In this document: positions 1 to 64,000 of the stretch, piece after piece
How positions within the stretch are numbered: the stretch's first letter is position 1
How the letters are laid out: each line of letters begins with the position of its first letter
Source of the DNA: Arthrobacter luteolus NBRC 107841
Lineage (GTDB): Bacteria > Actinomycetota > Actinomycetes > Actinomycetales > Micrococcaceae
DNA: 64,000 bases
Direction: 5' to 3'
NCBI RefSeq assembly: GCF_001552075.1
Contig: NZ_BCQM01000004.1
Coordinates: 248,001 to 312,000, forward strand
Position numbers and translations under genes: made by a program
The notes under the pieces: generated by a model
Seen by the model: only the letters and a program-made list of their open reading frames with translations
Databases searched by the model: none
Told to the model about the DNA's origin: nothing

Positions 1-799
1 CCGTTTCGAGGGCTTCCTGCAGCCAGGTTTTGGCCACCGTCAGCGTCTGGCCCCAGTTCCCGGTGCGGGCATACAGCGTGGCCATGGCAGCGGAGAGCGA
101 GCAGCCGGTCCCATGGGTGTTTTTTGTGGCAACCCGCCCCGAACTGACTTCAGTGACCGCAAACCCGCCGGCGCCGTCGGGCACCACCAGGGCATCCGGG
201 GCCGCGTCCCCCATCAGGTGGCCGCCCTTGACCAGCACGGCGGTCGAGTAGGCAGCGGCCAACCGGCGTCCCTGGTCCAGCGCCTGGGGCCAGGTCTGCG
301 CCGGGTCCTCCCGCAGCAGCGCCGCAAGCTCGGGCAGGTTGGGGGTCACCAGATCCACCCGGTGCAGCAAGTCCCGCAGGGCATCCTCGGCACCTTCGCT
401 GAGCAGGCGGTCGCCGCTCGTAGCCACCATCACCGGGTCCAGCACCACCGCCGGGGGCCGGGCCTCCGCGAGCCAGCTGCCCACCGTCTGCGTCACCTCG
501 GCGGTGCCCAGCATGCCGATCTTCACGGCGTCGATCACGACGTCGTCACTCACCGCTTCCAGCTGTTCGCGCAGAAAGTCCGGCGGCGGCGTGTGGACGG
601 ACCGGACGCCGTGTGTGTTCTGCGCGACCAGCGCCGTCACGGCAGCCATGCCGTACCCGCCGGTGGCGGCAATGGACTTCAGATCGGCCTGGATACCCGC
701 GCCGCCGCTGGGGTCGGTGCCGGCGATGCTCAGCACCCGGGGAATGCTGCGGCCGGCGTCCGCGGGTTTTGCGGTCTCCGCGCTGGGCAGGGGGCTCAT
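1..799 (-). CDS. thiD: Hydroxymethylpyrimidine/phosphomethylpyrimidine kinase ThiD (3' end cut by window)
   Basis: This kinase phosphorylates hydroxymethylpyrimidine and its monophosphate to HMP-PP, the pyrimidine precursor of thiamin. About 266 codons are visible and the C-terminus lies outside the window. Residues about 24-39 read SIAGTDPSGGAGIQAD, the nucleotide and substrate-binding start of the ribokinase-like ThiD fold. Around residue 229 the motif HGTGCSLSAA gives the anion hole and the catalytic cysteine region. The ATG at 797-799 overlaps the thiE stop by four bases (ATGA), so translation is probably coupled. It is the last gene of the thiM-thiE-thiD salvage operon under the TPP riboswitch. 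Fusion to another domain beyond the window edge cannot be excluded. Confidence 0.95.
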   Translation of the reverse strand, partial: MSPLPSAETAKPADAGRSIPRVLSIAGTDPSGGAGIQADLKSIAATGGYGMAAVTALVAQNTHGVRSVHTPPPDFLREQLEAVSDDVVIDAVKIGMLGTAEVTQTVGSWLAEARPPAVVLDPVMVATSGDRLLSEGAEDALRDLLHRVDLVTPNLPELAALLREDPAQTWPQALDQGRRLAAAYSTAVLVKGGHLMGDAAPDALVVPDGAGGFAVTEVSSGRVATKNTHGTGCSLSAAMATLYARTGNWGQTLTVAKTWLQEALET

Positions 800-1518
800 G
801 CGTTCCACGCTGCCACCAGCTCCCGGGCACTGCGCAGCGGATCCGTTGCCGTGCAGATGGCCGAAACGACGGCGGCGCCGGAGGCCCCGGCGGCCCGGAG
901 GGCAGGGATGTCCGCCAGTTCAATGCCGCCGATCGCCACGCAGGGGACCGGTGACGCGGCAGCGAAGGCCTGGAAACCGGCAACGCCGAGTGGCTCCGGA
1001 TGGTCCGGTTTGGTGCTGGTGGGACGGATGACGCCGGCACCGAGATGATCCACGGTCCCCGGCGTGAGTGCCCGTACGGCATCTAGGTGTGCCGCCGTGT
1101 TTGCGGTCAGGCCCACGACGGCGTCCGGGCCCACGACGGCCCTGACGGCGGCGGCGGGAAGGTCGCTCTGGCCCACATGTACACCGTGGACCCGGGCACC
1201 GGCAGCCCGTGCGGCCAGATAAATGTCCACCCGGTCATCCACCAGCACCAGCGTCTGGTCCCCACCGGCCTGGTCGCTCGCTGCCTGGTCTCTCACTGCC
1301 TGCGCGACGGCGAGGACCAGAGCGTAAAAGTCTGCGGCTGAGGCGTGCTTTTCCCGGATCTGCACGGTCCGGATCCCGCCGGCGACGGCGGCGCGCACCG
1401 TGTCCACGACGCCGCGGGCACCGCACTGGGCAGTGTCGGTCACCAGGTAGATGCCCGTGTTCAGGGCCAGGTCCCGGGGCCGGAGGACGGGGGAAAGGCT
1501 GCCGGCTGCGGGAATCAT
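796..1518 (-). CDS. thiE: Thiamin-phosphate synthase ThiE
   Basis: ThiE joins HMP-PP and hydroxyethylthiazole phosphate to give thiamin phosphate. The product has 240 residues, a normal length for this TIM-barrel family. After a short leader it shows [10 protein letters not shown], then VQIREK, the pyrophosphate-binding QxR-type strand, then VGQSDLP and a C-terminal AIGGI motif for phosphate binding. I start it at the ATG at 1516-1518, which overlaps the thiM stop (ATGA), rather than further upstream where the same frame runs antisense-like inside thiM. It lies between thiM and thiD and has four-base overlaps on both sides, so the three genes form one tightly coupled unit. Confidence 0.95.
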
Positions 1519-2339
1519 GCCGCCACCAGCCTTGCGTTGATGCTTTCGCCGGCAAGGTCCGCAAGGGAATCCAGGAACGCCGGGACGAAGCTGCCCGGCC
1601 CGGCTGCCTGGGCGGCGGCCAGCTCGGCGGCCAGCGTGTACACGGCGGTGGCCGCGGCCACCGCGGCGAGTCGTCCGCTGATGTCCGCTCCGCCGTCGTC
1701 CGCCACTGAGAGGAAGGCCGCGGTGACCGCACCGAGGGCGCAGCCGCCTCCGGTGACCCGGGTGAGCAGCGCGTCTCCGTTGCTGATCCGCAGCGTGGAG
1801 GTGCCGTCCGTGACGACATCGGTGGGGCCGGAAACGGCCACGACAGTGCCGTATTTCTGCGCCAGGAGCGTCGCGGCGGGAAGGGCGTCCTCGGCGTTGT
1901 CCGTGGCGTCCACCCCGCGTCCGCCCGCCCCCAGCCCGGCCAGGGCCATGATTTCCGAGGCGTTGGCGCGGATGGCGGTGGGGCGCAGTTCCAGCAGATC
2001 CGCGGCAAGGGCGGTGCGCACGGGAAGGCTGCCCACGGCAACGGGGTCCAGGACCCAGGGGGTGCCGGCGTCGTTGGCTGCATTGGCGGCCTCCAGCATG
2101 GCTGTGCGCTGCTCCGCATGGGGTGTGCCGAGGTTGATCAGCACTCCGGAGGCAATCCGGGCGAACGGCCCGGCTTCCCCGGGAATATCCGTCATCGCGG
2201 GGGCGGCGCCAAGAGCCAGCAGCACGTTGGCGGTGAAGTTCGTGACCACGGTGTTGGTCAGGCACTGCACCAGCGGCGGTTCGCTGCGTACGCGGGAAAG
2301 CAGGGTGGAAACGGTCAATGGTGTCAGGCCAATAGTCAT
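1515..2339 (-). CDS. thiM: Hydroxyethylthiazole kinase ThiM
   Basis: ThiM phosphorylates the thiazole alcohol recovered from thiamin breakdown, feeding ThiE. The product is 274 residues long, typical of the family. Near the N-terminus is [21 protein letters not shown], the classic ThiM substrate region. Near residue 200 is [10 protein letters not shown], with the cysteine and glycine-rich ATP site of this ribokinase-like family. The ATG follows the TPP riboswitch directly, and its ribosome binding site (AAGGGA) lies inside the aptamer's last conserved segment. First gene of the salvage operon thiM-thiE-thiD, so expression should fall when thiamin pyrophosphate is plentiful. Confidence 0.96.
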
Positions 2340-2343
2340 GGCG

Positions 2344-2412
2344 ACATCCCTTCGCTAGTCCTAACTAGATCAGGTTCGACGGGTCTTATCTCAGCCAAAC
2401 GGCACCCCGTGT
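2344..2412 (-). promoter_or_regulatory. TPP riboswitch (thi box) upstream of thiM
   Basis: Read on the minus strand, the conserved TPP aptamer pieces occur in order: ACACGGGGTGCC, GGCTGAGA, ACCCGTCGAACCTGATC, then TAGTTAGGACTAGCG and GAAGGGATGTC. The aptamer ends only a few bases before the thiM ATG, and the likely Shine-Dalgarno sequence AAGGGA is part of its 3' strand. Ligand binding would therefore hide the ribosome site directly, a translational rather than terminator-based switch. Confidence 0.93.
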
Positions 2413-2553
2413 CACTGCCCACGACTCTATGGCGGAACCGGGCGGTTGGCCAACCGGCCCTCCGCCCTGCGGAGACGAAAGCCCGCCGGCAGGCTCAAGG
2501 CTGACAGTTGTTCCGGTCCGCTAAGGAGTCAGCCGAGCCTGATTTCCGCTCAT

Positions 2554-2617
2554 CCCAGGGCCAGGGCCAGGGCCAGGCCCAAGGCCAGCGCCAGCGCCAG
2601 GCCCAGGGCCAGCGCCA
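2554..2617. repeat. Interrupted GGCCAG hexamer repeat
   Basis: About ten hexamers of the form GGCCAG or CGCCAG follow one another, with two short interruptions. It is low-complexity, GC-rich DNA in a gene-free stretch upstream of the thi operon. A similar six-base run (ACCAGC) lies between hutU and the next gene. Slipped-strand expansion is the likely origin; no function is evident. Confidence 0.75.
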
Positions 2618-2700
2618 CCGGCTTCCAGGCCCGGGGCGGGTGCGGCTTCGATCTGTGCCTGCGTCCCGGAACTTTCCTTGTTCAGCGCCGCCTCATCATT

Positions 2701-2831
2701 TCCCTCCGTTTTGGGAATCCCTCGACATGTTGTGACTCTGATCCCTCCGTTTTGGGAATTTCCCACGGTTTTGTGACTCTGTTTTCCTCCGCTTTGGGAG
2801 AAACCAGCCGTTATGGGATTTCCCTCCGCTG
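2701..2831 (-). repeat. Composite hairpin-repeat element, copy A
   Basis: Read on the minus strand, four copies of a unit like CCCAAA(A/G)CGGAGGGA occur, with unit starts on the plus strand at 2701, 2742, 2784 and 2821, giving spacings of 41, 42 and 37. Several units can form a small hairpin TTCCC-AAAACGGA-GGGA with an eight-base loop. Between units there is a second conserved piece, CAGAGTCACAA. The same architecture with spacings 37, 41 and 41 occurs at 46167-46325 in the other orientation. It lies downstream of marR in the sense direction. Confidence 0.8.
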
Positions 2832-3033
2832 CGCCATGGCAGGGAATTGCCAAATGAGACGATTTAACCCAGAACGGAGGGAACCGGACGGCAGGCAGGG
2901 AAAACGGGGAAAGTCGCCTGCAGGGAAGCGCGCGGGAAACCGGAACAGCGTTCCCAGATGCAGGATCCCGCGGGCACGATCCTGGGGGCTGTGCGCCTCC
3001 CGGCCGGGCGGATCGGGGGAGTCAGGCCCCGGC

Positions 3034-3240
3034 GGCGCCTACAGCTCAGCTGCGCCCACAGCCCCCCGCGGCGCCTACAGCTCCGCTGCGCCTACAGCCC
3101 CCGCGGCGCATAGCTCCGGCGGTGCCCATAGCTCCGCTGCGCCCACAGCTCCGGCGGCCCCTACAGCCCCCGCGGCGCCCATAGCTCCGGCGGCGCCTAT
3201 AGCTCCGGCGGCGCCTACAGCTCCGCTGCGCCCATAGCTG
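3034..3240. repeat. 18-bp tandem array (GCGCCYAYAGCTCCGGCG)
   Basis: Roughly a dozen degenerate copies of an 18-base unit with the constant core ATAGCTCCGGCG or ACAGCTCCGCTG run head to tail. The array runs across the marR stop codon, so the last residues of that protein (MGAAEL) are encoded by a repeat unit. The unit carries the palindromes GGCGCC and AGCT. Its length of 18 keeps the reading frame. It looks like slippage-generated DNA that has eroded or extended the 3' end of marR. Confidence 0.8.
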
Positions 3241-3718
3241 CAGGGGACCCCTGCATGAAGGTGGCCAGGCGCCCGATCAGCGCCTGGAACTGGCTGGACT
3301 CACGCTCGTCCAGCCCTGCCAGCAGCTCCCGTTCCGTCTGGGCGACCAGCTGCTCGCAGCGGGCCAGGGTCTGGCGTCCAGCGGCTGTGGCGATGACCTT
3401 GCGCGCCCGGCGGTCGGAGGGATCGGGGATCCGCTCGACGGCTCCGGCGGACACCAGCGTATCGAGGAGATAGGTCAGCACCGTCCGGTCGATGCCAACC
3501 CGGGCGCCCAGGGCCTGCTGGTTCTCCGGAGCATGGTGGATGACGGCGGAGACCACCTGGAAGCCGCGCAGGCCGCCGGGCATATCGGCCAGGACCTCCT
3601 CCAGCCGGGACTGATAGCAGCCCGCCGTCACCGCAAGGTTCCAGGCGAGGGTGCCGGGAACGGATTCCGGGCCCAACGTCCCGCTGGTTCCGCTGCTGCC
3701 TTTGCTCATGGCCCTCAT
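3215..3718 (-). CDS. MarR-family transcriptional regulator
   Basis: A winged-helix regulator of the MarR type, 167 residues from the chosen start. The DNA-binding helices are seen at NQQALGARVGIDRTVLTYLLDTL and the wing at VERIPDPSDRRARKVIATA, followed by the long C-terminal dimer helices. I prefer the ATG at 3716-3718 because GGGG lies seven bases upstream; a TTG at 3758 would add 14 residues and an ATG at 3709 would remove three. It follows kdpE in the same direction after 76 bases, but there is no evidence that it controls kdp. The last few codons lie within an 18-base tandem array, so the C-terminus may be recent. Ligand and target genes are unknown. Confidence 0.88.
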   Translation of the reverse strand: MRAMSKGSSGTSGTLGPESVPGTLAWNLAVTAGCYQSRLEEVLADMPGGLRGFQVVSAVIHHAPENQQALGARVGIDRTVLTYLLDTLVSAGAVERIPDPSDRRARKVIATAAGRQTLARCEQLVAQTERELLAGLDERESSQFQALIGRLATFMQGSPAAMGAAEL

Positions 3719-3794
3719 GATAGCCCCGGCATGTGGGCGCGGAGATATTCTGCGCGCCAAATAGTCTGCCGCGGAACCTACCTGCGTCCGGGGA

Positions 3795-4469
3795 TCAGGG
3801 CTGGAACCGGTACCCCATGCCGTGCTCGGTCAGCAGATGGGCGGGTGCGGCGGGATCCGGCTCCAGTTTGCGGCGCAGCTGCGCCATGTACAGGCGCAGG
3901 TATCCTGTGTCCGTGGTGCCCGGCCCCCAGACCTCGCCCAGCAGCTGGGCCTGCGTCTGGAGCCGTCCGGGGCGCTGCAGCAGGGCGGCAAGCAGATGCC
4001 ATTCGGTGGGCGTCAGGCGGATGGCCGCACCGTCGTCGAGCCGTGAAACCCGGCGGGCCGCAAGGTCCACCCGGACGTTCCCGAACAGGACCTCCGGACT
4101 GTCCTGCACCGCTGCGGTCCGGCGGCTCAACGCCCGGATCCGGGCCAGCAGCTCCTCGGCGGAGAACGGTTTGGTGACGTAGTCATCGGCGCCCAGGTCC
4201 AGTGCCCGAACCTTGTCCGCGGAATCGGACCGGCCGGAGATCACCAGGATGGGCATGGAACTCCAGCCGCGGACCGCCTCGATGACTTCCATGCCGGTGA
4301 GGCCGGGCATACCCAGGTCCAGGACCAACAGGTCCGGATGGGCGTCCACGGCCTTGCGGACGGCGGCGGCACCGTCCTGGACCGCCACAACGTCGTACCC
4401 GTAGGCCGTGAGGGTGATGCGGAGTGCGCGCAGGATCTGCACATCGTCGTCGGCCAGCAGGATCTTCAC
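3795..4469 (-). CDS. kdpE: Response regulator KdpE
   Basis: KdpE is the DNA-binding partner of the sensor kinase KdpD and switches on the kdpFABC potassium pump genes. The 224-residue product has an N-terminal receiver domain with acidic residues 7-9, the phosphate-accepting Asp51 in VLDLGMPG, and Lys100 in VTKPF. An OmpR/PhoB winged helix follows, with RLTPTEWHLLAALLQRPG and the ending HGMGYRF. The start is a GTG at 4467-4469 overlapping the kdpD stop (GTGA), so both are translated together. Last gene of the kdp operon. Confidence 0.96.
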   Translation of the reverse strand: MKILLADDDVQILRALRITLTAYGYDVVAVQDGAAAVRKAVDAHPDLLVLDLGMPGLTGMEVIEAVRGWSSMPILVISGRSDSADKVRALDLGADDYVTKPFSAEELLARIRALSRRTAAVQDSPEVLFGNVRVDLAARRVSRLDDGAAIRLTPTEWHLLAALLQRPGRLQTQAQLLGEVWGPGTTDTGYLRLYMAQLRRKLEPDPAAPAHLLTEHGMGYRFQP

Positions 4470-6976
4470 TCTGCCACCTGCGCATCCGCGGGCCGGCGGG
4501 CATCTGCCGCGGGCAGGGACAGGACCATGGTCAAGCCGCCGCCGGGTGTCTGATCGGTCTCCAGCGTTCCTCCCATGCCTTCCATGAATCCCTTGGCGAC
4601 CGCGAGGCCCAGGCCCAGCCCGGTCTGGTTGTCGGTGTCGCCGAGCCGCTGGAACGGCACAAACATGTCCTCCCCGCGCCCGGGAGATACTCCCGGACCG
4701 TAGTCTATGACGCGGATTTCCACCTGGCCCCCGAACTCGCTGGCGGTCAGCAGCACCTTGGCATCCGGAGGCGAAAACCGCAGGGCATTGGCCAGGACGT
4801 TGACCAGGACCCGCTGCAGCAGCACGGCGTCGCCCAGGACCGGCGGCAGTCCGCTGCGGATGTCCAGCTGCACCTCTGCCGGCCCAATGTTCAGTTCCTC
4901 CAAGGCCGGCAGCACGGCGTCCGCGGTCTCCAGCGGTGCCAGGGTCACCGCCAGCGCTCCGGCCTGCAGCCGGCTTACATCCAGCAGGCTGGTCACCAAA
5001 CCGGACAGGGTGGCCAGGGATTCCTCCGCGGTGGCCAGCAGCTCCGCCCGGTCCGCAGCCGACCACTCCACGTCCTGGGCACGCAGCCCGGTCACCGCTG
5101 CGGTGGCGGCGGTCAGGGGGCGCCGCAGATCGTGCCCGACGGCGGCCAGCAGGGCGGTGCGCACCCTGTCCGCGGCGGCCAGCGGCTCCATGCCTTCGGC
5201 CTTCGCGGACAGCTCCCGGTACTCCAGCGCGGCCTGCAGCTGCGCCGTGACCACCGCGAGCAGCCGCAGGTCTATCCCTTCCAGGACCCGTCCGTGGAGC
5301 AGCAGCTCCGCGGTTCCGCCCACCGGCACGCGGGCTGACGGGAGGCCCGACGGCGGCACGGTGCCGGCGCGGGCCAGTTCCGTCTCCCCGGTGCGCAGGG
5401 CCACTCCGGTAAGGCTGAAAGCCTCCTGGACCCGGTTGACCAGGGCCTGCACCGCGTCCTCGCCGCGCAGCACGTTGCCGGCGACGGCGGCCAGCAGGTC
5501 CGATTCCGAGGCTGCCCGCCGGGCGGCCCGGGACCGCCGCGCGGCGCGGTCCACCACGTAGCTGACCAGCATGGCGTTGGCGGCGTACAGCACCAGGGCG
5601 AACAGGTGCAGGGGGTCGGCGACGGTCACCGTGTACAGGGGCCGGATGAAGAAATAGTCCAGGGTCACGCCGGAGAGCAGGGCAGCGAAAAGCGCCGGCC
5701 AGAAGCCGCCGGCAAGCGCCACCAGGATGACCAGGAGCTGGTACGCCAGGACGTCGCTGGTAATGGAATCCGGGGTGCTGACCCGCACCAGCAGCCAGGT
5801 GAGCAGCGGCCCGCCCGCAAGCGCCAGCGCAAACCCGGCCCACCGGCGTCGGGCGCTGAGCGCCCCGCCCAGCCGCGGCAGCCCGCGGTGCCCGCCGGCG
5901 GCGCCGTGGTTGACGATGTGCACGTCGATGTCCCCGGACTGCCGGATGACGGTGGCGCCGATTCCCGGTCCGCCCAGCAGGGCCCGCAGCCGCGGACGCC
6001 GGCTCACGCCGATGACCAGCTGGGTGGCGTTGACCGAGCGGGCGAACCCGACCAGGGCCTCCGGGATGTCGGTGCCGACCACCTGGTGAAGCGTGCCGCC
6101 CAGCTTCTCCACCAGCGAGCGCTGCACGGCCAGCTCGCCGGGGTGGCTTTCGCGCAGCCCGTCGGGGTTGGTGACATGCACGGCGAGCAGTTCCCCGCCG
6201 GCTGACCGCGCCGCGATCCTGGCGCCCCGCCGGAGCAGGGTCTGGCCCTCGGGCCCGCCGGTCAGGGCGACCACCACCCGTTCCCGGGCCTCCCATTTGC
6301 TGCGGATGCCCTTCTCGGTGCGGTACCGGTTCAGGGCAGAATCCACCTCGTCCGCGAGCCACAGCAGGGCCAGCTCCCGCAGGGCGGTGAGGTTCCCCAT
6401 CCGGAAGTAGTTGGACAGGGCAGCGTCCACCCGGGCAGCGGGGTAGATGATGCCCTCGGCCAGCCGGCCGCGCAGCAGTTCCGGGGCAATGTCCACCAGT
6501 TCAATCTGATCCGCCGCGCGCAGCACGCTGTCCGGAACGGTTTCCCGCTGCACGGTTCCGGTGATGCCCTCAATCACGTCGTTCAGCGAGTCGATGTGCT
6601 GGATGTTCACGGTGGAGAGCACATTGATGCCGGCGGCCAGCAGGGCGTCCACATCCTGCCACCGCTTGGCGTGTTCCAGGCCGGGCGCGTTGGTGTGCGC
6701 CAGCTCATCCACCAGGGCATAGTCCGGCCGCCGCGCGAGGACGGCGGCCAGATCCATCTCCTCCAGCGCCAGCCCGCGGTGCTCGAGCCGGCGCCGCGGA
6801 ACCACGTCCAGGCCCTGCGCGACGGCGGTCGTGGCGGCCCGGCCATGGGTTTCCACCACGGCCACCACCACGTCCAGGCCCTCGCCGCGCAGCCGGTGGC
6901 CTTCCTCGAGCATGGTGTAGGTCTTGCCGACGCCCGGAGCGGCGCCCAGGAAGACCCGGAGTTCTCCGCGTGTCAT
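4466..6976 (-). CDS. kdpD: Osmosensitive K+ channel sensor histidine kinase KdpD
   Basis: KdpD senses potassium limitation and osmotic stress and phosphorylates KdpE. The 836-residue protein has the full family layout: a cytoplasmic KdpD domain with Walker A GAAPGVGKT (residues 11-19) and LVDELAHTN, a universal-stress-protein-like domain (about 225-350), four membrane segments (about 370-480), a GAF-like region, and a kinase core with His615 in VGHDLRRPL. Downstream of it are the N box (NVLANALRFS) and the G boxes (DYGPGVS, GLGLGLA). It starts three bases after the kdpC stop and overlaps kdpE by four bases. The N-terminus begins close to the Walker motif, somewhat shorter than in E. coli. Confidence 0.96.
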   Translation of the reverse strand: MTRGELRVFLGAAPGVGKTYTMLEEGHRLRGEGLDVVVAVVETHGRAATTAVAQGLDVVPRRRLEHRGLALEEMDLAAVLARRPDYALVDELAHTNAPGLEHAKRWQDVDALLAAGINVLSTVNIQHIDSLNDVIEGITGTVQRETVPDSVLRAADQIELVDIAPELLRGRLAEGIIYPAARVDAALSNYFRMGNLTALRELALLWLADEVDSALNRYRTEKGIRSKWEARERVVVALTGGPEGQTLLRRGARIAARSAGGELLAVHVTNPDGLRESHPGELAVQRSLVEKLGGTLHQVVGTDIPEALVGFARSVNATQLVIGVSRRPRLRALLGGPGIGATVIRQSGDIDVHIVNHGAAGGHRGLPRLGGALSARRRWAGFALALAGGPLLTWLLVRVSTPDSITSDVLAYQLLVILVALAGGFWPALFAALLSGVTLDYFFIRPLYTVTVADPLHLFALVLYAANAMLVSYVVDRAARRSRAARRAASESDLLAAVAGNVLRGEDAVQALVNRVQEAFSLTGVALRTGETELARAGTVPPSGLPSARVPVGGTAELLLHGRVLEGIDLRLLAVVTAQLQAALEYRELSAKAEGMEPLAAADRVRTALLAAVGHDLRRPLTAATAAVTGLRAQDVEWSAADRAELLATAEESLATLSGLVTSLLDVSRLQAGALAVTLAPLETADAVLPALEELNIGPAEVQLDIRSGLPPVLGDAVLLQRVLVNVLANALRFSPPDAKVLLTASEFGGQVEIRVIDYGPGVSPGRGEDMFVPFQRLGDTDNQTGLGLGLAVAKGFMEGMGGTLETDQTPGGGLTMVLSLPAADARRPADAQVAE

Positions 6977-6979
6977 CCG

Positions 6980-7582
6980 TTAAGTGTCCAGCTCCTGCAG
7001 GGCGATATTGAGTTCCAACACGTTTACCACCGGTTCGCCGAGGACTCCCAGCGCCCGTCCGCTGACAAATTCCTCCACGAGCGCCCGGACGGCCGCCGGA
7101 TCCAGGCTGCGCGCCGCGGCGACCCGGTCCGCCTGGAGGTAGGCGTACTCCGGGCTGATGTGCGGATCCAGTCCGGAGGCGGAGGCAGTCACGGCGTCCG
7201 CAGGAACCTCCTCCGGAGCCACGCCCTCGAGCTCGGCCACGGCGTTCCGCCGGCCGGCCATGGCCTCGGCCAGCGCGGCGCTGTTCGGGCCCAGGTTCGT
7301 GCCGCCGGAGGCGGCGCCGTCGTACTCCCCGGCCGAGGGGCGGGACTGGAACCACTGCGGCAGCGGCGCACCGGCGTCGTCGGTGAAGGACTGCCCGATC
7401 AGCACCGAGCCCGCTTCCGTGCCGCCCGCGGAGACCAGCGAGCCGTTTGCCAGGGAATGCGCGGCGACCTGCGCCGTGCCCGTGGCGATCAGGGGGTAGG
7501 CAACGCCCAGGGTGAGGGTGAGGATCAGCAGGGCCCGGGCGGCGGTGCCGAGCTGGCGGGCGGTGGAGCGGAACACGGTCAT
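6980..7582 (-). CDS. kdpC: Potassium-transporting ATPase subunit KdpC
   Basis: KdpC is the small membrane-anchored subunit of the KdpFABC pump and is thought to raise the ATP affinity of KdpB. The 200-residue product has one N-terminal membrane segment (about residues 14-35) and an extracytoplasmic domain with the family motifs GSVLIGQSF, YFQSRPSA-like WFQSRPSAGEYDG, and the C-terminal DPHISPEYAYLQADRVA. The ATG at 7580-7582 has AAGGA eight bases upstream. A 64-base spacer containing a pure GGT run separates it from kdpB, which is the only sizeable gap between pump genes. Confidence 0.95.
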   Translation of the reverse strand: MTVFRSTARQLGTAARALLILTLTLGVAYPLIATGTAQVAAHSLANGSLVSAGGTEAGSVLIGQSFTDDAGAPLPQWFQSRPSAGEYDGAASGGTNLGPNSAALAEAMAGRRNAVAELEGVAPEEVPADAVTASASGLDPHISPEYAYLQADRVAAARSLDPAAVRALVEEFVSGRALGVLGEPVVNVLELNIALQELDT

Positions 7583-7593
7583 GGTCTGTCCTT

Positions 7594-7615
7594 GGTGGTG
7601 GTGGTGGTGGTGGTG
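7594..7615. repeat. (GGT)7 simple repeat in the kdpB-kdpC spacer
   Basis: Seven uninterrupted GGT triplets (CAC on the coding strand) lie just upstream of the kdpC ribosome binding site. It is intergenic, so length changes would alter spacing, not reading frame. Confidence 0.85.
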
Positions 7616-7646
7616 AGGGAGCGGAACCGGCGGTGGGCGGAAATCA

Positions 7647-9833
7647 TCAGAACCCCGGCAGGAGGGAAACGGCCAGATCGATCAGCTTGATGCCGATGAA
7701 CGGTGCGATCACGCCGCCCACGCCGAAGACCAGGAGGTTGCGGCTGAGGATCCCGGAGGCGCTGGAGGCACGGTATTTCACGCCGCGCAGGGCCAGCGGG
7801 ATCAGGGCGAGGATCACCACGGCGTTGAAGATGATGGCGGAGAGGATGGCGGACGCAGGGGAAGCCAGGCCCATGATGTTCAGCACCCCCAGCCCCGGGA
7901 ACAGTCCCACGAACATTGCGGGGATGATGGCGAAATACTTGGCGACGTCGTTGGCGATGGAGAACGTGGTCAGCGCACCGCGGGTGATGAGCAGCTGCTT
8001 GCCGATCCGCACAATGTCGATCAGCTTGGTGGGATCCGAATCCAGGTCCACCATGTTCCCGGCTTCCTTCGCCGCCGAGGTGCCGGTGTTCATGGCAACG
8101 CCGACGTCGGCCTGGGCGAGTGCGGGGGCGTCATTGGTGCCGTCCCCGGTCATGGCCACCAGCCGGCCGCCGGCCTGCTCGCGGCGGATCAGCGCGATCT
8201 TGTCTTCCGGCGTGGCCTCGGCGAGGTAGTCATCCACGCCCGCTTCCGCGGCGATGGCCTTGGCGGTGCGCGGGTTGTCGCCGGTGACCATCACGGTGCG
8301 GATACCCATCAGCCGCAGCTGCGCGAAACGCTCCTTCAGCCCCTCCTTGACCACGTCCTTGAGGTGCACGATGCCCAGGATGCGGGCCGTGCCGGACGCG
8401 TCGCGGACAGCCACGACCAGTGGGGTGCCGCCGTCGGCCGAAACCTTGTCCACGCGGTAGGTCAGGTCGGAGAGCACCGAAATTTCAACGCCGCCGGCGG
8501 CCTCCGCCCACTCCAGGACCGCGGAGCCGGCGCCCTTGCGGAGCTGTGAACCATCGGGAAAGTCCAGGCCGCTCATCCTGGTCTGTGCCGTGAAGGGAAC
8601 GCCGGCGGCCCCGCCGTCCGGGCCGGGCCGGACGCCGAGGGAGGCGGCCAGGTCCACAATGGAGCGCCCTTCCGGGGTGGGGTCCAGGGCAGAGGACCGG
8701 GCGGCGGCGAGAATCAGTTCGGCCGGGTCCGTTCCGGCCACCGGGATGAACTCCGCGGCCTGCCGGTTGCCGTAGGTAATGGTTCCGGTCTTATCCAGGA
8801 GCAGCGTGGTGACATCCCCGGCGGCTTCCACCGCCCTGCCGGACATGGCCAGGACGTTGTGCTGCACCAGCCGGTCCATTCCGGCGATGCCGATGGCGGA
8901 CAGCAGCGCTCCGATGGTCGTGGGAATCAGGCACACCAGGAGAGCCACGAGCACCGGCACGCTGACCACTGCCCCGGCGTAGCCGGCCATCGGGTTCAGG
9001 GTCAGCACCACCATCAGGAAAACCAGGGTGAGGGCGGAGAGGAGGATGTCCAGCGCTGTTTCGTTGGGCGTTTTCTGCCGGGACGCGCCTTCCACGAGGC
9101 CGATCATCCGGTCCACGAAGGTCTCACCCGGGCGGCTGGTAATCCGGACGGTGATCCGGTCCGAGAGGACGCGGGTGCCGCCGGTGACGGCGGAGCGGTC
9201 TCCGCCGGACTCCCGCACCACCGGAGCGGATTCCCCGGTGATGGCGGATTCATCCACCGAGGCGATGCCGGCAATGATGTCCCCGTCGCCGGGAATGATT
9301 TCCCCGGCGGAGACCACCACCACGTCGCCCTGCACCAGATCGGCGGAGGCCACGTCCTCGGTGGGAGTGCGGAGGGCGGAGGCGTCGGAAACCGGGTCGT
9401 AGCGCGGCACGCGCCGGGCCGCGGTGCTGGTGCGGGTGGCGCGCAGGGTGGCGGCCTGCGCCTTGCCCCGGCCCTCGGCCACGGCTTCGGCGAGGTTGGC
9501 GAAGAGAACGGTCAGCCACAACCACAGTGCGATCAGCCAGGTGAAACCGGCCGGTACCGGGCTGCCGCCGGAATCCGGGGAAGCGCCGGTGAAGGACTCC
9601 GCGACGGCGATGGCGGTGATCAGGACGGCACCGGCCTCCACGACCAGCATGATCGGGGTGCGCCACATCAGCCGGGGGTCGAGCTTGCGCAGGGCCACCG
9701 GAAGGGCGGCCGCGAGCTGGGACCAGGAGAGGGCGCTGCTGCGCCGGGTTGGGGGACGGGAGGGCTCCGGTGCCGGCTGGCTGCCGGGTTCTCTGCCCGG
9801 TTCGGGACGGTGTTTCGTGGTGAGGGTGGACAT
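7647..9833 (-). CDS. kdpB: Potassium-transporting P-type ATPase subunit KdpB
   Basis: KdpB is the catalytic, ATP-hydrolysing subunit of the KdpFABC high-affinity potassium pump in the cell membrane. The 728-residue protein shows the P-type ATPase order: disordered proline-rich N-tail (1-35), membrane pair, actuator domain with ITGESAP, membrane pair with [10 protein letters not shown], phosphorylation site DKTGT with Asp347, then [10 protein letters not shown] and [21 protein letters not shown] for the hinge, and C-terminal membrane helices. The start abuts the kdpA stop. All key residues are present. Confidence 0.97.
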
Positions 9834-11522
9834 TCAGATCAGTCCTTCTGCCAGGGGGCCCAGCGCGAGTACGGGAAAGAAGGTAAGGGCGGTAACGATC
9901 ACCGTGATACCGGCCAGCATCAGCACGGACTGCGGCCGGTGGGTGGGCAGTGTTCCGGCGGTAACGGGCACCTTGTGCTGCGCGGCCAGGGCCCCGGCGA
10001 GCGCCAGGACGAAGATGATCGGCAGGAAGCGGCCCAGCAGCATGGCCAGGGCCAAAGCCGTGTTCAGCCACGGTGTGTTGGCGGTCAGCCCGGCAAACGC
10101 CGAACCGTTGTTGTTGGCCGCGGAGGTGAAGGCATAGAGCACCTCGCTGAAGCCGTGCGGCCCGCTGTTCAGGATGGAGGTACCGGCAATCTCTTCGCGG
10201 ATGCCCGGCAGGGCGAAGCTCAGCGACGTGCCGGTGAGGACCAGGGCGGGCATGGTCAGCACGTACAGGCTTGCCAGCTTAATTTCCCGGGGGCCGATCT
10301 TCTTGCCCAGGTACTCCGGCGTGCGCCCGACCAGCAGGCCTGCCACGAAGCAGGTAACCACGGCGAGGATCAGCATGCCGTACAGTCCGGAACCCACCCC
10401 GCCGGGGGCGACCTCGCCGAGCATCATGTTCAGCATGGCCATCATTCCGCCCAGCGGGCTGAAGCTGTCATGCATCGCGTTCACCGCGCCGGTGGAGGTC
10501 AGGGTGCTGGTGCTGCCGAAGAGGGTGGAGGCGGCGATGCCGAACCGCTGTTCCTTGCCCTCCAGCGAACCCGCTGCACCCTGTGCCGCCTGGTATTCGA
10601 GCAGTGTCATGGCCGTGACGGACACCAGGAAAATGCCTGCCATGGCGGCCAGGATGGCATAGCCCTGCCGGCGGTCGCCGATCATGGTTCCGAAGGTGCG
10701 CGGAAGGCTGAAGGGGATGATGAGCATCAGCAGCACCGACACCAGATTGGTCCAGGCGCTCGGGTTTTCGAACGGATGCGCGGAGTTCGCGTTGAAGAAG
10801 CCGCCGCCGTTGGTGCCCAGCAGCTTGATGGCCTCCTGGGTTGCCACCGGCCCGCCGGGAATGCTCTGGGTCCCGCCGGTGAGGGTGGTCAGTTCGGTGA
10901 AGCCGTTGAAGTTCTGGATCACCCCGCCGAGCAGGAGCAGGGCTGCGCCGAGCACGGCCCCGGGCACCAGCAGCCGGGTCAGGGACCGGGTGAGGTCCAC
11001 CCAGAAATTGCCGATCGTGGCGGAGCCGCTGCCGGATCCCCGGTCCGCGGACCCCCGGCTGGCGAATCCCCGGACCAGGGCTACGGCCACGGCCAGGCCG
11101 ACGGCGGCGGAGAGGAAGTTCTGCACGGCCAGACCGGCAGCCTGGACGGCATAGCCCATCGTGGCCTCGGGGGAGTAGGACTGCCAGTTGGTGTTCGTGA
11201 CGAAGGACGCGGCCGTGTTGAAGGCCAGTCCTTCCGGAACCGGCGGGAGCCCGAGGGAGCCGGGCAGCAGGTGCTGGAGACGCTGCAGCAGATACAGGGC
11301 CAGGACTCCGGCTGCCGAAAACAGCAGGACACCGGACAGATAGGCCTGCCACGACTGGCCGGACCGGGGTGCCACCCCGATCAGCCGGTAAAAACCGCGT
11401 TCCACGGCCAGGTCCTTGTCCGAAGCGTAGAAGCGGGCCATGTAGTCCCCGAGCGGCCGGTGCGCCAGCACCAGCACCACGGCAACAGCGAGGACCTGGC
11501 CGAAGGCCAGCCACACCGTCAT
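9834..11522 (-). CDS. kdpA: Potassium-transporting ATPase subunit KdpA
   Basis: KdpA is the channel-like, potassium-binding subunit of the Kdp pump. The chosen start gives 562 residues, the normal size. About ten membrane helices are evident, and the selectivity-filter loops can be recognised: [23 protein letters not shown], and later [13 protein letters not shown]. The frame stays open upstream, but the ATG at 11520-11522 overlaps the kdpF stop (ATGA) and begins MTVWLAFGQ, the usual KdpA N-terminus. The stop abuts the start of kdpB. Confidence 0.96.
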
Positions 11523-11611
11523 CAGAATTTCTCCGGCCGGAGCAGGGCCGCCAGCACATAAACGACGGCGCCGGCGGCGAGGATCAAGGCCGCGTAGTCG
11601 AAGAACGTCAC
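11522..11611 (-). CDS. kdpF: Potassium-transporting ATPase small subunit KdpF
   Basis: KdpF is a single-helix peptide that stabilises the Kdp complex. The 29-residue product starts with [19 protein letters not shown] and ends ALLRPEKF, the LRPE-F tail being typical of KdpF. The start is a GTG at 11609-11611 with GGAG seven bases upstream. It overlaps kdpA by four bases (ATGA) and is itself overlapped by a 26-codon ORF upstream (GTGA). Confidence 0.92.
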
Positions 11612-11688
11612 AGCTTCTCCACCACCCGTGCCACCAGGGCCAGGACGGCAAAAACCGCCACCGTGCCCAGAATTGCCAATACATCCAC
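11608..11688 (-). CDS. 26-residue single-helix membrane peptide coupled to kdpF
   Basis: A very short ORF that I do not recognise as a named family. It would encode [20 protein letters not shown] followed by RVVEKL, that is, one hydrophobic helix with a basic, amphipathic tail. The GTG start at 11686-11688 has GGGGGAACC about seven bases upstream. The stop overlaps the kdpF start (GTGA), the same coupling used between every neighbouring pair from kdpF on, which argues that it is translated. It may be a second small Kdp subunit, or it may serve mainly as a leader that sets kdpF translation. It is hydrophobic like KdpF but lacks the LRPE tail. Confidence 0.6.
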
Positions 11689-11789
11689 CAAGGGGTTCCC
11701 CCAAAGAAACTCGTTCCTCTCCCGCCGGTCCGGCGGGAGGGCGCGTGCAGCGCCTCAACGAGTACAAACCGCCCCGGCCCCCGCTCGTG

Positions 11790-11805
11790 GAATCCTCACG
11801 GATTC
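11790..11805. promoter_or_regulatory. Inverted repeat GAATCC-TCAC-GGATTC upstream of kdp
   Basis: A perfect six-base inverted repeat with a four-base spacer lies about 100 bases before the first kdp-operon ORF, in an AT-richer patch (TTAAC, CATAAC). It could be a KdpE operator or part of another regulator site. No experimental operator consensus is known to me for this group. Confidence 0.4.
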
Positions 11806-11937
11806 TTAACGCGGGGCCGCCGAACCATAACGAAATCCAAGCGGTTCGGGCCTGGGGCGGCCGGCCGGTACCGCGGCAGCGGCCCTCCCGGTAGAGTCGC
11901 CAGCACGCAGATCCGCTGACGCCCCAGGGGGCCCGCC

Positions 11938-12123
11938 GTGCCGATTCTCACCACCGTGCTGCTGTTCGCCGGAATCATCGCCGCCGTCGTCCTGATTGTG
12001 CTGATCTTCCGCGGGTCACGGGTGCCGGAGGCGGACATCGAGGGCAGGAAACGGGTCAACCGCTGGTTCTGGATCCTGGGCGTGTTCGTGGCGGCGGTTT
12101 TTATCTTCGTGTCCTTTACCTAG
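11938..12123 (+). CDS. Small two-helix membrane protein, function unknown
   Basis: A 61-residue hydrophobic product with two predicted membrane helices (about residues 4-24 and 43-60) and a charged loop between them (RGSRVPEADIEGRKRVNR). I do not recognise a family. The GTG start has AGGGGG eight bases upstream, which supports translation. It stands alone between the divergent kdp operon and a plus-strand FAD-binding protein. Confidence 0.6.
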   Translation: MPILTTVLLFAGIIAAVVLIVLIFRGSRVPEADIEGRKRVNRWFWILGVFVAAVFIFVSFT

Positions 12124-12198
12124 GGCATACCCAGGGGGCGGGGCCCAGCCGGACCGCCACGGCCCGGCCGGGGGCAAACGGGCAGATACCCTTAGATC

Positions 12199-14235
12199 AT
12201 GGACAAATCCCAGGGACTTCGCGTTGCCGTCATCGGAGCGGGCCCGCGCGGTATCTCTGTCCTGGACCGGCTGCTCGCCAGATACCTCGAACTGCCCGCT
12301 GAGGACCGCCCGGCACTCGACATCCGGATGGTGGACCCCTTCACACCCGGTCCCGGGCACGTCTGGCGCACCGGCCAGCCCCGGCTGTTCCTGATGAACA
12401 CCCCGTGCCTGTTTCCCACGGTGGCCCCGGCCCCGGGCGAAGGATTTGCCCCTTCCGTCTCCGGACTCTCTTTCGGTGACTGGGCACAGGCCATGGCGGC
12501 AGATCCGGCACCGGCCCTCAGCGCAGGGGACCGGGAGGAAATCGCGCGCCTCGGGCCGGGGGACTTCCCCAGCCGGGCCGTGTACGGCCGTTACCTGGAA
12601 TGGACCTATGCCCGCCTGGCCGCAGCGGCAGCGCAGGCCGGCGCCGCCGTCGTCCATCACCGGACCGAGGCCCTGTCACTGGCCCGCACCGACACCGGTT
12701 TCACCCTGGAACTTGCAGGCGAGGCAGCCCTGGCGGCAGACGCCGTCGTTCTTGCCCTGGGGCATCTGCCCGCGGCCCTGAACCCCGAACAGTCCCGGCT
12801 CAACGACGCCGCTGCGCGGCTGGACCTGCGCTACCTGCCGCCGGCCGTGCCCTCCGACGCCGACTTCTCCGTGCTGCCCGCCGGAGAACCAGTGCTGGTG
12901 CGCGGCCTGGGACTGAACTTCTTCGACATTATGGCGCAGGTGACGCTCGGCCGCGGAGGGCAGTTTGTGCCCACCGGCGAACCCGCGGGGCGGGCACTGC
13001 GCTACGAACCCAGCGGACGGGAACCGGTGCTGGTTGCAGCCTCCCGCCGGGGCACGCCCTACCGGGCGAAGGCCCAGCTGCAGAGCTATCTGCCCCGCAG
13101 CGTGAAGCTGCGCTGGTTCACGCGGGAAACGGCGGGGAGTTTTGCCGCCGAAGGAATCCAGCCCGGGTTCGACCACGACTTCTGGCCGCTGCTGCACCGG
13201 GACGCCATCTGGGCCTATTACTCCACGCTGGCCCGGATCTCCCCGGAGTGCCTCACCGTTGGCGCCGGGGATTTCCTGCGGGAATTGGACGCCGCGCTCA
13301 GTGTGGACGGCCCGGACTGGGACGCCGCCAAGGAAGAAGTGCTCCGCCGCTGCGTTCCGGCCGGGCGCCGCACCAGCCTGGAAGCCCTCGCCCAGCCGCT
13401 GGGCCGGCGGCCCTTCAGCGGTGCCGCGGACGTGGACGCGGCCGTGCTGGCCTATCTGGAAGCCGACGCCGCCGGATCGGCCAGGGGCGAGGACGATCCG
13501 CTGAAGATGGCGATCGGAGCGCTGAACGCCGGACGCTCCGTGCTCAAGGCAGTGGTGGCCGACGGCGGCCTGTCCGAGGAATCCTGGCTCACCGAACTGC
13601 GTGGCTGGTTCGAACCCCTGGTTGAGGGCCTTGCCAGCGGTCCGCCGCCGGAGCGGATCGAGCAGCTGGCTGCACTCACCCGTGCCGGCCTGATCCACTT
13701 CGTGGGCCCGGATCCGCGGTTCGACGTGGATGAGGCCCGAGCCGTCTTCACGGCGTCCTCCCCCTGGTCGCCGGAGGAGTATGCGGCGAAAACCCTGGTC
13801 GAGGCCATGATGCCGGCCAACCGGGTCAGCGCCAGCCTGTCCCCGCTGCTCGAAGGAATGCTGCACCGGGGCCTGGCCCGCACGAAGGTCATGATGGCCG
13901 CCGACGGCACCCCGGTAATGACCTCCGGGCTGGACGTTTCCCTGCCGCCGTACCGTCCGCTGGATATTAAGGGCGAACCGCAGCCGGACCTCTATGTGCT
14001 CGGCCTGCAGCTCTCCTCCGTGCAGTGGGGCACGGCGATCGCGGCCGAGGCCGGAGCCCCGGCCGACGCCGGCGCCCGGACCCTGCGGGATGCCGATGAC
14101 ATTGCCGCAGCCATCCTGGCCGGTCCGGGCCAGGATGGCCGGGCGGTTGCCGGAGGCCATGCGGGGGATTCCGCCGAAGGCCAGGGACTTGATCCGGCCG
14201 GATCGGGTGCCGCCGCGGTTCGTGCCGGGGCGTAA
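12199..14235 (+). CDS. FAD/NAD(P)-binding protein (NAD_binding_9 type)
   Basis: A 678-residue flavoprotein of the FAD-NAD(P)-binding type related to E. coli YdhS. It opens with the dinucleotide-binding motif VAVIGAGPRGISVLDRL (residues about 9-25), followed by an acidic strand end (DIRMVDPF) and the family motif GHVWRTGQPRLFLMNTP. A second nucleotide-binding strand appears around VVLALGHLP. The C-terminal 40 residues are Gly/Ala-rich and look disordered. The substrate is unknown for this family in actinobacteria. It is a single gene, convergent with the reductase gene at 14280. Confidence 0.85.
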   Translation: MDKSQGLRVAVIGAGPRGISVLDRLLARYLELPAEDRPALDIRMVDPFTPGPGHVWRTGQPRLFLMNTPCLFPTVAPAPGEGFAPSVSGLSFGDWAQAMAADPAPALSAGDREEIARLGPGDFPSRAVYGRYLEWTYARLAAAAAQAGAAVVHHRTEALSLARTDTGFTLELAGEAALAADAVVLALGHLPAALNPEQSRLNDAAARLDLRYLPPAVPSDADFSVLPAGEPVLVRGLGLNFFDIMAQVTLGRGGQFVPTGEPAGRALRYEPSGREPVLVAASRRGTPYRAKAQLQSYLPRSVKLRWFTRETAGSFAAEGIQPGFDHDFWPLLHRDAIWAYYSTLARISPECLTVGAGDFLRELDAALSVDGPDWDAAKEEVLRRCVPAGRRTSLEALAQPLGRRPFSGAADVDAAVLAYLEADAAGSARGEDDPLKMAIGALNAGRSVLKAVVADGGLSEESWLTELRGWFEPLVEGLASGPPPERIEQLAALTRAGLIHFVGPDPRFDVDEARAVFTASSPWSPEEYAAKTLVEAMMPANRVSASLSPLLEGMLHRGLARTKVMMAADGTPVMTSGLDVSLPPYRPLDIKGEPQPDLYVLGLQLSSVQWGTAIAAEAGAPADAGARTLRDADDIAAAILAGPGQDGRAVAGGHAGDSAEGQGLDPAGSGAAAVRAGA

Positions 14236-14279
14236 CCGCCTCGTTCCGCAGCGGCTCTCAGGCCGCTCCGGGCGGCTGT

Positions 14280-14963
14280 CTAGGCCGCCGGGACCACCTT
14301 CAGCGCCGAGTTCCACTGGTAGGCGGGGAGCTGGTCGTTGGCCGAGAGCAGGATGTGCAGGAAGCCGGTCTGCTCGAGCTGCCGGGCACGGCGCTGCGGT
14401 CCCACGACCACCGGGGTGAGCCCGGCTGCTGAAGCGAAATCAGCAACGGCCTGGACTGCGGCTTCATCATCCCCGGCGATCAGGACATCCAGGGGCTGTC
14501 CAGCCACGGCACCTTCTGCCAGCGTGGCGGCGAAGGTGGTGTTGAACGCCTTGATGACCTTCGCTCCGGTTGCCTTCTGCAGTTCCTCCGCGGCCGAGCT
14601 GTCGGCTGGAACGGACAGGGAATCGAAGGTGGCGAAGTCGATCGGGTTGGTGATGTCGACGTAGACCTTCCCGGTCAGGGAGTCTCCGTACCGGGCGAGA
14701 ATTTCCTTTGAGGCGTCGAAGTAGACGGCTGGGATCACGAGGTTGCCCGTGAGTTCCTCACCCAGCAGCCCTGCGGAGACCTGGCCGCCGAGTTCTGCTG
14801 CGAGGGCGTCTGCCTTGGCCTTGTCATCGTGCGCGAGCAGCTGGACGGTCTTTCCGGCGGCAACTGCCCGGGCTGCGAGTCCGCGGGCCATGTTGCCGGT
14901 TCCGATGATGGTGATATCAGTCATTTTCTTCTTCTTTCCGAAAAGGTGGGACAGGAAATTCAT
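14280..14963 (-). CDS. NADP-dependent dinucleotide-binding reductase (F420 oxidoreductase-like)
   Basis: A 227-residue protein of the NADP/F420-dependent oxidoreductase family (NPD-like). Its N-terminal Rossmann motif reads ITIIGTGNMARGLAARAVAAG, and the middle has NPIDF and VIKAFNTTFA, typical of the F420H2:NADP oxidoreductase-like group. The start is uncertain: the ATG at 14961-14963 gives a short amphipathic leader MNFLSHLFGKKKK, while the internal ATG at 14922-14924 with GGAAAG upstream would start right at the Rossmann fold. It follows doxX in the same direction, so a redox pair is likely. The true cofactor partner (F420 or a quinone) is not shown by the sequence. Confidence 0.85.
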   Translation of the reverse strand: MNFLSHLFGKKKKMTDITIIGTGNMARGLAARAVAAGKTVQLLAHDDKAKADALAAELGGQVSAGLLGEELTGNLVIPAVYFDASKEILARYGDSLTGKVYVDITNPIDFATFDSLSVPADSSAAEELQKATGAKVIKAFNTTFAATLAEGAVAGQPLDVLIAGDDEAAVQAVADFASAAGLTPVVVGPQRRARQLEQTGFLHILLSANDQLPAYQWNSALKVVPAA

Positions 14964-15029
14964 GGCGATCGTTTCATTGGGAGTTGCAGTTCGGGAGGGA
15001 AGCGAACGTTCCGGCACCTGATTGAGGGG

Positions 15030-15461
15030 CTATACGAGTGCTTTGAACCTGGTGCGGCTGAACAGGGCGTGATCGGCTGAAAGGCGTGCGGGGCCGAAGA
15101 ACGCGATTGCGGCGGCCGCGGCGGCGAGCAGGAGTACCAGTTCATAACCGCCGTCGGCGGCAAAAATTCCTGCCGGTGCGTGAACGAGGAAGAGAGCGCC
15201 GAGCATATCCAGGGCGAGAAGCGCCGCGAAGACCCGGGTGAGTACGCCGAGGATCAGGGCGGCCCCGCCCACGAGCTCCAAGGTGGCAACAACAGGGGCT
15301 GCCAGGTCGGCAGCCGGGACGCCCATCTGGGCGAACGACGCCTGCGTCCCGGTGATGGTGAACTGGCTGAACTTCTGCCAGCCGTGGGCCGCGAAGATGA
15401 AGCCGGCAACGACGCGGAGTACGGTCACGGCCGTGGTCGCGGAGGGAGAGGAGCGAATCAT
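15030..15461 (-). CDS. DoxX-family membrane protein
   Basis: A 143-residue integral membrane protein with four predicted helices, of the DoxX/DoxD family linked to redox stress and quinone-related electron transfer. It has the family pattern RVVAGFIFAAHGWQKF in helix one and ELVGGAALILGVLTR in helix two. The ATG at 15459-15461 is preferred; upstream GGTAAG may serve as ribosome site. It is followed at once by the dinucleotide-binding reductase on the same strand. The upstream region holds a perfect palindrome CTTGAAGCTTCAAG, a likely operator. Known DoxX partners are thiol and reductase enzymes, which fits the neighbour. Confidence 0.85.
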   Translation of the reverse strand: MIRSSPSATTAVTVLRVVAGFIFAAHGWQKFSQFTITGTQASFAQMGVPAADLAAPVVATLELVGGAALILGVLTRVFAALLALDMLGALFLVHAPAGIFAADGGYELVLLLAAAAAAIAFFGPARLSADHALFSRTRFKALV

Positions 15462-15523
15462 GATTCTTACCGTTCTTTCGGGGAGTGAATGCGCGGTATA
15501 TCCGGCAGTCACCCGGTCTATTG

Positions 15524-15537
15524 CTTGAAGCTTCAAG
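15524..15537. promoter_or_regulatory. Perfect palindrome CTTGAAGCTTCAAG, likely doxX operator
   Basis: A 14-base perfect palindrome without spacer lies about 62 bases upstream of the doxX start. Sites of this form are typical of MarR/HxlR-type redox regulators, which is inference. The regulator is not identified. Confidence 0.6.
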
Positions 15538-15551
15538 TAGTGTTTCAGGTT

Positions 15552-15571
15552 TTAGTTGTACTTTCAACTAA
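15552..15571. promoter_or_regulatory. Inverted repeat TTAGTTG-N6-CAACTAA
   Basis: A perfect seven-base inverted repeat with a six-base spacer lies between the doxX palindrome and the iclR-side operator. It sits where the two divergent promoters should be, in an AT-rich patch. Confidence 0.55.
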
Positions 15572-15598
15572 GTAGATGTATTTGCTGCCTCTAGCCAC

Positions 15599-15622
15599 CT
15601 AGTGAAATTGCTGTTTTACTAG
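15599..15622. promoter_or_regulatory. Near-perfect inverted repeat before the IclR gene, likely hut operator
   Basis: CTAGTGAAA-N6-TTTTACTAG is an inverted repeat with eight of nine base pairs matching. It lies 55 bases before the preferred start of the iclR gene. Autoregulation by the IclR protein, and control of the hut operon by reading through it, is the simplest model. Confidence 0.55.
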
Positions 15623-15676
15623 ATGGCAACAGTTGGACAGGTGAACGGCAACAGCCGGCCGAGGGAAAGCAGGCGC

Positions 15677-16333
15677 ATGGCCGAGGCAGTGAAGGCAGAC
15701 AGCACCACCCGGACAGTCGAACGCGCGCTGTCCCTGCTCAGCGTGGTGTGCCGGCAGGGAGCCGTGACGCAGTCGGAGGCTGCCAAAGCCGCAGGCCTCT
15801 CCACCAGTACGGCGCTGCGGCTGCTCCGCACCCTGGAAGGAACCGACTTTGTGCGGCGGGAAGAGAACGGAACCTACCGGCCAGGGCCGGCCATCGTGCA
15901 GCTCGGAGTGCTCGCCCTTAGCCAGGAGTCGCTGATTGCCACGTACCGCGGCGCCATGGACCGGATCGTTGAGCTGACCGGGGAATCCACGTACCTCAGC
16001 GTTCCCGCCGCGGGCGGCCACGGCCTGTACATCGCCATCGCCGAAGGCACGCAGTCCGTCCGGCACGCCAACTGGGTGGGCCGGCGCTTTGTGCTCGAAG
16101 GCAGCGCCGCCGGGAAAGCCCTCCACAACGACGCCGGACCGCAGGGCTGCGCGGTGGTGAGTGACGGCGTCGAACCCGACGTCACCGCGATTGCCGTTCC
16201 CCTGACCGCCGGCGGGAAAGCCGTGGCGGCAATGAGCGTGGTTGTCCCCAGCTACCGGATGACGCCCGCCCGCATCGAAGACATCTGCCAGGTGCTCACG
16301 GCCGCAACAGCCGCGGTCCAGGCACCGGGCTAA
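15677..16333 (+). CDS. IclR-family regulator of the hut operon
   Basis: A 218-residue IclR-type repressor/activator. The winged helix is at [20 protein letters not shown] and [21 protein letters not shown], and the C-terminal effector domain follows, with [10 protein letters not shown] and [15 protein letters not shown]. It directly precedes hutU on the same strand (49 bases), so it probably controls histidine use with urocanate or a similar effector; that is inference. I start at the ATG at 15677 with AGG eight bases upstream. An ATG at 15623 would place the start against the inverted repeat and has no ribosome site. The sensor domain is slightly short for IclR, which usually totals 240-260 residues. 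Confidence 0.88.
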
Positions 16334-16382
16334 CCGCACAGCTGACCCACCCCACCGCCCGGCAAAGACGACGGAGAACCCC

Positions 16383-18089
16383 ATGACCACAAATAACCCC
16401 GTAACCACCACAGCAAACACCTCGCGGACCGTCCGCGCACCCCGCGGTACCGAGCTGAATGCCAAGAGCTGGCAGACCGAGGCACCGCTGCGGATGCTGA
16501 TGAACAACCTGGACCCGGAGGTCGCCGAACGCCCGGAGGACCTGGTGGTTTACGGCGGCACCGGCAAGGCAGCCCGGAACTGGGAATCGTTCGACGCGAT
16601 CGTCCGCACCCTGAAGACCCTCGACGACGACGAAACCCTCCTGGTCCAGTCCGGCAAACCCGTCGGTGTGTTCCGCACCAACGAATGGGCGCCCCGGGTG
16701 CTGATCGCCAACTCCAACCTCGTGGGGGACTGGTCCACCTGGCCCGAGTTCCGCCGGCTCGAGGCCGAGGGACTGACCATGTACGGCCAGATGACCGCCG
16801 GTTCGTGGATCTACATCGGCACCCAGGGCATCCTGCAGGGCACCTACGAGACCTTCGCCGCGATCGCCAAAAAGCTCTTCAACGATCAAAACGCAACGCT
16901 TGCCGGCACCGCCACCCTCACGGGCGGCTGCGGCGGAATGGGCGGTGCCCAGCCGCTGGCCGTGACGCTGAACGGCGGGGCGGTCCTGATTGTCGACGTC
17001 GATGAGTCCCGGCTCCGGCGCCGGGCCGGCAAACGCTACCTCGACGACGTCGAAACCGACCTCGACGCAGCCCTCGCCAAGGTGATGGCGGCCAAGGCCG
17101 AGGGACGGGCCCTCTCCGTGGGCCTGGTCGGCAACGCCGCCGAGGTTTTCCCCGAGCTGCTGCGCCGCCGGAATGCCGGGGAAGGCGCGGACTTCGACAT
17201 CGTCACCGACCAGACCTCCGCCCACGATCCGCTGAGCTACCTGCCCGAGGGCATCAGCGTCCAGGACTGGCACCGCGAGGCCGAGGCAGACCCGGAAGGC
17301 TTCACCAAAAAAGCCCAGGCCTCCATGGCACGGCACGTTGAAGCCATGGTCGGCTTCCAGGACGCGGGGGCCGAGGTTTTCGACTACGGCAATTCCATCC
17401 GCGACGAAGCCCGGCAGGGCGGCTATGAGCGGGCCTTCGACTTTCCGGGCTTCGTTCCGGCCTACATCCGGCCGCTGTTCTGCGAAGGCCTGGGCCCGTT
17501 CCGCTGGGTGGCACTGTCCGGGGATCCGGCGGACATCGCCGTCACCGATGCCGCGCTGAAGGAACTCTTCCCGGAGAAGGAGCACCTGCACCGCTGGCTG
17601 GACGCCGCGGCGGAGCACGTCGAGTTCGAAGGACTGCCGGCCCGGATCTGCTGGCTCGGCTACGGCGAACGGGCCAAGGCCGGACTGCTGTTCAACCGGC
17701 TGGTCGCCGAAGGCAAGGTCTCCGCGCCGATCGTGATCGGCCGGGACCATCTGGACTCCGGTTCCGTGGCCTCCCCCTACCGGGAAACCGAGGCCATGAA
17801 GGACGGTTCCGACGCGATCGCCGACTGGCCGCTGCTGAACGCCCTGCTCAACACCTCCTCCGGTGCCACCTGGGTATCGATCCACCACGGCGGCGGCGTC
17901 GGCATCGGCCGGTCGCTGCACGCCGGGCAGGTGTCCGTGGCGGACGGCACGGAACTGGCGGCCCGCAAGCTGGAGGCCCTGCTCACCAACGATCCCGGTA
18001 CCGGAGTCATGCGGCACGTCGACGCCGGCTACCCGGAAGCGGAGGCAGTGGCCGCTGAACGCGGCGTCCGCATCCCCATGGCTGAATAG
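16383..18089 (+). CDS. hutU: Urocanate hydratase HutU
   Basis: HutU converts urocanate to imidazolonepropionate, the second step of histidine breakdown, using NAD+ as electrophile. The 568-residue product matches the family size. Key parts are [11 protein letters not shown] near residue 60, the NAD-binding [12 protein letters not shown], and the urocanase signature [12 protein letters not shown] with the conserved active-site cysteine. GGAG seven bases before the ATG serves as ribosome site. First enzyme gene of the hut operon; hutH (histidine ammonia-lyase) is not in the window. Confidence 0.97.
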
Positions 18090-18105
18090 CCCGGGGTTCA
18101 GTTCC

Positions 18106-18137
18106 GCACCAGCACCAGCACCAGCACCAGCACCAGC
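18106..18137. repeat. (ACCAGC)5 hexamer repeat after hutU
   Basis: Five uninterrupted ACCAGC hexamers lie in the 126-base spacer between hutU and the next gene. It is a simple repeat with no coding frame of interest, and a relative of the GGCCAG run at 2.55 kb. Confidence 0.85.
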
Positions 18138-18215
18138 TTCAGCACCCAGCCAGCCTCCCCACCGGCGCCCTTCCGGCACCCTCCCCATCAGCAACCAGAC
18201 CCAGCAAGGAACCGC

Positions 18216-19415
18216 ATGGCCACCGTCACCACCCTCCTGGACGCCATCTCCGGCATCGGCCGCGACCCGGTCCGCGGCGGCTACAGCCGCCCCGTGTTCT
18301 CGGCCGCGGAAACGGACCTGCGGGCCTGGTTCATTGCCGAGGCACGGAGCCGCGGACTCGGGGTGGAGACGGACCGCAACGGCATCCTCTGGGCCTGGTG
18401 GGGTGAACCGCACAAGGGCGCACTGGTCACCGGCAGCCACCTGGACTCCGTCCCCGGCGGCGGGGCGTTCGACGGGCCGCTCGGCGTCGCGGCGGCGCTG
18501 GCCGCCGTCGACGTCCTGAACGAACGCGGCGTACAGCCCAACCGGTCCCTGGCCATCACCGTATTCCCGGAGGAGGAAGGCTCCCGCTTCGGCGTCGCCT
18601 GCCTCGGCTCGCGGCTGCTGACCGGCGCCATCGACCCGGACCGGGCACGCGCACTGCGCGACGCCGACGGCACCTCCTTTGCCGATGCCGCCCGCGCCGC
18701 CGGGCTGGACCCCGAACACCTCGGCCGGGATGAGGAGTCCCTGGCCCGGATCGGGGACTTCGTGGAGCTGCACGTGGAACAGGGGCGCGGGCTCGGCGAG
18801 GACGGCCCCGCCGTCGCCGTCGGCAGTTCCATCCTGGGCCACGGCCGCTGGAAGCTCACCGTGCACGGGCAGGGCAACCACGCCGGAACCACCCTGATGG
18901 AGGACCGGGCGGATCCCATGGTGGCTGCGGCACAGATCATCACGGCCGTGCAGCAGGCGGCCGCAGCGCAGCCCGGCGCACGCGCCACGGTGGGCCGGAT
19001 CCAGGCGGTCCCGGGCGGCACCAACGTGATCGCCTCCCGGGTTCAGCTGTGGCTGGACGTCCGGCACGAAGACGACGCGGTCACCGCCCAGCTGGTGGAG
19101 GCCATCCACGGCAAGGCGCAGAAGACCGCCGCGTTCGAAGGCTGCACCGTGGCCCTAAGCCAGGAGTCCTTCAGCCCCACCACGTCCTTTGACCCGGCGC
19201 TCCAGCGCCAGCTGCAGCTGGCCCTGCCGCAGGCACCCGTCCTGGCCACGGGCGCGGGGCACGACGCCGGAATCCTCGCCGGTCACGTCCCGGCGGGCAT
19301 GGTTTTTGTCCGCAACCCCACCGGGATCTCGCATTCTCCGGAGGAATATGTGGAAGACGCCGACGCCGACTACTCAGCCGAGGCCCTCGCCGATGTCCTG
19401 GAGGCCCTGCTGTGA
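18216..19415 (+). CDS. M20-family amidohydrolase (allantoate amidohydrolase-like) in the hut operon
   Basis: A 399-residue zinc peptidase-like hydrolase of the M20 family, closest in form to allantoate amidohydrolase and N-carbamoyl-amino-acid hydrolases. Metal-binding motifs are in order: GSHLDSVPGGGAFDG, PEEEGSRFG, ELHVEQG, GAGHDAG and SHSPEE. It sits inside the hut operon: AAGGAA is its ribosome site and its stop overlaps hutF (GTGA). HutF makes N-formylglutamate, which needs a deformylase, and no hutG is present here. So I infer that this enzyme hydrolyses N-formylglutamate (or a related N-substituted glutamate). By sequence alone it would be called AllC. Confidence 0.88.
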   Translation: MATVTTLLDAISGIGRDPVRGGYSRPVFSAAETDLRAWFIAEARSRGLGVETDRNGILWAWWGEPHKGALVTGSHLDSVPGGGAFDGPLGVAAALAAVDVLNERGVQPNRSLAITVFPEEEGSRFGVACLGSRLLTGAIDPDRARALRDADGTSFADAARAAGLDPEHLGRDEESLARIGDFVELHVEQGRGLGEDGPAVAVGSSILGHGRWKLTVHGQGNHAGTTLMEDRADPMVAAAQIITAVQQAAAAQPGARATVGRIQAVPGGTNVIASRVQLWLDVRHEDDAVTAQLVEAIHGKAQKTAAFEGCTVALSQESFSPTTSFDPALQRQLQLALPQAPVLATGAGHDAGILAGHVPAGMVFVRNPTGISHSPEEYVEDADADYSAEALADVLEALL

Positions 19416-20821
19416 ACCCGCGTGCCCGGGGTGTGTGGTGTGAACGGGTGGTACGGGACGGGCAGGTTGAGTCCGGTGTCCGGCTGACCGTGGATTCCGC
19501 CGGAGTCGTCGCGGCGGTGGAAACCGGCGCTGCTCCCCGCCCCGGCGACCTGCTGCTGCACGGCGTTGTGTTTCCGGCTGCCTCGAACGCCCACTCGCAC
19601 GCCTTCCACCGGGTCCTTCGCGGCCGCACCCACGTTGGCGGAGCGGACAGTTTCTGGACCTGGCGGCAGGCAATGTACCAAGCCGCCGGGGCCCTGACCC
19701 CGGAACTCTACGAGGAGCTGGCCACCGCCGTTTTCGCCGAAATGGTGGCGGCGGGCTACACCAGCGTCGCGGAGTTCCACTACGTGCACCACCGCCAGGA
19801 CGGCACGCCCTATCCCGGGCACGCCATGGAACTGGCGCTGGGCCGCGCCGCTCAGGCCGCCGGCATCCGGCTGACCCTGCTGGACACCTGCTATTTGGCC
19901 GGCGGTTTTGGGGAGCCGCTGAACCCGGAACAGCTGCGCTTTGGCGACGCCGGCCCCGAGGGCTGGCTCCGCCGGCTGGCTGCCCTGCGGACCGCTGTGG
20001 AAGCGGAGTTCGATCCGGCCGAAGTAAGTGTCGGCGCGGCACTGCACTCGGTGCGGGCGGTCCCGGCGGACGCGCTGCCGGTCATCGCCGCCGGTTTGGA
20101 TCCGGACCTGCCGCTGCACATCCACCTCTCCGAACAGCCCGCGGAAAACCAGGCCTGCCTGGCGGCCGCCGGCCTGACCCCGGCGCAGCTGCTGCACCGG
20201 CATGGACTGCTCAGCCCGCGGCTTTCCGCCGTCCACGCCACCCACCTCACGGACACGGACATTGAACTGCTGGGCGGGGCCGGCGCCACCGTGGTGATGT
20301 GCCCCAGCACCGAGGCCGACCTCGCGGACGGCATCGGCCCCGCCGCGGCGCTCGCTGCTGCCGGCGCGCGGATCGCCCTGGGCTCGGACCAGCACGCCGT
20401 ACTGGATCCCTGGCTGGAAATGCGGGCATTGGAACACGGGGAACGCCTGTCTTCCGGCGTCCGCGGCCGGTTTACCCCTGCGGCGCTGCACACGGCAGTG
20501 TCCGACGCCGGCGCTGCCGCCCAGGGCCGGCGGGCGCCGGGCTTCGCCGTGGGCAGCCTGTGCGACCTGATGGCAGTGGACCCGGCCAGTGCCCGGACGG
20601 CCGGCTCCGACCCGGCCCAGCTGGCCCTCGCCGCCACCGCCCAGGACGTCACCGCCGTCGTCGTCGGCGGCACGCTCACCGCCGAGCACGGACGGCACCT
20701 GCGGCTTGGAGATCCCGGGCTGCTGCTGGCCAATGCGATCCGGACACTCGATGAAGCCGCATCCGCCCCCGGGGAAACCTTCAAGAGCATGCACGGAACC
20801 GCAGCGAAAGGACAGCCGTGA
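19412..20821 (+). CDS. hutF: Formimidoylglutamate deiminase HutF
   Basis: HutF removes ammonia from formiminoglutamate to give N-formylglutamate in the five-step histidine pathway. The 469-residue amidohydrolase has the metal ligands in NAHSHAFHR (about residue 60), HIHLSEQPAE, VHATHL and GSDQHAV. RGRTHVGGADSFWTWRQ is the HutF substrate-loop region. It overlaps both neighbours by four bases through GTG starts (GTGA), so the whole hut segment is translationally coupled. It is about 15 residues longer than average at the C-terminus. Confidence 0.95.
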   Translation: MNPRARGVWCERVVRDGQVESGVRLTVDSAGVVAAVETGAAPRPGDLLLHGVVFPAASNAHSHAFHRVLRGRTHVGGADSFWTWRQAMYQAAGALTPELYEELATAVFAEMVAAGYTSVAEFHYVHHRQDGTPYPGHAMELALGRAAQAAGIRLTLLDTCYLAGGFGEPLNPEQLRFGDAGPEGWLRRLAALRTAVEAEFDPAEVSVGAALHSVRAVPADALPVIAAGLDPDLPLHIHLSEQPAENQACLAAAGLTPAQLLHRHGLLSPRLSAVHATHLTDTDIELLGGAGATVVMCPSTEADLADGIGPAAALAAAGARIALGSDQHAVLDPWLEMRALEHGERLSSGVRGRFTPAALHTAVSDAGAAAQGRRAPGFAVGSLCDLMAVDPASARTAGSDPAQLALAATAQDVTAVVVGGTLTAEHGRHLRLGDPGLLLANAIRTLDEAASAPGETFKSMHGTAAKGQP

Positions 20822-22050
20822 GCGCCTCCACCCTCATCACCAACATCGGTGAACTCTCCACCATGGACCCATCCCGCGGCGCAGCTTCGGTGCTGACGGA
20901 TGCTGCGCTGGTGCTGGAGGGCGAACGCATCGCCTGGATCGGTCCGGCTGCTGCCGCACCGGCGGCGGATGAGGCGCACGACGCCGGCGGGCGGGCGCTG
21001 CTGCCGGGCTGGGTGGACTCGCACACGCACCTGGTGTTCGCCGGGGACCGCAGTGCCGAATTTGTTGCCCGGATGGCCGGGGAAACGTACCAGGCAGGCG
21101 GCATCGCCGTCACCACCGAAGCCACCCGCGCCGCCGGGGACTACGACCTCACCCGGATGCTGCTCGCCCGGCAGGCCGAAGCGGCCGCCGGCGGCACCAC
21201 CTGGCTGGAAACAAAAACCGGGTACGGGCTGGACGTGGAGCAGGAGGCCCGCAGCGCCCGGATCGCGTCCACCGTGGTGGACGATGTGACGTTCCTCGGC
21301 GCGCACCTGGTCCCGGCCGGCAGTGATCCGGAGGAATACACCGACCTGGTCTGCGGGCCCATGCTGGCGGCCGTGCGCCCCTACGTGCAGTGGGCCGATG
21401 TGTTCTGCGAGCGCGGCGCCTTCAGCGAGGAACAATCCCGCCGGGTGCTCACCGCCTGCCGGGACGCGGGCCTGGGGCTGCGGGTGCACGGCAACCAGCT
21501 GGGGCCGGGGGCCGGGGTGCGGCTGGCCGTCGAGTTCGGGGCCGCGAGTGTGGACCACGTCAATTATCTGGCGGACGCCGACGTCGCGGCGCTCGCCGGT
21601 ACCTGGGCCGGCTGGGATCCCCGGAACGCCGGGTCGCTGCCGGGCACGGTGGCTACCTGCCTGCCGGCCTGCGACCTCTCCACGCGGCAGCCGCTGGCGC
21701 CGGCCCGCCGGCTGCTGGACGCCGGTATCGAGGTTGCCCTGGCCTCCAACTGCAATCCCGGAACGTCCTACACCTCCTCCATGAACTTCTGCGTCGCCAC
21801 GGCCGTGCTGCAGATGGGGCTCAGCGTCGCTGAGGCCGTGCGCGCCGCCACGTACGGCGGGGCGCTGGCGCTGCGGCGGCAGACCGGCGCGGATGAGGAC
21901 GGGAAGCGTGCGGTGGGCTCGCTCGCCGTCGGACACCGGGCCGATCTGCACCTGCTGAACGCGCCGGCCGCCGCGCATCTGGCCTACCGGCCCGGAATGC
22001 CGCTGACGGCCGCAGTCTGGCGGGCCGGGGAGAGGGTGCGCCGGCCCTAA
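20818..22050 (+). CDS. hutI: Imidazolonepropionase HutI
   Basis: HutI opens the ring of imidazolonepropionate to form formiminoglutamate, the substrate of HutF. The 410-residue amidohydrolase shows VDSHTHLVFAGDRSAEF with two metal ligands, then KTGYGL, RVHGNQLGPG, SVDHVNYL, and SNCNPGTSYT. The GTG start overlaps the hutF stop. Last gene of the hut operon. There is no strong terminator before the next gene. Confidence 0.96.
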   Translation: MSASTLITNIGELSTMDPSRGAASVLTDAALVLEGERIAWIGPAAAAPAADEAHDAGGRALLPGWVDSHTHLVFAGDRSAEFVARMAGETYQAGGIAVTTEATRAAGDYDLTRMLLARQAEAAAGGTTWLETKTGYGLDVEQEARSARIASTVVDDVTFLGAHLVPAGSDPEEYTDLVCGPMLAAVRPYVQWADVFCERGAFSEEQSRRVLTACRDAGLGLRVHGNQLGPGAGVRLAVEFGAASVDHVNYLADADVAALAGTWAGWDPRNAGSLPGTVATCLPACDLSTRQPLAPARRLLDAGIEVALASNCNPGTSYTSSMNFCVATAVLQMGLSVAEAVRAATYGGALALRRQTGADEDGKRAVGSLAVGHRADLHLLNAPAAAHLAYRPGMPLTAAVWRAGERVRRP

Positions 22051-22184
22051 CGGCTGCGGCGGCGGGAAACCGGTTCCTACTCTGGACTGCGTTTCGCCGG
22101 GGATTTACAGTACAAGGCAGACTGGGCTGCGTTGTTCAGGTGCGGCGGCCGGGCTGAATTTCCTGCGGACCCAAGGTGGCGCTG

Positions 22185-23936
22185 ATGTCTACTCTGAAGT
22201 ACACGGCCGACGACGGAACAGCGGTACCGCCGCGGGTGGTCCCGGTATCCAAGGGCCGGGTGGTGGTGGACTGGCTGACCACCACGGACCACAAGAAGGT
22301 CGGCTATCTGTATCTGATCACGTCGTTTATCTTCTTCTGCCTGGCCGGCGTGATGGCACTGATCATCCGCGCCGAGCTCTTCCAGCCGGGCCTGGAAATC
22401 GTGGCGTCGCGGGAACAGTACAACCAGCTGTTCACCATGCACGGGACCCTGATGCTGCTGATGTTCGCCACCCCGCTGTTCGCCGGGTTCGCGAACGTGA
22501 TGATGCCGCTGCAGATCGGCGCACCGGACGTCGCGTTCCCGCGGCTCAACGCCTTGGCGTACTGGTTCTTCCTCTTCGGTTCGCTGATCGCGGTGTCCGG
22601 GTTTCTCACTCCGCAGGGGGCGGCGTCCTTCGGCTGGACGGCCTATGCGCCGTTGTCCAACACCGCTTTCTCGCCGGGAATCGGGGGTGATCTGTGGGTC
22701 TTTGGGCTCGCCCTGTCCGGGTTTGGAACCATTCTGGGATCGGTCAACTTCGTCACCACGATCATCTGCCTGCGCGCACCCGGGATGACGATGTGGCGGA
22801 TACCCATTTTCACCTGGAACACGCTGGTGACGGCGATTCTGGTGCTGATGGCTTTCCCGCCCCTGGCCGCCGCCCTGTTCGCGCTGGGGTTGGACCGCAA
22901 ATTCGACGCCCACATTTTCGATCCGGAGAACGGCGGCGCCATCCTCTGGCAGCACCTGTTCTGGTTCTTCGGCCATCCCGAGGTCTACATCATTGCCCTG
23001 CCCTTCTTCGGCATCATTTCCGAGATCATTCCGGTTTTCAGCCGCAAACCGATCTTCGGCTACAAGGGCCTGGTCTTCGCCACGATTGCGATCGCCGGGC
23101 TGTCCATGACTGTCTGGGCGCACCACATGTACGTCACCGGGCAGGTCTTCCTGCCGTTCTTCGCCCTGCTGACCATGTTCATTGCCGTGCCCACCGGCGT
23201 GAAGTTCTTCAACTGGATCGGCACCATGTGGCGCGGGTCCATCACCTTCGAAACGCCGATGATGTGGGCGCTGGGCTTCCTGATCACGTTCCTCTTCGGC
23301 GGGCTGACCGGCATCATCCTGTCCTCACCGCCCATGGACTTCCACGTCTCCGACACGTACTTCGTCGTCGCACACTTCCACTACGTGGTCTTTGGCACGG
23401 TGGTGTTTGCGATGTTCGGCGGGTTCTACTTCTGGTGGCCGAAGTGGACCGGGAAGATGCTCAACGAACGGCTCGGAAAGATCCACTTCTGGCTGCTCTT
23501 CCTGGGCTTCCACCTGACCTTCATGATCCAGCACTGGCTGGGTGTGCTGGGAATGCCCCGGCGGTACGCGGACTATCTGGTGGAGGACAACTTCACCGGT
23601 ATGAACCAGCTGTCCACGATCGGCTCCATGATTCTGGGCTTCTCCCTGATCCCGTTTTTCTGGAACGTGTACATCACCTGGCGGCGCGGCAAGAAGGTTG
23701 AGGTGGACGATCCCTGGGGCTTCGGCGGTTCCCTGGAATGGGCTACGTCCTGCCCGCCGCCGCGGCATAACTTTACGTCCCTGCCCAGGATCAGGTCCGA
23801 ACGGCCGGCCCTGGACCTGCACCACCCTGAGCTCAAACCGCGAGCCAACCAGAAATCCGATTCCCTGGCCGCCAGTGTCCTGGGTGCCGCGGATATGGGC
23901 TCCACCGATCCCAAGAACCCTGATCCCCGGCAGTAG
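22185..23936 (+). CDS. ctaD: Cytochrome c oxidase subunit I CtaD
   Basis: CtaD is the heme-copper catalytic subunit of the aa3-type terminal oxidase. The 583-residue membrane protein shows the low-spin heme ligand in [12 protein letters not shown], CuB and cross-linked tyrosine in FGHPEVYI, the CuB histidine pair in WAHHMYVTG, and [12 protein letters not shown] for both hemes. All are present, so the enzyme should be active. I start at the ATG at 22185 with AAGG eight bases upstream, not at the GTG nine bases earlier. No ctaC, ctaE or ctaF lies next to it, so this is probably an extra or detached copy. Confidence 0.95.
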
Positions 23937-24012
23937 CCGTTCCTAGCGCGGGGTGCCCTTCTGATCGGTCAGGTCCCATGTGCGTCCCGGACGCCGTGGC
24001 CGAACACAACGG

Positions 24013-24050
24013 AAAGGCCGGGGTTCCGGCAGCACCGGAACCCCGCCTTG
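24013..24050. terminator. Hairpin terminator between ctaD and the chaplin-like gene
   Basis: GGCCGGGGTTCCGG pairs with CCGGAACCCCGCC around a five-base loop. On the minus strand it is followed by CCTTTCC, so it likely ends the chaplin-like transcript, and it may act in both directions because the flanking genes converge. Confidence 0.7.
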
Positions 24051-24067
24051 TCCGCCGGGTTTACGGG

Positions 24068-25162
24068 TTAGCTGCTTTGCCGGCCTGCTCGCCTGATCAG
24101 TACCAGTCCGGCACCGAGCAACGGAAGCGCCAGCCACAACAGGACCATGCCCGCTGCTCCGGTGTCAGCCAGGTTGCTCGATGAAACCTCAGCCGTCGCC
24201 GCGGATGTCCTGAGCGGTGTTTCGGTAGCGGGTACGGAAGTAAACCGGGTCGTTTCCTCCGCAACGAAGGACACAGATGTCGGCTCAGGTCCTACATTCG
24301 GCTGTGTCCCTGCAGGAGGCGTGGTTCCAGCAGGAATCACTACGGGAAGTGTGACTCCTGGACGGGGCCCGGCTGGGGGCACAGAGCCCGGGGTGCTGGT
24401 CCCGGTGTCCCTGGTGGTCTCGGTGGTGGCTTCGCCGAGGACTGCTAGGGAGTTGGTGCCGAGGTTGACGGGGATGGTGATGGGTGCGGTGATCTGGGTT
24501 CCGGAGAGGAATCCGTCGGAGCCGGAGGTTACGGGTCCGGTGCTCTCTGCCGGTGTCCCGGTTGCCGCGTCTGTCCCGGTGGTCTCGGTGGTGGCTTCGC
24601 CGAGGACTGCTAGGGAGTTGGTGCCGAGGTTGACGGGGATGGTGATGGGTGCGGTGATCTGGGTTCCGGAGAGGAGCCCGTTGGAGCCGGAGGTTACGGG
24701 TCCGGTGCTCTCTGCCGGTGTCCCGGTTGCCGCGTCTGTCCCGGTGGTCTCGGTGTTCCTGGTGGTCTCGGTGGTGGCTTCGCCGAGGACTGCTAGGGAG
24801 TTGGTGCCGAGGTTGACGGGGATGGTGATGGGTGCGGTGATCTGGGTTCCGGAGAGGAGTCCGTTGGAGCCGGAGGTTACGGGTTCCGCGCTCTCTGCCG
24901 GTGTCCCGGTTGCCGCGTCTGTCCCGGTGTTCCCGGTGGTCTCGGTGTTCCTGGTGGTCTCGGTGGTGGCTTCGCCGAGGACTGCGAGGGAGTTGGTGCC
25001 GAGGTTGACGGGGATGGTGATGGGTGCGGTGATCTGGGTTCCGGAGAGGAGTCCGTCGGAGCCGGAGGTTACGGGTTCCGCGCTGGCCGCGGTTGTTCCA
25101 AGGGCCAGCAATCCTCCGGCAAAGAGGGTGCCGAGCAGCCCTCGTCGAATAGTGCAACGCAT
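24068..25162 (-). CDS. Chaplin-like surface protein: four cysteine-free repeats and LAXTG sortase anchor
   Basis: A 364-residue exported protein. A signal peptide (1-28, ending ASA) leads into four near-identical repeats starting at residues 29, 93, 154 and 209. Each has the core GLLSGTQITAPITIPVNLG and then TNSLAVLGEA. This aligns without gaps to the chaplin domain pattern (GxLSGNxxxxPxxxPVNxCGNxxxVxG), except that the cysteine is replaced. Linkers are Thr/Glu-rich and vary in length. After a Pro/Thr-rich stalk come LADTG (331-335), a hydrophobic helix and a basic tail, which is a class E sortase signal of LAXTG type as used by long chaplins ChpA-C in Streptomyces. It is therefore predicted to be wall-anchored, with a possible amyloid or surface-active role. 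GGAG precedes the ATG. Confidence 0.8.
   Translation of the reverse strand: MRCTIRRGLLGTLFAGGLLALGTTAASAEPVTSGSDGLLSGTQITAPITIPVNLGTNSLAVLGEATTETTRNTETTGNTGTDAATGTPAESAEPVTSGSNGLLSGTQITAPITIPVNLGTNSLAVLGEATTETTRNTETTGTDAATGTPAESTGPVTSGSNGLLSGTQITAPITIPVNLGTNSLAVLGEATTETTGTDAATGTPAESTGPVTSGSDGFLSGTQITAPITIPVNLGTNSLAVLGEATTETTRDTGTSTPGSVPPAGPRPGVTLPVVIPAGTTPPAGTQPNVGPEPTSVSFVAEETTRFTSVPATETPLRTSAATAEVSSSNLADTGAAGMVLLWLALPLLGAGLVLIRRAGRQSS
24412..25090 (-). repeat. Four long in-frame DNA repeats encoding the chaplin-like domains
   Basis: Four segments of about 110 identical or nearly identical bases recur at intervals of about 192, 183 and 165 bases. The variable part is the linker, made of ACCACCGAGACC-type codons. 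The near-identity at silent positions points to recent duplication or gene conversion. Confidence 0.85.
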
Positions 25163-25246
25163 AGCAATTCTCCTGACAAGTAATTGGGATGGGGCCCATG
25201 GGGCCCGAATGGCATTTGTCCGGCTGCATAACGGACAGAGGCCTAA

Positions 25247-26278
25247 CTAATCAGGGAACGACTCGTGATCCAGCGACACACGTGAGGGGGCTTTCATCAG
25301 CTCCGTATAGGCGGGCAGCGCAGCCAGTGCCGGAATGTTGAGATGCTGCCCGGATAGGCAGCCGGGCAGTAAGGGGCCTGCTGCTGAAGGGCTCACAACC
25401 GACGATCCGGAGCCCACCGGCATGAGGCCACCTTGCGGTGCTCCCGCTGGACCCCCGGAATCCGGGCCAGAAGACACGGATAGTGCGGCCTCTGGCGAGA
25501 CTTCAGCGCAGGACTCTGCCGTACCCACAGCCGTATCTCCATGACTGGTCATGACCTCGGATACCGCAGGGGCCAAGGCATCTTCATCCGCGAGCTGTTC
25601 TGTTGCCGTCGGGAGCTGCTCAGGGGCCGGTTGGCGGTCTGGGGCAAAGCGGGGGCTGTCGGCTGTGCCCTCTGTCACCGCGTCGATGTCCGGAAGCGCT
25701 GGAATTACCGGGCTCCCGCTGCAGCCAGCCGCGGGAGGGGCAGCGGGATCTCCCTGGCCTTCGGGACAACCCTGGCCAGCCCCGACGTCGTTGGCCGGGG
25801 GGAGGACGGGATGCAGAGTCTCGAGGAGGCCGTCTGCGGTCGGCCGAATTGTCTCTACCGCAAAGCCGGCAATGTCGTCGACCACAGTCAGGATGGGATC
25901 CGTGGCTGCAGGCAACGTCTGCGCGGGTACCACCGTCCTCACCACCGGAACGGTCTGTACCAGCTCGTCGACTGCCGTTGCTACCCCATGGACTGCCGGC
26001 TGGAGACGGGGCACATCTGGCAGGGAAATTTCCGGCGCGGGAGCCTGGGCCGGTGTCTGTGAGGAAGGCAGCAGGCCGTCCGTCACCTGATCGACGGCAT
26101 TCACGGCGGAATCCACGAGGCCCGCAGCAGAAACACTCACGCTTGCTGGAAGGGAATCCGGTTCAGGCAGGGGGTCGGCCGAAGCACCGGTGGCCGACAG
26201 AGTCAGCCAGGAGGCGGCTGCGGCGGCTCCCAGGAGCACAGGGCGGACGAACCGCCAAGCTCCTCGTGACGCCCTCAT
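25247..26278 (-). CDS. Secreted protein of unknown function, upstream of the chaplin-like gene
   Basis: A 343-residue exported product with a clear signal peptide (residues 1-35, ending GASA). I recognise no catalytic domain. Residues about 45-155 show a repeating pattern of short amphipathic segments of Val, Asp and Pro (VDSAVNAVDQVTDGLLP, VDELVQTVPVVRTVVP, ILTVVDDIAGFAVETIRP). The second half is Pro/Ala/Ser-rich, with four cysteines in two clusters. There is no sortase motif and no membrane helix at the end. The ATG has GGGGGG eight to thirteen bases upstream. It lies 84 bases before the chaplin-like gene on the same strand, so the two may be co-expressed cell-surface components. Confidence 0.65.
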   Translation of the reverse strand: MRASRGAWRFVRPVLLGAAAAASWLTLSATGASADPLPEPDSLPASVSVSAAGLVDSAVNAVDQVTDGLLPSSQTPAQAPAPEISLPDVPRLQPAVHGVATAVDELVQTVPVVRTVVPAQTLPAATDPILTVVDDIAGFAVETIRPTADGLLETLHPVLPPANDVGAGQGCPEGQGDPAAPPAAGCSGSPVIPALPDIDAVTEGTADSPRFAPDRQPAPEQLPTATEQLADEDALAPAVSEVMTSHGDTAVGTAESCAEVSPEAALSVSSGPDSGGPAGAPQGGLMPVGSGSSVVSPSAAGPLLPGCLSGQHLNIPALAALPAYTELMKAPSRVSLDHESFPD

Positions 26279-26301
26279 TCCGATGCCCCCCAGTCCAACA
26301 A

Positions 26302-26327
26302 ATAAGCACTTCCTTCACTATAAGCAC
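26302..26327 (-). promoter_or_regulatory. Direct repeats GTGCTTAT upstream of the secreted-protein gene
   Basis: Two identical eight-base copies (GTGCTTAT on the minus strand) lie 18 bases apart in an AT-rich patch, 24 bases before the start codon. TATAGT between them resembles a -10 element. This may be the promoter of the surface locus, with a repeat-binding regulator. Confidence 0.45.
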
Positions 26328-26371
26328 AGTAAAAACAGGGTGTCTACAGTCTGGCTCCCGTCCTGAACGAG

Positions 26372-26415
26372 AAGCGGCGCCGCCCGGTGGTCTTGAACCC
26401 CGGACGGCGCCGCTT
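26372..26415 (-). terminator. Strong hairpin downstream of the nuclease gene
   Basis: AAGCGGCGCCG pairs with CGGCGCCGCTT, and the stem continues inward with CCCGG and CCGG. It lies 34 bases after the stop codon of the minus-strand nuclease/nucleotidase gene. There is no long T-tract, as is usual in high-GC actinobacteria. Confidence 0.75.
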
Positions 26416-26448
26416 GGTCAGCGCTCAGAATTAGCTAGCAGGTGCGGA

Positions 26449-29400
26449 CTAGCCGCGGCCCACCGTGCAGAGCAGATACCGTGCATAGTCAACCGCGTAT
26501 TTCAGCCAGCCGCGCAGGTCCCACCAGTTTTTCGGCGGGATGGGCCGCACGCAGGTCGGCTGCTGCGGTCCGGCTTCGACCGTGACCGGAATCGTCACCG
26601 TGGTCCCCGATGGGGCCGCCGTGAGGACCAGCGAACCGTTGCCGGATGCCGACGCCGGGATGGCCGCGGTAACGCTCGCCGCTCCGCCGGTCACCGGAAC
26701 CGATCCCAGGGCGATGGCTGCACCGGCGGCCGGAACCCAGCTCACTGCGAGCGTGGTGTTGGCCGGGCTGCCCAGCGAGGTCAGGTCCAGCTTCTCCACT
26801 GTGAAGGTGGCGCTGGCACCCGCCTTCACAGTGGCAGGTGCGCCCTTGACGATAACGCCCTGCCGGGCGAAATCGGGGGAGACCGGGCTGTTGGCCTGGA
26901 GGTAGCTGATCCAGGCATCGCGGTCGATCAGCCCGGAGTCCCGGGTGTCGGTGCCCTGGGCGAAGGTGGAGAAATTGTCCCCGCCCTGTGCCAGGAAGCT
27001 GAACGTCCCCACCCGGTAGGCCCGGGCGGTGTCCAGCGGAGCGCCGTTGACGGTTACCGACTGGATCCTGGAACCGCGGGCCAGGTCCGGGTTATAGGTG
27101 TAGGTGACGTTGTCGGAGAGGCCCAGTGCCAGGAACGGCCGCGAACTTCCGTCCGGCTGCCACTGCTCCTCCAGGACTGCCTTCAGCTGCGCACCCGTGA
27201 GCGTGGTGGTCCACAGATTGTTCACGAACGGCAGGACGGCGTTGGCTTCGGCGTAGGTAATGACACCATCCGGGCCGTAATACAGCTCCGCGCGGAGCCC
27301 GCCGGGGTTGGTGATGCCGATTTCCGCACCGCCGCGCTCGGGAGCGCCCAGCGAAGAGAGCAGCGAGTCCGCCACGAGGTTGCCCAGCGTGGATTCGTTG
27401 GACCGGTCATCCCGGGAGGCGCCGGTAAAGGCCGTCGTGATGTCCGCGGTTACCGAGCCGACCGGCTGGTTGCCGACCTCGGCCGCGAACGCCAGGGCGG
27501 CGTCGACAATCCGCTTCACTTCAGCGACGGCCGGGTAGGCCGCCACCAGTTCGGCAGCAGGGGTGGCGGTCCGTGCGACGTTACCGGCCGTGTAGGAAAG
27601 CACCTCGTCCGTCTCGGCGTTGTACTCGAGCTCGATCTGACCGATGAACTCACCGTAGGAACCGGTCTGGACCACGGGGCGGGTTTTGCCCTCGACGCCG
27701 GGAACCGGTGCGTCCCACGCGTACTGCTTGTGCGTGTGCCCGGTGTAGATGGCATCCACCAGCGCGCTGGTTTCCGTCACGATCTCCGCGAACGCACCGC
27801 CGCCGGCAACCTCCTCCTCGAGGGTGGCGCCGTCGGGCGTGCCCGCACCGGCGCCTTCGTGGTATTCGGCAATGATGACGTCGGCCAGGCCCTCAGCCAC
27901 GAGCCGTTCGGCCACGCGGTTCACGGCTTCCACCGGGTCCCCGAACTCCAGGGCGGCGATGCCGCCGGGGCTGACCAGCGTACCGGTCTCCTCGGTCACC
28001 GCGCCGATCACGGCCACCTTCACGCCGTTGACGTCCAGGAGGGCGTACTCGGGCAGCGCCGGAGTGGTGGTGCCCTTGAGGTAGACATTGGCGCCGAGGT
28101 ACTCGAAGTCCGCGGCAGGAACCACCCGGTCGGTGAGGTCGGCGAAACCGCCGTCGAACTCATGGTTGCCGACCGCCGAGGCCCGCAGGCCCAGGGCGTT
28201 CAGGACGTCGATGGTCGGCTGGTCCTGCTGCACCGAGGAAGCGAACAGGGACGCGCCGATGTTGTCGCCGGCGGAGAGGAACAGCGAACTGCCCTCCGGC
28301 GCGGCGGCCTTTAGCTGTTCAACGGTTCCGGCGAAGTTGACGGTGTTGCCGTCGATCCGGCCGTGGAAGTCGTTGATGTTCAGCAGGTTCAGCTCGGTGG
28401 TTTCCGCCTCGGCCGGGGTCAGGTTCAGGCCCACCAGGATGGGGTCATGGTCCGAGGACCGGTAGGCGTCCGGAGCGTAGAAGCTGGTTACGTTGTAGTT
28501 GAACCGGCTGTATTCCAGTGCCACGGATTCCACGGAGTTGATGTTCCAGATGTCCGTTCCGGTGACGTCTTCGGCCGCTGCCGGGGACGCCAGGATGTGG
28601 TCCAGGGACCCGACCAGGCCGCCGAAGGCGTAGGAGTGCTTGCCCGTGGCGTCACCCAGGTTCACGTATCCGGCCTCTGCCAGGATGCGCATGGGGTCCT
28701 CGGCGGCGTAGGAGTTGAAGTCACCCAGCAGGAAAACCCGCTCCGTGCCCGCGTCGGCCGCCACGGTGTCGGCGAAGGACACCAGTGCCTGCGCCTGGCG
28801 GACCCGGTCGGCGTTCCAGCCGCCCTGGCCGTTGTCCGCGTTTTCCCCGGAGGCCGGGGGTGAGCCCTTGGACTTGAAGTGGTTCGCGATGGCCACGAAG
28901 GATTCGCTGTCCGCTCCGCCGGCAGGCTTGAAGGCCTGGGCCAGCGGTTCACGGGCGTTGGAGAACACGCTTTCGTCATTGAGGATCACGGATTCGCCGA
29001 CAGGTTCAGCGTTCGCGGTCCGGTAGATGAAGGCCGTGCGGATGACGTCTTCGGCGTCGGGGAGGGCCGCGGGGGAGCGGACGTAGTCCCAGGTGCCGGG
29101 GGACACCGCGTTCAGGGCCGCAGTCAGGTGGGCGAGTGCCGTGTCACGGTCCTGCCCCAGCGCTGAGGAGTTCTCGATTTCCATCAGCCCGACGACGTCG
29201 GCGCCGAGTGCGTTGATCGCCTGGACGATCTTGGCCTGCTGGCGTTCCAGATTGGCCGCGTCGGCGGCACCGCGGGCGTCGCAGCCGCCGCGGACCGTGA
29301 TCGGGGCTCCGGAACGGTCGTTGAAATAGGTGCAGCCGGTGAGCTGGTCACCGGTGGTGCTGAAGTAGTTCAGCACGTTGAAGGACGCCAGTTTGAGGTT

Positions 29401-30915
29401 CCCGCCGACGCTTTGCGGTGCGGCGGTGCGGGTGTTCTCGAACGACGCCGGCTGGACCGTGGCCGCGTTGGCCGGGGTCAGCTCGGTGAGCGGCTGGAAC
29501 TTCCAGGCGCTGTTGCGGAAATCCAGGATCACATTCGTGGTGAACGCAGCCGGCGCCCCAACACGGACCGGGCCGGACGGGGTCAGGTACGGCAGCGGTT
29601 TGGACTGGTTCGCCGCAGCAAGGAAATTGGTGGTGGCGCCGTCGTCGAGCTTCACGGCCTTGGCCGCATTCCCTGCGGCAACAGCCGCGTGCTCCGGCGT
29701 TCCCAGGGGTGCGACGGCGGTGGGCTGGACCAGTGGTTCGGTACCGGCTGCGAGGCCGATCTCCGCGTACTGGTTCAGGGAGAAGTTATCGGTGACGGTG
29801 AAGTCGCCCTGGGGAGCAAGGAGCATGCCCTCCAGGGTTTCCCGTTCCGCGTCAGTGGCAGGCCAGGCGACGTTGGCTGGCTTAACCTCTTCGGCCGGCT
29901 CGGTGAGTTTGGTCAGGGCGCCGGCGGCGACCGTGAGCTGCGTGAGCCCGAAGTACTCGCCCACGGTGCCCGTGACTTCGACGTAGTCGCCAACAGCGAC
30001 CTGGCCCACGGTAGCTGCGGAGAACACGAAGATGCCGTCCGAAGCGGTGTGTGTGGCGGGATCGATCGTGCCGCCGGTTCCCGGGGTCTGCAGGTAATAG
30101 CCGCTGAATCCGCCCGTGGGGTAGGCCGCGGTGACCTTGCCGCGGGTGGTGACGTTCTGCCCGACGAGCGGGCTCGCATCGCCGGTTCCCTGGATGGCGG
30201 CAATGGCGACCGTACCGTCGGGCGGATCCGTGGGATCCGGCGGGTCGGTCGGATCAACGGGGCCCGTGCCGCCGCCGGCGGTGTTGGTTGGGGTGACCGT
30301 ACCGCTGAGCGTGAAGTCAGCCGCGTTGTTGTTCGTGTCCGCGAATCCCGTGCGGTTTAAGGACTTCGGGTCGCTGTTGCCCGCGGGTGCGGCGGCGGGT
30401 GCGGTTTCGAAGGTGTTCGAGGTGCCGTAGCCCAGCAGGTCAACGACGCCGGGCTGGCCGATCACCGAGCCGGTGGGGAGCGGGTTGACGGCCGTCGCCT
30501 GGTTGGCGAGCACCAGGGTTCCGGCGGCACCGGAGAAGCTGGCCCCGATGGTTGCATCCGCGGTGGGGAGGGCGGTGCCGGTTGTGCCGTTGCTGGCGCC
30601 CTGGATGAGGTAGTGGCCCCCGGCCGGAATGGTTCCACTGAGCCGGCCGATTCCGGACGGCGCCGTGGTTGTTCCCGCGGCGCGGTACTGCAGTGACCAG
30701 CCCTCCAGGCTGACCGGGGCGCTGGTGGGGTTGTAGAGCTCTACGAATTTATTGGTAAAGGGGGCGTTGGCGCTGCCGCCGCTCAGGTACGCCTCATTAA
30801 TGATGACGCCGCCCCCGCCTTCCTCGGCGTGGGCGGGCAGTGCCGCCAGGGGGCCGGCCAGCAGGCCGGCTGACAGTGCTGTTCCCAGCACCGCCTTCCA
30901 TCTCGTAGGTCTCAT
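26449..30915 (-). CDS. Exported ExeM/NucH-type endonuclease fused to a 5'-nucleotidase
   Basis: A 1488-residue secreted enzyme that probably degrades extracellular DNA and frees phosphate. Order: signal peptide (1-30), lamin-tail domain starting IINEAYLSGGSANAPF (about 36-170), a DPTDPPDPTDPPDG linker, an OB-like domain (about 235-345), and an exo/endonuclease domain (about 505-835) with LKLASFNVLNYF, VVGLMEIEN, LLGDFNS and SDHDPILV. A calcineurin-like phosphatase follows, starting NINDFHGRID at about 845 with GNHEFDGG and TGHTHKQY, then a 5'-nucleotidase C-terminal domain with NPGGLRAELY and QGGDNFSTF, then an Ig-like domain. It ends in a two-cysteine tail (WWDLRGWLKYAVDYARYLL) without sortase signal. 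All metal motifs are intact. Confidence 0.92.
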   Translation of the reverse strand: MRPTRWKAVLGTALSAGLLAGPLAALPAHAEEGGGGVIINEAYLSGGSANAPFTNKFVELYNPTSAPVSLEGWSLQYRAAGTTTAPSGIGRLSGTIPAGGHYLIQGASNGTTGTALPTADATIGASFSGAAGTLVLANQATAVNPLPTGSVIGQPGVVDLLGYGTSNTFETAPAAAPAGNSDPKSLNRTGFADTNNNAADFTLSGTVTPTNTAGGGTGPVDPTDPPDPTDPPDGTVAIAAIQGTGDASPLVGQNVTTRGKVTAAYPTGGFSGYYLQTPGTGGTIDPATHTASDGIFVFSAATVGQVAVGDYVEVTGTVGEYFGLTQLTVAAGALTKLTEPAEEVKPANVAWPATDAERETLEGMLLAPQGDFTVTDNFSLNQYAEIGLAAGTEPLVQPTAVAPLGTPEHAAVAAGNAAKAVKLDDGATTNFLAAANQSKPLPYLTPSGPVRVGAPAAFTTNVILDFRNSAWKFQPLTELTPANAATVQPASFENTRTAAPQSVGGNLKLASFNVLNYFSTTGDQLTGCTYFNDRSGAPITVRGGCDARGAADAANLERQQAKIVQAINALGADVVGLMEIENSSALGQDRDTALAHLTAALNAVSPGTWDYVRSPAALPDAEDVIRTAFIYRTANAEPVGESVILNDESVFSNAREPLAQAFKPAGGADSESFVAIANHFKSKGSPPASGENADNGQGGWNADRVRQAQALVSFADTVAADAGTERVFLLGDFNSYAAEDPMRILAEAGYVNLGDATGKHSYAFGGLVGSLDHILASPAAAEDVTGTDIWNINSVESVALEYSRFNYNVTSFYAPDAYRSSDHDPILVGLNLTPAEAETTELNLLNINDFHGRIDGNTVNFAGTVEQLKAAAPEGSSLFLSAGDNIGASLFASSVQQDQPTIDVLNALGLRASAVGNHEFDGGFADLTDRVVPAADFEYLGANVYLKGTTTPALPEYALLDVNGVKVAVIGAVTEETGTLVSPGGIAALEFGDPVEAVNRVAERLVAEGLADVIIAEYHEGAGAGTPDGATLEEEVAGGGAFAEIVTETSALVDAIYTGHTHKQYAWDAPVPGVEGKTRPVVQTGSYGEFIGQIELEYNAETDEVLSYTAGNVARTATPAAELVAAYPAVAEVKRIVDAALAFAAEVGNQPVGSVTADITTAFTGASRDDRSNESTLGNLVADSLLSSLGAPERGGAEIGITNPGGLRAELYYGPDGVITYAEANAVLPFVNNLWTTTLTGAQLKAVLEEQWQPDGSSRPFLALGLSDNVTYTYNPDLARGSRIQSVTVNGAPLDTARAYRVGTFSFLAQGGDNFSTFAQGTDTRDSGLIDRDAWISYLQANSPVSPDFARQGVIVKGAPATVKAGASATFTVEKLDLTSLGSPANTTLAVSWVPAAGAAIALGSVPVTGGAASVTAAIPASASGNGSLVLTAAPSGTTVTIPVTVEAGPQQPTCVRPIPPKNWWDLRGWLKYAVDYARYLLCTVGRG

Positions 30916-31087
30916 GCCTCATGCTCCTCGAAGAAAGTGGTGCCGCAGCAGGGCAAGCAGAAGCGGCCCGGATGGTACGGCAGTGGGGTGCGGTGAACCC
31001 TCTTTGCATATCCCAGCCCAAGGGCTTTGACCAGTGGAATTCACCGGTTTGAAGTCCGAACCGGCACTGGCTCTTGACAAAGTGAAA

Positions 31088-31120
31088 GAGGGCCCCGGCA
31101 CAGTGTGTGCCGAGGCCCTC
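31088..31120 (-). terminator. Hairpin terminator after the lipoprotein gene
   Basis: A 15-base stem (GAGGGCCCCGGCACA with TGTGCCGAGGCCCTC, one mismatch) and a three-base loop lie 15 bases past the lipoprotein stop. On the minus strand the stem is followed by a T-rich run (TCTTTCACTTT). Confidence 0.8.
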
Positions 31121-31134
31121 CTGCAGGCGGAAAG

Positions 31135-31698
31135 TTAGATCTGCGCGTTGCGCACCGAGTTGGTCAGCGGTGAGCCGTCCACCCGGTAAACCGTGCAGAG
31201 GATTTCCCGGTCCCCGCCCAGGGTCCAGGAGTAGGACGTCGGCGTGATGAGGCCGATGTCCAGGACCGAGGTCTGGTAATCCGCGCCGATGTAGGGCTGG
31301 AACTCGGCGACGCAGAATTCCGCCGCTGCTTCGTCAACGGCTGTCTCGCCCGGGTACTCGCTGCCCGCCATGTCCATGGCGGCATAAACTTCACTGTCGT
31401 GCTCCTGCGTGCACGGCAGGACGTCCACTTCGGTGATCTGATCGCCGTCAGGTTCGATCAGGCAGTCGCCGACGTTCAGATCAATCGCGTCCACCGTTTC
31501 CGGGGAAACGTCTTCAACTTCTTCAACTACCTTCTCAGCGGTAGGGGAAGCGGCTGCGGAGGACGGTTTCTCGTCCGCCGCAGCATTGCCGCCGCCGGAG
31601 GACAGCGGAACGGCGCAGCCTGCCAGCAGTGCCGTCAGCGATGCTGCGGCGAGGATTCTTCCGGCTCGGGACAGAGACGTCTTGTGGGCCGAATACAT
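31135..31698 (-). CDS. Lipoprotein of the septum-formation family
   Basis: A 187-residue lipoprotein. The signal ends in the lipobox LLAGC with Cys28, so it should be attached to the outer face of the membrane. After a Ser/Ala/Glu-rich linker, the domain shows the Septum_form (PF13845-like) pattern: DLNVGDCLIEPDGD, LPCTQEHDSEVYAAM, FCVAEF and a late ILCTVYR. The four domain cysteines probably form two disulfides. Two ATGs lie six bases apart. The second (31696-31698) is eight bases from GAGGAG and is preferred over the first, which is only two bases away. The family name derives from a Corynebacterium study; its exact role here is unknown. It is a single gene. Confidence 0.82.
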   Translation of the reverse strand: MYSAHKTSLSRAGRILAAASLTALLAGCAVPLSSGGGNAAADEKPSSAAASPTAEKVVEEVEDVSPETVDAIDLNVGDCLIEPDGDQITEVDVLPCTQEHDSEVYAAMDMAGSEYPGETAVDEAAAEFCVAEFQPYIGADYQTSVLDIGLITPTSYSWTLGGDREILCTVYRVDGSPLTNSVRNAQI

Positions 31699-31842
31699 AG
31701 TCATAGCTCCTCGATAGAAAATGGTTTAGTGGTCCACCCCCCAAATGGGCCGGAAACCACGTGTCAACCATATTTGAGGGAAAGCATGCTGATGAATCCG
31801 CAAAGTAATATGCGGGTGCAATATGCGTTGACATGCAACGGC

Positions 31843-31877
31843 ACAAAAAAGCACCCCGGCTCAGTGAACCGGGGTGC
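31843..31877 (-). terminator. Rho-independent terminator after tRNA-Ser
   Basis: On the minus strand, GCACCCCGG and CCGGGGTGC form a stem with an eight-base loop, followed by TTTTTT. It lies seven bases past the tRNA 3' end, a classic intrinsic terminator. Confidence 0.93.
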
Positions 31878-31883
31878 AAATGC

Positions 31884-31970
31884 GGAAGGTAAGGGATTCG
31901 AACCCTTGGTACGGGGTTACCGCACACTGGTTTTCAAGACCAGCTCCATCGGCCGCTCGGACAACCTTCC
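31884..31970 (-). tRNA. tRNA-Ser (anticodon UGA)
   Basis: An 87-base class II tRNA on the minus strand. The acceptor stem GGAAGGT pairs with ACCTTCC. The anticodon loop CTTGAAA inside stem CTGGT/ACCAG gives anticodon TGA (serine, UCA codons). It has a long variable arm and the T arm GGTTCGAATCC. CCA is not encoded. An intrinsic terminator follows directly. Confidence 0.96.
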
Positions 31971-32032
31971 CCGCTAGTAGTCTGGCAGATGAGCCCAATT
32001 CGCCAAAATCTTCGCCACCCTCAGGAGGCCTC

Positions 32033-33010
32033 ATGAAAGCCATCGTTATCACCGAACCGGGCGGTCCCGGGGTCCTGGAACTCCGGGACGTCCCCGCCCC
32101 GGTGCCCGGCCCGGGCGAGGTCCTGATTGATGTGGCCGCTGCCGGACTGAACCGCGCGGATGTCCTGCAGCGGATGGGTAACTACCCCGTGCCGCCGGGC
32201 GCCCCCGAATACCCCGGGCTGGAGGTCTCCGGCCGGGTGGCCGCGGTGGGAACGGGTGTCGAGGGTCTGGAGGTGGGGGCCGACGTCGCCGCCCTCCTCT
32301 CCGGCGGCGGTTACGCCGAGCAGGTGGCGGTGCCCGCCGGCCAGGTGCTGCCGGTGCCGCCGGAACTGGACCTGGTCACTGCCGCGGCCCTGCCGGAGGT
32401 GGCCGCAACGGTCTTTTCGAACCTTTTTATGGCTGCCGGTGTCCGGGAAGGTGAGTATGTCCTCATCCACGGCGGTGCGGGCGGAATCGGCACCATGGCA
32501 ATCCAGCTGACGGCCGCCTTCGGTGCAGTGCCGCTGGTTACTGCCTCCAGCGCCTCGAAGCTGGAACTCGCACGCAGCCTGGGAGCCAAAGGCCTCATTA
32601 ACTACAAGGAGCAGGACTTTGTGGAAGAAGTCCGGAAAGCCACAGGCGGTCACGGTGCGGATGTGATCCTCGATGTGATGGGCGCAAAGTACCTGCAGCG
32701 GAACGTCGAGGCGCTCGCGGCCGGCGGCCGGCTGGTTATCATCGGGCTGCAGGGCGGAACCCGTGCGGAGATCGACCTCGGTGCCCTGATGTCCAAACGC
32801 TGTGCGGTGATGGGCACCACCCTGCGGGGGCGGCCGGAGGAAGAGAAGAGCGCCATTATGGCCGCCGTCGGGGAGTACGTCTGGCCGATGCTTCGGGACG
32901 GGACGGTCAAGCCGCTGGTGGACCGCACATTCCCGCTCGCGGAAGCAGCCGCCGCGCACGAGTACTTCGATTCCGGCCGGCATACCGGCAAAATCCTGCT
33001 GACGGTCTAG
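32033..33010 (+). CDS. NAD(P)H-quinone oxidoreductase (zeta-crystallin-like)
   Basis: A 325-residue medium-chain dehydrogenase of the quinone oxidoreductase group, expected to reduce quinones with NADPH and lacking the zinc sites of alcohol dehydrogenases. It has GLNRADVLQRMGNYPVPPGAP near residue 45, the quinone-oxidoreductase signature, and the NADPH-binding motif HGGAGGIGTMAIQL near residue 150. AGGAGG five bases before the ATG at 32033 fixes the start. The frame is open further upstream through the antisense of the tRNA, which is not coding. It stands alone, running away from the tRNA gene. Confidence 0.93.
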   Translation: MKAIVITEPGGPGVLELRDVPAPVPGPGEVLIDVAAAGLNRADVLQRMGNYPVPPGAPEYPGLEVSGRVAAVGTGVEGLEVGADVAALLSGGGYAEQVAVPAGQVLPVPPELDLVTAAALPEVAATVFSNLFMAAGVREGEYVLIHGGAGGIGTMAIQLTAAFGAVPLVTASSASKLELARSLGAKGLINYKEQDFVEEVRKATGGHGADVILDVMGAKYLQRNVEALAAGGRLVIIGLQGGTRAEIDLGALMSKRCAVMGTTLRGRPEEEKSAIMAAVGEYVWPMLRDGTVKPLVDRTFPLAEAAAAHEYFDSGRHTGKILLTV

Positions 33011-33054
33011 CCCCGGCGGTCGCCCGCCGCAAAACTCCACTTAGCGCAAAAACA

Positions 33055-33085
33055 GGCACGGCCGCCGAACACCGGTGGCCGTGCC
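33055..33085 (+). terminator. Hairpin after the quinone oxidoreductase
   Basis: GGCACGGCC and GGCCGTGCC pair, with a shorter inner stem, 45 bases past the stop codon. No T-tract follows, so this is a weaker terminator candidate. Confidence 0.5.
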
Positions 33086-33189
33086 GGTGTGTATGTGACC
33101 TGGAACACCCCTGCCGCTGCTACCCTCGTGCGCATCACCCGCACCCCGCCACAAGGTGCGGAACCGCACTGCTGACAAGGGGAAGCACC

Positions 33190-35505
33190 ATGAGTGAGAA
33201 CAGACGGCACCGGAAGGGGCCGGCCGGGCACGATCCGGTGGATACGGGGCCAGACGTCCTGGTCCAGGATCCGGATCTGCCTCCGGTCGCGTTGGATGAC
33301 GCCGATGCCGAGGCCGAGGATCGCCGCTGGACACCGGCCAAGATCGTCCTGTGGGTCGGGATAGCCCTGCTGGGCGGCATCAGCTGGACGATGCTTGCCA
33401 TCGTCCGCGGTGAAACGGTCAACGCCATCTGGTTCGTGTTCGCCGCCGTCTGCACCTACTTCATCGGGTACCGCTTTTACTCCAAGTTCATCGAGCGGCA
33501 CCTGCTCAAGCCCAACGACCGCCGCGCCACCCCGGCCGAATACAAGGCCGACGGCAAGGACTACGCCGCCACTGACCGGCGGGTGCTCTACGGCCACCAC
33601 TTCGCCGCGATCGCCGGCGCCGGACCGCTGGTCGGCCCCGTGCTGGCAGCCCAGATGGGCTACCTCCCCGGCACCGTCTGGATCATCGTCGGTGTGATCC
33701 TGGCCGGCGCGGTCCAGGACTATTTGGTGATGTTCTTCTCCATGCGCCGGGGCGGCCGCTCGCTGGGCCAGATGGCCCGCGAAGAGCTCGGCCTGATCGG
33801 CGGCACAGCAGCCCTGATCGCGACGCTGACCATCATGATCATCATCGTCGCGATCCTCGCCCTGGTGGTCGTCAACGCCCTCGGAGAGAGCCCCTGGGGT
33901 GTCTTTTCCGTCGCCATGACCATTCCGATCGCCCTGTTCATGGGCGTGTACCTGCGGTTCCTGCGGCCCGGCAAGGTCACCGAGGTCTCCATCATCGGTT
34001 TTGTGCTGCTGATGCTGGCGATCGTCGGCGGCGGCTGGATCGCGGACACCGAGTGGGGCGTAGCGCTGTTCTCCCTGGACCGGGTCACCATCGCCTGGGG
34101 CATCATCATTTACGGCTTTATTGCCGCTGTCCTGCCCGTCTGGCTGCTGCTCGCCCCGCGCGACTACCTCTCCACCTTCATGAAGATCGGCACCATCGTG
34201 ATGCTGGCCGTGGCCATCATCATTGTCCGCCCGGAGATCAGCGTTCCCGCGTTCAGTGAGTTCGCGTCCCGGTCGGACGGGCCGGTGGTCGCCGGGCCGC
34301 TCTTCCCGTTCCTGTTCGTCACCATCGCCTGCGGTGCGCTCTCCGGGTTCCACGCCCTGATCTCCTCCGGCACCACGCCGAAGATGATTGAGAAGGAACG
34401 CCAGACCCGGTTCATCGGATACGGCGGCATGCTGATGGAGTCCTTCGTGGCCATCATGGCCCTGGTCGCCGCGCTCTCGATTGACCGCGGAATCTACTTC
34501 GCCATGAACTCCTCGGCAGCGGCCACCGGCGGCACCGTGGAGGGCGCCGTCGCCTTCGTCAACTCCCTCGGCCTGGCCGGGGTCAACCTGACACCGGACA
34601 TGCTCACGTCCCTGGCAGCCGGCGTCGGGGAAGAATCCGTGGTCTCCCGCACCGGCGGCGCGCCGACCCTCGCCGTCGGCCTCGCCATGATCATGCAGAG
34701 TTTCATCGGCGGACCGGCCATGATGGCCTTCTGGTACCACTTCGCCATCATGTTCGAGGCGCTGTTTATCCTTACCGCCGTCGACGCCGGAACCCGTGTG
34801 GCCCGCTTTATGCTGCAGGACTCGATCGGCAACTTCGTTCCCAAGTTCCGCGACACTTCGTGGCGGACCGGAGCCTGGATCTGTACGGCCGTTATGGTCG
34901 CGGGCTGGGGATCGATCCTGATCATGGGCGTGACCGACCCGCTGGGCGGAATCAACACGCTCTTCCCGCTGTTCGGCATCGCCAACCAGCTCCTCGCAGC
35001 CATTGCCCTGGCTATCTGCCTGGCGATCCTGGCCAAGAAGAACCTCTTCAAATACATCTGGGTGGTGGTGCTGCCGCTGGGCTTCGCCTCGGTCGTGACC
35101 ATCACAGCCTCGATGTACAAGATCTTCTCCCCGGTCCCGGGTGTGGGCTACTGGGCCCAGCACAACGCCTTCAGGAACGCCCTGGAAGCCGGGGAAACCA
35201 GCTTCGGCACAGCCAAGACCGTGGAAGCCATGGACGCCGTGGTCCGCAACACTTTTGTGCAGGGAATCCTGTCCATCCTCTTCGTGACCCTGGCGATCAT
35301 CGTGATCATTACCGCGGTCATCGCCTCCGTCCGCTCCTACCGTTCCGGAGGCGCCCCGAGCGCCGAAGACCCTGCGGTGCCGTCCCGCATCTTCGCGCCG
35401 TCAGGGTTCTTCGGCACCCCGCTGGAGAAGGAGATTGAAGCGCAGTGGAAGGCGTTGCCGCAGGACAAAAAACCGGCGGCCAAGACGGCGGGAGCCGGGC
35501 ACTGA
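33190..35505 (+). CDS. cstA: Carbon starvation protein CstA (peptide/pyruvate permease)
   Basis: A 771-residue membrane transporter of the CstA family, which takes up pyruvate or peptides when carbon is scarce. It has about 16-18 membrane helices. Family motifs include GYRFYSKFIERHLL, YGHHFAAIAGAGPLVGP (after residue 135) and SSGTTPKM. The N-terminal 50 residues are charged and cytoplasmic, and the C-terminus is an Ala/Pro-rich tail. GGGGAAGC before the ATG is the ribosome site. It overlaps ybdD by one base (TGATG), the usual cstA-ybdD pair. Confidence 0.95.
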   Translation: MSENRRHRKGPAGHDPVDTGPDVLVQDPDLPPVALDDADAEAEDRRWTPAKIVLWVGIALLGGISWTMLAIVRGETVNAIWFVFAAVCTYFIGYRFYSKFIERHLLKPNDRRATPAEYKADGKDYAATDRRVLYGHHFAAIAGAGPLVGPVLAAQMGYLPGTVWIIVGVILAGAVQDYLVMFFSMRRGGRSLGQMAREELGLIGGTAALIATLTIMIIIVAILALVVVNALGESPWGVFSVAMTIPIALFMGVYLRFLRPGKVTEVSIIGFVLLMLAIVGGGWIADTEWGVALFSLDRVTIAWGIIIYGFIAAVLPVWLLLAPRDYLSTFMKIGTIVMLAVAIIIVRPEISVPAFSEFASRSDGPVVAGPLFPFLFVTIACGALSGFHALISSGTTPKMIEKERQTRFIGYGGMLMESFVAIMALVAALSIDRGIYFAMNSSAAATGGTVEGAVAFVNSLGLAGVNLTPDMLTSLAAGVGEESVVSRTGGAPTLAVGLAMIMQSFIGGPAMMAFWYHFAIMFEALFILTAVDAGTRVARFMLQDSIGNFVPKFRDTSWRTGAWICTAVMVAGWGSILIMGVTDPLGGINTLFPLFGIANQLLAAIALAICLAILAKKNLFKYIWVVVLPLGFASVVTITASMYKIFSPVPGVGYWAQHNAFRNALEAGETSFGTAKTVEAMDAVVRNTFVQGILSILFVTLAIIVIITAVIASVRSYRSGGAPSAEDPAVPSRIFAPSGFFGTPLEKEIEAQWKALPQDKKPAAKTAGAGH

Positions 35506-35699
35506 TGCCGGCGGCCATTGCCGGCAGCCTGCGCGGCTTCGTCCGGTTCTTCCGCGACGTGATGGGGGAGGACGCCTACCGCAAGTACCAGGCGCACCAC
35601 GCCGCGTCGGGCTGCGCCGGGGAGCCGCTGACCGAGCGGGAGTTCTGGAAGGAGAAGATGGACCGCCAGGACCACAATCCCGGCGGACGCTGCTGCTGA
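35505..35699 (+). CDS. YbdD/YjiX-family small protein
   Basis: A 64-residue protein of the YbdD/YjiX family (DUF466), which is nearly always found beside CstA-type transporters and is thought to help their transport. The family pattern is clear: FVRFFRDVMGEDAYRKYQAHHA and the ending PLTEREFWKEKMDRQDHNPGGRCC with the two terminal cysteines. The ATG shares bases with the cstA stop (TGATG), so re-initiation is likely. Confidence 0.93.
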   Translation: MPAAIAGSLRGFVRFFRDVMGEDAYRKYQAHHAASGCAGEPLTEREFWKEKMDRQDHNPGGRCC

Positions 35700-35708
35700 C
35701 AGAACACC

Positions 35709-35753
35709 AGCGGGCCCGGTGCCGTTTTGCGGGCACCGGGCCCGCTGCCTTTT
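35709..35753 (+). terminator. Strong terminator after cstA-ybdD
   Basis: A 15-base perfect stem (AGCGGGCCCGGTGCC with GGCACCGGGCCCGCT) has an eight-base loop and is followed by GCCTTTTCC. It lies ten bases after the ybdD stop. Confidence 0.9.
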
Positions 35754-35814
35754 CCATTTCCAGCTCAGTCCGGCCCCCCTTGTAGCGGATGCCCGTTCCT
35801 GTTTTGCTGGATAG

Positions 35815-36069
35815 ATGCCTGGACACGACGATCTGCCGCACGATCCCCACCTTCGCGAGGACATCAGCCTTCCGCTCCCGGAGCCGGACAATGAGGATGA
35901 GCATCTGGCCGAGGACATCAACCTCCCGCCGGACGAGCAGGCGGCCGGACCCGAATTCGACGCGCACCACTACACCTCGGGCCAGCTCAACGCCGGGCAG
36001 TACGCGCCAGGTCTGAGCCCGAACGGCGAGTATGCCGAAAAGCGGGAGGAAGAGCTGGAAAGCGACTGA
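35815..36069 (+). CDS. Small acidic, probably disordered protein upstream of bpa
   Basis: An 84-residue product with no recognised domain. It is very rich in Asp, Glu and Pro (about a third acidic), with no cysteine and few hydrophobic residues, so it is probably unfolded. Two near-copies of a short motif occur (REDISLPLPEP and AEDINLPPDE). The ribosome site before the ATG is weak, yet the composition is unlike random GC-rich translation, which supports a real gene. It ends 40 bases before the proteasome activator gene on the same strand. A link to the proteasome is only a guess from position. Confidence 0.6.
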   Translation: MPGHDDLPHDPHLREDISLPLPEPDNEDEHLAEDINLPPDEQAAGPEFDAHHYTSGQLNAGQYAPGLSPNGEYAEKREEELESD

Positions 36070-36109
36070 AGCCCGGAACAACCAGCCCCAAGCGTGAGAG
36101 CATTAATCC

Positions 36110-36856
36110 ATGACTGAACAGAACGGATCTGCGGCCGCCCCCGGGGCACAGTCCCCTGCGGCTCCGGCCGGAGAAACGGCCCAGTCCCCGTCGCCCGGCG
36201 GCGCCGGTCCCCGCCCCGCGGCTCCTCCGACGCAGGACCAGGCCCAGGCGCAGGGCGCAGCACCTGCCCAGCCGGGCACCCAACAAGGCACCCCACAGGG
36301 TGCGGACGGCCAGGCGGACGGCTCCCATGAGAAAAACGGCCCGGCCAAGCTGAACGAACTGGTGGATGAGCCCGCGAAGGTCATGCGGATCGGCACCATG
36401 ATCAAGCAGCTGCTCGAAGAAGTGCGCAACGCACCCCTTGACGACGCCGCCCGGAACCGGCTGGCTGAGATCCATGAGCGGTCGCTCAAGGAACTTTACG
36501 ACGGCCTGGCTCCGGAGCTCGTCACCGAACTGCAGCGGATCAACCTGCCGTTCCTGGAAGAGTCGACGCCGACCGACGCGGAGCTGCGCATCGCCCAGGC
36601 CCAGCTGGTGGGCTGGCTTGAAGGATTGTTCCGCGGAATTCAGACCGCGATCGCAGCACAACAGACCGCTAACCAGCAGCTGCAGGGCCGTCTGCAGCTG
36701 CGCCAGCTGCCCCCGGGCACGGTGATCGCCCCCGGTGTGGTCGTCGGGGAAGACGGTGAACCACGCCGCGCCGGTGCCGCCCCAGGCCAGCAGCGGCAGG
36801 CCCCCGGCCCGGCCAGCCGGATCGAGCCCCACGCGGGTCCCGGACAGTATCTGTAG
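36110..36856 (+). CDS. bpa: Bacterial proteasome activator Bpa (PafE)
   Basis: Bpa forms a ring that docks on the actinobacterial 20S proteasome and opens it for ATP-independent protein breakdown. The 248-residue protein has a disordered Gly/Pro/Gln-rich N-terminus (1-75), then the helical core starting KLNELVDEPAKVMRIGTMIK and running through RSLKELYDGLAPELVTEL and AQLVGWLEGLFRGIQTAI. It ends in GQYL, the C-terminal docking motif. Both the core and the tail are intact. This implies that the genome encodes a 20S proteasome elsewhere. The N-terminal tail is longer than in Mycobacterium. Confidence 0.95.
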   Translation: MTEQNGSAAAPGAQSPAAPAGETAQSPSPGGAGPRPAAPPTQDQAQAQGAAPAQPGTQQGTPQGADGQADGSHEKNGPAKLNELVDEPAKVMRIGTMIKQLLEEVRNAPLDDAARNRLAEIHERSLKELYDGLAPELVTELQRINLPFLEESTPTDAELRIAQAQLVGWLEGLFRGIQTAIAAQQTANQQLQGRLQLRQLPPGTVIAPGVVVGEDGEPRRAGAAPGQQRQAPGPASRIEPHAGPGQYL

Positions 36857-36869
36857 AATTTCCCGCAAG

Positions 36870-37343
36870 ATGGCACTTTTCGCAGCAGCCCGGCAAGGGC
36901 GCAAGGACGACGTCGAACTCGGCATGGGTGTGTGGCGGCGCGCCCACGACCGCTTCACCCGCGGGCTGGACCGCTACCACCAGATGCTGGAGGGCGTCGA
37001 AGACGACGCGCTCTATAACGAGCTGGCCCTCGTCGCCAACGAACTCTCCAGCCTCCTGCCGCGGGTCCGGGCCGTCTGCGCCACAGCCCAGGGGCAGTGC
37101 CCCAGCACCGGCCAGGACATTCCGGGCCGGATGACCGGTGTCCACCGTGCCCTGTCCCGGTCCGGCAACTCACTGGCAGCCACCGCGGAAGCGGCGGCCA
37201 TGTCACGGCTGGAAGGGGAACGCTGGGGGATCGCTTCCTCCGGCGTCGAAAATGTCCGCCGCCGGGCACAGCTCGTGGAACAGGACATCGCTGAGGCAGA
37301 ACGTGTCCTTGCCACGGACCAGCCGGACGGGTCACCGGTTTAG
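36870..37343 (+). CDS. Helical protein of unknown function downstream of bpa
   Basis: A 157-residue, probably all-helical cytosolic protein that I cannot assign to a family. It has long amphipathic stretches (DRFTRGLDRYHQMLEGVEDD, LYNELALVANELSSLLPRVR) and a late helix VRRRAQLVEQDIAEAERVL. Two cysteines flank a short loop (CATAQGQC). It follows bpa after 13 bases on the same strand, so the two are probably co-transcribed. The ATG at 36870 was chosen; the frame stays open upstream only inside bpa. Confidence 0.75.
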   Translation: MALFAAARQGRKDDVELGMGVWRRAHDRFTRGLDRYHQMLEGVEDDALYNELALVANELSSLLPRVRAVCATAQGQCPSTGQDIPGRMTGVHRALSRSGNSLAATAEAAAMSRLEGERWGIASSGVENVRRRAQLVEQDIAEAERVLATDQPDGSPV

Positions 37344-37457
37344 CGGACCTGGAACGTCCCCTTCCGGGCCCCGGACCGCGGTACCGGAATTTCGCGTCCA
37401 GCAAACTTCGGCTCCGTTTGGTCAGCGCGGCGCCGAAGTGTTGGCAGGATGGTGACC

Positions 37458-38294
37458 ATGACTACATCCCCACTTGTGACGTTCATCGACGGCAACACCA
37501 TCCCCCAGCTCGGCTACGGCGTCTGGCGGGTTGAAGACGAACTCGCGGAAAAGACCGTGGGCATGGCATTCGAGGCCGGCTACCGGCACATCGACACCGC
37601 CAAGATCTACGGCAACGAAGCCGGCGTCGGCCGCGCCATTGCCGCCTCCGGCCTGCCGCGCGAAGACCTGTTCATCACCACCAAGGTCTGGAACGCTGAT
37701 CAGGGCTTCGAGGAAACCCTGGCCGCGTTCGACGCGTCCATGGAACGTCTGGGCCTTCAGACCCTGGACCTGTACCTGATCCACTGGCTGCAGCCGAAGC
37801 AGGGCAAGTACGTTGAGACCTGGAAGGCTCTGATCGAGCTGCAGAAGTCCGGCCGGGTCAAGTCCATCGGCGTCTGCAACTTCACGGTCGAGGCGCTGCA
37901 GGAAATCATCGACGCCACCGGCGTTGTTCCGGTCCTGAACCAGGTGGAAACCCACCCGTACCTGGCCCAGAAGGAACTGCGTGAGTTCGAGGCCAAGCAC
38001 GGCATCCGCCACGAGTCCTATTCCCCGCTCGGCTCCGGCCAGGGCCTGCTGGATGACCAGGTCCTGCAGGACATCGCAGCGAAGTACGACGGCGCCACCG
38101 CCGCCCAGGTGGTCATCGCCTGGCACCTGGCGCTCGGCAACATCGTGATCCCGAAGTCCGTGACCGAATCGCGGATCCAGGAGAACTGGGCTGCCCTGGG
38201 CCTCAAGCTCTCGGACGAGGACATCGAGGCGATCAACGCCCTGGATAACGGCACCCGCTTCGGCGCCGATCCGGCAACGTCCGACTTCGCCTAA
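37458..38294 (+). CDS. Aldo/keto reductase
   Basis: A 278-residue NADPH-dependent reductase of the aldo/keto reductase family, close to 2,5-diketo-D-gluconate reductases. The catalytic tetrad is visible: Asp in HIDTAKIYGNE together with its Tyr, Lys in TTKVW, and His in LIHW. The C-terminal cofactor loop IPKSVTESRIQEN is intact. I chose the ATG at 37458 because AGG lies at a fair distance; the ATG nine bases earlier touches that sequence. A single gene, with a strong two-way terminator separating it from the convergent flagellar genes. The true substrate is unknown. Confidence 0.93.
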   Translation: MTTSPLVTFIDGNTIPQLGYGVWRVEDELAEKTVGMAFEAGYRHIDTAKIYGNEAGVGRAIAASGLPREDLFITTKVWNADQGFEETLAAFDASMERLGLQTLDLYLIHWLQPKQGKYVETWKALIELQKSGRVKSIGVCNFTVEALQEIIDATGVVPVLNQVETHPYLAQKELREFEAKHGIRHESYSPLGSGQGLLDDQVLQDIAAKYDGATAAQVVIAWHLALGNIVIPKSVTESRIQENWAALGLKLSDEDIEAINALDNGTRFGADPATSDFA

Positions 38295-38337
38295 ACAGCC
38301 GCGAGCCTGAGGGCACAGCGGTAGATCCACCACAGAC

Positions 38338-38375
38338 AAGGGCGGCCTTCCCGGAGGGGAAGGCCGCCCTTTCTT
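38338..38375. terminator. Bidirectional terminator between aldo/keto reductase and fliW
   Basis: A 14-base perfect stem (AGGGCGGCCTTCCC with GGGAAGGCCGCCCT) has a GGAG loop and is flanked by A-rich DNA on the left and TTTCTT on the right. It serves the converging transcripts on both sides. Confidence 0.92.
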
Positions 38376-38410
38376 ATGTCAGGGGGTCTCTTACGTCAGG
38401 AGAGCGAGGC

Positions 38411-38809
38411 TCAGGCTGCTGCGACGGCTTCCAGCGGCGCCCGGAGCGGCCAGTCGCCGCCTTCCAGGATGACCTGTGCGCACTGCCAGGTCCGGGTGTT
38501 GATGATGACCGGGGCCAGCAGGTTCACGGTGGTGCCGCCGTCGGACGGGTTGGCGACCACCAGGACACGGGCATCGGCCGGATCCTGGAGGCCCAGCTGG
38601 GCTGCCTGCTCGTCGGCGATCTCCGGGTTGTAATCGGGCAGGTACACGGAGGCGTCGATCGCGTAGAAGCGGCGCTGTCCAGCGGAAACGTCCGCACCGG
38701 TCAGGGAGTACAGCCCGGTGGCGCCGTCCACGTCAGCCAGGTCGAAGGCCGTGATGGGTTCCAGTCCAGGGGGAGGGGTAAGGAAAACCACCGGCGTCAC
38801 GGTGCTCAT
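38411..38809 (-). CDS. fliW: Flagellar assembly factor FliW
   Basis: FliW binds flagellin and, in Bacillus, also CsrA, so that flagellin translation matches its export. The 132-residue product shows the FliW pattern: PPPGLEPITAFDLADV, FYAIDASVYLPDYNPEI, VLVVANPSDGGTTVNLLAPVIINT and QVILEGGDWPLRAPL. Its start overlaps the flgL stop (ATGA). It is the last gene of flgN-flgK-flgL-fliW. In many genomes csrA follows fliW directly, but here only a terminator follows within 75 bases. Confidence 0.92.
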   Translation of the reverse strand: MSTVTPVVFLTPPPGLEPITAFDLADVDGATGLYSLTGADVSAGQRRFYAIDASVYLPDYNPEIADEQAAQLGLQDPADARVLVVANPSDGGTTVNLLAPVIINTRTWQCAQVILEGGDWPLRAPLEAVAAA

Positions 38810-39696
38810 CGCAGGAAGTCCATCAGCGTGGGCTGCAGGACCTTGGCGGTGACAGCCAGCGAGGACTGGTAGGCCAGTTCCTGCAGCTTCAGATCCATAA
38901 TGACCGTTGCCGTGTCCAGATCTTCGATGCCGGAGCGCCGGGATTCCAGGCTCACGGACTGCTCCATGTTGGTTTCCTCTGCTTTCATGACGCGGGCATG
39001 GCGGATGCCGACGTCGGTCTGCTGCGAGAGCACGGTGTCCCTGCTCGCATCGATGCCGGACAGGTGTCCGCTGATGTTTCCGTTGGTCCGCAGGTCCGCG
39101 ACCAGGGAATCGAGCTTGGTGAAGACGTCTCCGAAGACAGCATCTGCGCTGGCATCGACCCGCACGGTGGTATTTGCATCCAGCCGGCGGGTCACCGGCC
39201 CGTCGCCGGCACCGGTGAACGTATAAACCGCCGGATCAACCGAGGTATCCACCGTGACAGCGGCCCCCGCATCGGAGTTCCCGGCAAAAATGTTCCGGCC
39301 CAGGTAGGAGGTGTTGGCCTGCGCCAGCAGATCCGACTTCAGCCCCTCAATTTCCGTGGCGATCGCGGCCTTGCTCGCCGGGGTGGTCGTCGAGGTGGAC
39401 GCGGTGATGGCCAGGTCCTTGATCCGGGTGAGAATGTCCGCGGTGCGGGACATGGCGGCGTCGACGGTGGCGAGCCAGCTGTTCGCGTCCGCGATGTTGC
39501 TCTTGTACTGAGTGTTGGCGCGGATTTCGCCGCGGACCTTCAGCGCGTCGGCGGTGCCGGAAGGATTGTCCGACGGCCGGGTGATGGCGGCTGAGGTCTG
39601 CGCCTGCTCCTGGAGCTTGGCCAGCCGGGAGATGTTCGCCTGCAGGTTCTGCTGGGCGTTGCGCGTCATCAACAGATTGGAGGTACGGGAAATCAC
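38806..39696 (-). CDS. flgL: Flagellar hook-filament junction protein FlgL
   Basis: FlgL (HAP3) links the hook to the filament, next to FlgK. The 296-residue product has the flagellin-like N-terminal coiled region starting MISRTSNLLMTRNAQQNLQ, with LQEQAQTSAAITRPSDNPSG, and a C-terminal helix IMDLKLQELAYQSSLAVTAK that pairs with it. The middle (about 130-200) is a small variable domain. It starts three bases after the flgK stop and overlaps fliW by four bases. Confidence 0.94.
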   Translation of the reverse strand: MISRTSNLLMTRNAQQNLQANISRLAKLQEQAQTSAAITRPSDNPSGTADALKVRGEIRANTQYKSNIADANSWLATVDAAMSRTADILTRIKDLAITASTSTTTPASKAAIATEIEGLKSDLLAQANTSYLGRNIFAGNSDAGAAVTVDTSVDPAVYTFTGAGDGPVTRRLDANTTVRVDASADAVFGDVFTKLDSLVADLRTNGNISGHLSGIDASRDTVLSQQTDVGIRHARVMKAEETNMEQSVSLESRRSGIEDLDTATVIMDLKLQELAYQSSLAVTAKVLQPTLMDFLR

Positions 39697-39699
39697 GGG

Positions 39700-41100
39700 T
39701 TACCTTCCCACAATGCCGGTGCGGTTAATCAGGGTGTCGAGCATTTCGTCGATGGCTGTCATGACCCGCGCAGCGCCCTGGTAGGCATGCTGATAAGCGA
39801 GCAGATTCAGATTCTCTTCATCCAGGTCCACCGAAGAGTTGGAGAGCTGCATTCCGACGGCGGAGGAGGCTGCCACGCCGGCGAGTTCCGCCTGCTGCAT
39901 CTCCACGCGGGAGCTGGCGCCAATGCCGCTGACAAAGCCGGCCCAGACCGAGTCGGGAGAGTTTTTCCCGGTACCCAGCTGCGCGATGGCGTCGGCCACG
40001 GAGTTGTCTTTCGATCCCTGGCCGGCTGCACCGGTGGCGACGCCTCCGGCATTGGTCGGAATGACCTTCAGCGAAAGGGCAGCGGGATCGGTGGTGTGGC
40101 TGAAGAAATCACCCAGCACCGTTCCGGCGGTGTTGGTGCCGCCGTTATGCACACCGTTCACCGCGGTAGCCAGGGCCTTGGCGAAGTTGTTGTAGCCTTC
40201 CGCCGCGGATGCCAGCACGCCGCCGTCGCCGGCCGGTGCCAAGATGCTGAGCGCTCCGGCGATTTCGCCGCTGACTGCCATGTTGGTCCCTGGGCGGTGG
40301 CTCCACTCCAAGCGCGGCGCTTCGCCGCCCATGGCAACCCCGCCGGCAACCTGGACAGGCCGGACGATATCCCCGGAGACAATGGCGTTGCCGTCAATCA
40401 GGACGTCGACCATGCCGTTGTCGGATTCGCGGACCGTTCCGCCCGCCAGAGCGGCGATCGTGGTGGTCAGGGCGTTCCGCTGGTCGATCAGTTCATTAGC
40501 CGACCCGCCGGAGGCCAGAGTGGTCCGGATCTGCGCATTCAGGGACGCGATCTGCGAGGCGGTGCCATTCAGCTCCGCCTCCATGTCCTTGAGCTGCTTA
40601 TACGCACCGGTCCACTGCTCCTCCACTGCCTCATACCCGGTGGAGATCTGCTGGGCGAGGATGGTGGCCTGCCCGATGAGCCCGGTGGCCGCGGCTTCGT
40701 CCCCGGGTTTGTTAGCCACACCCTGCCAAGCGGCCCAGAACTCGGTCAGGGACGTGGAAATGCCGTTCTTCCCCGGTTCGTTCAGGCTGGTTTCCAGGCT
40801 GGACAGGGCATTGGCACGCACTGCGGAAAACCCGGAGGCTGCGGCGGTCGCCCGTACACGGGTATCCAGCTGCATGCTGCCGAGCCGGGCGATCCCGTCA
40901 ACTGAGACGCCCTGGCCCACAGCCGGTCCGGTGGAAAACCTGCCGGCGATGGACGCGCCGCCCATGGCGGAGGTGGTGACCCGCTGGCGGGTGTATCCCG
41001 GTGTGTTGACGTTGGCGATGTTTTGCCCAACGATGTCGAGGCCCTTGCGGGCCGCGCTCAGACCGGAGTAAGCGGTGTTAAGGCCGCTGAAGGTGCTCAT
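39700..41100 (-). CDS. flgK: Flagellar hook-filament junction protein FlgK
   Basis: FlgK (HAP1) is the first junction protein between hook and filament. The 466-residue protein has the rod/hook N-terminal motif FSGLNTAYSGLSAARKGLDIVGQNIANVNTPGYTRQRV and a C-terminal domain ending in LDEENLNLLAYQHAYQGAARVMTAIDEMLDTLINR. The centre is variable. It lies in flgN-flgK-flgL-fliW, 28 bases after its export chaperone gene flgN. Confidence 0.95.
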   Translation of the reverse strand: MSTFSGLNTAYSGLSAARKGLDIVGQNIANVNTPGYTRQRVTTSAMGGASIAGRFSTGPAVGQGVSVDGIARLGSMQLDTRVRATAAASGFSAVRANALSSLETSLNEPGKNGISTSLTEFWAAWQGVANKPGDEAAATGLIGQATILAQQISTGYEAVEEQWTGAYKQLKDMEAELNGTASQIASLNAQIRTTLASGGSANELIDQRNALTTTIAALAGGTVRESDNGMVDVLIDGNAIVSGDIVRPVQVAGGVAMGGEAPRLEWSHRPGTNMAVSGEIAGALSILAPAGDGGVLASAAEGYNNFAKALATAVNGVHNGGTNTAGTVLGDFFSHTTDPAALSLKVIPTNAGGVATGAAGQGSKDNSVADAIAQLGTGKNSPDSVWAGFVSGIGASSRVEMQQAELAGVAASSAVGMQLSNSSVDLDEENLNLLAYQHAYQGAARVMTAIDEMLDTLINRTGIVGR

Positions 41101-41128
41101 GGCGTGACGATTCCTTTGTTCACGGTCT

Positions 41129-41614
41129 CTAGAGTTGCTTGTCCACTATGCGGGCGCTGCTTCCCGGCCCGGCAGAGTTGCCGCTGGAGGTGTACGTTTT
41201 GCTCTCCGTGCCCAGGCCCGCGAGGGTTTCCTGGGCGGAACGCGCAGCCGTACGGAGGAACTGCTCGTTCGTGTCCCGCAGGTCGCGGATCCTCACGGTC
41301 AGTTCCGTCATTGCCTGCAAATGGGCCGTGAAAATCTCAGTCCACGGTCCTGGAGGTGCTGCGGCGATAATCTGCCGAAGAGTTGCATCTTCGGCTATGC
41401 CCCATTCCTCCGCGAGTTCGGAAACGGCCACCGTCCTGGCCAGATTCGCGATCCGCAGGCGATCAAGGACCTGCTCCACTTCCCGGGTGGCGTGCTGGAG
41501 CCAGCGCGTTTTCCCGGAGGTCAGGAGCAGCTGTTCTTCCTCGAGCTTGAAGGTCAGGAGCTCCAACAGTTCCCGTTCTTCCCAGAGTAATGCGGACAAT
41601 TTCTGGGTACCCAT
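41129..41614 (-). CDS. flgN: FlgN-family flagellar export chaperone
   Basis: A 161-residue helical protein expected to be the FlgN chaperone that delivers FlgK and FlgL to the export gate. It matches the family in its pattern of long charged helices (LSALLWEERELLELLTFKLEEEQLLLTSG) and in its place before flgK. A near-perfect ribosome site AGGAGGTGA precedes the ATG. It is the first gene of the minus-strand flagellar operon, and a FliA-type promoter lies 126 bases upstream. Confidence 0.88.
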   Translation of the reverse strand: MGTQKLSALLWEERELLELLTFKLEEEQLLLTSGKTRWLQHATREVEQVLDRLRIANLARTVAVSELAEEWGIAEDATLRQIIAAAPPGPWTEIFTAHLQAMTELTVRIRDLRDTNEQFLRTAARSAQETLAGLGTESKTYTSSGNSAGPGSSARIVDKQL

Positions 41615-41739
41615 GTCTAGCTCACCTCCTGCGGTCTACGCGAGTGTTTTGTCTTCCGATGGATGCGGAATCACATCCTGCAACGGTTTCAAGACACCCG
41701 CCTTCACAGGCCGAAAAACTTTTAATCCGTCAGACACAC

Positions 41740-41766
41740 CTATCGGCGGTTGCACCATCAATGTTA
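41740..41766 (-). promoter_or_regulatory. FliA (sigma-28)-type promoter for flgN-flgK-flgL-fliW
   Basis: On the minus strand TAAC, then exactly 15 bases, then GCCGATAG, matches the sigma-28 consensus (TAAA-N15-GCCGATAA) closely. It points into flgN. The region also must hold the promoter of the divergent sigma factor gene. Confidence 0.8.
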
Positions 41767-41876
41767 GTGGTATGTTGCACGTATTACGCCAAAGTATGGA
41801 ATCTCCCGGGGGTCTCAGCCTCCGTCCTAGCGGCAAGCGTATTTTGTTGGGGAACAAGGACTTGGGGGTCCATATT

Positions 41877-42725
41877 TTGAATCGTGAAGAACGCAACCTG
41901 CTGGTTGTGGAGAACTTACCGCTGGTCGGATATCTGGTCTCAGAGGTGTGTGCCAAGGTGACACATCTCTCCCGGGATGATCTGGCATCGGTTGGAGCAA
42001 TCGCCCTGATCACCTCTGCTGACTCGTTCAATGCAGAGCTGGGTGTGCCCTTCGGTGCGTACGCGCGCCGGCGCATCGTTGGGGCATTTGCCGACGAGAT
42101 GCGCTCCAGTGACTGGGCCACCAGGACGGCACGGAAGCGCATCAAGGAAACACTGGCAGTAAAGGAAGCTCTGACTGGGGCGCTCGGACGGAGCCCGAAG
42201 GTCGACGAGATCGCTTCTGCCCTGGGTGTTGACCGCAGTACGGCCGAGGATGCCCTCGCCGACGCGTCGCGCACCGTGTCCCACCTGGACGACGCCGCCT
42301 CGGACTCCCTGGTGAGTGAGCTGCCTTCGCCTGAAGGGTCAGTACTGAATGCCGAAAGCATGAAGTATCTGCGGGCCGCCGTCGCTGCCCTGCCGGAAAA
42401 AATGCGCTACATCGTGGAGCAGGTGTACTTCCACGACCGGTCCGTCAAGGAGCTGGCCGCCGAGCTGGGGGCCACCCACTCCGCGGTTTCCCAGCAGCGC
42501 GCCGAAGCAGTCCGGCTGCTGCGCGACGGTCTGGGCACCCACTACTCGGACACGGGGGCACCGGCACCGATTGAGTCCCGGATTTCCCCGGCCCGGCGGA
42601 ACGCCTACCTCTCCTCGGTGGCGGAATGGACGGCCGGCGGGCTCACCCGGCAGGACCCGCATTTCCATCCCACCGGATTCTCTGCCCCGGGCGGGCATGG
42701 TGTCCTGAACACCGCCGTGTCCTAA
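41877..42725 (+). CDS. fliA: Sigma-70 family flagellar sigma factor FliA
   Basis: A sigma factor of the FliA/WhiG class, 282 residues from the preferred start, that directs RNA polymerase to flagellar promoters. Region 2 covers LVVENLPLVGYLVSEVCAK to AYARRRIVGAFADEMRSSDW, region 3 RSPKVDEIASALGVDRSTAEDAL, and region 4 LPEKMRYIVEQVYFHDRSVKELAAELGATHSAVSQQRAEAVRLL. The start is uncertain: TTG at 41877 gives MNREERN, the usual FliA beginning, with GGGGG eight bases upstream, while ATGs at 41796 and 41772 lack a ribosome site. The C-terminal 60 residues after region 4 are longer than usual. It faces away from the flgN operon and precedes fliC. Confidence 0.9.
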   Translation: MNREERNLLVVENLPLVGYLVSEVCAKVTHLSRDDLASVGAIALITSADSFNAELGVPFGAYARRRIVGAFADEMRSSDWATRTARKRIKETLAVKEALTGALGRSPKVDEIASALGVDRSTAEDALADASRTVSHLDDAASDSLVSELPSPEGSVLNAESMKYLRAAVAALPEKMRYIVEQVYFHDRSVKELAAELGATHSAVSQQRAEAVRLLRDGLGTHYSDTGAPAPIESRISPARRNAYLSSVAEWTAGGLTRQDPHFHPTGFSAPGGHGVLNTAVS

Positions 42726-42777
42726 TAACTGCTGTGTTCCAGGTCTCAAATGGCTGGAAAAAACTTTCCCGGATTCC

Positions 42778-42804
42778 TAACACCTGACCCGTGAGGGCCG
42801 ATAA
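42778..42804 (+). promoter_or_regulatory. FliA-type promoter for fliC
   Basis: A perfect -10 GCCGATAA lies 15 bases after CTAC, a weaker match to TAAA. It is 61 bases upstream of the flagellin ATG. A GGAGGAA ribosome site precedes fliC. Confidence 0.75.
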
Positions 42805-42865
42805 CTACGGGTAGAGGCCCACGGACGGGCCTTGTAGTTATCGCCCAATCACGGAGGAATTCACC

Positions 42866-43690
42866 ATGGGTTTCACAATCGCAACAAACACCTCGTCGCT
42901 GAACGCAATGCGCAACCTGAACCTGAACCAGGCTGCTCAGTCCAAGTCGGTGGAGCGTCTCTCCAGCGGCCTGCGTATCAACCGTGCAGCTGACGACGCT
43001 GCCGGCCTGGCCATCTCCGAAGGTCTGAAGAACCAGATCTCCGGTCTGACCCAGGCAGGCCGCAACGCTCAGGACGGCATCAGCCTGATCCAGACCGCTG
43101 AAGGCGCCCTGACCGAGGTCCACAACATCCTGAACCGCGTGCGCGACCTCGCCGTTCAGGGTGGTAACGATTCCAACAACGTCAAGTCCCGTGAAGCCAT
43201 CAAGGGTGAAATCGACGCCCTGGGCGCCGAGCTTGGCCGTATCCAGGCCTCCACCAACTTCAACGGCATCAAGCTGCTGAACGCTGACACCAACATCACC
43301 GTTCAGATTGGCGCCGGCGGCGTTGTCGCTGAAGATCAGCTCGAAGTTGCCTTCACGGCCATGACCGCCGTAGTCGGTGCTGTTACGGCCGCATCGGTTA
43401 CCGATTCGGACGCTGCCGCAGCATCAGTTGTGGCCATGGATACCGCGATCGCCGCTATCTCCACTCAGCGTGCATCCCTTGGTGCCCAGCAGAACCGCCT
43501 GGAATCCACCGCTCGCTCCATCGCGGTTTCCGTCGAGAACCTCTCGGCAGCCAACTCCCGCATCCGCGACACGGACATGGCAGCGGAAATGGGCAGCTTC
43601 ACCAAGTCCCAGATCCTCTCCAGCGCCGCAACCGCAATGCTGGCCCAGGCTAACCAGATGAACTCCGGCGTTATGCAGCTCCTGCAGTAA
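42866..43690 (+). CDS. fliC: Flagellin
   Basis: The filament subunit, 274 residues. The N-terminal D0/D1 half (MGFTIATNTSSLNAMRNLN, SVERLSSGLRINRAADDAAGLAISEGLKNQ) and the C-terminal half (ENLSAANSRIRDTDMAAEMGSFTKSQILSSAATAMLAQANQ) are both complete. Only about 60 residues, rich in Ala and Val, fill the middle, so the outer D2/D3 domains are almost absent and the filament should be thin and smooth. Strong ribosome site and FliA promoter. A long hairpin lies between it and fliD. Single copy within this window. Confidence 0.96.
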   Translation: MGFTIATNTSSLNAMRNLNLNQAAQSKSVERLSSGLRINRAADDAAGLAISEGLKNQISGLTQAGRNAQDGISLIQTAEGALTEVHNILNRVRDLAVQGGNDSNNVKSREAIKGEIDALGAELGRIQASTNFNGIKLLNADTNITVQIGAGGVVAEDQLEVAFTAMTAVVGAVTAASVTDSDAAAASVVAMDTAIAAISTQRASLGAQQNRLESTARSIAVSVENLSAANSRIRDTDMAAEMGSFTKSQILSSAATAMLAQANQMNSGVMQLLQ

Positions 43691-43764
43691 TAACGGTTTC
43701 ATCGCGGGGCAGCTCCGGCGGCACCGCACCCAGCAGTAACCGCTTAACCGGCAGGTGAATGGCC

Positions 43765-43810
43765 GCTGACGGGAAAAGAATGACTTGGACCTCACACTTT
43801 TCCCGTCAGC
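43765..43810 (+). terminator. 14-base perfect hairpin between fliC and fliD
   Basis: GCTGACGGGAAAAG pairs perfectly with CTTTTCCCGTCAGC around an 18-base loop, 75 bases past the fliC stop. The stem ends in a TTTT/AAAA part rather than a T-tract. It may partly stop or protect the abundant fliC message while letting some polymerases reach fliD. Confidence 0.6.
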
Positions 43811-43882
43811 CCATTCCCTGCCTGAAGCGTTTTATCAAGCCTTTCCGGTGGCACCGGAGGGATACCTTTTAGGAGCATCGGC

Positions 43883-45223
43883 ATGGCGCTAGGCATCGAC
43901 GGGATCATCAGCGGTATCAAAACCACCGAGATGATCAAGCAGCTTATGGACATCGAAGCCCGGCCCCAGCTGCTGCTCAAGAACAAGGTCACAACGACCC
44001 AGCTGTTTACCACTGCCCTGCAGTCGCTGAACACCAAGATCGCTTCCCTGGCCGAGGCCGCGGCCAAAACGGCCAAGCCCGCCGGGACCGATCTTTTCAC
44101 GGCGACCAGCAGTTCGGACAAGGTCACCGCAACGGTAGGCGCCGGGGCAGCAGCAGGTTCACTCGATATCTCGGTTACCCAGACAGCCACGGCGCAGATC
44201 TCGCTTTCCGCAGCGATGGCGGCCTGGCCGTCCAACAGTGCCCTGTCCATCTCAGCCAACGGCACCACAACCTCCTTCGATACCACGGACAAATCCATGG
44301 ATGAGGTCATCAGCGAGGTCAACAAGGCCAACCTCGGGGTGACCGGTGTGAAGATTCCCACCGGCATCGTGGACGGTGTCCAGCAGTACCGGGTGCAGTT
44401 CACCGCCACAAAGACCGGCGCCGAGGGTGCGTTCACGGCAAGCATTGACGGAACTGACGCGGATGTCCTCAAGCCCGCGCAGGACGCCAAGCTCACCCTT
44501 TGGGCGGGTACCCCTGCCGCACAGGAACTGACGTCCGGCACCAACACCTTCAAGGGCATCATGCCCGGTGTTGACGTGACCCTGGCTGCTAATACACCCG
44601 CCAACACGGCTCTCACCCTGACGGTTGCCAGGGACGACGAAGCCATCTCCAAAGTAGCCTCCGACATGGTCGCTTCCTTGGCCGATGTCTTTGCGTTCAT
44701 CGATAAGAACAGCGCCGTCACCGTCACCACCAGTTCCGGAAACACCAGCGCGACCGGCGGATTGTTCACGGGCGACGCCGGGATCCGGGATATCAAGCGG
44801 CAGGTTATGGACGCGGCGACCTCACCGATCGATGGCCGCTCACCCTCTGAAATCGGCGTTGTCATCACCAAGGAAGGCACCGTTGAGTTCGATGCGGAGA
44901 AGTTCGCCGCAGCGATGGAAGCTGATCCAATCAAGACGCAGGAAACGCTGCAGACGATTGCCGGGCGGGTCGCAGCAGCCGGCAAGGTGGCTTCGGACAA
45001 ATACGACGGTTTGATCACCCAGCGGATCACCGGCCAGGAATCCGTGATCAAGGACCTCAACACCCAAATTGAAGGGTGGGACCGCCGCCTGGCCAGCCGT
45101 GAATCCACGCTGAAATTGATCTGGGGCAATCTGGAGGTCAAGCTCAGCCAGCTGCAAACGCAGCAGGAATGGCTGACCGGGCAGCTCGCCTCGCTTAACG
45201 GCTCCAACTCAGGCAGCAAGTGA
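43883..45223 (+). CDS. fliD: Flagellar filament cap protein FliD
   Basis: FliD (HAP2) caps the growing filament and helps flagellin fold into place. The 446-residue product shows the N-terminal LGIDGIISGIKTTEMIKQLMDIEARPQ and a C-terminal coil (QRITGQESVIKDLNTQIEGWDRRLASRESTLK) typical of FliD_N and FliD_C. AGGAG lies seven bases before the ATG. The stop overlaps the fliS start. Size is normal. Confidence 0.95.
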   Translation: MALGIDGIISGIKTTEMIKQLMDIEARPQLLLKNKVTTTQLFTTALQSLNTKIASLAEAAAKTAKPAGTDLFTATSSSDKVTATVGAGAAAGSLDISVTQTATAQISLSAAMAAWPSNSALSISANGTTTSFDTTDKSMDEVISEVNKANLGVTGVKIPTGIVDGVQQYRVQFTATKTGAEGAFTASIDGTDADVLKPAQDAKLTLWAGTPAAQELTSGTNTFKGIMPGVDVTLAANTPANTALTLTVARDDEAISKVASDMVASLADVFAFIDKNSAVTVTTSSGNTSATGGLFTGDAGIRDIKRQVMDAATSPIDGRSPSEIGVVITKEGTVEFDAEKFAAAMEADPIKTQETLQTIAGRVAAAGKVASDKYDGLITQRITGQESVIKDLNTQIEGWDRRLASRESTLKLIWGNLEVKLSQLQTQQEWLTGQLASLNGSNSGSK

Positions 45224-45660
45224 CCGTGAGCTACGGACTGCAGGCCAAGCGGGCTGAGTACATCCGGGATGCGGTGATGTCCGCCTCTCCCGTTCGGCTG
45301 CTCACCATGCTCTACGACCGGATGCTGCTGGACCTGAACCGCGCCGAAGCAGCCCAGCAGGCCGGAAACTGGCCGGCTGCCTCGGAGCAGCTGGTGCATG
45401 CCCAGGCGATCGTTGCCGAACTCAGCGGAACCCTCAAGGTCGACGAGTGGGAGGGCGGCGAGAACCTCCAGGCCATTTACGGCTATGTGATGAAGGCGCT
45501 GGTGGAAGCCAACCTCCAGCACAGTGCGGCAATGACCCGCGAGTGCATCAACCTGATGGAACCGCTCCGCGCAGCCTGGCATGAGGCCGCTGCCCAGCTC
45601 CCCACCCAGGCGCCCGGCGCCGCCCCGACCGGTACAGGCGGCACCCTCGGTGTCGGCTGA
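45220..45660 (+). CDS. fliS: Flagellin export chaperone FliS
   Basis: FliS binds the C-terminus of flagellin and keeps it unfolded before export. The 146-residue product has AKRAEYIRDAVMSASPVRLLTMLYDRMLLDLNRAE, the FliS hallmark, and a second conserved helix around YGYVMKALVEANLQHS. The last 25 residues are a Pro/Thr/Gly-rich tail not seen in most FliS. It starts with GTG overlapping the fliD stop; a second GTG six bases on is possible. Confidence 0.93.
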   Translation: MTVSYGLQAKRAEYIRDAVMSASPVRLLTMLYDRMLLDLNRAEAAQQAGNWPAASEQLVHAQAIVAELSGTLKVDEWEGGENLQAIYGYVMKALVEANLQHSAAMTRECINLMEPLRAAWHEAAAQLPTQAPGAAPTGTGGTLGVG

Positions 45661-46000
45661 ACCCATGGAGTCGTCTGACGCGGCTGAGCCGGACTCAGAA
45701 AACCTGGAGCGCTGGGACGAAATCCTGACCCAGCTGGAAGACAACCTTGAGGCCTTCATGGACGGGAGCACCGTCCAGGAACAGGCCCGCAGCGTCGCCA
45801 GCGCCTGGCATCCGCCGCACGACCTTGGCCCGATGCCGGTGCAGTTCGCTGCGCGGGCACGGCTGCTCGCCATGGCGCAGCAGCGCGCTTACCAGCAGCT
45901 GCGCAGCGAGTCGCGGATGATCCGTCAGCAGGCAGAACTCATCCGCAGCGTACCGACGGCCTCCTCCGGCGGCGCCGTCTACCTGGACGTCGCGGGCTAG
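45650..46000 (+). CDS. Putative FliT-like flagellar chaperone
   Basis: A 116-residue, mostly helical product placed directly after fliS, where fliT usually stands. It contains LERWDEILTQLEDNLEAF and ARARLLAMAQQRAYQQLRSESRMIRQQAELIRS, which fit a small coiled helical chaperone, but sequence similarity to FliT is too weak for me to be sure. The GTG start at 45650 overlaps the end of fliS by eleven bases; an ATG at 45665 is an alternative. If it is FliT, it should serve FliD. Confidence 0.65.
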   Translation: MSAEPMESSDAAEPDSENLERWDEILTQLEDNLEAFMDGSTVQEQARSVASAWHPPHDLGPMPVQFAARARLLAMAQQRAYQQLRSESRMIRQQAELIRSVPTASSGGAVYLDVAG

Positions 46001-46166
46001 CACCCGGCGAGTTTGCCGGTGCCCTGGTTGGATACACAGTGGCCGGGCGTGTAGCCCGCGGCGATTGGTGATTCGGGCGGAGGCACAGGCGACCGGGCGT
46101 ATCCATGGGCCTCGTGGCACCGGTATGGAGGTGACCCCTAAAAGCCTCCGTTAGGGGTTAAATCGA

Positions 46167-46325
46167 CCGTTATGGGATTTTCCGCCGCCCGCGCAGCGGA
46201 GGGAAACCCCATAACGGCGGAGTTTTTCCAAAGCGGAGGGAAACGGTGCCACACAACGGCGGATTTTCCCATAGCGGAGGGAAACGGTGCACACAATGGA
46301 TGGGTTTTCCCAAAGCGGAGGACAC
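46167..46325 (+). repeat. Composite hairpin-repeat element, copy B
   Basis: It opens with an imperfect 22-base inverted repeat: CCGTTATGGGATTTTCCGCC (46167-46188) faces GCGGAGGGAAACCCCATAAC (46196-46217). Copies of GCGGAGGGAAA or its close forms then start at 46196, 46233, 46274 and 46315, spaced 37, 41 and 41 bases. Two units can fold as TTTCCC-AAAGCGGA-GGGAAA. Spacers carry ACGGTGCCACACAACGG. Copy A at 2701-2831 has the same layout in reverse orientation (37, 42, 41). It lies in the sense direction downstream of the fliC-fliD-fliS-fliT genes. Confidence 0.82.
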
Positions 46326-46530
46326 ACCGGGTTCGGCCGTAACGCTCCCTGACCGGCTGTGGCTTAGCCAAGAATGGCTCGGTCAAAACGGCTAGCGCGG
46401 TACACACTTGACCTGGTGCAGCCTGGATCAGGGCCGCTGCGGGAACCAGTAAAGTCCCGGATCGGCCGGATTACAGCCCGGTGGGCGGGAATCGGCAAGG
46501 CTTCCGGATCACGGCCCGCCAGAAACCGAC

Positions 46531-46556
46531 CGGGTCCCTCCTGAACGCAGGACCCG
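46531..46556 (-). terminator. Weak hairpin after the UvrA-like gene
   Basis: CGGGTCC and GGACCCG form a seven-base stem with a 12-base loop, ten bases past the stop of the minus-strand gene. No T-tract follows. Confidence 0.4.
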
Positions 46557-46566
46557 CCCTGCCGGC

Positions 46567-48957
46567 TCAGGCCCCCACGTAGGCGGCCAGATGCTCCCCG
46601 GTGAGGGTGGCCCGCGATGCCACCAGATCAGCCGGCGTTCCCTCGAACACAATCCGGCCGCCGTCGTGCCCGGCACCCGGACCCATGTCGATGATCCAGT
46701 CAGCGTGCGCCATCACGGCCTGGTGGTGTTCGATCACGATCACCGATTTACCGGATTCGACCAGCCGGTCCAGCAGCCCCAGCAGCTGCTCGACGTCGGC
46801 CAGGTGCAGTCCGGTGGTGGGTTCGTCCAGCACATAGACGTCCCCCTTCTCCGCCATCTGCGAGGCGAGCTTCAGGCGCTGCCGTTCACCGCCCGACAGC
46901 GTGGTGAGCGGCTGGCCCAGGCTCAGATAGCCCAGCCCCACGTCGGCCAGCCGGGAAAGCACCTTGTGCGCCGCCGGAGTCCGGGCTTCGCCTTCGCTGA
47001 AGAATTCCTCCGCCTCGGTGACGGACATGGCGAGCACCTCGGCGATGTTCCGCCCGCCCAGCGTGTACTCCAGCACCTGGGCCTGGAACCGCTTGCCCTG
47101 GCATTCCTCGCAGGTGGATTCCACCGTGGCCATCACACCAAGGTCGGTATAAATCACTCCGGCCCCGTTGCACACCGGGCAGGCACCTTCGGAGTTGGAA
47201 CTGAACAGGGCCGGCTTCACGCTGTTCGCCTTGGCGAAGGCCTTGCGGATTGGCTCCAGCAGGCCCGTGTAGGTGGCCGGGTTGCTGCGGCGGGAGCCTT
47301 TGATTCCGCTCTGGTCAATGACGACGACGCCCTCCCGTCCCGCCACCGAACCGCGGATGAGGGAACTCTTGCCGGACCCCGCAACACCCGTCAGCGCGCA
47401 GAACACGCCGAGCGGAATATCGACGTCGACATCCTGGAGGTTGTTGGTGGCGGCGCCGCGGACCTCCAAGGCGCCGGAAGCCTGCCGCACCTTCTCCTTC
47501 AACTGGGCCCGGTCATCCAGGTGCCGCCCGGTCACAGTGTCCGAGGCGCGCAGGCCCTCCACGGTGCCCTCGAAGCAGATTTCCCCGCCCCCGGTGCCGG
47601 CACCGGGGCCCAGATCAACCACATGGTCCGCAATCGCGATCATTTCCGGTTTATGCTCCACCACCAGGACCGTGTTGCCCTTGTCCCGCAGCTGCAGCAG
47701 CAGCTGGTTCATCCGCTGGATGTCGTGGGGATGCAGCCCGATGGTGGGTTCGTCAAAAACATAGGTGACGTCGGTGAGGGAGGAACCGAGATGCCGGATC
47801 ATCTTGGTGCGCTGCGACTCGCCGCCGGAGAGCGTTCCTGCGGGGCGCTCCAGGGAGAGATAGCCGAGGCCGATCTCCGTGAAGGAATCCAGCAGGTGCT
47901 GCAGACCGGCGAGCAGGGGCGCGACCGACGGCTCGTCCAGATCCCGGACCCACTCGGCGAGATCGCTGATCTGCAGGGAGCACAGATCAGCGATGTTCCT
48001 GCCCTTGATCCGGGAGGAGAGCGCTTCCGGCGCCAGACGGGTGCCGCCGCAGTCCGGGCAGGTGGAGAACGTGATGGCCCGCTCCACGAAGGCACGGATG
48101 TGCGGCTGCATCGCTTCGCGGTCCTTGGACAGCATGGACTTCTGGATCTTCGGGATCAGGCCCTCGAAGGTGACGTTGATGCCTTCCACCTTGAGTTTGG
48201 TCGGCTCCTGGTAAAGAAGGGCGTGCAGCTCCTTCTTCGTGAACCGGCTGATCGGTTTCGCGGCGTCGAACAACCCGGTGTTGCTGAAAATCCGCCCGTA
48301 CCAGCCGTCCATGCTGTAGCCGGGGATGGTCAGCGCACCCTCCAGGATGGACTTGGAATCGTCGTACAGGGCGGTGAGGTCGAAGTCGCTGACCGAGCCC
48401 ATCCCCTCGCAGCGCGGGCACATCCCGCCGAGGCGGTTGAAGGTGGCCTTCTCAGCCTTGGTCTTACCGCCGCGTTCCACGGTGATCGCACCGCTGGCCT
48501 TCACCGAAGGGACGTTGAAGGAGTACGCGTTGGGGGAGCCGATATGCGGGTCGCCGAGCCGGCTGAACAGGATGCGCAGCATGGCGTTGGCATCCGTCGC
48601 GGTCCCCACCGTGGAGCGCGGATTGGCGCCCATCCGCTCCTGGTCCACGATGATCGCCGTGGTGAGCCCCTCCAGCTTGTCCACGTCGGGGCGGGACAGC
48701 GAAGGCATGAATCCCTGGAGGAAGGCGCTGTACGTCTCATTGATCATCCGCTGGGAGTCCGCGGCGATGGTGGCGAAAACCAGGGAGCTCTTGCCGGAAC
48801 CGGAAACCCCGGTGAAAACGGTCAGCCGGCGTTTGGGAATCTCGACGTTGATGTCCTTGAGATTGTTCTCCCGTGCGCCCAGCACCCTGATGAGGTCATG
48901 GCGGTCCGCGGGAGGTACTTCCGGCGACTGTGTGGACCGGTCCGTGGCCGTGCTCAT
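46567..48957 (-). CDS. UvrA-like ABC ATPase lacking the UvrB-binding domain
   Basis: A 796-residue soluble protein with two ABC ATPase halves like excision-repair UvrA, but about 150 residues shorter. Walker A motifs GVSGSGKSS (near 50) and GVAGSGKSS (near 515), ABC signatures LSGGESQR and LSGGERQR, and both FDEPTIGLH and LDEPTTGLH are intact. Zinc-finger pairs CPRCEGMG/CPDCGGTR and CPVCNGAG/CEECQGK are present. The part that contacts UvrB is missing, as in the short class III UvrA group that includes DrrC, tied to drug or damage resistance. It interrupts the flagellar cluster on the opposite strand, beside a repeat element, so it was probably inserted. The target drug or lesion is unknown. 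Confidence 0.9.
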   Translation of the reverse strand: MSTATDRSTQSPEVPPADRHDLIRVLGARENNLKDINVEIPKRRLTVFTGVSGSGKSSLVFATIAADSQRMINETYSAFLQGFMPSLSRPDVDKLEGLTTAIIVDQERMGANPRSTVGTATDANAMLRILFSRLGDPHIGSPNAYSFNVPSVKASGAITVERGGKTKAEKATFNRLGGMCPRCEGMGSVSDFDLTALYDDSKSILEGALTIPGYSMDGWYGRIFSNTGLFDAAKPISRFTKKELHALLYQEPTKLKVEGINVTFEGLIPKIQKSMLSKDREAMQPHIRAFVERAITFSTCPDCGGTRLAPEALSSRIKGRNIADLCSLQISDLAEWVRDLDEPSVAPLLAGLQHLLDSFTEIGLGYLSLERPAGTLSGGESQRTKMIRHLGSSLTDVTYVFDEPTIGLHPHDIQRMNQLLLQLRDKGNTVLVVEHKPEMIAIADHVVDLGPGAGTGGGEICFEGTVEGLRASDTVTGRHLDDRAQLKEKVRQASGALEVRGAATNNLQDVDVDIPLGVFCALTGVAGSGKSSLIRGSVAGREGVVVIDQSGIKGSRRSNPATYTGLLEPIRKAFAKANSVKPALFSSNSEGACPVCNGAGVIYTDLGVMATVESTCEECQGKRFQAQVLEYTLGGRNIAEVLAMSVTEAEEFFSEGEARTPAAHKVLSRLADVGLGYLSLGQPLTTLSGGERQRLKLASQMAEKGDVYVLDEPTTGLHLADVEQLLGLLDRLVESGKSVIVIEHHQAVMAHADWIIDMGPGAGHDGGRIVFEGTPADLVASRATLTGEHLAAYVGA

Positions 48958-48970
48958 GGTTACTCCCTTA

Positions 48971-49001
48971 ATTCGGACTGATGTTATTCGGATTCATTCG
49001 G
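48971..49001 (-). promoter_or_regulatory. Three ATTCGG direct repeats before the UvrA-like gene
   Basis: ATTCGG (CCGAAT on the coding strand) occurs at 48971, 48986 and 48996, within 45 bases of the start codon. Such short repeats next to a resistance-type ATPase gene suggest a regulator site, but none is recognised. Confidence 0.4.
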
Positions 49002-49151
49002 ACTTAACCGAGTGCTTCAGCAGGTGCGGCGCGCAAATCCAAGCCGTCCTGCCACGTTACCTGCGGCGGGCTCAGACAGGCTTCTTCAAACCTGCTCACT
49101 TTTCCTACCTGGTTGCTGATTGAAAACTACTTAGAGGCGCGGGGAAAGTAC

Positions 49152-49178
49152 TTACATATTCGAGTAATCCGCCGATAG
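49152..49178 (+). promoter_or_regulatory. FliA-type promoter for the flgB operon
   Basis: TTAC, exactly 15 bases, then GCCGATAG. The -10 is a one-mismatch copy of GCCGATAA, and the spacing is identical to the flgN and fliM sites. It lies 80 bases before the preferred flgB start. Confidence 0.72.
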
Positions 49179-49258
49179 CCACCAGTGAGCATGGATAGCT
49201 CACTGCAACAGGCCACGGATCGGCCGCTCTGTCCCCCCATATGAAGCGGGTTTTCCCT

Positions 49259-49603
49259 GTGTTCGATTCCGTGTCTTCGGTTGCACTCCAGAGTGCCCTT
49301 AACGGCCTCTCCCTGCGCCAGCGTGCCATCGCGAACAACATCGCCAACGTGAACACGCCCGGCTACCACGCCCAGCGCGTCAGCTTCGAAGACGCACTTG
49401 CCAAGTCGGTTAAGGCCGGCAGCGCCAGTTTCACCGATGCCACCACCGCCCGGTCGCTGGAGCCCACCCGGCTGGACGGTTCCAACGTCAACCTGGACAC
49501 CGAGACACTTTCCAATATCGACACCGTGCTGCGATTCCAATTCGCCGCCCAGGCAGTCGGGGGAGAGGCCAACTCCCTCCGAACCGCAATGAGGAGCCAG
49601 TAA
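49259..49603 (+). CDS. flgB: Flagellar basal-body rod protein FlgB
   Basis: FlgB is a proximal rod subunit. The 114-residue product starts MFDSVSSVALQSALNGLSLRQ and has RAIANNIANVNTPGYHAQRVSFEDAL, the rod signature, then a C-terminal helix for rod packing. I choose the GTG at 49259, which gives the family's usual MFDSV start; an ATG at 49241 would add six residues (MKRVFP). The twelve bases ending in this GTG (GTTTTCCCTGTG) are identical to those ending in the fliM start codon. It overlaps flgC by one base. Confidence 0.92.
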   Translation: MFDSVSSVALQSALNGLSLRQRAIANNIANVNTPGYHAQRVSFEDALAKSVKAGSASFTDATTARSLEPTRLDGSNVNLDTETLSNIDTVLRFQFAAQAVGGEANSLRTAMRSQ

Positions 49604-49995
49604 TGACTTTCGACGCTATCGGGATTGCAGGCTCCGCCCTCACCGTCCACCGCAAATGGCTCGACGCCGTCTCGGACAACCTGGCGAACATGAACAACGC
49701 CTCCAGCACCGACGGCTCGGCGTTCCAGGCCCGTTATGTGCTGGCCCAGGAAGGCGCCGAGAACACCGGCGTCTATGTTTCCGGTGTGGAGTACGGCAGC
49801 GCCGAAGGGCGCATGGTCTACGAGCCCAACCACGCCCTCGCCGATGCCGAAGGCTACGTCCGCTACCCGGACATCGACATGTCCGAGCAGATGAGCGCCC
49901 TGATCATGGCGCAGCGCGGCTACGAAGCCAACGCCGCCGTCGTTGACCGGGCCAAAGCCACCTACGAAGCTGCACTCCAGATTGGACGCTCCTGA
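49603..49995 (+). CDS. flgC: Flagellar basal-body rod protein FlgC
   Basis: FlgC is a proximal rod subunit built next to FlgB. The 130-residue product shows GIAGSALTVHRKWLDAVSDNLANMNNASS and the C-terminal YPDIDMSEQMSALIMAQRGYEANAAVVDRAK, both FlgC hallmarks. The start ATG is inside TAATG with the flgB stop. Size and motifs are normal. Confidence 0.95.
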   Translation: MTFDAIGIAGSALTVHRKWLDAVSDNLANMNNASSTDGSAFQARYVLAQEGAENTGVYVSGVEYGSAEGRMVYEPNHALADAEGYVRYPDIDMSEQMSALIMAQRGYEANAAVVDRAKATYEAALQIGRS

Positions 49996-50303
49996 TGCCC
50001 ATTCCCGCCATCGGCGCCGTTTCCGGCACACTGCCCACCGCGTACCTGGAGAACACGGCCGCGTCCGCACCGGCCACGGACGGTTCAGGCTTCGCCACCT
50101 CCCTCGCCGGAGCGGTGGACAACGTCCAGCAGCTTTCCTCCGTTTCCAAGGAACTTGCCGTGCAGGCCGTAACCGGGGACCTGGACGACATCCATGCGGC
50201 CTCGATTGCCTCTACCCGTGCCTCCGTCACGCTCGAACTCGTGGCCGCCGTGCGTAACAAGAGCGTTGATGCGTTCAACGAAATCATGCGGATGCAGGCC
50301 TGA
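49995..50303 (+). CDS. fliE: Flagellar hook-basal body protein FliE
   Basis: FliE joins the MS ring to the rod. The 102-residue product ends with the family core DDIHAASIASTRASVTLELVAAVRNKSVDAFNEIMRMQ. The N-terminal 40 residues are variable. Start and stop both overlap neighbours by one base, so flgB-flgC-fliE-fliF are read as one unit. Confidence 0.95.
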   Translation: MPIPAIGAVSGTLPTAYLENTAASAPATDGSGFATSLAGAVDNVQQLSSVSKELAVQAVTGDLDDIHAASIASTRASVTLELVAAVRNKSVDAFNEIMRMQA

Positions 50304-51910
50304 TGACGCAGGTGAACGCGGCCTTTGGCCGTCTGGGAAAAACCATTGGCCAGTTCACCCTGGCGCAGAAAACGCTGGCGCTGATTGGCATCGCCGTCCT
50401 GGCCCTGGGGATCTTTGCCCTGGCCAGCTGGGCCACCAAGCCTTCCTACACTCCGCTGTTCTCCGGGCTGCAGGCCTCTGACGCCAACACCATCGTGGAG
50501 CAGCTGCAGGCTGACGGCGTGCCCTATGAGATCACTGCGGGCGGCGGCACCATCATGGTGCCGGAACAGCAGGTTTATAACCAGCGGCTCAAGGCCGCCG
50601 GCGCCGGGCTGCCCGCCTCCTCCACCGGAGGTTATTCGCTGCTGGACAACATGGGCGTGACATCCTCCGAGTTTCAGCAGTCCGTGACCTACAAGCGTGC
50701 GCTCGAAGGCGAACTCGCGAAAACCGTGGGTGCGCTCAACGGCGTAAAAACCGCGTCCGTGCAGCTTGCCCTCCCCGAAGAGACGGTCTTTGTTTCGGAA
50801 AAGGTGGATCCCACGGCCTCCGTGTTCATCGAGACGGAGAACGGGGTCACGCTCACCGGAGATCAGGTCCAGGCGATCGTCCACCTCACCTCCGCCGCAA
50901 TCGACGGGATGAAGGCGACCAACGTCGCCGTCATCGATGCCTCCGGCACTGTCCTCTCCGCCGTCGGCGTGGGGGCCACCGGAACGGCAGATAAGCAGGC
51001 CACGGACTACGAACAGCGGATCGCCGCCTCCGTCCAGGGCATGCTGGACCAGGTGGTGGGCCCCGGCAACGCGACCGTGGCCGTGGCCGCGGACATGAGT
51101 TACGAATCCGCCAACCGGGTGGAGGAAACCTTCACCAACCCGCAGGGCAACCCGGCGCTGAACGAAGCCACCACCACCGAGGAATACACCGGCAGCAACG
51201 GCAACACCGCCGCCGGCATCCTGGGACCGGACAACATCGCGGTGCCGGACGGCGGAACCGACGACGGGAACTACACCTCCGAGTCCAGCACCAAGAACAA
51301 TGCCGTCAACAAGATCACCGAAACCCGGGAAATCCCTGCCGGTGCCCTGAACCGCCAGACCATCTCCGTGGCCCTGAACTCCGCCACCGCCGCAGGTATG
51401 AACGTTGCGGATCTCCGCGCCCTGGTGGCCAACGCCGCGGGCATCAATGAGGCCCGCGGGGATGAACTGACCGTGGAAATGGTTGCCTTCAACGCCAGCG
51501 GAGCCGAGGCAGCGCAGGAAGCCCTTGCCGCGGCCGAGGCCGCCGAGGAAGCCGAACGGCGCGCTGAACTCCTGCGCACCGGCATCCTGGCCGCGGGCAT
51601 TGTCCTGGCCGTTATCCTGGCCCTGGTCGCCTACGCCCTGCGCTCCCGCCGGCAGAACCGCCAGGCCGTGGACATCGGCATCCTGCCCGAACTTGATCCG
51701 CTGGCCCCGCCCGCCGGGCTGGCCATGCTGGCCCAGGAGCCGGTCAAGAAGGCCCTGGAACCGTCCGTGGACACGGCGTCGCTCCGCATCGTGGCTAACG
51801 CCGCTGATTCCGAACGCAAACTCGAAGAACTTGACCACCTGGCCCTTCAGGACCCGGTGCGCACCGCGGATTACCTGCGTAACTTCATGGACGAGGGGCA
51901 GCGGGTATGA
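50303..51910 (+). CDS. fliF: Flagellar MS-ring protein FliF
   Basis: FliF forms the membrane ring that seats the rod and export gate. The 535-residue protein has a first membrane helix (about 25-45), the YscJ/FliF ring domain with YTPLFSGLQASDANTIVEQLQADGVPY and ALEGELAKTVGALNGVKTASVQLALPEET, a middle region, a second membrane helix (about 430-450) and a short cytosolic C-tail (LDHLALQDPVRTADYLRNFM) that binds FliG. All parts are present. Confidence 0.96.
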   Translation: MTQVNAAFGRLGKTIGQFTLAQKTLALIGIAVLALGIFALASWATKPSYTPLFSGLQASDANTIVEQLQADGVPYEITAGGGTIMVPEQQVYNQRLKAAGAGLPASSTGGYSLLDNMGVTSSEFQQSVTYKRALEGELAKTVGALNGVKTASVQLALPEETVFVSEKVDPTASVFIETENGVTLTGDQVQAIVHLTSAAIDGMKATNVAVIDASGTVLSAVGVGATGTADKQATDYEQRIAASVQGMLDQVVGPGNATVAVAADMSYESANRVEETFTNPQGNPALNEATTTEEYTGSNGNTAAGILGPDNIAVPDGGTDDGNYTSESSTKNNAVNKITETREIPAGALNRQTISVALNSATAAGMNVADLRALVANAAGINEARGDELTVEMVAFNASGAEAAQEALAAAEAAEEAERRAELLRTGILAAGIVLAVILALVAYALRSRRQNRQAVDIGILPELDPLAPPAGLAMLAQEPVKKALEPSVDTASLRIVANAADSERKLEELDHLALQDPVRTADYLRNFMDEGQRV

Positions 51911-53037
51911 GCGAGCAGACATCGGGAACCGCACTGGCCACCGTTCCGGAACCGGACACCAGGCTGAGTGCGCCGGAGGCCCCGACGGCGGCAGTTCCGG
52001 CCCTGCGGCCGCAGGCACCCAGCCCTGCCCTGCCCAAGATGAGCGGCATGCAGAAGGCCGCCGTCGTCCTGATGCAGCTCGAAACCTCGCGTGCGGCCAC
52101 CGTGCTGCAGCAGTTCACTGAGGCTGAGGCCCAGGAACTCGCCGCCGAGATCGTGAACCTGCGCCGGGTGGACGTCGCCGTCGTCGAAAGCGTCATCAAC
52201 GAGTTCTACGACATGACGGTGGACGGCCGGCGCCGCGCCCACGGCGGCCGCGACGTCGCCATGGGCCTGCTCGAGGCTTCCTTCGGCACCGAACGCGCCT
52301 CCGGCGTGATGGACCGGCTCGCCTCCTCCATGGCGGGCAAGTCCTTCGAGTTCCTCGAACGCGCCGAGGCCGTCCAGATTGTCAGCCTCCTCGAAAACGA
52401 ACTGCCGCAGACCATCGCCCTGGTCCTGGCGCACATGCGTCCGCAGCGGGCCTCCGCCGTGATCGGCGGTTTCCCCGAGGAGCTGCGCACCGAGGTCGCG
52501 CAGTGCATCGCCAACATGTCCCGTGCCACGCCGGAAGCAATCCGGATTGTCGCGGAAACGCTCAAGGCCCGTGCCACGGCCGTCGGCGCTGCCCGCGAGG
52601 CAGCCGACCAGATCGGCGGCATCCAGCCGCTGGTTGACATCATCAACCGGGCCGACGCCGCCACCGAGCGGGCCCTGCTGGACGCCCTGGACGCCCGCGA
52701 TCCGGAACTGGCAGAGGAAGTGCGTTCGCGCATGCTGACCTTCGCCGACCTCACCAAGCTCGAACGCCGCGACGTGCAGCTGGTGCTGCGCGGCATCGAC
52801 GTCGCCGTGCTGGCCCTGGCCATGAAGGGCGCCAACGAGACGGTGCTGGAAACCATCCGCGGCAACGTCTCCGAGCGCAACCGGGAGATTCTCGACGACG
52901 AAATCGCCGCGTCGGGTCCGGCCCGCCTGTCCCAGGTGGAGGAGGCCCGCGCCACGATCGTCCGGGCGATCCGCGACCTGGAGGCCCAGGGTGCGATCAC
53001 CATCCACCACGCGGACGAGGAAGAGTATGTCTACTGA
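51907..53037 (+). CDS. fliG: Flagellar motor switch protein FliG
   Basis: FliG carries the torque-generating face of the rotor. The 376-residue protein has a 40-residue Ala/Pro-rich N-extension, then SGMQKAAVVLMQLETSRAATVLQQF, the central EELRTEVAQCIANMSRATPEAI and the C-terminal domain with RSRMLTFADLTKLERRDVQLVLRGID, where charged residues face the stator. It overlaps fliF by four bases (ATGA). The N-extension is not usual in FliG. Confidence 0.95.
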   Translation: MSEQTSGTALATVPEPDTRLSAPEAPTAAVPALRPQAPSPALPKMSGMQKAAVVLMQLETSRAATVLQQFTEAEAQELAAEIVNLRRVDVAVVESVINEFYDMTVDGRRRAHGGRDVAMGLLEASFGTERASGVMDRLASSMAGKSFEFLERAEAVQIVSLLENELPQTIALVLAHMRPQRASAVIGGFPEELRTEVAQCIANMSRATPEAIRIVAETLKARATAVGAAREAADQIGGIQPLVDIINRADAATERALLDALDARDPELAEEVRSRMLTFADLTKLERRDVQLVLRGIDVAVLALAMKGANETVLETIRGNVSERNREILDDEIAASGPARLSQVEEARATIVRAIRDLEAQGAITIHHADEEEYVY

Positions 53038-53647
53038 GTCCCCGGAACGTACGTTCTCACGCATGGCCTACCCCGCCCTGGGCGGCGGCCATGGTGTGGA
53101 ACGTGCCGCCGAGCTCGGAAAAGCACAGGGCCATGCCGCAGGCTACGCAGCGGGAATGCATGCCGCAGCAGCCGAGACCGCGCGGCTGCGGACGGAACTG
53201 AAAACCCGGTTCGACGCCGAGACGGCTGCCCTCCGCGCCCGCGCCGACCACGCACTGCAGCTGCTCAACGCCGCGGAACAAAGCCTGGCCCAGCTCACCG
53301 TTCCGCATGTTGCTGAAGTCCAGGATTCCCTGGCCGCCGCTGCGCTGGAACTGGCCGAAGCACTGCTGGGCCGCGAACTGGCCAACGGCGAGTCCTCCGC
53401 CCGCGCCGCCCTGGACCGGGCACTGGCCGGAGTCGATACACGCCTGGTGCACACCGTGCGGATGCACCCGGCTGACCTGGCGGTCCTGGACAATGACACG
53501 CTGAACAATGCGGCGGTGATGTTCACCCCGGATCCCGGCCTGCAGCGCGGAGACGCGGTGACGGAGTTCCCTGACGGCTTCCTGGACGCCACGCTCGCTT
53601 CCGCCCTGGCCCGTGCCAAGGCTGCCCTGCTGGGGGAACGGGCATGA
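53027..53647 (+). CDS. fliH: Flagellar assembly protein FliH
   Basis: FliH is the stator of the export ATPase FliI. The 206-residue product has the GxxxG-type Ala-rich coil (AAELGKAQGHAAGYAAGMHAAAAETARL) of FliH, followed by a helical C-terminal domain with ALELAEALLGRELA. I start at the ATG at 53027, inside the end of fliG, with GAGGA upstream. Frame and length match FliH; sequence identity in this family is always low, so the order in the operon carries much of the evidence. Confidence 0.9.
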   Translation: MSTESPERTFSRMAYPALGGGHGVERAAELGKAQGHAAGYAAGMHAAAAETARLRTELKTRFDAETAALRARADHALQLLNAAEQSLAQLTVPHVAEVQDSLAAAALELAEALLGRELANGESSARAALDRALAGVDTRLVHTVRMHPADLAVLDNDTLNNAAVMFTPDPGLQRGDAVTEFPDGFLDATLASALARAKAALLGERA

Positions 53648-55080
53648 CCCTCACCGCATCGCCCGCATCGACGGCGGCTCCCGCCCTGGACACCTCACCC
53701 GGAGAAGCGCCGGTGAGCCGCCGCGAACGGCGCTGGGACCAGCAGCGGGTGACGCAGCCGGTGAGCTGGCGGCCCAACCCGGAAGCCTTCGGCCAGGCCC
53801 TGGCCGCGGCCCGTCCGCAGCGGGTCGGCAAAGTCTCCACCGTCGTCGGACTCAGCGTCGAGGTGACCGGCCTGGATTGCGCCGTCGGGGACCTGGTCAG
53901 CCTGGGCACCCCGGAAACCGCCGTCGACGCCGAGGTTGTTGCCGCGACGCGGGACGGCGTCCGCTGCATGCCCTTCGGCCGCCTCGCCGGGCTCACCGCG
54001 GGCAGCCCCGCACGGTCCAAGGGCATGCCGATGCGCGTTCCCACCGGCGCCGGGCTTTTCGGGCGGGTCATTGACGGACTCGGCCGGCCGATCGACGGCA
54101 AAGGGCCGCTGCAGGTGGAGCAGTACGTTCCCCTGGACCACGACACCCCGCCGGCGATGCAGCGCTCCCGGATCACCGAGCCCCTCCAGCTGGGCGTGCG
54201 GGTCCTGGACACACTCACCACTGTTGGCAAGGGCCAGCGCATGGGCCTCTTCGCTGGCTCCGGCGTGGGCAAGTCCTCGCTGCTGTCCATGATCGCCCGC
54301 GGAACGGACGCAGAGGTGTCGGTGATCGCCCTGGTGGGGGAGCGCGGCCGTGAGGTCCGTGAATTCCTGGAGGACGATCTGGGCGCAGAAGGCCTGGCCC
54401 GCTCCATCGTGGTTGTTTCAACCTCCGACGAGCCGGCGCTGATGCGCCTGCGCGCCGCCTTTGTTGCCACCCGCATCGCCGAATCCTTCCGCGACCAGGG
54501 CGCCGACGTGATGCTCATGATGGACTCGCTGACCCGGGTGGCCATGGCCCAGCGGGAAATCGGGCTCTCCGTCGGCGAGCCGCCGGCGACCCGCGGCTAC
54601 CCGCCCTCGACCTTCTCCCTGCTGGCCCAGCTGCTCGAACGTGCGGGAACGGACAAGACCGGTTCCGTGACCGGTATGTACACCGTGCTGGTGGACGGCG
54701 ATGACCACAACGAGCCCATCGCGGACTCCGCCCGGTCGATCCTGGACGGCCATGTGGTGCTGGACCGCAAGCTCGCCGTCGCCGGCCACTTCCCTTCCGT
54801 CGATGCGCTCGGCTCGATTTCCCGCGTCGCGTCACGGGTTAACCCCAAGGACCGCAGCCAGGCCTCTTCCGGCCTGCGCCGGGTGCTGGCAGCCCGCCGG
54901 TCCGCCCAGGACCTCATCGACGTCGGGGCCTACCAGCGCGGATCCAATCCGCTGGTGGACGCCGCGGTTGACCACGAAGACGCCATTAACGCTTTCCTGC
55001 AGCAGCGCATGGATGAACAGACACCGGCCGCGTCCGCCTGGGACCAGCTGCATCGGCTCACACAGAATCTGGGGGTATAA
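53644..55080 (+). CDS. fliI: Flagellum-specific export ATPase FliI
   Basis: FliI powers delivery of flagellar parts to the export gate and is related to the F1 beta subunit. The 478-residue protein has Walker A GSGVGKSSLL with Lys210, MMDSLTRVAMAQREIGLSVGEPPATRGYPPS, which includes Walker B and the FliI loop, and a C-terminal domain ending DQLHRLTQNL. The start overlaps the fliH stop (ATGA). All catalytic parts are intact. Confidence 0.97.
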   Translation: MTLTASPASTAAPALDTSPGEAPVSRRERRWDQQRVTQPVSWRPNPEAFGQALAAARPQRVGKVSTVVGLSVEVTGLDCAVGDLVSLGTPETAVDAEVVAATRDGVRCMPFGRLAGLTAGSPARSKGMPMRVPTGAGLFGRVIDGLGRPIDGKGPLQVEQYVPLDHDTPPAMQRSRITEPLQLGVRVLDTLTTVGKGQRMGLFAGSGVGKSSLLSMIARGTDAEVSVIALVGERGREVREFLEDDLGAEGLARSIVVVSTSDEPALMRLRAAFVATRIAESFRDQGADVMLMMDSLTRVAMAQREIGLSVGEPPATRGYPPSTFSLLAQLLERAGTDKTGSVTGMYTVLVDGDDHNEPIADSARSILDGHVVLDRKLAVAGHFPSVDALGSISRVASRVNPKDRSQASSGLRRVLAARRSAQDLIDVGAYQRGSNPLVDAAVDHEDAINAFLQQRMDEQTPAASAWDQLHRLTQNLGV

Positions 55081-55082
55081 CG

Positions 55083-55517
55083 ATGGGACGGGACTTTCCG
55101 CTCGCCGGACTGCTAAGGCTCCGCCGGCTCCAGCAGGACAGCGCCGCCGGGTCGCTCGCGGCGGCAAACGCGAAGCTCCGCCAGAGCGCCGGCGCGCGCA
55201 GCGAAGCCTATGACGCGCTGGCCGCCTCACCGCTGGAGGCAGCCGACGCCGCCACCCTGACCGCCATCGCCGCGGCCCGCGCCTCCTCACGGAGCATGCT
55301 GGCAGACCTGCTGGCGGCAGAGGCGCTGGACAGCACGGCCGTGAACACCGCCCAGGCCGAGTTCCACGCTGCCCGGGCTCGCTCGGTGGGCCTGGAAAAA
55401 CTCGAGACCAAGCATTCGGATGCCCTGGCCGTGGAGGATCTCCGCACCGAACAGGCCGTCCTGGACGAACTTGCCGGCACCACCTGGCACCGCCGGCAGA
55501 AAGAAGCCAACAGATGA
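55083..55517 (+). CDS. fliJ: Flagellar FliJ-like protein
   Basis: A 144-residue protein, expected to be the coiled-coil stalk FliJ that works with FliI. It consists of long helices rich in Ala, Arg and Glu (FPLAGLLRLRRLQQDSAAGSLA, VGLEKLETKHSDALAVEDLRTEQAVLDELAG) and follows fliI after two bases. FliJ sequences are poorly conserved, so the call rests on fold pattern and place. It overlaps the next gene by four bases. Confidence 0.85.
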   Translation: MGRDFPLAGLLRLRRLQQDSAAGSLAAANAKLRQSAGARSEAYDALAASPLEAADAATLTAIAAARASSRSMLADLLAAEALDSTAVNTAQAEFHAARARSVGLEKLETKHSDALAVEDLRTEQAVLDELAGTTWHRRQKEANR

Positions 55518-56185
55518 GCATGACCGATGCGATTGGCCGGATCCAGGAGATCCGCTCCACGATCGACGCGCTCTCCGGAACGGCTCCGGCGGCCGCGGCT
55601 GCCGCTGCCGGCACCGGTTCGTCCACGACGGGCACCGCGGTCGCCGGAAGCAGCAGCGGTTTCGCAGCAGCGCTTTCCGCCGTGACCGGAACAGCGTCCG
55701 CCGGGACCGGCGGGGCAACGAACGAAGCGCTGATGGCTTCCGTGGACAAGTACGTTGGCCTGCCCTACATCTGGGGCGGCAATGACCCGGCCGTGGGGCT
55801 GGACTGCTCCTCCTTCGTGCAGAACGTTTTCAAAGACCTCGGCTACAGCCTGCCCCGCGTCACCTGGGACCAGATGAACAGCGGCACCAAGGTCAATTCA
55901 CTGGCCGAAGCCCAGCCCGGTGACCTCCTCTTCAGCCACGACGGCGGGCACGTCGCTATCTACCTTGGCAACGGCAAAGCCGTGGACGCACCGCAGCCCG
56001 GCCAGACGATCCAGATCCGCGACGCCTGGGAAACCGACGCCAACATCACCACCATCCGCCGCATCCTCCCGACGGAAACCGCGGCGTCGCCGCAGGCAGC
56101 ATCGGCTCTCACCAGCACCGCGGTCACGGACCTGGTTGCCTCGGCCCGGGCCATGCAGGCTTCCCTGCTGGGAGGGACGGCATGA
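55514..56185 (+). CDS. NlpC/P60 peptidoglycan hydrolase in the flagellar operon
   Basis: A 223-residue protein with a C-terminal NlpC/P60 cysteine peptidase domain (about 75-180) that should cut cell-wall stem peptides. Catalytic Cys98 lies in GLDCSSFVQNVF and His146 in HDGGHVAIYLGNG, and YVGLPYIWGG precedes them. The first 70 residues hold a short helix (AIGRIQEIRSTIDALSG) and an Ala/Gly/Thr-rich stretch, with no signal peptide, so it is probably exported by the flagellar apparatus itself. It lies between fliJ and fliK with four-base overlaps on both sides. No flgJ is seen in the window, so it likely opens the wall for the rod. Confidence 0.88.
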   Translation: MSMTDAIGRIQEIRSTIDALSGTAPAAAAAAAGTGSSTTGTAVAGSSSGFAAALSAVTGTASAGTGGATNEALMASVDKYVGLPYIWGGNDPAVGLDCSSFVQNVFKDLGYSLPRVTWDQMNSGTKVNSLAEAQPGDLLFSHDGGHVAIYLGNGKAVDAPQPGQTIQIRDAWETDANITTIRRILPTETAASPQAASALTSTAVTDLVASARAMQASLLGGTA

Positions 56186-57540
56186 GCATCCCCGCAGCTT
56201 TCCTGACCGCCCGCCCGGCCGCCCCCGCAGGCGGACGGCCTTCTGCCGGCACACCGGACGACGGCGGCACGGGGTTCGGATCCGCACTCCAGGCAGCCTT
56301 GGCCGGCGAGGCCACGGGTCCGGCAGCGGAAACGCCCATCGAAGCACCGGTGGAAAGCCCAGAGACAGCGGAAGCCCCCGCAGAGAGCGTTCCGGCTGTT
56401 CCCGGGTTCAGCTTCCCGGCTTCCGCTGCCGTCCCGGCACCGCTGCCGGGGTCTCCCGGGGCAGAGCCGGGCGGGCTTAACCCGGCCGCAGCCGGCGGGA
56501 TCCTGGGCGATGGAACCGCCCAGCTGCCCGGAGCCGCAGAGCTGTCCGGAACCGCCACGGCCCAGGCGGCTGGCAGCACACCGGCCGCAGCCACACCCCT
56601 TTCCGGAACCGCGCCGGTGCCCGTTCCGCCGTCCGTGGCACTGCACGCCCCGCAGGGAACTGCGGCGGCCGGACCCCAGGCCGGAGCGGCCGCTGCCCTG
56701 GCGGCAGCCTCGGAAGGTATGGCAGCCGCCGCGGATCCGGAAAACCCGGACCCGGTGCCGGGCGACGAACGTCCTGCCGGTGCGGTACCGCAGGCCGGAA
56801 CCAGCACCGCAGGGGCCAGCACCGCAGGGGCCACCGCGTCCGCGCCCGCACTGGTGCAGGCCGCAGCCGCCTCCGGTGAATCATCCCTGGCCGCTGCAAC
56901 CGGCCCGGCCTCCGGCACCCTGCAGGGAGCCACCGCCTCCACAAGCGCCGCTCCGGCGGCGCCGGCAGCGGACCCTGACCCCGCAGCTGCGGTGGCCGCA
57001 CCCGCGGCACATACACCGGCCGCAGCCGTTCCGGCGCTGCAGGTCCAGCCCTCCCCGGTACAGCCGATGGCGGCCGCACCGGCTCAGACACCGGTTGCCC
57101 AGCCGGCTCCGCTGCTCACCCAGGTGGCGCAGCCCCTCTTCAGTCTCAGCTCGGCAGCGCCGGGGGACCACGTGATGACGCTGAGCGTCACTCCGGAGAA
57201 CCTGGGTCCCGTAACTGTCCGCGCCCACGTCAGCGCGGACGGAATCCGGGTGGAGCTCTTCGCTCCCAACGACGCCGGGCGGGAAGCGCTGCGGAGCATC
57301 CTTACCGATCTGCGCCGGGACCTGTCAGGTTCCGGACTGAGCACCTCGCTTTCCCTGTCAACGCAGGACCAGCCCGGCACCGGCCCGGACAGCCGCGGCG
57401 GACCGGGCCAGGAGCTGCCCGGCAGCGGCCCTACCGGTGCCGCACCCGGCGCGGACCCGGAGGCCGCTCCGGTGCCCTTGCAGCAAGCCTTCCGTCCCGT
57501 GGCCCACGGCTCGGTAACAACCCTCGACATCCTGGCCTGA
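56182..57540 (+). CDS. fliK: Flagellar hook-length control protein FliK
   Basis: FliK measures the hook during export and switches the secretion gate to filament parts. The 452-residue product consists of a long Ala/Pro/Thr-rich, mostly unfolded ruler (1-320) and a C-terminal Flg_hook domain (about 325-415) with MTLSVTPENLGPVTVRAHVSADGIRVELFAPNDAGREAL and LRRDLSGSGLSTSLSL. Typical of actinobacterial FliK, the ruler has little sequence conservation. The ATG overlaps the preceding stop. Confidence 0.92.
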   Translation: MSIPAAFLTARPAAPAGGRPSAGTPDDGGTGFGSALQAALAGEATGPAAETPIEAPVESPETAEAPAESVPAVPGFSFPASAAVPAPLPGSPGAEPGGLNPAAAGGILGDGTAQLPGAAELSGTATAQAAGSTPAAATPLSGTAPVPVPPSVALHAPQGTAAAGPQAGAAAALAAASEGMAAAADPENPDPVPGDERPAGAVPQAGTSTAGASTAGATASAPALVQAAAASGESSLAAATGPASGTLQGATASTSAAPAAPAADPDPAAAVAAPAAHTPAAAVPALQVQPSPVQPMAAAPAQTPVAQPAPLLTQVAQPLFSLSSAAPGDHVMTLSVTPENLGPVTVRAHVSADGIRVELFAPNDAGREALRSILTDLRRDLSGSGLSTSLSLSTQDQPGTGPDSRGGPGQELPGSGPTGAAPGADPEAAPVPLQQAFRPVAHGSVTTLDILA

Positions 57541-57555
57541 GAAGGAGATCCACCC

Positions 57556-58047
57556 ATGCCGGTAGAAGCAGTTTCAGCGCCTAACGCGGCCACCACCGAA
57601 CAGCCCACCCGGGTGCCAAAGCAGGTCATGGACAGTGAATTGTTCCTCACTCTGCTGGTCACCCAGCTGCGCAACCAGGACCCGAGTTCGCCCATGGACA
57701 CCAACGAAATGATCAGCCAAACCACCAATCTGGCCACCATGGAACAGCTCACCAACATGGCGACCATGAGCGAGGAGAATTTCTCCCTGCAGATGCGCAT
57801 GGCCGCTGCCGGCCTGATCGGCCAGACGGTGACGTACACCAACGAGGCCGGGGAATCGGTCAGCGGAACCGCCACCGCTGTCTCCTATAAGTACGGGGTG
57901 CCAACGGTCAGCGTGGATGGCGTGGACGTCCTGCTGGATGCGATCTCCGGTGTGGTGGCACCGAAGACCACCCCGGATCCCGGTGACGATTCCGGCTCTG
58001 GCAGCGGTTCCGGCTCCGGAACCGGAACGCCGGGCACAACGGCGTAA
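57556..58047 (+). CDS. flgD: Flagellar hook assembly protein FlgD
   Basis: FlgD caps the growing hook. The 163-residue product has SELFLTLLVTQLRNQDPSSPMDTNEMISQTTNLATMEQL, the FlgD N-terminal core, and a short central domain ending about residue 138. A Gly/Ser tail (DDSGSGSGSGSGTG) follows. The C-terminal Ig-like domain of larger FlgD is reduced, as is common in Gram-positives. GAAGGAG lies seven bases before the ATG. Confidence 0.94.
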   Translation: MPVEAVSAPNAATTEQPTRVPKQVMDSELFLTLLVTQLRNQDPSSPMDTNEMISQTTNLATMEQLTNMATMSEENFSLQMRMAAAGLIGQTVTYTNEAGESVSGTATAVSYKYGVPTVSVDGVDVLLDAISGVVAPKTTPDPGDDSGSGSGSGSGTGTPGTTA

Positions 58048-58137
58048 CCGGGGCGCTTTCGCTGCCCTTCCTTTTCTTCTCCTACTTCCCATACTTCGCA
58101 AACGGTCTCCACAACCTTCAGCTGAAAGGCGTATCCC

Positions 58138-59334
58138 ATGCTCCGCTCCCTGTACTCCGGAATTTCCGGTCTCCGTGCGCACCAGACGATGCTCGACGTC
58201 ACCGGCAACAACATCGCCAACGTGAACACCGTCGGCTACAAGGCCAATGCCGTCCAGTTCCAGGACACCCTCTCGCAGCTGACGCAGGGCGCCACGGCTC
58301 CCGGCGCCAACAACGGCGGCGGCAACCCGGCACAGGTTGGCCTCGGCGTCCTGGTCTCCGGCATCACCACCAACTTCACCCAGGGCTCCGCCCAGGCCAC
58401 CGGCCGCGCGACGGACCTGATGATCTCCGGAGACGGCTACTTCGTCACCAAGCAGGGCACCGAGACCACCTACACCCGGGCCGGGTCTTTCGACCTTGAT
58501 GCCGCCGGCCGCCTGGTCACCACGGACGGCAAGATCGTCCAGGGCTGGACCGGCGTCAACGGTGTTATCAACACCGGCGGAGCCGTTGGCAACGTGGTCC
58601 TCCCGGACGGCGCGATCGCCCCGGCCATCGCCACGACCACTGCCACCATGGGCGGAAACCTGCCCTCGGAAACCAAGCCCGCCGATCCGGCTGCCGTGCC
58701 GCCGGTAGCTGCCGGCACCATCGTCCGTGACATGGACGTCTACGACGCCAACGGTGTTGCCACGGTGGTCTCGCTGACCTTCACCCGCACGGCCACCGGC
58801 TGGGACGTTTCGGCTCCGGGCGCCACCACGGCGTCGCTCGGCTTCACCAACGGTGTCCAGAACGCGGGCAACCCGGCCAGCCTGACCGTCAACGGCGTTG
58901 CCGTGAACCTGGCCGGGCTGACCAGCTACGCCGGCGTCAGCACGGCCTCGGTCACCGGGCAGAACGGCCGTGCCGCCGGAACCCTGGAGTCCTTCTCCAT
59001 CTCCAAGGACGGCACCCTGATCGGTTCCTTCACCAACGGTGCCAAGCAGGCCCTGGCCCGCATCGCCGTCGCCACCTTCACCAACCCCGCAGGCCTGGAG
59101 AAGGCCGGCAACTCCGGCTTCACCGCCACCGTCAACTCCGGCAACCCGGTCCTGGGCGGCCCGGGTGATCCCGGCATGGGCAACGCTGTAGCCGGCTCCC
59201 TGGAAATGTCCAACGTGGACCTCTCCCAGGAATTCACCAACCTGATCGTGGCCCAGCGCGGGTTCCAGGCCAACGCCCGAATCATCACCACCTCGGACGA
59301 AGTGCTCCAGGAACTGACCAACCTCAAGCGCTAA
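58138..59334 (+). CDS. flgE: Flagellar hook protein FlgE
   Basis: FlgE forms the hook, the flexible joint between rod and filament. The 398-residue product starts MLRSLYSGISGLRAHQTMLDVTGNNIANVNTVGYK, the rod/hook signature. It continues with GDGYFVTKQGTETTYTRAGSF and ends with DLSQEFTNLIVAQRGFQANARIITTSDEVLQELTNLKR, the hook C-terminal helix. The central D2 domain is short. AAAGG lies in the 90-base pyrimidine-rich spacer after flgD. Confidence 0.96.
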   Translation: MLRSLYSGISGLRAHQTMLDVTGNNIANVNTVGYKANAVQFQDTLSQLTQGATAPGANNGGGNPAQVGLGVLVSGITTNFTQGSAQATGRATDLMISGDGYFVTKQGTETTYTRAGSFDLDAAGRLVTTDGKIVQGWTGVNGVINTGGAVGNVVLPDGAIAPAIATTTATMGGNLPSETKPADPAAVPPVAAGTIVRDMDVYDANGVATVVSLTFTRTATGWDVSAPGATTASLGFTNGVQNAGNPASLTVNGVAVNLAGLTSYAGVSTASVTGQNGRAAGTLESFSISKDGTLIGSFTNGAKQALARIAVATFTNPAGLEKAGNSGFTATVNSGNPVLGGPGDPGMGNAVAGSLEMSNVDLSQEFTNLIVAQRGFQANARIITTSDEVLQELTNLKR

Positions 59335-59347
59335 ACCGGACCACCTG

Positions 59348-59385
59348 CCAAGGAGGCCGCGCACTTCGGTGCGCGGCCTCCTTGG
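59348..59385 (+). terminator. Perfect 17-base hairpin with UUCG loop after flgE
   Basis: CCAAGGAGGCCGCGCAC and GTGCGCGGCCTCCTTGG pair fully around TTCG, 13 bases past the flgE stop. The very stable UUCG tetraloop makes a strong terminator or a processing barrier. No T-tract follows. Confidence 0.7.
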
Positions 59386-59460
59386 CGGTTAACGACGGCG
59401 TTGGCCAACGACGGCGCCGGCCAACAGCGGCGGCGACCAACGAAGGCGGTGCCGGCCTGC
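59386..59460. repeat. Short GGCCAACGACGGCG repeats between flgE and flbD
   Basis: Four degenerate copies of a 14-16-base unit (TTAACGACGGCG, GGCCAACGACGGCG, GGCCAACAGCGGCG, GACCAACGAAGGCG) run in tandem after the flgE hairpin. The remaining 80 bases to flbD show nothing clear. Confidence 0.7.
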
Positions 59461-59543
59461 CCTTTCCTTACCGATACCGGGCGTCTGCCGAAAGTAAGGG
59501 TGACGGCTTATGCAAGCCGGACGCCGCAACAGGGGACGGGCCA

Positions 59544-59861
59544 ATGATTGTTCTTACGCGACTGAACGATGCTCAGTTTGCGATCAACCCTGACCTGATT
59601 GAGCGCGTCCACTCGAACCCGGACACCACGCTGGTCATGGTGGACGGGGCAAAGTACATCGTCACGGAGTCCATGGACGAAGTGATAGCTCTGATAGCCC
59701 AGTTCCGCGCCCGCGTAATTTCCATGGCCAGGGACCTGCCACAGGTCCCGCTCCGGCCGGGAACCGGGCTCGGACTGGTTCCGGATGCCGGCGCCGGGGG
59801 GACGGCGGCCATCAGTGAAAGCAGTACCAAGACCGTGCCCCTTCGTCCGAGGAACAAATAA
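59544..59861 (+). CDS. flbD: FlbD-family flagellar protein
   Basis: A 105-residue protein with the FlbD domain in its first 65 residues: MIVLTRLNDAQFAINPDLIERVHSNPDTTL and VTESMDEVIALIAQFRARV. The rest is a Pro/Gly/Ser-rich tail. In other bacteria FlbD-type small proteins sit before motA; their role is unclear (a DNA-binding FlbD of Caulobacter is unrelated). The ATG follows GGGGACGGG. It overlaps motA by one base (TAATG). Confidence 0.9.
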   Translation: MIVLTRLNDAQFAINPDLIERVHSNPDTTLVMVDGAKYIVTESMDEVIALIAQFRARVISMARDLPQVPLRPGTGLGLVPDAGAGGTAAISESSTKTVPLRPRNK

Positions 59862-60646
59862 TGGATCCGGCCACAATAATCGGCTTAGTGCTCGCCTTCG
59901 GGTCGCTCTACGCCATGATCACCCTCGAAGGCGCGCACCTCACCTCCATCCTGCTGCCCGCACCCATGATCCTGGTCTTTGGTGCGACCATCGCGGTGGG
60001 CCTGGCCGGAGGCACCCTGAAGGACTTCATTTTCTCCTTCAAGGCCCTGCCCCGGGCCTTTATGGGCAAGAAGCCGCGCCCGCAGGAAACCATCGACAGG
60101 GTGGTTTCGCTCGCCGAAAAGGCGCGCTCCGAAGGCCTGCTCTCCCTGGAAGCCGACGCCGCGGAAGTGAACGATCCCTTCCTGAAGGTGGCTCTCCAGA
60201 ACATCGCTGACGGCACCGACGGCGAAGAGCTGCGGACCCTGCTGGAAGACGAGATCAACACCAAGGCCTCCAGCGACAAAGTGGCGACCAAATTCTTCAA
60301 CAGCCTGGGCGGCTACGCGCCGACCATCGGCATTATCGGCACCGTGGTGTCCCTGACCCACGTGCTGGAGAACCTCTCCACCCCCGCCACGCTTGGCCCG
60401 ATGATTGCCACGGCGTTCGTCGCGACCCTGTGGGGACTGCTGTCGGCGAACTTCATCTGGCTGCCCATCAGCCAGCGGCTCAAACGCCTCAGCGAGCTGG
60501 AACTGGAACAGATGACCCTGCTGATGGAGGGTGTCCTGGCCCTCCAGGCCGGCAGCCAGCCACGGCTGCTGGGCGAACGCCTGCGCGCCATGGTTCCTGC
60601 CCATGAACTGACCGCCCCGGCCCGCGAGACCAGCGAAGCAGCGTGA
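59861..60646 (+). CDS. motA: Flagellar motor stator protein MotA
   Basis: MotA forms, with MotB, the proton-driven stator. The 261-residue protein has four membrane helices (first two at 1-55, last two at about 150-205). It shows LLPAPMILVFGATIAVGLAG and the GGYAPTIGIIGTVVSLTHVLENL motif with the conserved Pro and Gly residues. The cytosolic loop carries the charged residues that push FliG. Normal size, start shared with the flbD stop. Confidence 0.95.
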   Translation: MDPATIIGLVLAFGSLYAMITLEGAHLTSILLPAPMILVFGATIAVGLAGGTLKDFIFSFKALPRAFMGKKPRPQETIDRVVSLAEKARSEGLLSLEADAAEVNDPFLKVALQNIADGTDGEELRTLLEDEINTKASSDKVATKFFNSLGGYAPTIGIIGTVVSLTHVLENLSTPATLGPMIATAFVATLWGLLSANFIWLPISQRLKRLSELELEQMTLLMEGVLALQAGSQPRLLGERLRAMVPAHELTAPARETSEAA

Positions 60647-61524
60647 GCGCCCCCAACCGCCGCCGGCGCAAGGAGGAGCCGGACGAGCACCCGGATGAGC
60701 GCTGGATGGCGTCCTACATGGACATGGTCACCGTGCTGATGTGCATGTTTATCGTGCTCTTCGCCATGTCCACCGTGGACCAGGCCAAGTTCGAGCAGCT
60801 CAAGGCCTCCCTGGCCACCGGCTTCGGCATGGAGGAAAGCAACACGGTGGACACCGCCAAAGGCGTGGTTGTTCCGCCGTCCATGGTCGACAACGAAGAG
60901 GTCGTGGATCCCGACGCCGACCTTGCAATGCAGGCAGCTCTGGAGGTCAAGGACCTCACTGCGCTGCGGGACCAGCTGCAGGATGGCCTGGAGACCAAGG
61001 GCCTGCAGGATGATGTCCGCTTTGAAATTGACGAGCGAGGGCTGACCATCCGCCTGGTCAGCTCGGAAATGTTCTTCGAACCGGACCTTGCGGACCTGAC
61101 CACGCAGGCCCGCGGCGTGCTGAACGTGATCGGCCCGATCCTGGAGCCCACCGCCTACGACATTTCGGTGGAAGGCCACACCGCCCAGGTCCGCCAGTTC
61201 ACTGATTCCGCCCTGGACTGGGAGCTCTCCTCCTCACGGTCAGTCCACGTGCTGCGCTACCTGATGGATCCCGGCGGCATCGACTTCAGCCGCATCAAGG
61301 CTGTGGGCTACGGCGAATCCCGGCCGCTGACGGCCGGTGCCACGGCCGAGGAACGGGCCCAGAACCGGCGTGTGGACATTGTGGTGCTTTCGGGGCAGTC
61401 CGAAGCTGTCCGGCAGCTGATGCCCGCGATCGTCGACGGCCAGATCATCTTCCCGGAGCCGTCCGCCGAACCAGCCACCGAGGCCAGCCGGGACGAGGAA
61501 GTTTTGCCCGCCTCCAACCACTAA
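60643..61524 (+). CDS. motB: Flagellar motor stator protein MotB
   Basis: MotB anchors the stator to peptidoglycan and holds the proton-binding Asp. The 293-residue protein has one membrane helix near residues 20-45 with the essential Asp in ASYMDMVTVLMCMFIVLF, a linker with the plug region, and a C-terminal OmpA-like domain with ISVEGHTAQV, KAVGYGESRPL and AQNRRVDIVVL that binds peptidoglycan. It starts with GTG overlapping motA (GTGA). The stop codon overlaps the -35 of the fliM promoter. Confidence 0.95.
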   Translation: MSAPNRRRRKEEPDEHPDERWMASYMDMVTVLMCMFIVLFAMSTVDQAKFEQLKASLATGFGMEESNTVDTAKGVVVPPSMVDNEEVVDPDADLAMQAALEVKDLTALRDQLQDGLETKGLQDDVRFEIDERGLTIRLVSSEMFFEPDLADLTTQARGVLNVIGPILEPTAYDISVEGHTAQVRQFTDSALDWELSSSRSVHVLRYLMDPGGIDFSRIKAVGYGESRPLTAGATAEERAQNRRVDIVVLSGQSEAVRQLMPAIVDGQIIFPEPSAEPATEASRDEEVLPASNH

Positions 61525-61548
61525 CGGCGGGGCCGCCGCAGCCGATAG
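61522..61548 (+). promoter_or_regulatory. FliA-type promoter for fliM
   Basis: TAAC, exactly 15 bases, then GCCGATAG. The -35 overlaps the motB stop codon. Only eight bases separate the -10 from the fliM GTG, so transcription should begin at or within two or three bases of the start codon. Confidence 0.75.
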
Positions 61549-61556
61549 TTTTCCCT

Positions 61557-62465
61557 GTGACGGTCCAGCAACATTCGCCTCTTGGCGCGCCCCCAAAAGC
61601 CTCCCGGCTGGTCGAAGTTTATGACTTCCGCCGTCCGACGACGCTTGCCCGCGAGCACGCCCGGGTCCTGGAGATGGCCTTCGAAACCTTCGGCCGGCAG
61701 TGGGGTACCCAGCTGACCGCCAAGGTCCGGGTTCTCTCCCAGGTCACCTCCGAACAGGTCCAGACCATGACCTACGACGAGTATGTGGCCGCCCTGCCGG
61801 AACACACCGGGATGGTGCTGTTCTCCATGCCCAACATTTCGGCCAAAGCAGTGATCCAGTTCCCGATGGCAGCCGCGCTGTCCTGGGTGCGGCACATGCT
61901 TGGCGGGACCGGCAACGAGCCGACACCGGAGCGCAAACTCACCCACATCGAGCAGGCACTCCTGAGCCGGATCATGGATGAGGCGCTCGAGGACCTGCAC
62001 TACGCCCTCGGCAGCCTGCTGGCAGCACCGCTCTCGCCGTCGTCCATCCAGTACAACTCGCAGTTCGCCCAGGCGGCTGGATCGACGGTGCCGATGATCG
62101 TGGCCCGCTTCGACATGGTGGTTGGGGACGCATCGGCCCCGGCCACGGTTGCCCTGCCCGCGGAGGCCATCCTGCCCCAGCTCGGCCCGGTCCGGCCCAA
62201 CACCTCCGACGCCACTCCGGCCGAGCTGATCACCGAACAACTGGCCAACCTGCCGGTGGACGTTTCACTGCAGCTGACGCCGATCCGCGTGTTGCCGGGC
62301 ATGGTCCTGAACCTTGCCGTGGGCGACGTCCTGAATCTTGAACACCCGCAGCACCGGCCGCTGAACGTCACGGTCGATGGCCAGACGCTGGCCCAAGCCG
62401 CGGTGGGGGCCAGCGGTTCCCGCCTGGCCGGAGTCATCGTAAGCACCGAGGAGAACAACTCATGA
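61557..62465 (+). CDS. fliM: Flagellar motor switch protein FliM
   Basis: FliM is the switch protein that links the chemotaxis signal to the rotor. The 302-residue protein has VYDFRRPTTLAREHARVLEMAFETFGRQWGTQL, the FliM family start, a middle CheC/CheX-like domain and a C-terminal SpoA domain (VDVSLQLTPIRVLPGMVLNLAVGDVLNLEH). The usual N-terminal CheY-binding peptide is replaced by QQHSPLGAPPKAS and is not obvious. There is no ribosome site before the GTG, which fits the predicted leaderless message. It overlaps fliN (ATGA). Confidence 0.94.
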   Translation: MTVQQHSPLGAPPKASRLVEVYDFRRPTTLAREHARVLEMAFETFGRQWGTQLTAKVRVLSQVTSEQVQTMTYDEYVAALPEHTGMVLFSMPNISAKAVIQFPMAAALSWVRHMLGGTGNEPTPERKLTHIEQALLSRIMDEALEDLHYALGSLLAAPLSPSSIQYNSQFAQAAGSTVPMIVARFDMVVGDASAPATVALPAEAILPQLGPVRPNTSDATPAELITEQLANLPVDVSLQLTPIRVLPGMVLNLAVGDVLNLEHPQHRPLNVTVDGQTLAQAAVGASGSRLAGVIVSTEENNS

Positions 62466-63160
62466 GCACCACACTGGCCCAGTACACCGAAGCTGCCGCT
62501 GCCCTCGTCCGGCTGCTGCCCACTCCCACCCCGCTGCAGCCGGTCCCGCATTCGGTGCTGGGCCTGCCGCTGGATCAGATGGGGCAGGCCGTCACGGCCT
62601 CCTTCGTCGGATCCGTTTCCGCTGACCTCGCTGTGGTGCTGCTGTCCGCCGCGACCGTCTCCGATGTTGCCGGCACCGACTCCCCGGCGATCTCCGCCGC
62701 GGATGTCCTGCGCCCGGCGCTGGAAGCCGCGAGCTCCACCCTGGGCGCCGGCGTGCTCGGTGACGCGCGGACGGATGACGCTTCGTCCCTGTTCGGCCAC
62801 ATGGATTCCTCAGTCTTCGAGCTCCGTGGCCCGGAAGGCACCGCCGGCTGGTTCGCGGTCCGGCTGCGCTCCGGCAGCGCCGCCGGCACCGGCACCGAGC
62901 AGTCGGTTGTGGGCAAGCTCGGGCGCATCAACAACGTGGAAATGGCCCTGACCGTGGAGATCGGCCGGACCCGTATGGCGGTCCGCGACGTCCTGAACCT
63001 GGAACCGGGCCGCGTGGTGGAACTGGACCGCTCAGCCGGCGCCCCCGCCGACATCCTGCTCAACGGCCGCCTGATCGCCAACGGCGAGATCGTTGTTGTG
63101 GACCAGGACTATGCCGTGCGCATCACCAAGATCCTGGACGTAGCTGAGGGACTGGGCTAA
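62462..63160 (+). CDS. fliN: Flagellar motor switch protein FliN
   Basis: FliN forms the lower ring of the motor switch. The 232-residue product is about 100 residues longer than E. coli FliN: an N-terminal domain (1-145) with no clear family match precedes the SpoA domain (about 150-228) with NVEMALTVEIGRTRMAVRDVLNLEPGRVVELDRSAGAPADI and LNGRLIANGEIVVVDQDYAVRI. It resembles the FliY layout but lacks CheC phosphatase motifs. Four-base overlap with fliM and direct contact with fliO. Confidence 0.94.
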   Translation: MSTTLAQYTEAAAALVRLLPTPTPLQPVPHSVLGLPLDQMGQAVTASFVGSVSADLAVVLLSAATVSDVAGTDSPAISAADVLRPALEAASSTLGAGVLGDARTDDASSLFGHMDSSVFELRGPEGTAGWFAVRLRSGSAAGTGTEQSVVGKLGRINNVEMALTVEIGRTRMAVRDVLNLEPGRVVELDRSAGAPADILLNGRLIANGEIVVVDQDYAVRITKILDVAEGLG

Positions 63161-63631
63161 ATGGACGATTCCGCAGTCCTGGCGCTGCGGGTCCTGGTAT
63201 CGCTCGGTGTGGTTCTGGGGCTCCTGTGGTGGCTCCAGCGCCGGCTCATCCGAGGCCGCGTCTCCAGCGGTCCGGAGGCTCCTATCCGCGTCCTCAGCCG
63301 TCAGGTCATCAGCCCCAAGGCTTCCGTTGTTGTCCTCGAGACCGGCGGGCAGCGTTTCCTGCTCGGCGTCACGGAAGCGTCCGTCAACGTCCTGCACACT
63401 TCCGAGGCAGTGGAGGAAGAGGCCCCGGACACCGTCTTCGCGGCTTCGCTCCACGATGCCTCCCGCGCTGCGCAGGAATCCGGACCGGCGCCCGACGGCG
63501 GCCTGCCGCGCCGGCGGGACACCCGCCGCAGCGGTCCGGCCGAGGGCACATCAGTGCTTAACGGGTCGATCCTTTCACCCGATACCTGGCGCCAGAGCGC
63601 TGCGTTCCTCCGCCGCGGACGCCGGGAATGA
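63161..63631 (+). CDS. fliO: Flagellar biosynthesis protein FliO
   Basis: FliO is an integral membrane protein that helps assemble the FliP gate. The 156-residue product has one N-terminal membrane helix (about residues 5-27) and a short cytosolic FliO domain with VLSRQVISPKASVVVLETGGQRFLLGVTEASVNVLH. The remaining tail is Arg/Ser-rich. Place between fliN and fliP supports the call. It overlaps fliP by four bases. Confidence 0.9.
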   Translation: MDDSAVLALRVLVSLGVVLGLLWWLQRRLIRGRVSSGPEAPIRVLSRQVISPKASVVVLETGGQRFLLGVTEASVNVLHTSEAVEEEAPDTVFAASLHDASRAAQESGPAPDGGLPRRRDTRRSGPAEGTSVLNGSILSPDTWRQSAAFLRRGRRE

Positions 63632-64000
63632 GCACTGTGACCACACCCGCGGGCGCACAGCAGGCACTGCCGCCGTCCGCCGCCGGCGGCCGGCTGCACA
63701 GGTTCATCCTCGGCGCCGTCCTGGTCCTTGCCGCCACCGTCCTGCTGATGCTGGCCGGCGCAGCCGCCGGGCACGCGACTACGTTCGACCCGGCACCCCC
63801 AACAGCTCCCACCGCGCCCGGCGATCCCAACGCCCCGGAGGACACCGGCGGTTTTTCCGTGGACATCAACGGCCTGGACGGAACCCCCTCCACCGCCGTC
63901 GTCACGCTCATCGGCATTACGCTGCTCTCGGTGGCACCGGCCCTGCTGCTGATGATGACGTCCTTCACGAAGATCTTCGTGGTGCTGGCGATGACCCGCA
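63628..64000 (+). CDS. fliP: Flagellar export gate protein FliP (3' end cut by window)
   Basis: FliP forms the export pore with FliQ and FliR. Only the first 124 codons are visible. A cleavable-type hydrophobic helix (about residues 29-52) is followed by a Pro-rich linker and then VTLIGITLLSVAPALLLMMTSFTKIFVVLAMTR, the first core motif of FliP. The ATG overlaps the fliO stop (ATGA). The N-terminal extension of about 65 residues before the core is typical of Gram-positive FliP. Confidence 0.94.
   Translation, partial: MSTVTTPAGAQQALPPSAAGGRLHRFILGAVLVLAATVLLMLAGAAAGHATTFDPAPPTAPTAPGDPNAPEDTGGFSVDINGLDGTPSTAVVTLIGITLLSVAPALLLMMTSFTKIFVVLAMTR

Follow-up and report, generated by a model that had tools for sequence, protein, structure and literature searches.

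The chaplin locus of Arthrobacter luteolus

The gene at positions 24068-25162 on the minus strand of the window (i.e. the whole 64,000-nucleotide stretch of Arthrobacter luteolus DNA that was analysed) codes for a chaplin-family protein of 364 amino acids, in which a signal peptide and four cysteine-free chaplin domains are combined with a LADTG sorting signal. Directly upstream on the same strand lies a partner gene, P0002 (25247-26278), whose 343-residue product is likely to be secreted, judging by its N-terminus as read by eye; 84 nucleotides separate its stop codon from the chaplin start. Also on the minus strand, positions 26449-30915 encode a 1488-residue protein that unites a lamin-tail domain, an ExeM/NucH-type nuclease and a 5'-nucleotidase. 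A cytochrome c oxidase subunit I gene occupies 22176-23936 of the plus strand; its counterpart elsewhere in the same genome (G000:C2:278739-280454) is 86% identical, and each of the 29 members of the genus examined has two matches.

The signal peptide of the chaplin (residues 1-28; 25079-25162, minus strand) was read by eye as MRCTIRRGLLGTLFAGGLLALGTTAASA and contains the only cysteine of the protein, at residue 3. Sequence profile analysis with the PF03777 (ChpA-C) model recovered the protein with an E-value of 8.2e-29 (99.7 bits against a cut-off of 21) in four stretches of the minus strand, each of which also exceeds the cut-off on its own: 24968-25093 (domain 1, 34.6 bits), 24776-24892 (domain 2, 32.8 bits), 24590-24715 (domain 3, 29.6 bits) and 24428-24550 (domain 4, 28.5 bits). 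A preliminary description, made from the letters of the DNA, had proposed a chaplin-like protein with a signal peptide, four repeats and a terminal LADTG, helix and basic tail, and both the family and the architecture are borne out on the minus strand. The repeat core GLLSGTQITAPITIPVN is present in three of the four repeats, the fourth reading GFLSGTQ.., and the repeats with their linkers are spaced 55-64 residues apart (165, 183 and 192 nucleotides). At the DNA level they form four 196-nucleotide copies, the three others being 83-95% identical to the reference copy. A Pro/Thr/Gly-rich stretch connects the repeats to the LADTG motif (residues 331-335; 24158-24172, minus strand), which is followed by a hydrophobic helix (331-363 in the AlphaFold model) and the basic tail RRAGRQSS, as in class E sortase substrates. 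By analogy with the long chaplins of Streptomyces, which bear sortase signals and among which ChpC is described as anchored by class E sortases (PMC5618241, PMC5148588), the window protein would be anchored through this motif. A class E sortase, which the preliminary description had proposed to look for, is indeed encoded in the genome (257.6 bits against a cut-off of 160), where its gene adjoins a pabA/trpG-like gene and a pknB-like kinase gene (both named by eye); its presence is a test of low power, since 353 of 396 Micrococcales genomes possess such a sortase.

The AlphaFold model predicts several strands in every repeat with a local confidence of about 80, in a model whose overall confidence is low (51.7). 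Neither a failure to match the chaplin profile nor an unlike fold nor the absence of a class E sortase, the outcomes named in advance as speaking against a chaplin, was encountered. The NCBIfam models returned nothing meaningful for the protein (a single match at E 9.7), a search of solved structures by sequence found no relative, and the same genome yielded no further chaplin gene, two extra PF03777 matches lying below the cut-off.

The domains show several departures from the described form of the family. Their matches end at model position 47-48 of 57. The chaplin domain has been described as having three GN motifs 12-13 residues apart (PMC13251363); in the window protein GT, TN and GE are seen by eye near those places, and many of its relatives possess GN at the second of them. 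No cysteine follows the signal peptide, as had been noticed from the sequence, and the two cysteines per domain are hence lacking. However, this pair is not a strict mark of chaplins because there are known exceptions, namely the cysteine-free Streptomyces chaplin ChpE (reduced chaplins, too, are reported to form fibrils; PMC3079736) and the cysteine-free C-terminal domain of ChpB from S. coelicolor (PMC13251363). The window protein shares the absence of the two cysteines with both, but ChpE is a short one-domain chaplin and ChpB has a second, cysteine-bearing domain. The earlier statement that the cysteines are replaced by glycine or threonine stands in part: glycine occupies the first Streptomyces cysteine column (by eye), whereas the threonine at the second is valid only with an ungapped extension into the linker, since that column lies beyond the supported alignment. 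Compared with ChpA-C of Streptomyces coelicolor, the protein shares the tandem PF03777 domains, the signal peptide and the class E sortase LAxTG signal, but it has four domains rather than two, is free of cysteine, and its domain match stops before the segment with the third GN and the second cysteine. Thus, on the evidence of its sequence, it is a real member of the chaplin family, of a lineage-wide cysteine-free type.

Cysteines across chaplin lineages

The lineage-wide nature of this type emerged from a count of cysteines in all the domains recovered with a profile that had been built up from Micrococcales domains. None was seen in the 80 domains from Micrococcaceae outside the genus g32, in the 105 from other Micrococcales or in the 484 from named Micrococcales loci, i.e. 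in 0 of 669 counted Micrococcales domains outside g32. The design of the window chaplin is therefore not unique, and the view that it is an unusual one is not supported: in the Micrococcales examined, one genus excepted, chaplins with several repeats and without cysteine are the norm. That genus, g32 of the family Micrococcaceae, has cysteines in 16 of 27 domains. Elsewhere they are present in 111 of 120 domains of the kinship group f35 ('filamentous-type' in our reading), in 62 of 64 of the kinship group f37 ('Streptomyces-like' in our reading) and in 25 of 29 from named Microbispora and Actinomadura loci, the f35 and f37 loci being the best PF03777 matches and these two samples hence biased towards cysteine. 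Seven named loci were omitted from the count, six being on contigs already counted and L166 being the locus already counted as L011. An LAxTG motif is found within the last 70 residues at 66 of the 78 named loci, some of the others being cut by contig ends.

Relative to a conserved asparagine column the cysteines lie at -2 and +16 in f37 (61 of each), mostly at -2 and +12 in f35, and at -1 and +12 in g32 (16 of each); the g32 positions suggest an independent origin or a displacement of the disulphide. Proteins with a cysteine-free first domain or domains and mostly cysteine-bearing later ones were observed seven times in f35, three times in Microbispora, once in Actinomadura and in all three g32 proteins. 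In the latter (L018, L021 and L026) the first 2-4 domains are cysteine-free and most later domains have two cysteines. Tandem expansion was considered as a cause of cysteine loss and rejected, as f35 proteins with 4-8 domains keep cysteines in most of them.

A chaplin-like protein was reported in 2013 from the non-sporulating Arthrobacter chlorophenolicus (PMC4255298), and a literature search on Micrococcales chaplins, with subscription journals mostly outside its coverage, found nothing beyond this paper among the matches listed. At a locus (L171) of this organism, now Pseudarthrobacter chlorophenolicus, we observed six cysteine-free domains, an LANTG motif, a partner ending in FDPGSSPD and a predicted stem with a pairing probability of 0.77; the accessible part of that paper makes no mention of the absence of cysteine, the partner gene or the RNA stem. 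What is new here is the conserved partner gene together with a predicted stem that would hide the ribosome-binding site (RBS), and not the cysteine-free chaplin itself.

A conserved partner gene with a PD tail

P0002 matched no family in Pfam or NCBIfam. Its AlphaFold model, of low confidence (48.4), begins with the signal peptide as the first of four helices, which occupy the N-terminal half, and most of the remainder is predicted to be disordered. The C-terminus reads SLDHESFPD, its final PD being shared with most of the genes that precede the chaplins examined in the order. For these comparisons PF03777 matches were collected from 22 genomes of the family, of which G276, G282, G288 and G390 (L025, L032, L031 and L029) were dropped as artefacts (three are antisense to a cysteine-synthase-like gene and one is another protein), and from 19 genomes of the order, of which G598 (L050) was likewise dropped. 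Among the 18 loci of the first set, that from Micrococcaceae, 17 have a chaplin preceded by an ORF that ends in PD and a stop codon, and the eighteenth (L016) has no flank; similarity to P0002 itself is significant in just part of these ORFs. Of the 16 genuine loci with flanking sequence in the set from other Micrococcales, 14 have such an ORF; the case of L045 is doubtful and the upstream ORF of L056 has a different ending, which speaks against a universal module. When the upstream ORF was picked by third-position GC alone, 76 of 78 named loci had one ending in PD, typically as FDPGSSPD or TDVSPD. The window chaplin thus forms the downstream half of a module of two genes, and in most of the Micrococcales loci examined a relative of P0002, or else a gene with a tail of this kind, occupies the position upstream of the chaplin.

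Outside the order no PD tail precedes the chaplin at the Streptomyces-like f37 loci, which further distinguishes the window locus with its P0002-type gene from ChpA-C. Upstream genes ending in SPD or TPD do occur at five f35 loci (L117, L118, L120, L122 and L123) and in Microbispora (L201, L202 and L210). The gaps from the tail to the chaplin are 187-313 nucleotides in f35 and Microbispora where measured (i.e. not in L123), and 187-348 nucleotides in Microbispora, f35 and Actinomadura where computed, with no predicted pairing of the tail to the Shine-Dalgarno (SD) sequence. Part of the conservation of the tail may therefore be at the protein level, and the view that it is purely an RNA feature was not accepted, given the unpaired tails of Microbispora and f35.

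Within the genus the chaplin was detected in 2 of 29 genomes, both with PF03777 and with a profile of 24 Micrococcales domains, and P0002 is found only in these two. Over 18 kb the second of them (G004) can be aligned collinearly with the window at 80.6% identity. In G012, G005 and G006 the chaplin module is missing between the ExeM-like gene and ctaD, which face each other; their ends are some 160 nucleotides apart in G006. We infer that, within the genus, the module has been acquired or lost in one piece, and the ExeM-like/ctaD site may be a place that exchanges cargo. At the same site in G012 (L137) and G005 (L138) there is other sequence, in which an ORF resembling short-chain dehydrogenases and a small ORF of unknown kind were seen by eye. 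A phage origin was unsupported, as the viral contigs contained no relative, as was a plasmid origin, for which the plasmid collection offered one record, from Nonomuraea gerenzanensis, at 33.5% identity.

A predicted intercistronic stem involving the partner tail

In the window the last three codons of P0002, TTC CCT GAT (25250-25258, minus strand), are predicted to form the anti-SD strand of a stem, with the SD region of the chaplin, TCAGGAGAA (25168-25176, minus strand), paired to them at a probability of 0.80. An inner hairpin (25217-25237, minus strand) lies between the two strands. The intercistronic region folds with a z-score of -2.67, 4 of 200 shuffles folding equally well, and a search of window positions 24900-25500 against the Rfam 15 covariance models was negative up to E 1. 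Across Micrococcales loci the end of the partner ORF is commonly TCT CCT GAC plus the stop codon, i.e. the reverse complement of the chaplin SD sequence TCAGGAGA. Partition-function folds place the SD in pairs with the tail at a probability above 0.5 in 72 of 75 Micrococcales regions, the window included; the three that do not favour the stem are L170 (0.01), L211 (0.15) and L222 (0.47). The duplex energy of the tail against the RBS has a median rank of 0.044 among all 20-nucleotide windows of its own locus (78 loci), being below 0.01 in 23, below 0.05 in 40 and above 0.5 in none, with Microbispora among the weakest. L241, for which no start was found, is absent from these intercistronic counts, as are, where stated, L201, L202 and L210 of Microbispora and L243 of Actinomadura; L018 and L026, although they have the tail, stand outside all pairing counts because automatic choice of the start failed.

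Codon usage in the tail departs strongly from that in the body of the same ORFs. Proline is encoded by CCT in 67.6% of tails as against 11.8% in the body, and by CCG in 0 of 74 as against 44%, while TCT is used at the serine position in 70.3% as against 8.9%. When synonymous tails were drawn from body usage, the mean pairing fell from 0.878 to 0.479, the native tail being higher in 65 of 68 cases. Complementarity between tail and SD is thus conserved beyond codon needs. Tail and site also change together: GGGGA ribosome sites occur at 5 of the 16 loci with TCCCC tails and at 0 of the 58 without, and individual examples include ACTCC with GGAGT in L049 and CCCGA with CGGGAGA in L047. In permutation tests that treated loci without regard to relatedness, the native tail-RBS pairs of the TGA-stop group beat the permuted ones (0 of 5000 permutations as good), whereas those of the TAG-stop, Arthrobacter-like group, which includes the window, were not better (1958 of 5000 as good). 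At anchored positions the paired fraction was 0.792 against 0.772 when permuted and double changes numbered 10 against 3.1, values unreached in 2000 permutations of the same kind. Covariation of tail and site is hence present in the TGA-stop group and is not measurable in the Arthrobacter-like group.

The specificity of the pairing differs between the two strands. Among 192 other presumed gene ends a median of 1.0% (1.6% in the window) pair as well with the chaplin RBS, and the figure is below 5% at 61 of 74 loci. Other SD-ATG sites pair as well with the tail in a median of 23% of cases (10% in the window); we counted this against coupling, although it is as expected of a tail that is itself an anti-SD strand. 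An exact stem pattern searched genome-wide gave 7 matches in 332 genomes and 0 with a reversed control. The genome of the window was not among the 7, its stem being bulged, which was likewise counted against coupling. In each of the 7 the stem separates an in-frame ORF (360-503 codons, with SPD at its end) from a gene whose product bears a signal peptide as judged by eye; 5 of these downstream proteins are chaplins by profile, and in those of L245 (G580) and L247 (G037) a profile search found no chaplin domain even at E 10. The latter two are repeat-rich proteins with a chaplin-like signal peptide and the same stem and SPD-ending partner upstream, and they may be divergent chaplins or surface proteins of another kind that share this control.

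A MAFFT alignment of 64 of the 68 non-redundant intercistronic regions (A3) was prepared by removing L170, L217, L224 and L227 by hand; it is slightly favourable, since L170 is the worst-folding Micrococcales locus. On this alignment RNAalifold recovered the inner hairpin, all 6 pairs of which show compensatory changes, and did not report the SD stem.

Proposed translational coupling and alternative readings

In RNA-unfolding coupling, translation of an upstream gene opens a structure that hides the RBS of the downstream one, as described for the rpmI-rplT pair of Escherichia coli with a spacing of +52 nucleotides (PMC12548453). The architecture described above leads us to favour, as a probable if by no means certain reading, a wall-anchored cysteine-free chaplin that is the second gene of its module and is coupled in this manner to its partner. 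In such a scheme the mRNA would fold so that the chaplin RBS is hidden in the stem until a ribosome nears the end of the partner gene. The terminating ribosome would cover the pairing strand, because this strand consists of the last codons of the partner ORF, and would thereby free the RBS, so that the chaplin would be made only where the partner has just been made. Synthesis of the chaplin would then depend on that of the partner. The chaplin might next be exported and joined to peptidoglycan through LADTG by a class E sortase, and its repeats could establish beta-rich, probably amyloid-like contacts that render the surface hydrophobic or adhesive in the absence of disulphides. For the partner, the probable role is that of a helper secreted alongside the chaplin or of a protein that assembles with it. 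A structure hiding the RBS is shared with rpmI-rplT, MS2 coat-lysis and f1 VII-IX, for which opening by upstream translation is described (PMC12548453); the coupling at the window is deduced, its gap of 84 nucleotides is long, it is kept across several genera and it concerns a chaplin with an uncharacterised partner. The gaps at Micrococcales loci in general (79-134 nucleotides) are also long for coupling and were counted against it.

An ordinary cysteine-free long chaplin whose neighbour carries SPD as a protein motif, for instance a partner-binding tail, with the SD match following from the codons, would account for the SPD/TPD tails of Microbispora, five f35 loci and Actinomadura, which do not pair with the SD where computed. 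It would also fit the residual mean pairing of 0.48 in synonymous tails and the reach of the conserved residues upstream of the pairing (FDPGSSPD, TDVSPD). It does not readily explain why TCT and CCT, which are minor codons elsewhere, are used so strongly and CCG is absent, why GGGGA sites are restricted to loci with TCCCC tails, or why the pairing, in folds inspected by eye, runs past the stop codon into lineage-specific complementary flanks, and we regard it as improbable. Less probable still is an intercistronic RNA that acts as a thermometer, a binding site for a protein or small RNA, or a stability element, and keeps the chaplin RBS hidden until a signal arrives. Such an element would agree with the compensated inner hairpin and with a window fold better than most shuffles, but no Rfam family was recovered from 24900-25500, and the pairing strand coincides with the in-frame last codons of the upstream ORF at 74 Micrococcales loci and in the 7 pattern matches.

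The remaining alternative concerns the protein, which might be a chaplin in sequence alone and function here as a flexible wall-anchored adhesin or stalk without amyloid. Neither the third GN segment nor either of the two Streptomyces cysteine columns is present in the domains, whose matches end as noted at 47-48 of 57; the linkers are long and of low complexity, and the confidence of the structural model is low. Against this, cysteines are reported as dispensable for chaplin fibrils in vitro, with the cysteine-less ChpE forming fibrils (PMC3079736), so that we consider the adhesin or stalk a serious contender that nonetheless falls short of being likely. By homology and the precedent of ChpE, amyloid assembly of the window chaplin appears plausible, with the qualification that its domain is shortened. 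Building on the favoured coupled module, it might tentatively be proposed that the chaplin amyloid of Micrococcales is under a translational licence, in which the partner, as chaperone, nucleator or co-assembly protein, replaces the disulphide- and rodlin-dependent assembly of Streptomyces; we would give this extension less than even weight.

Implications for chaplin biology

Research on chaplins has centred on their role in coating aerial hyphae and spores. A multi-domain, cysteine-free version that bears a sorting signal and has a constant partner gene, in non-mycelial genera such as Arthrobacter, Pseudarthrobacter, Paenarthrobacter and Microbacterium, provides simple hosts in which to address the role of chaplins without aerial growth and the need for the disulphide in vivo. 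If the coupling is real, the conserved stem would keep a sticky amyloid-type protein from being made alone, and the unstudied P0002-type family would be a place to seek a chaplin assembly factor. Were the licence reading true as well, the stem could also serve to find surface proteins that are missed by domain models, with the products of L245 and L247 as candidates.
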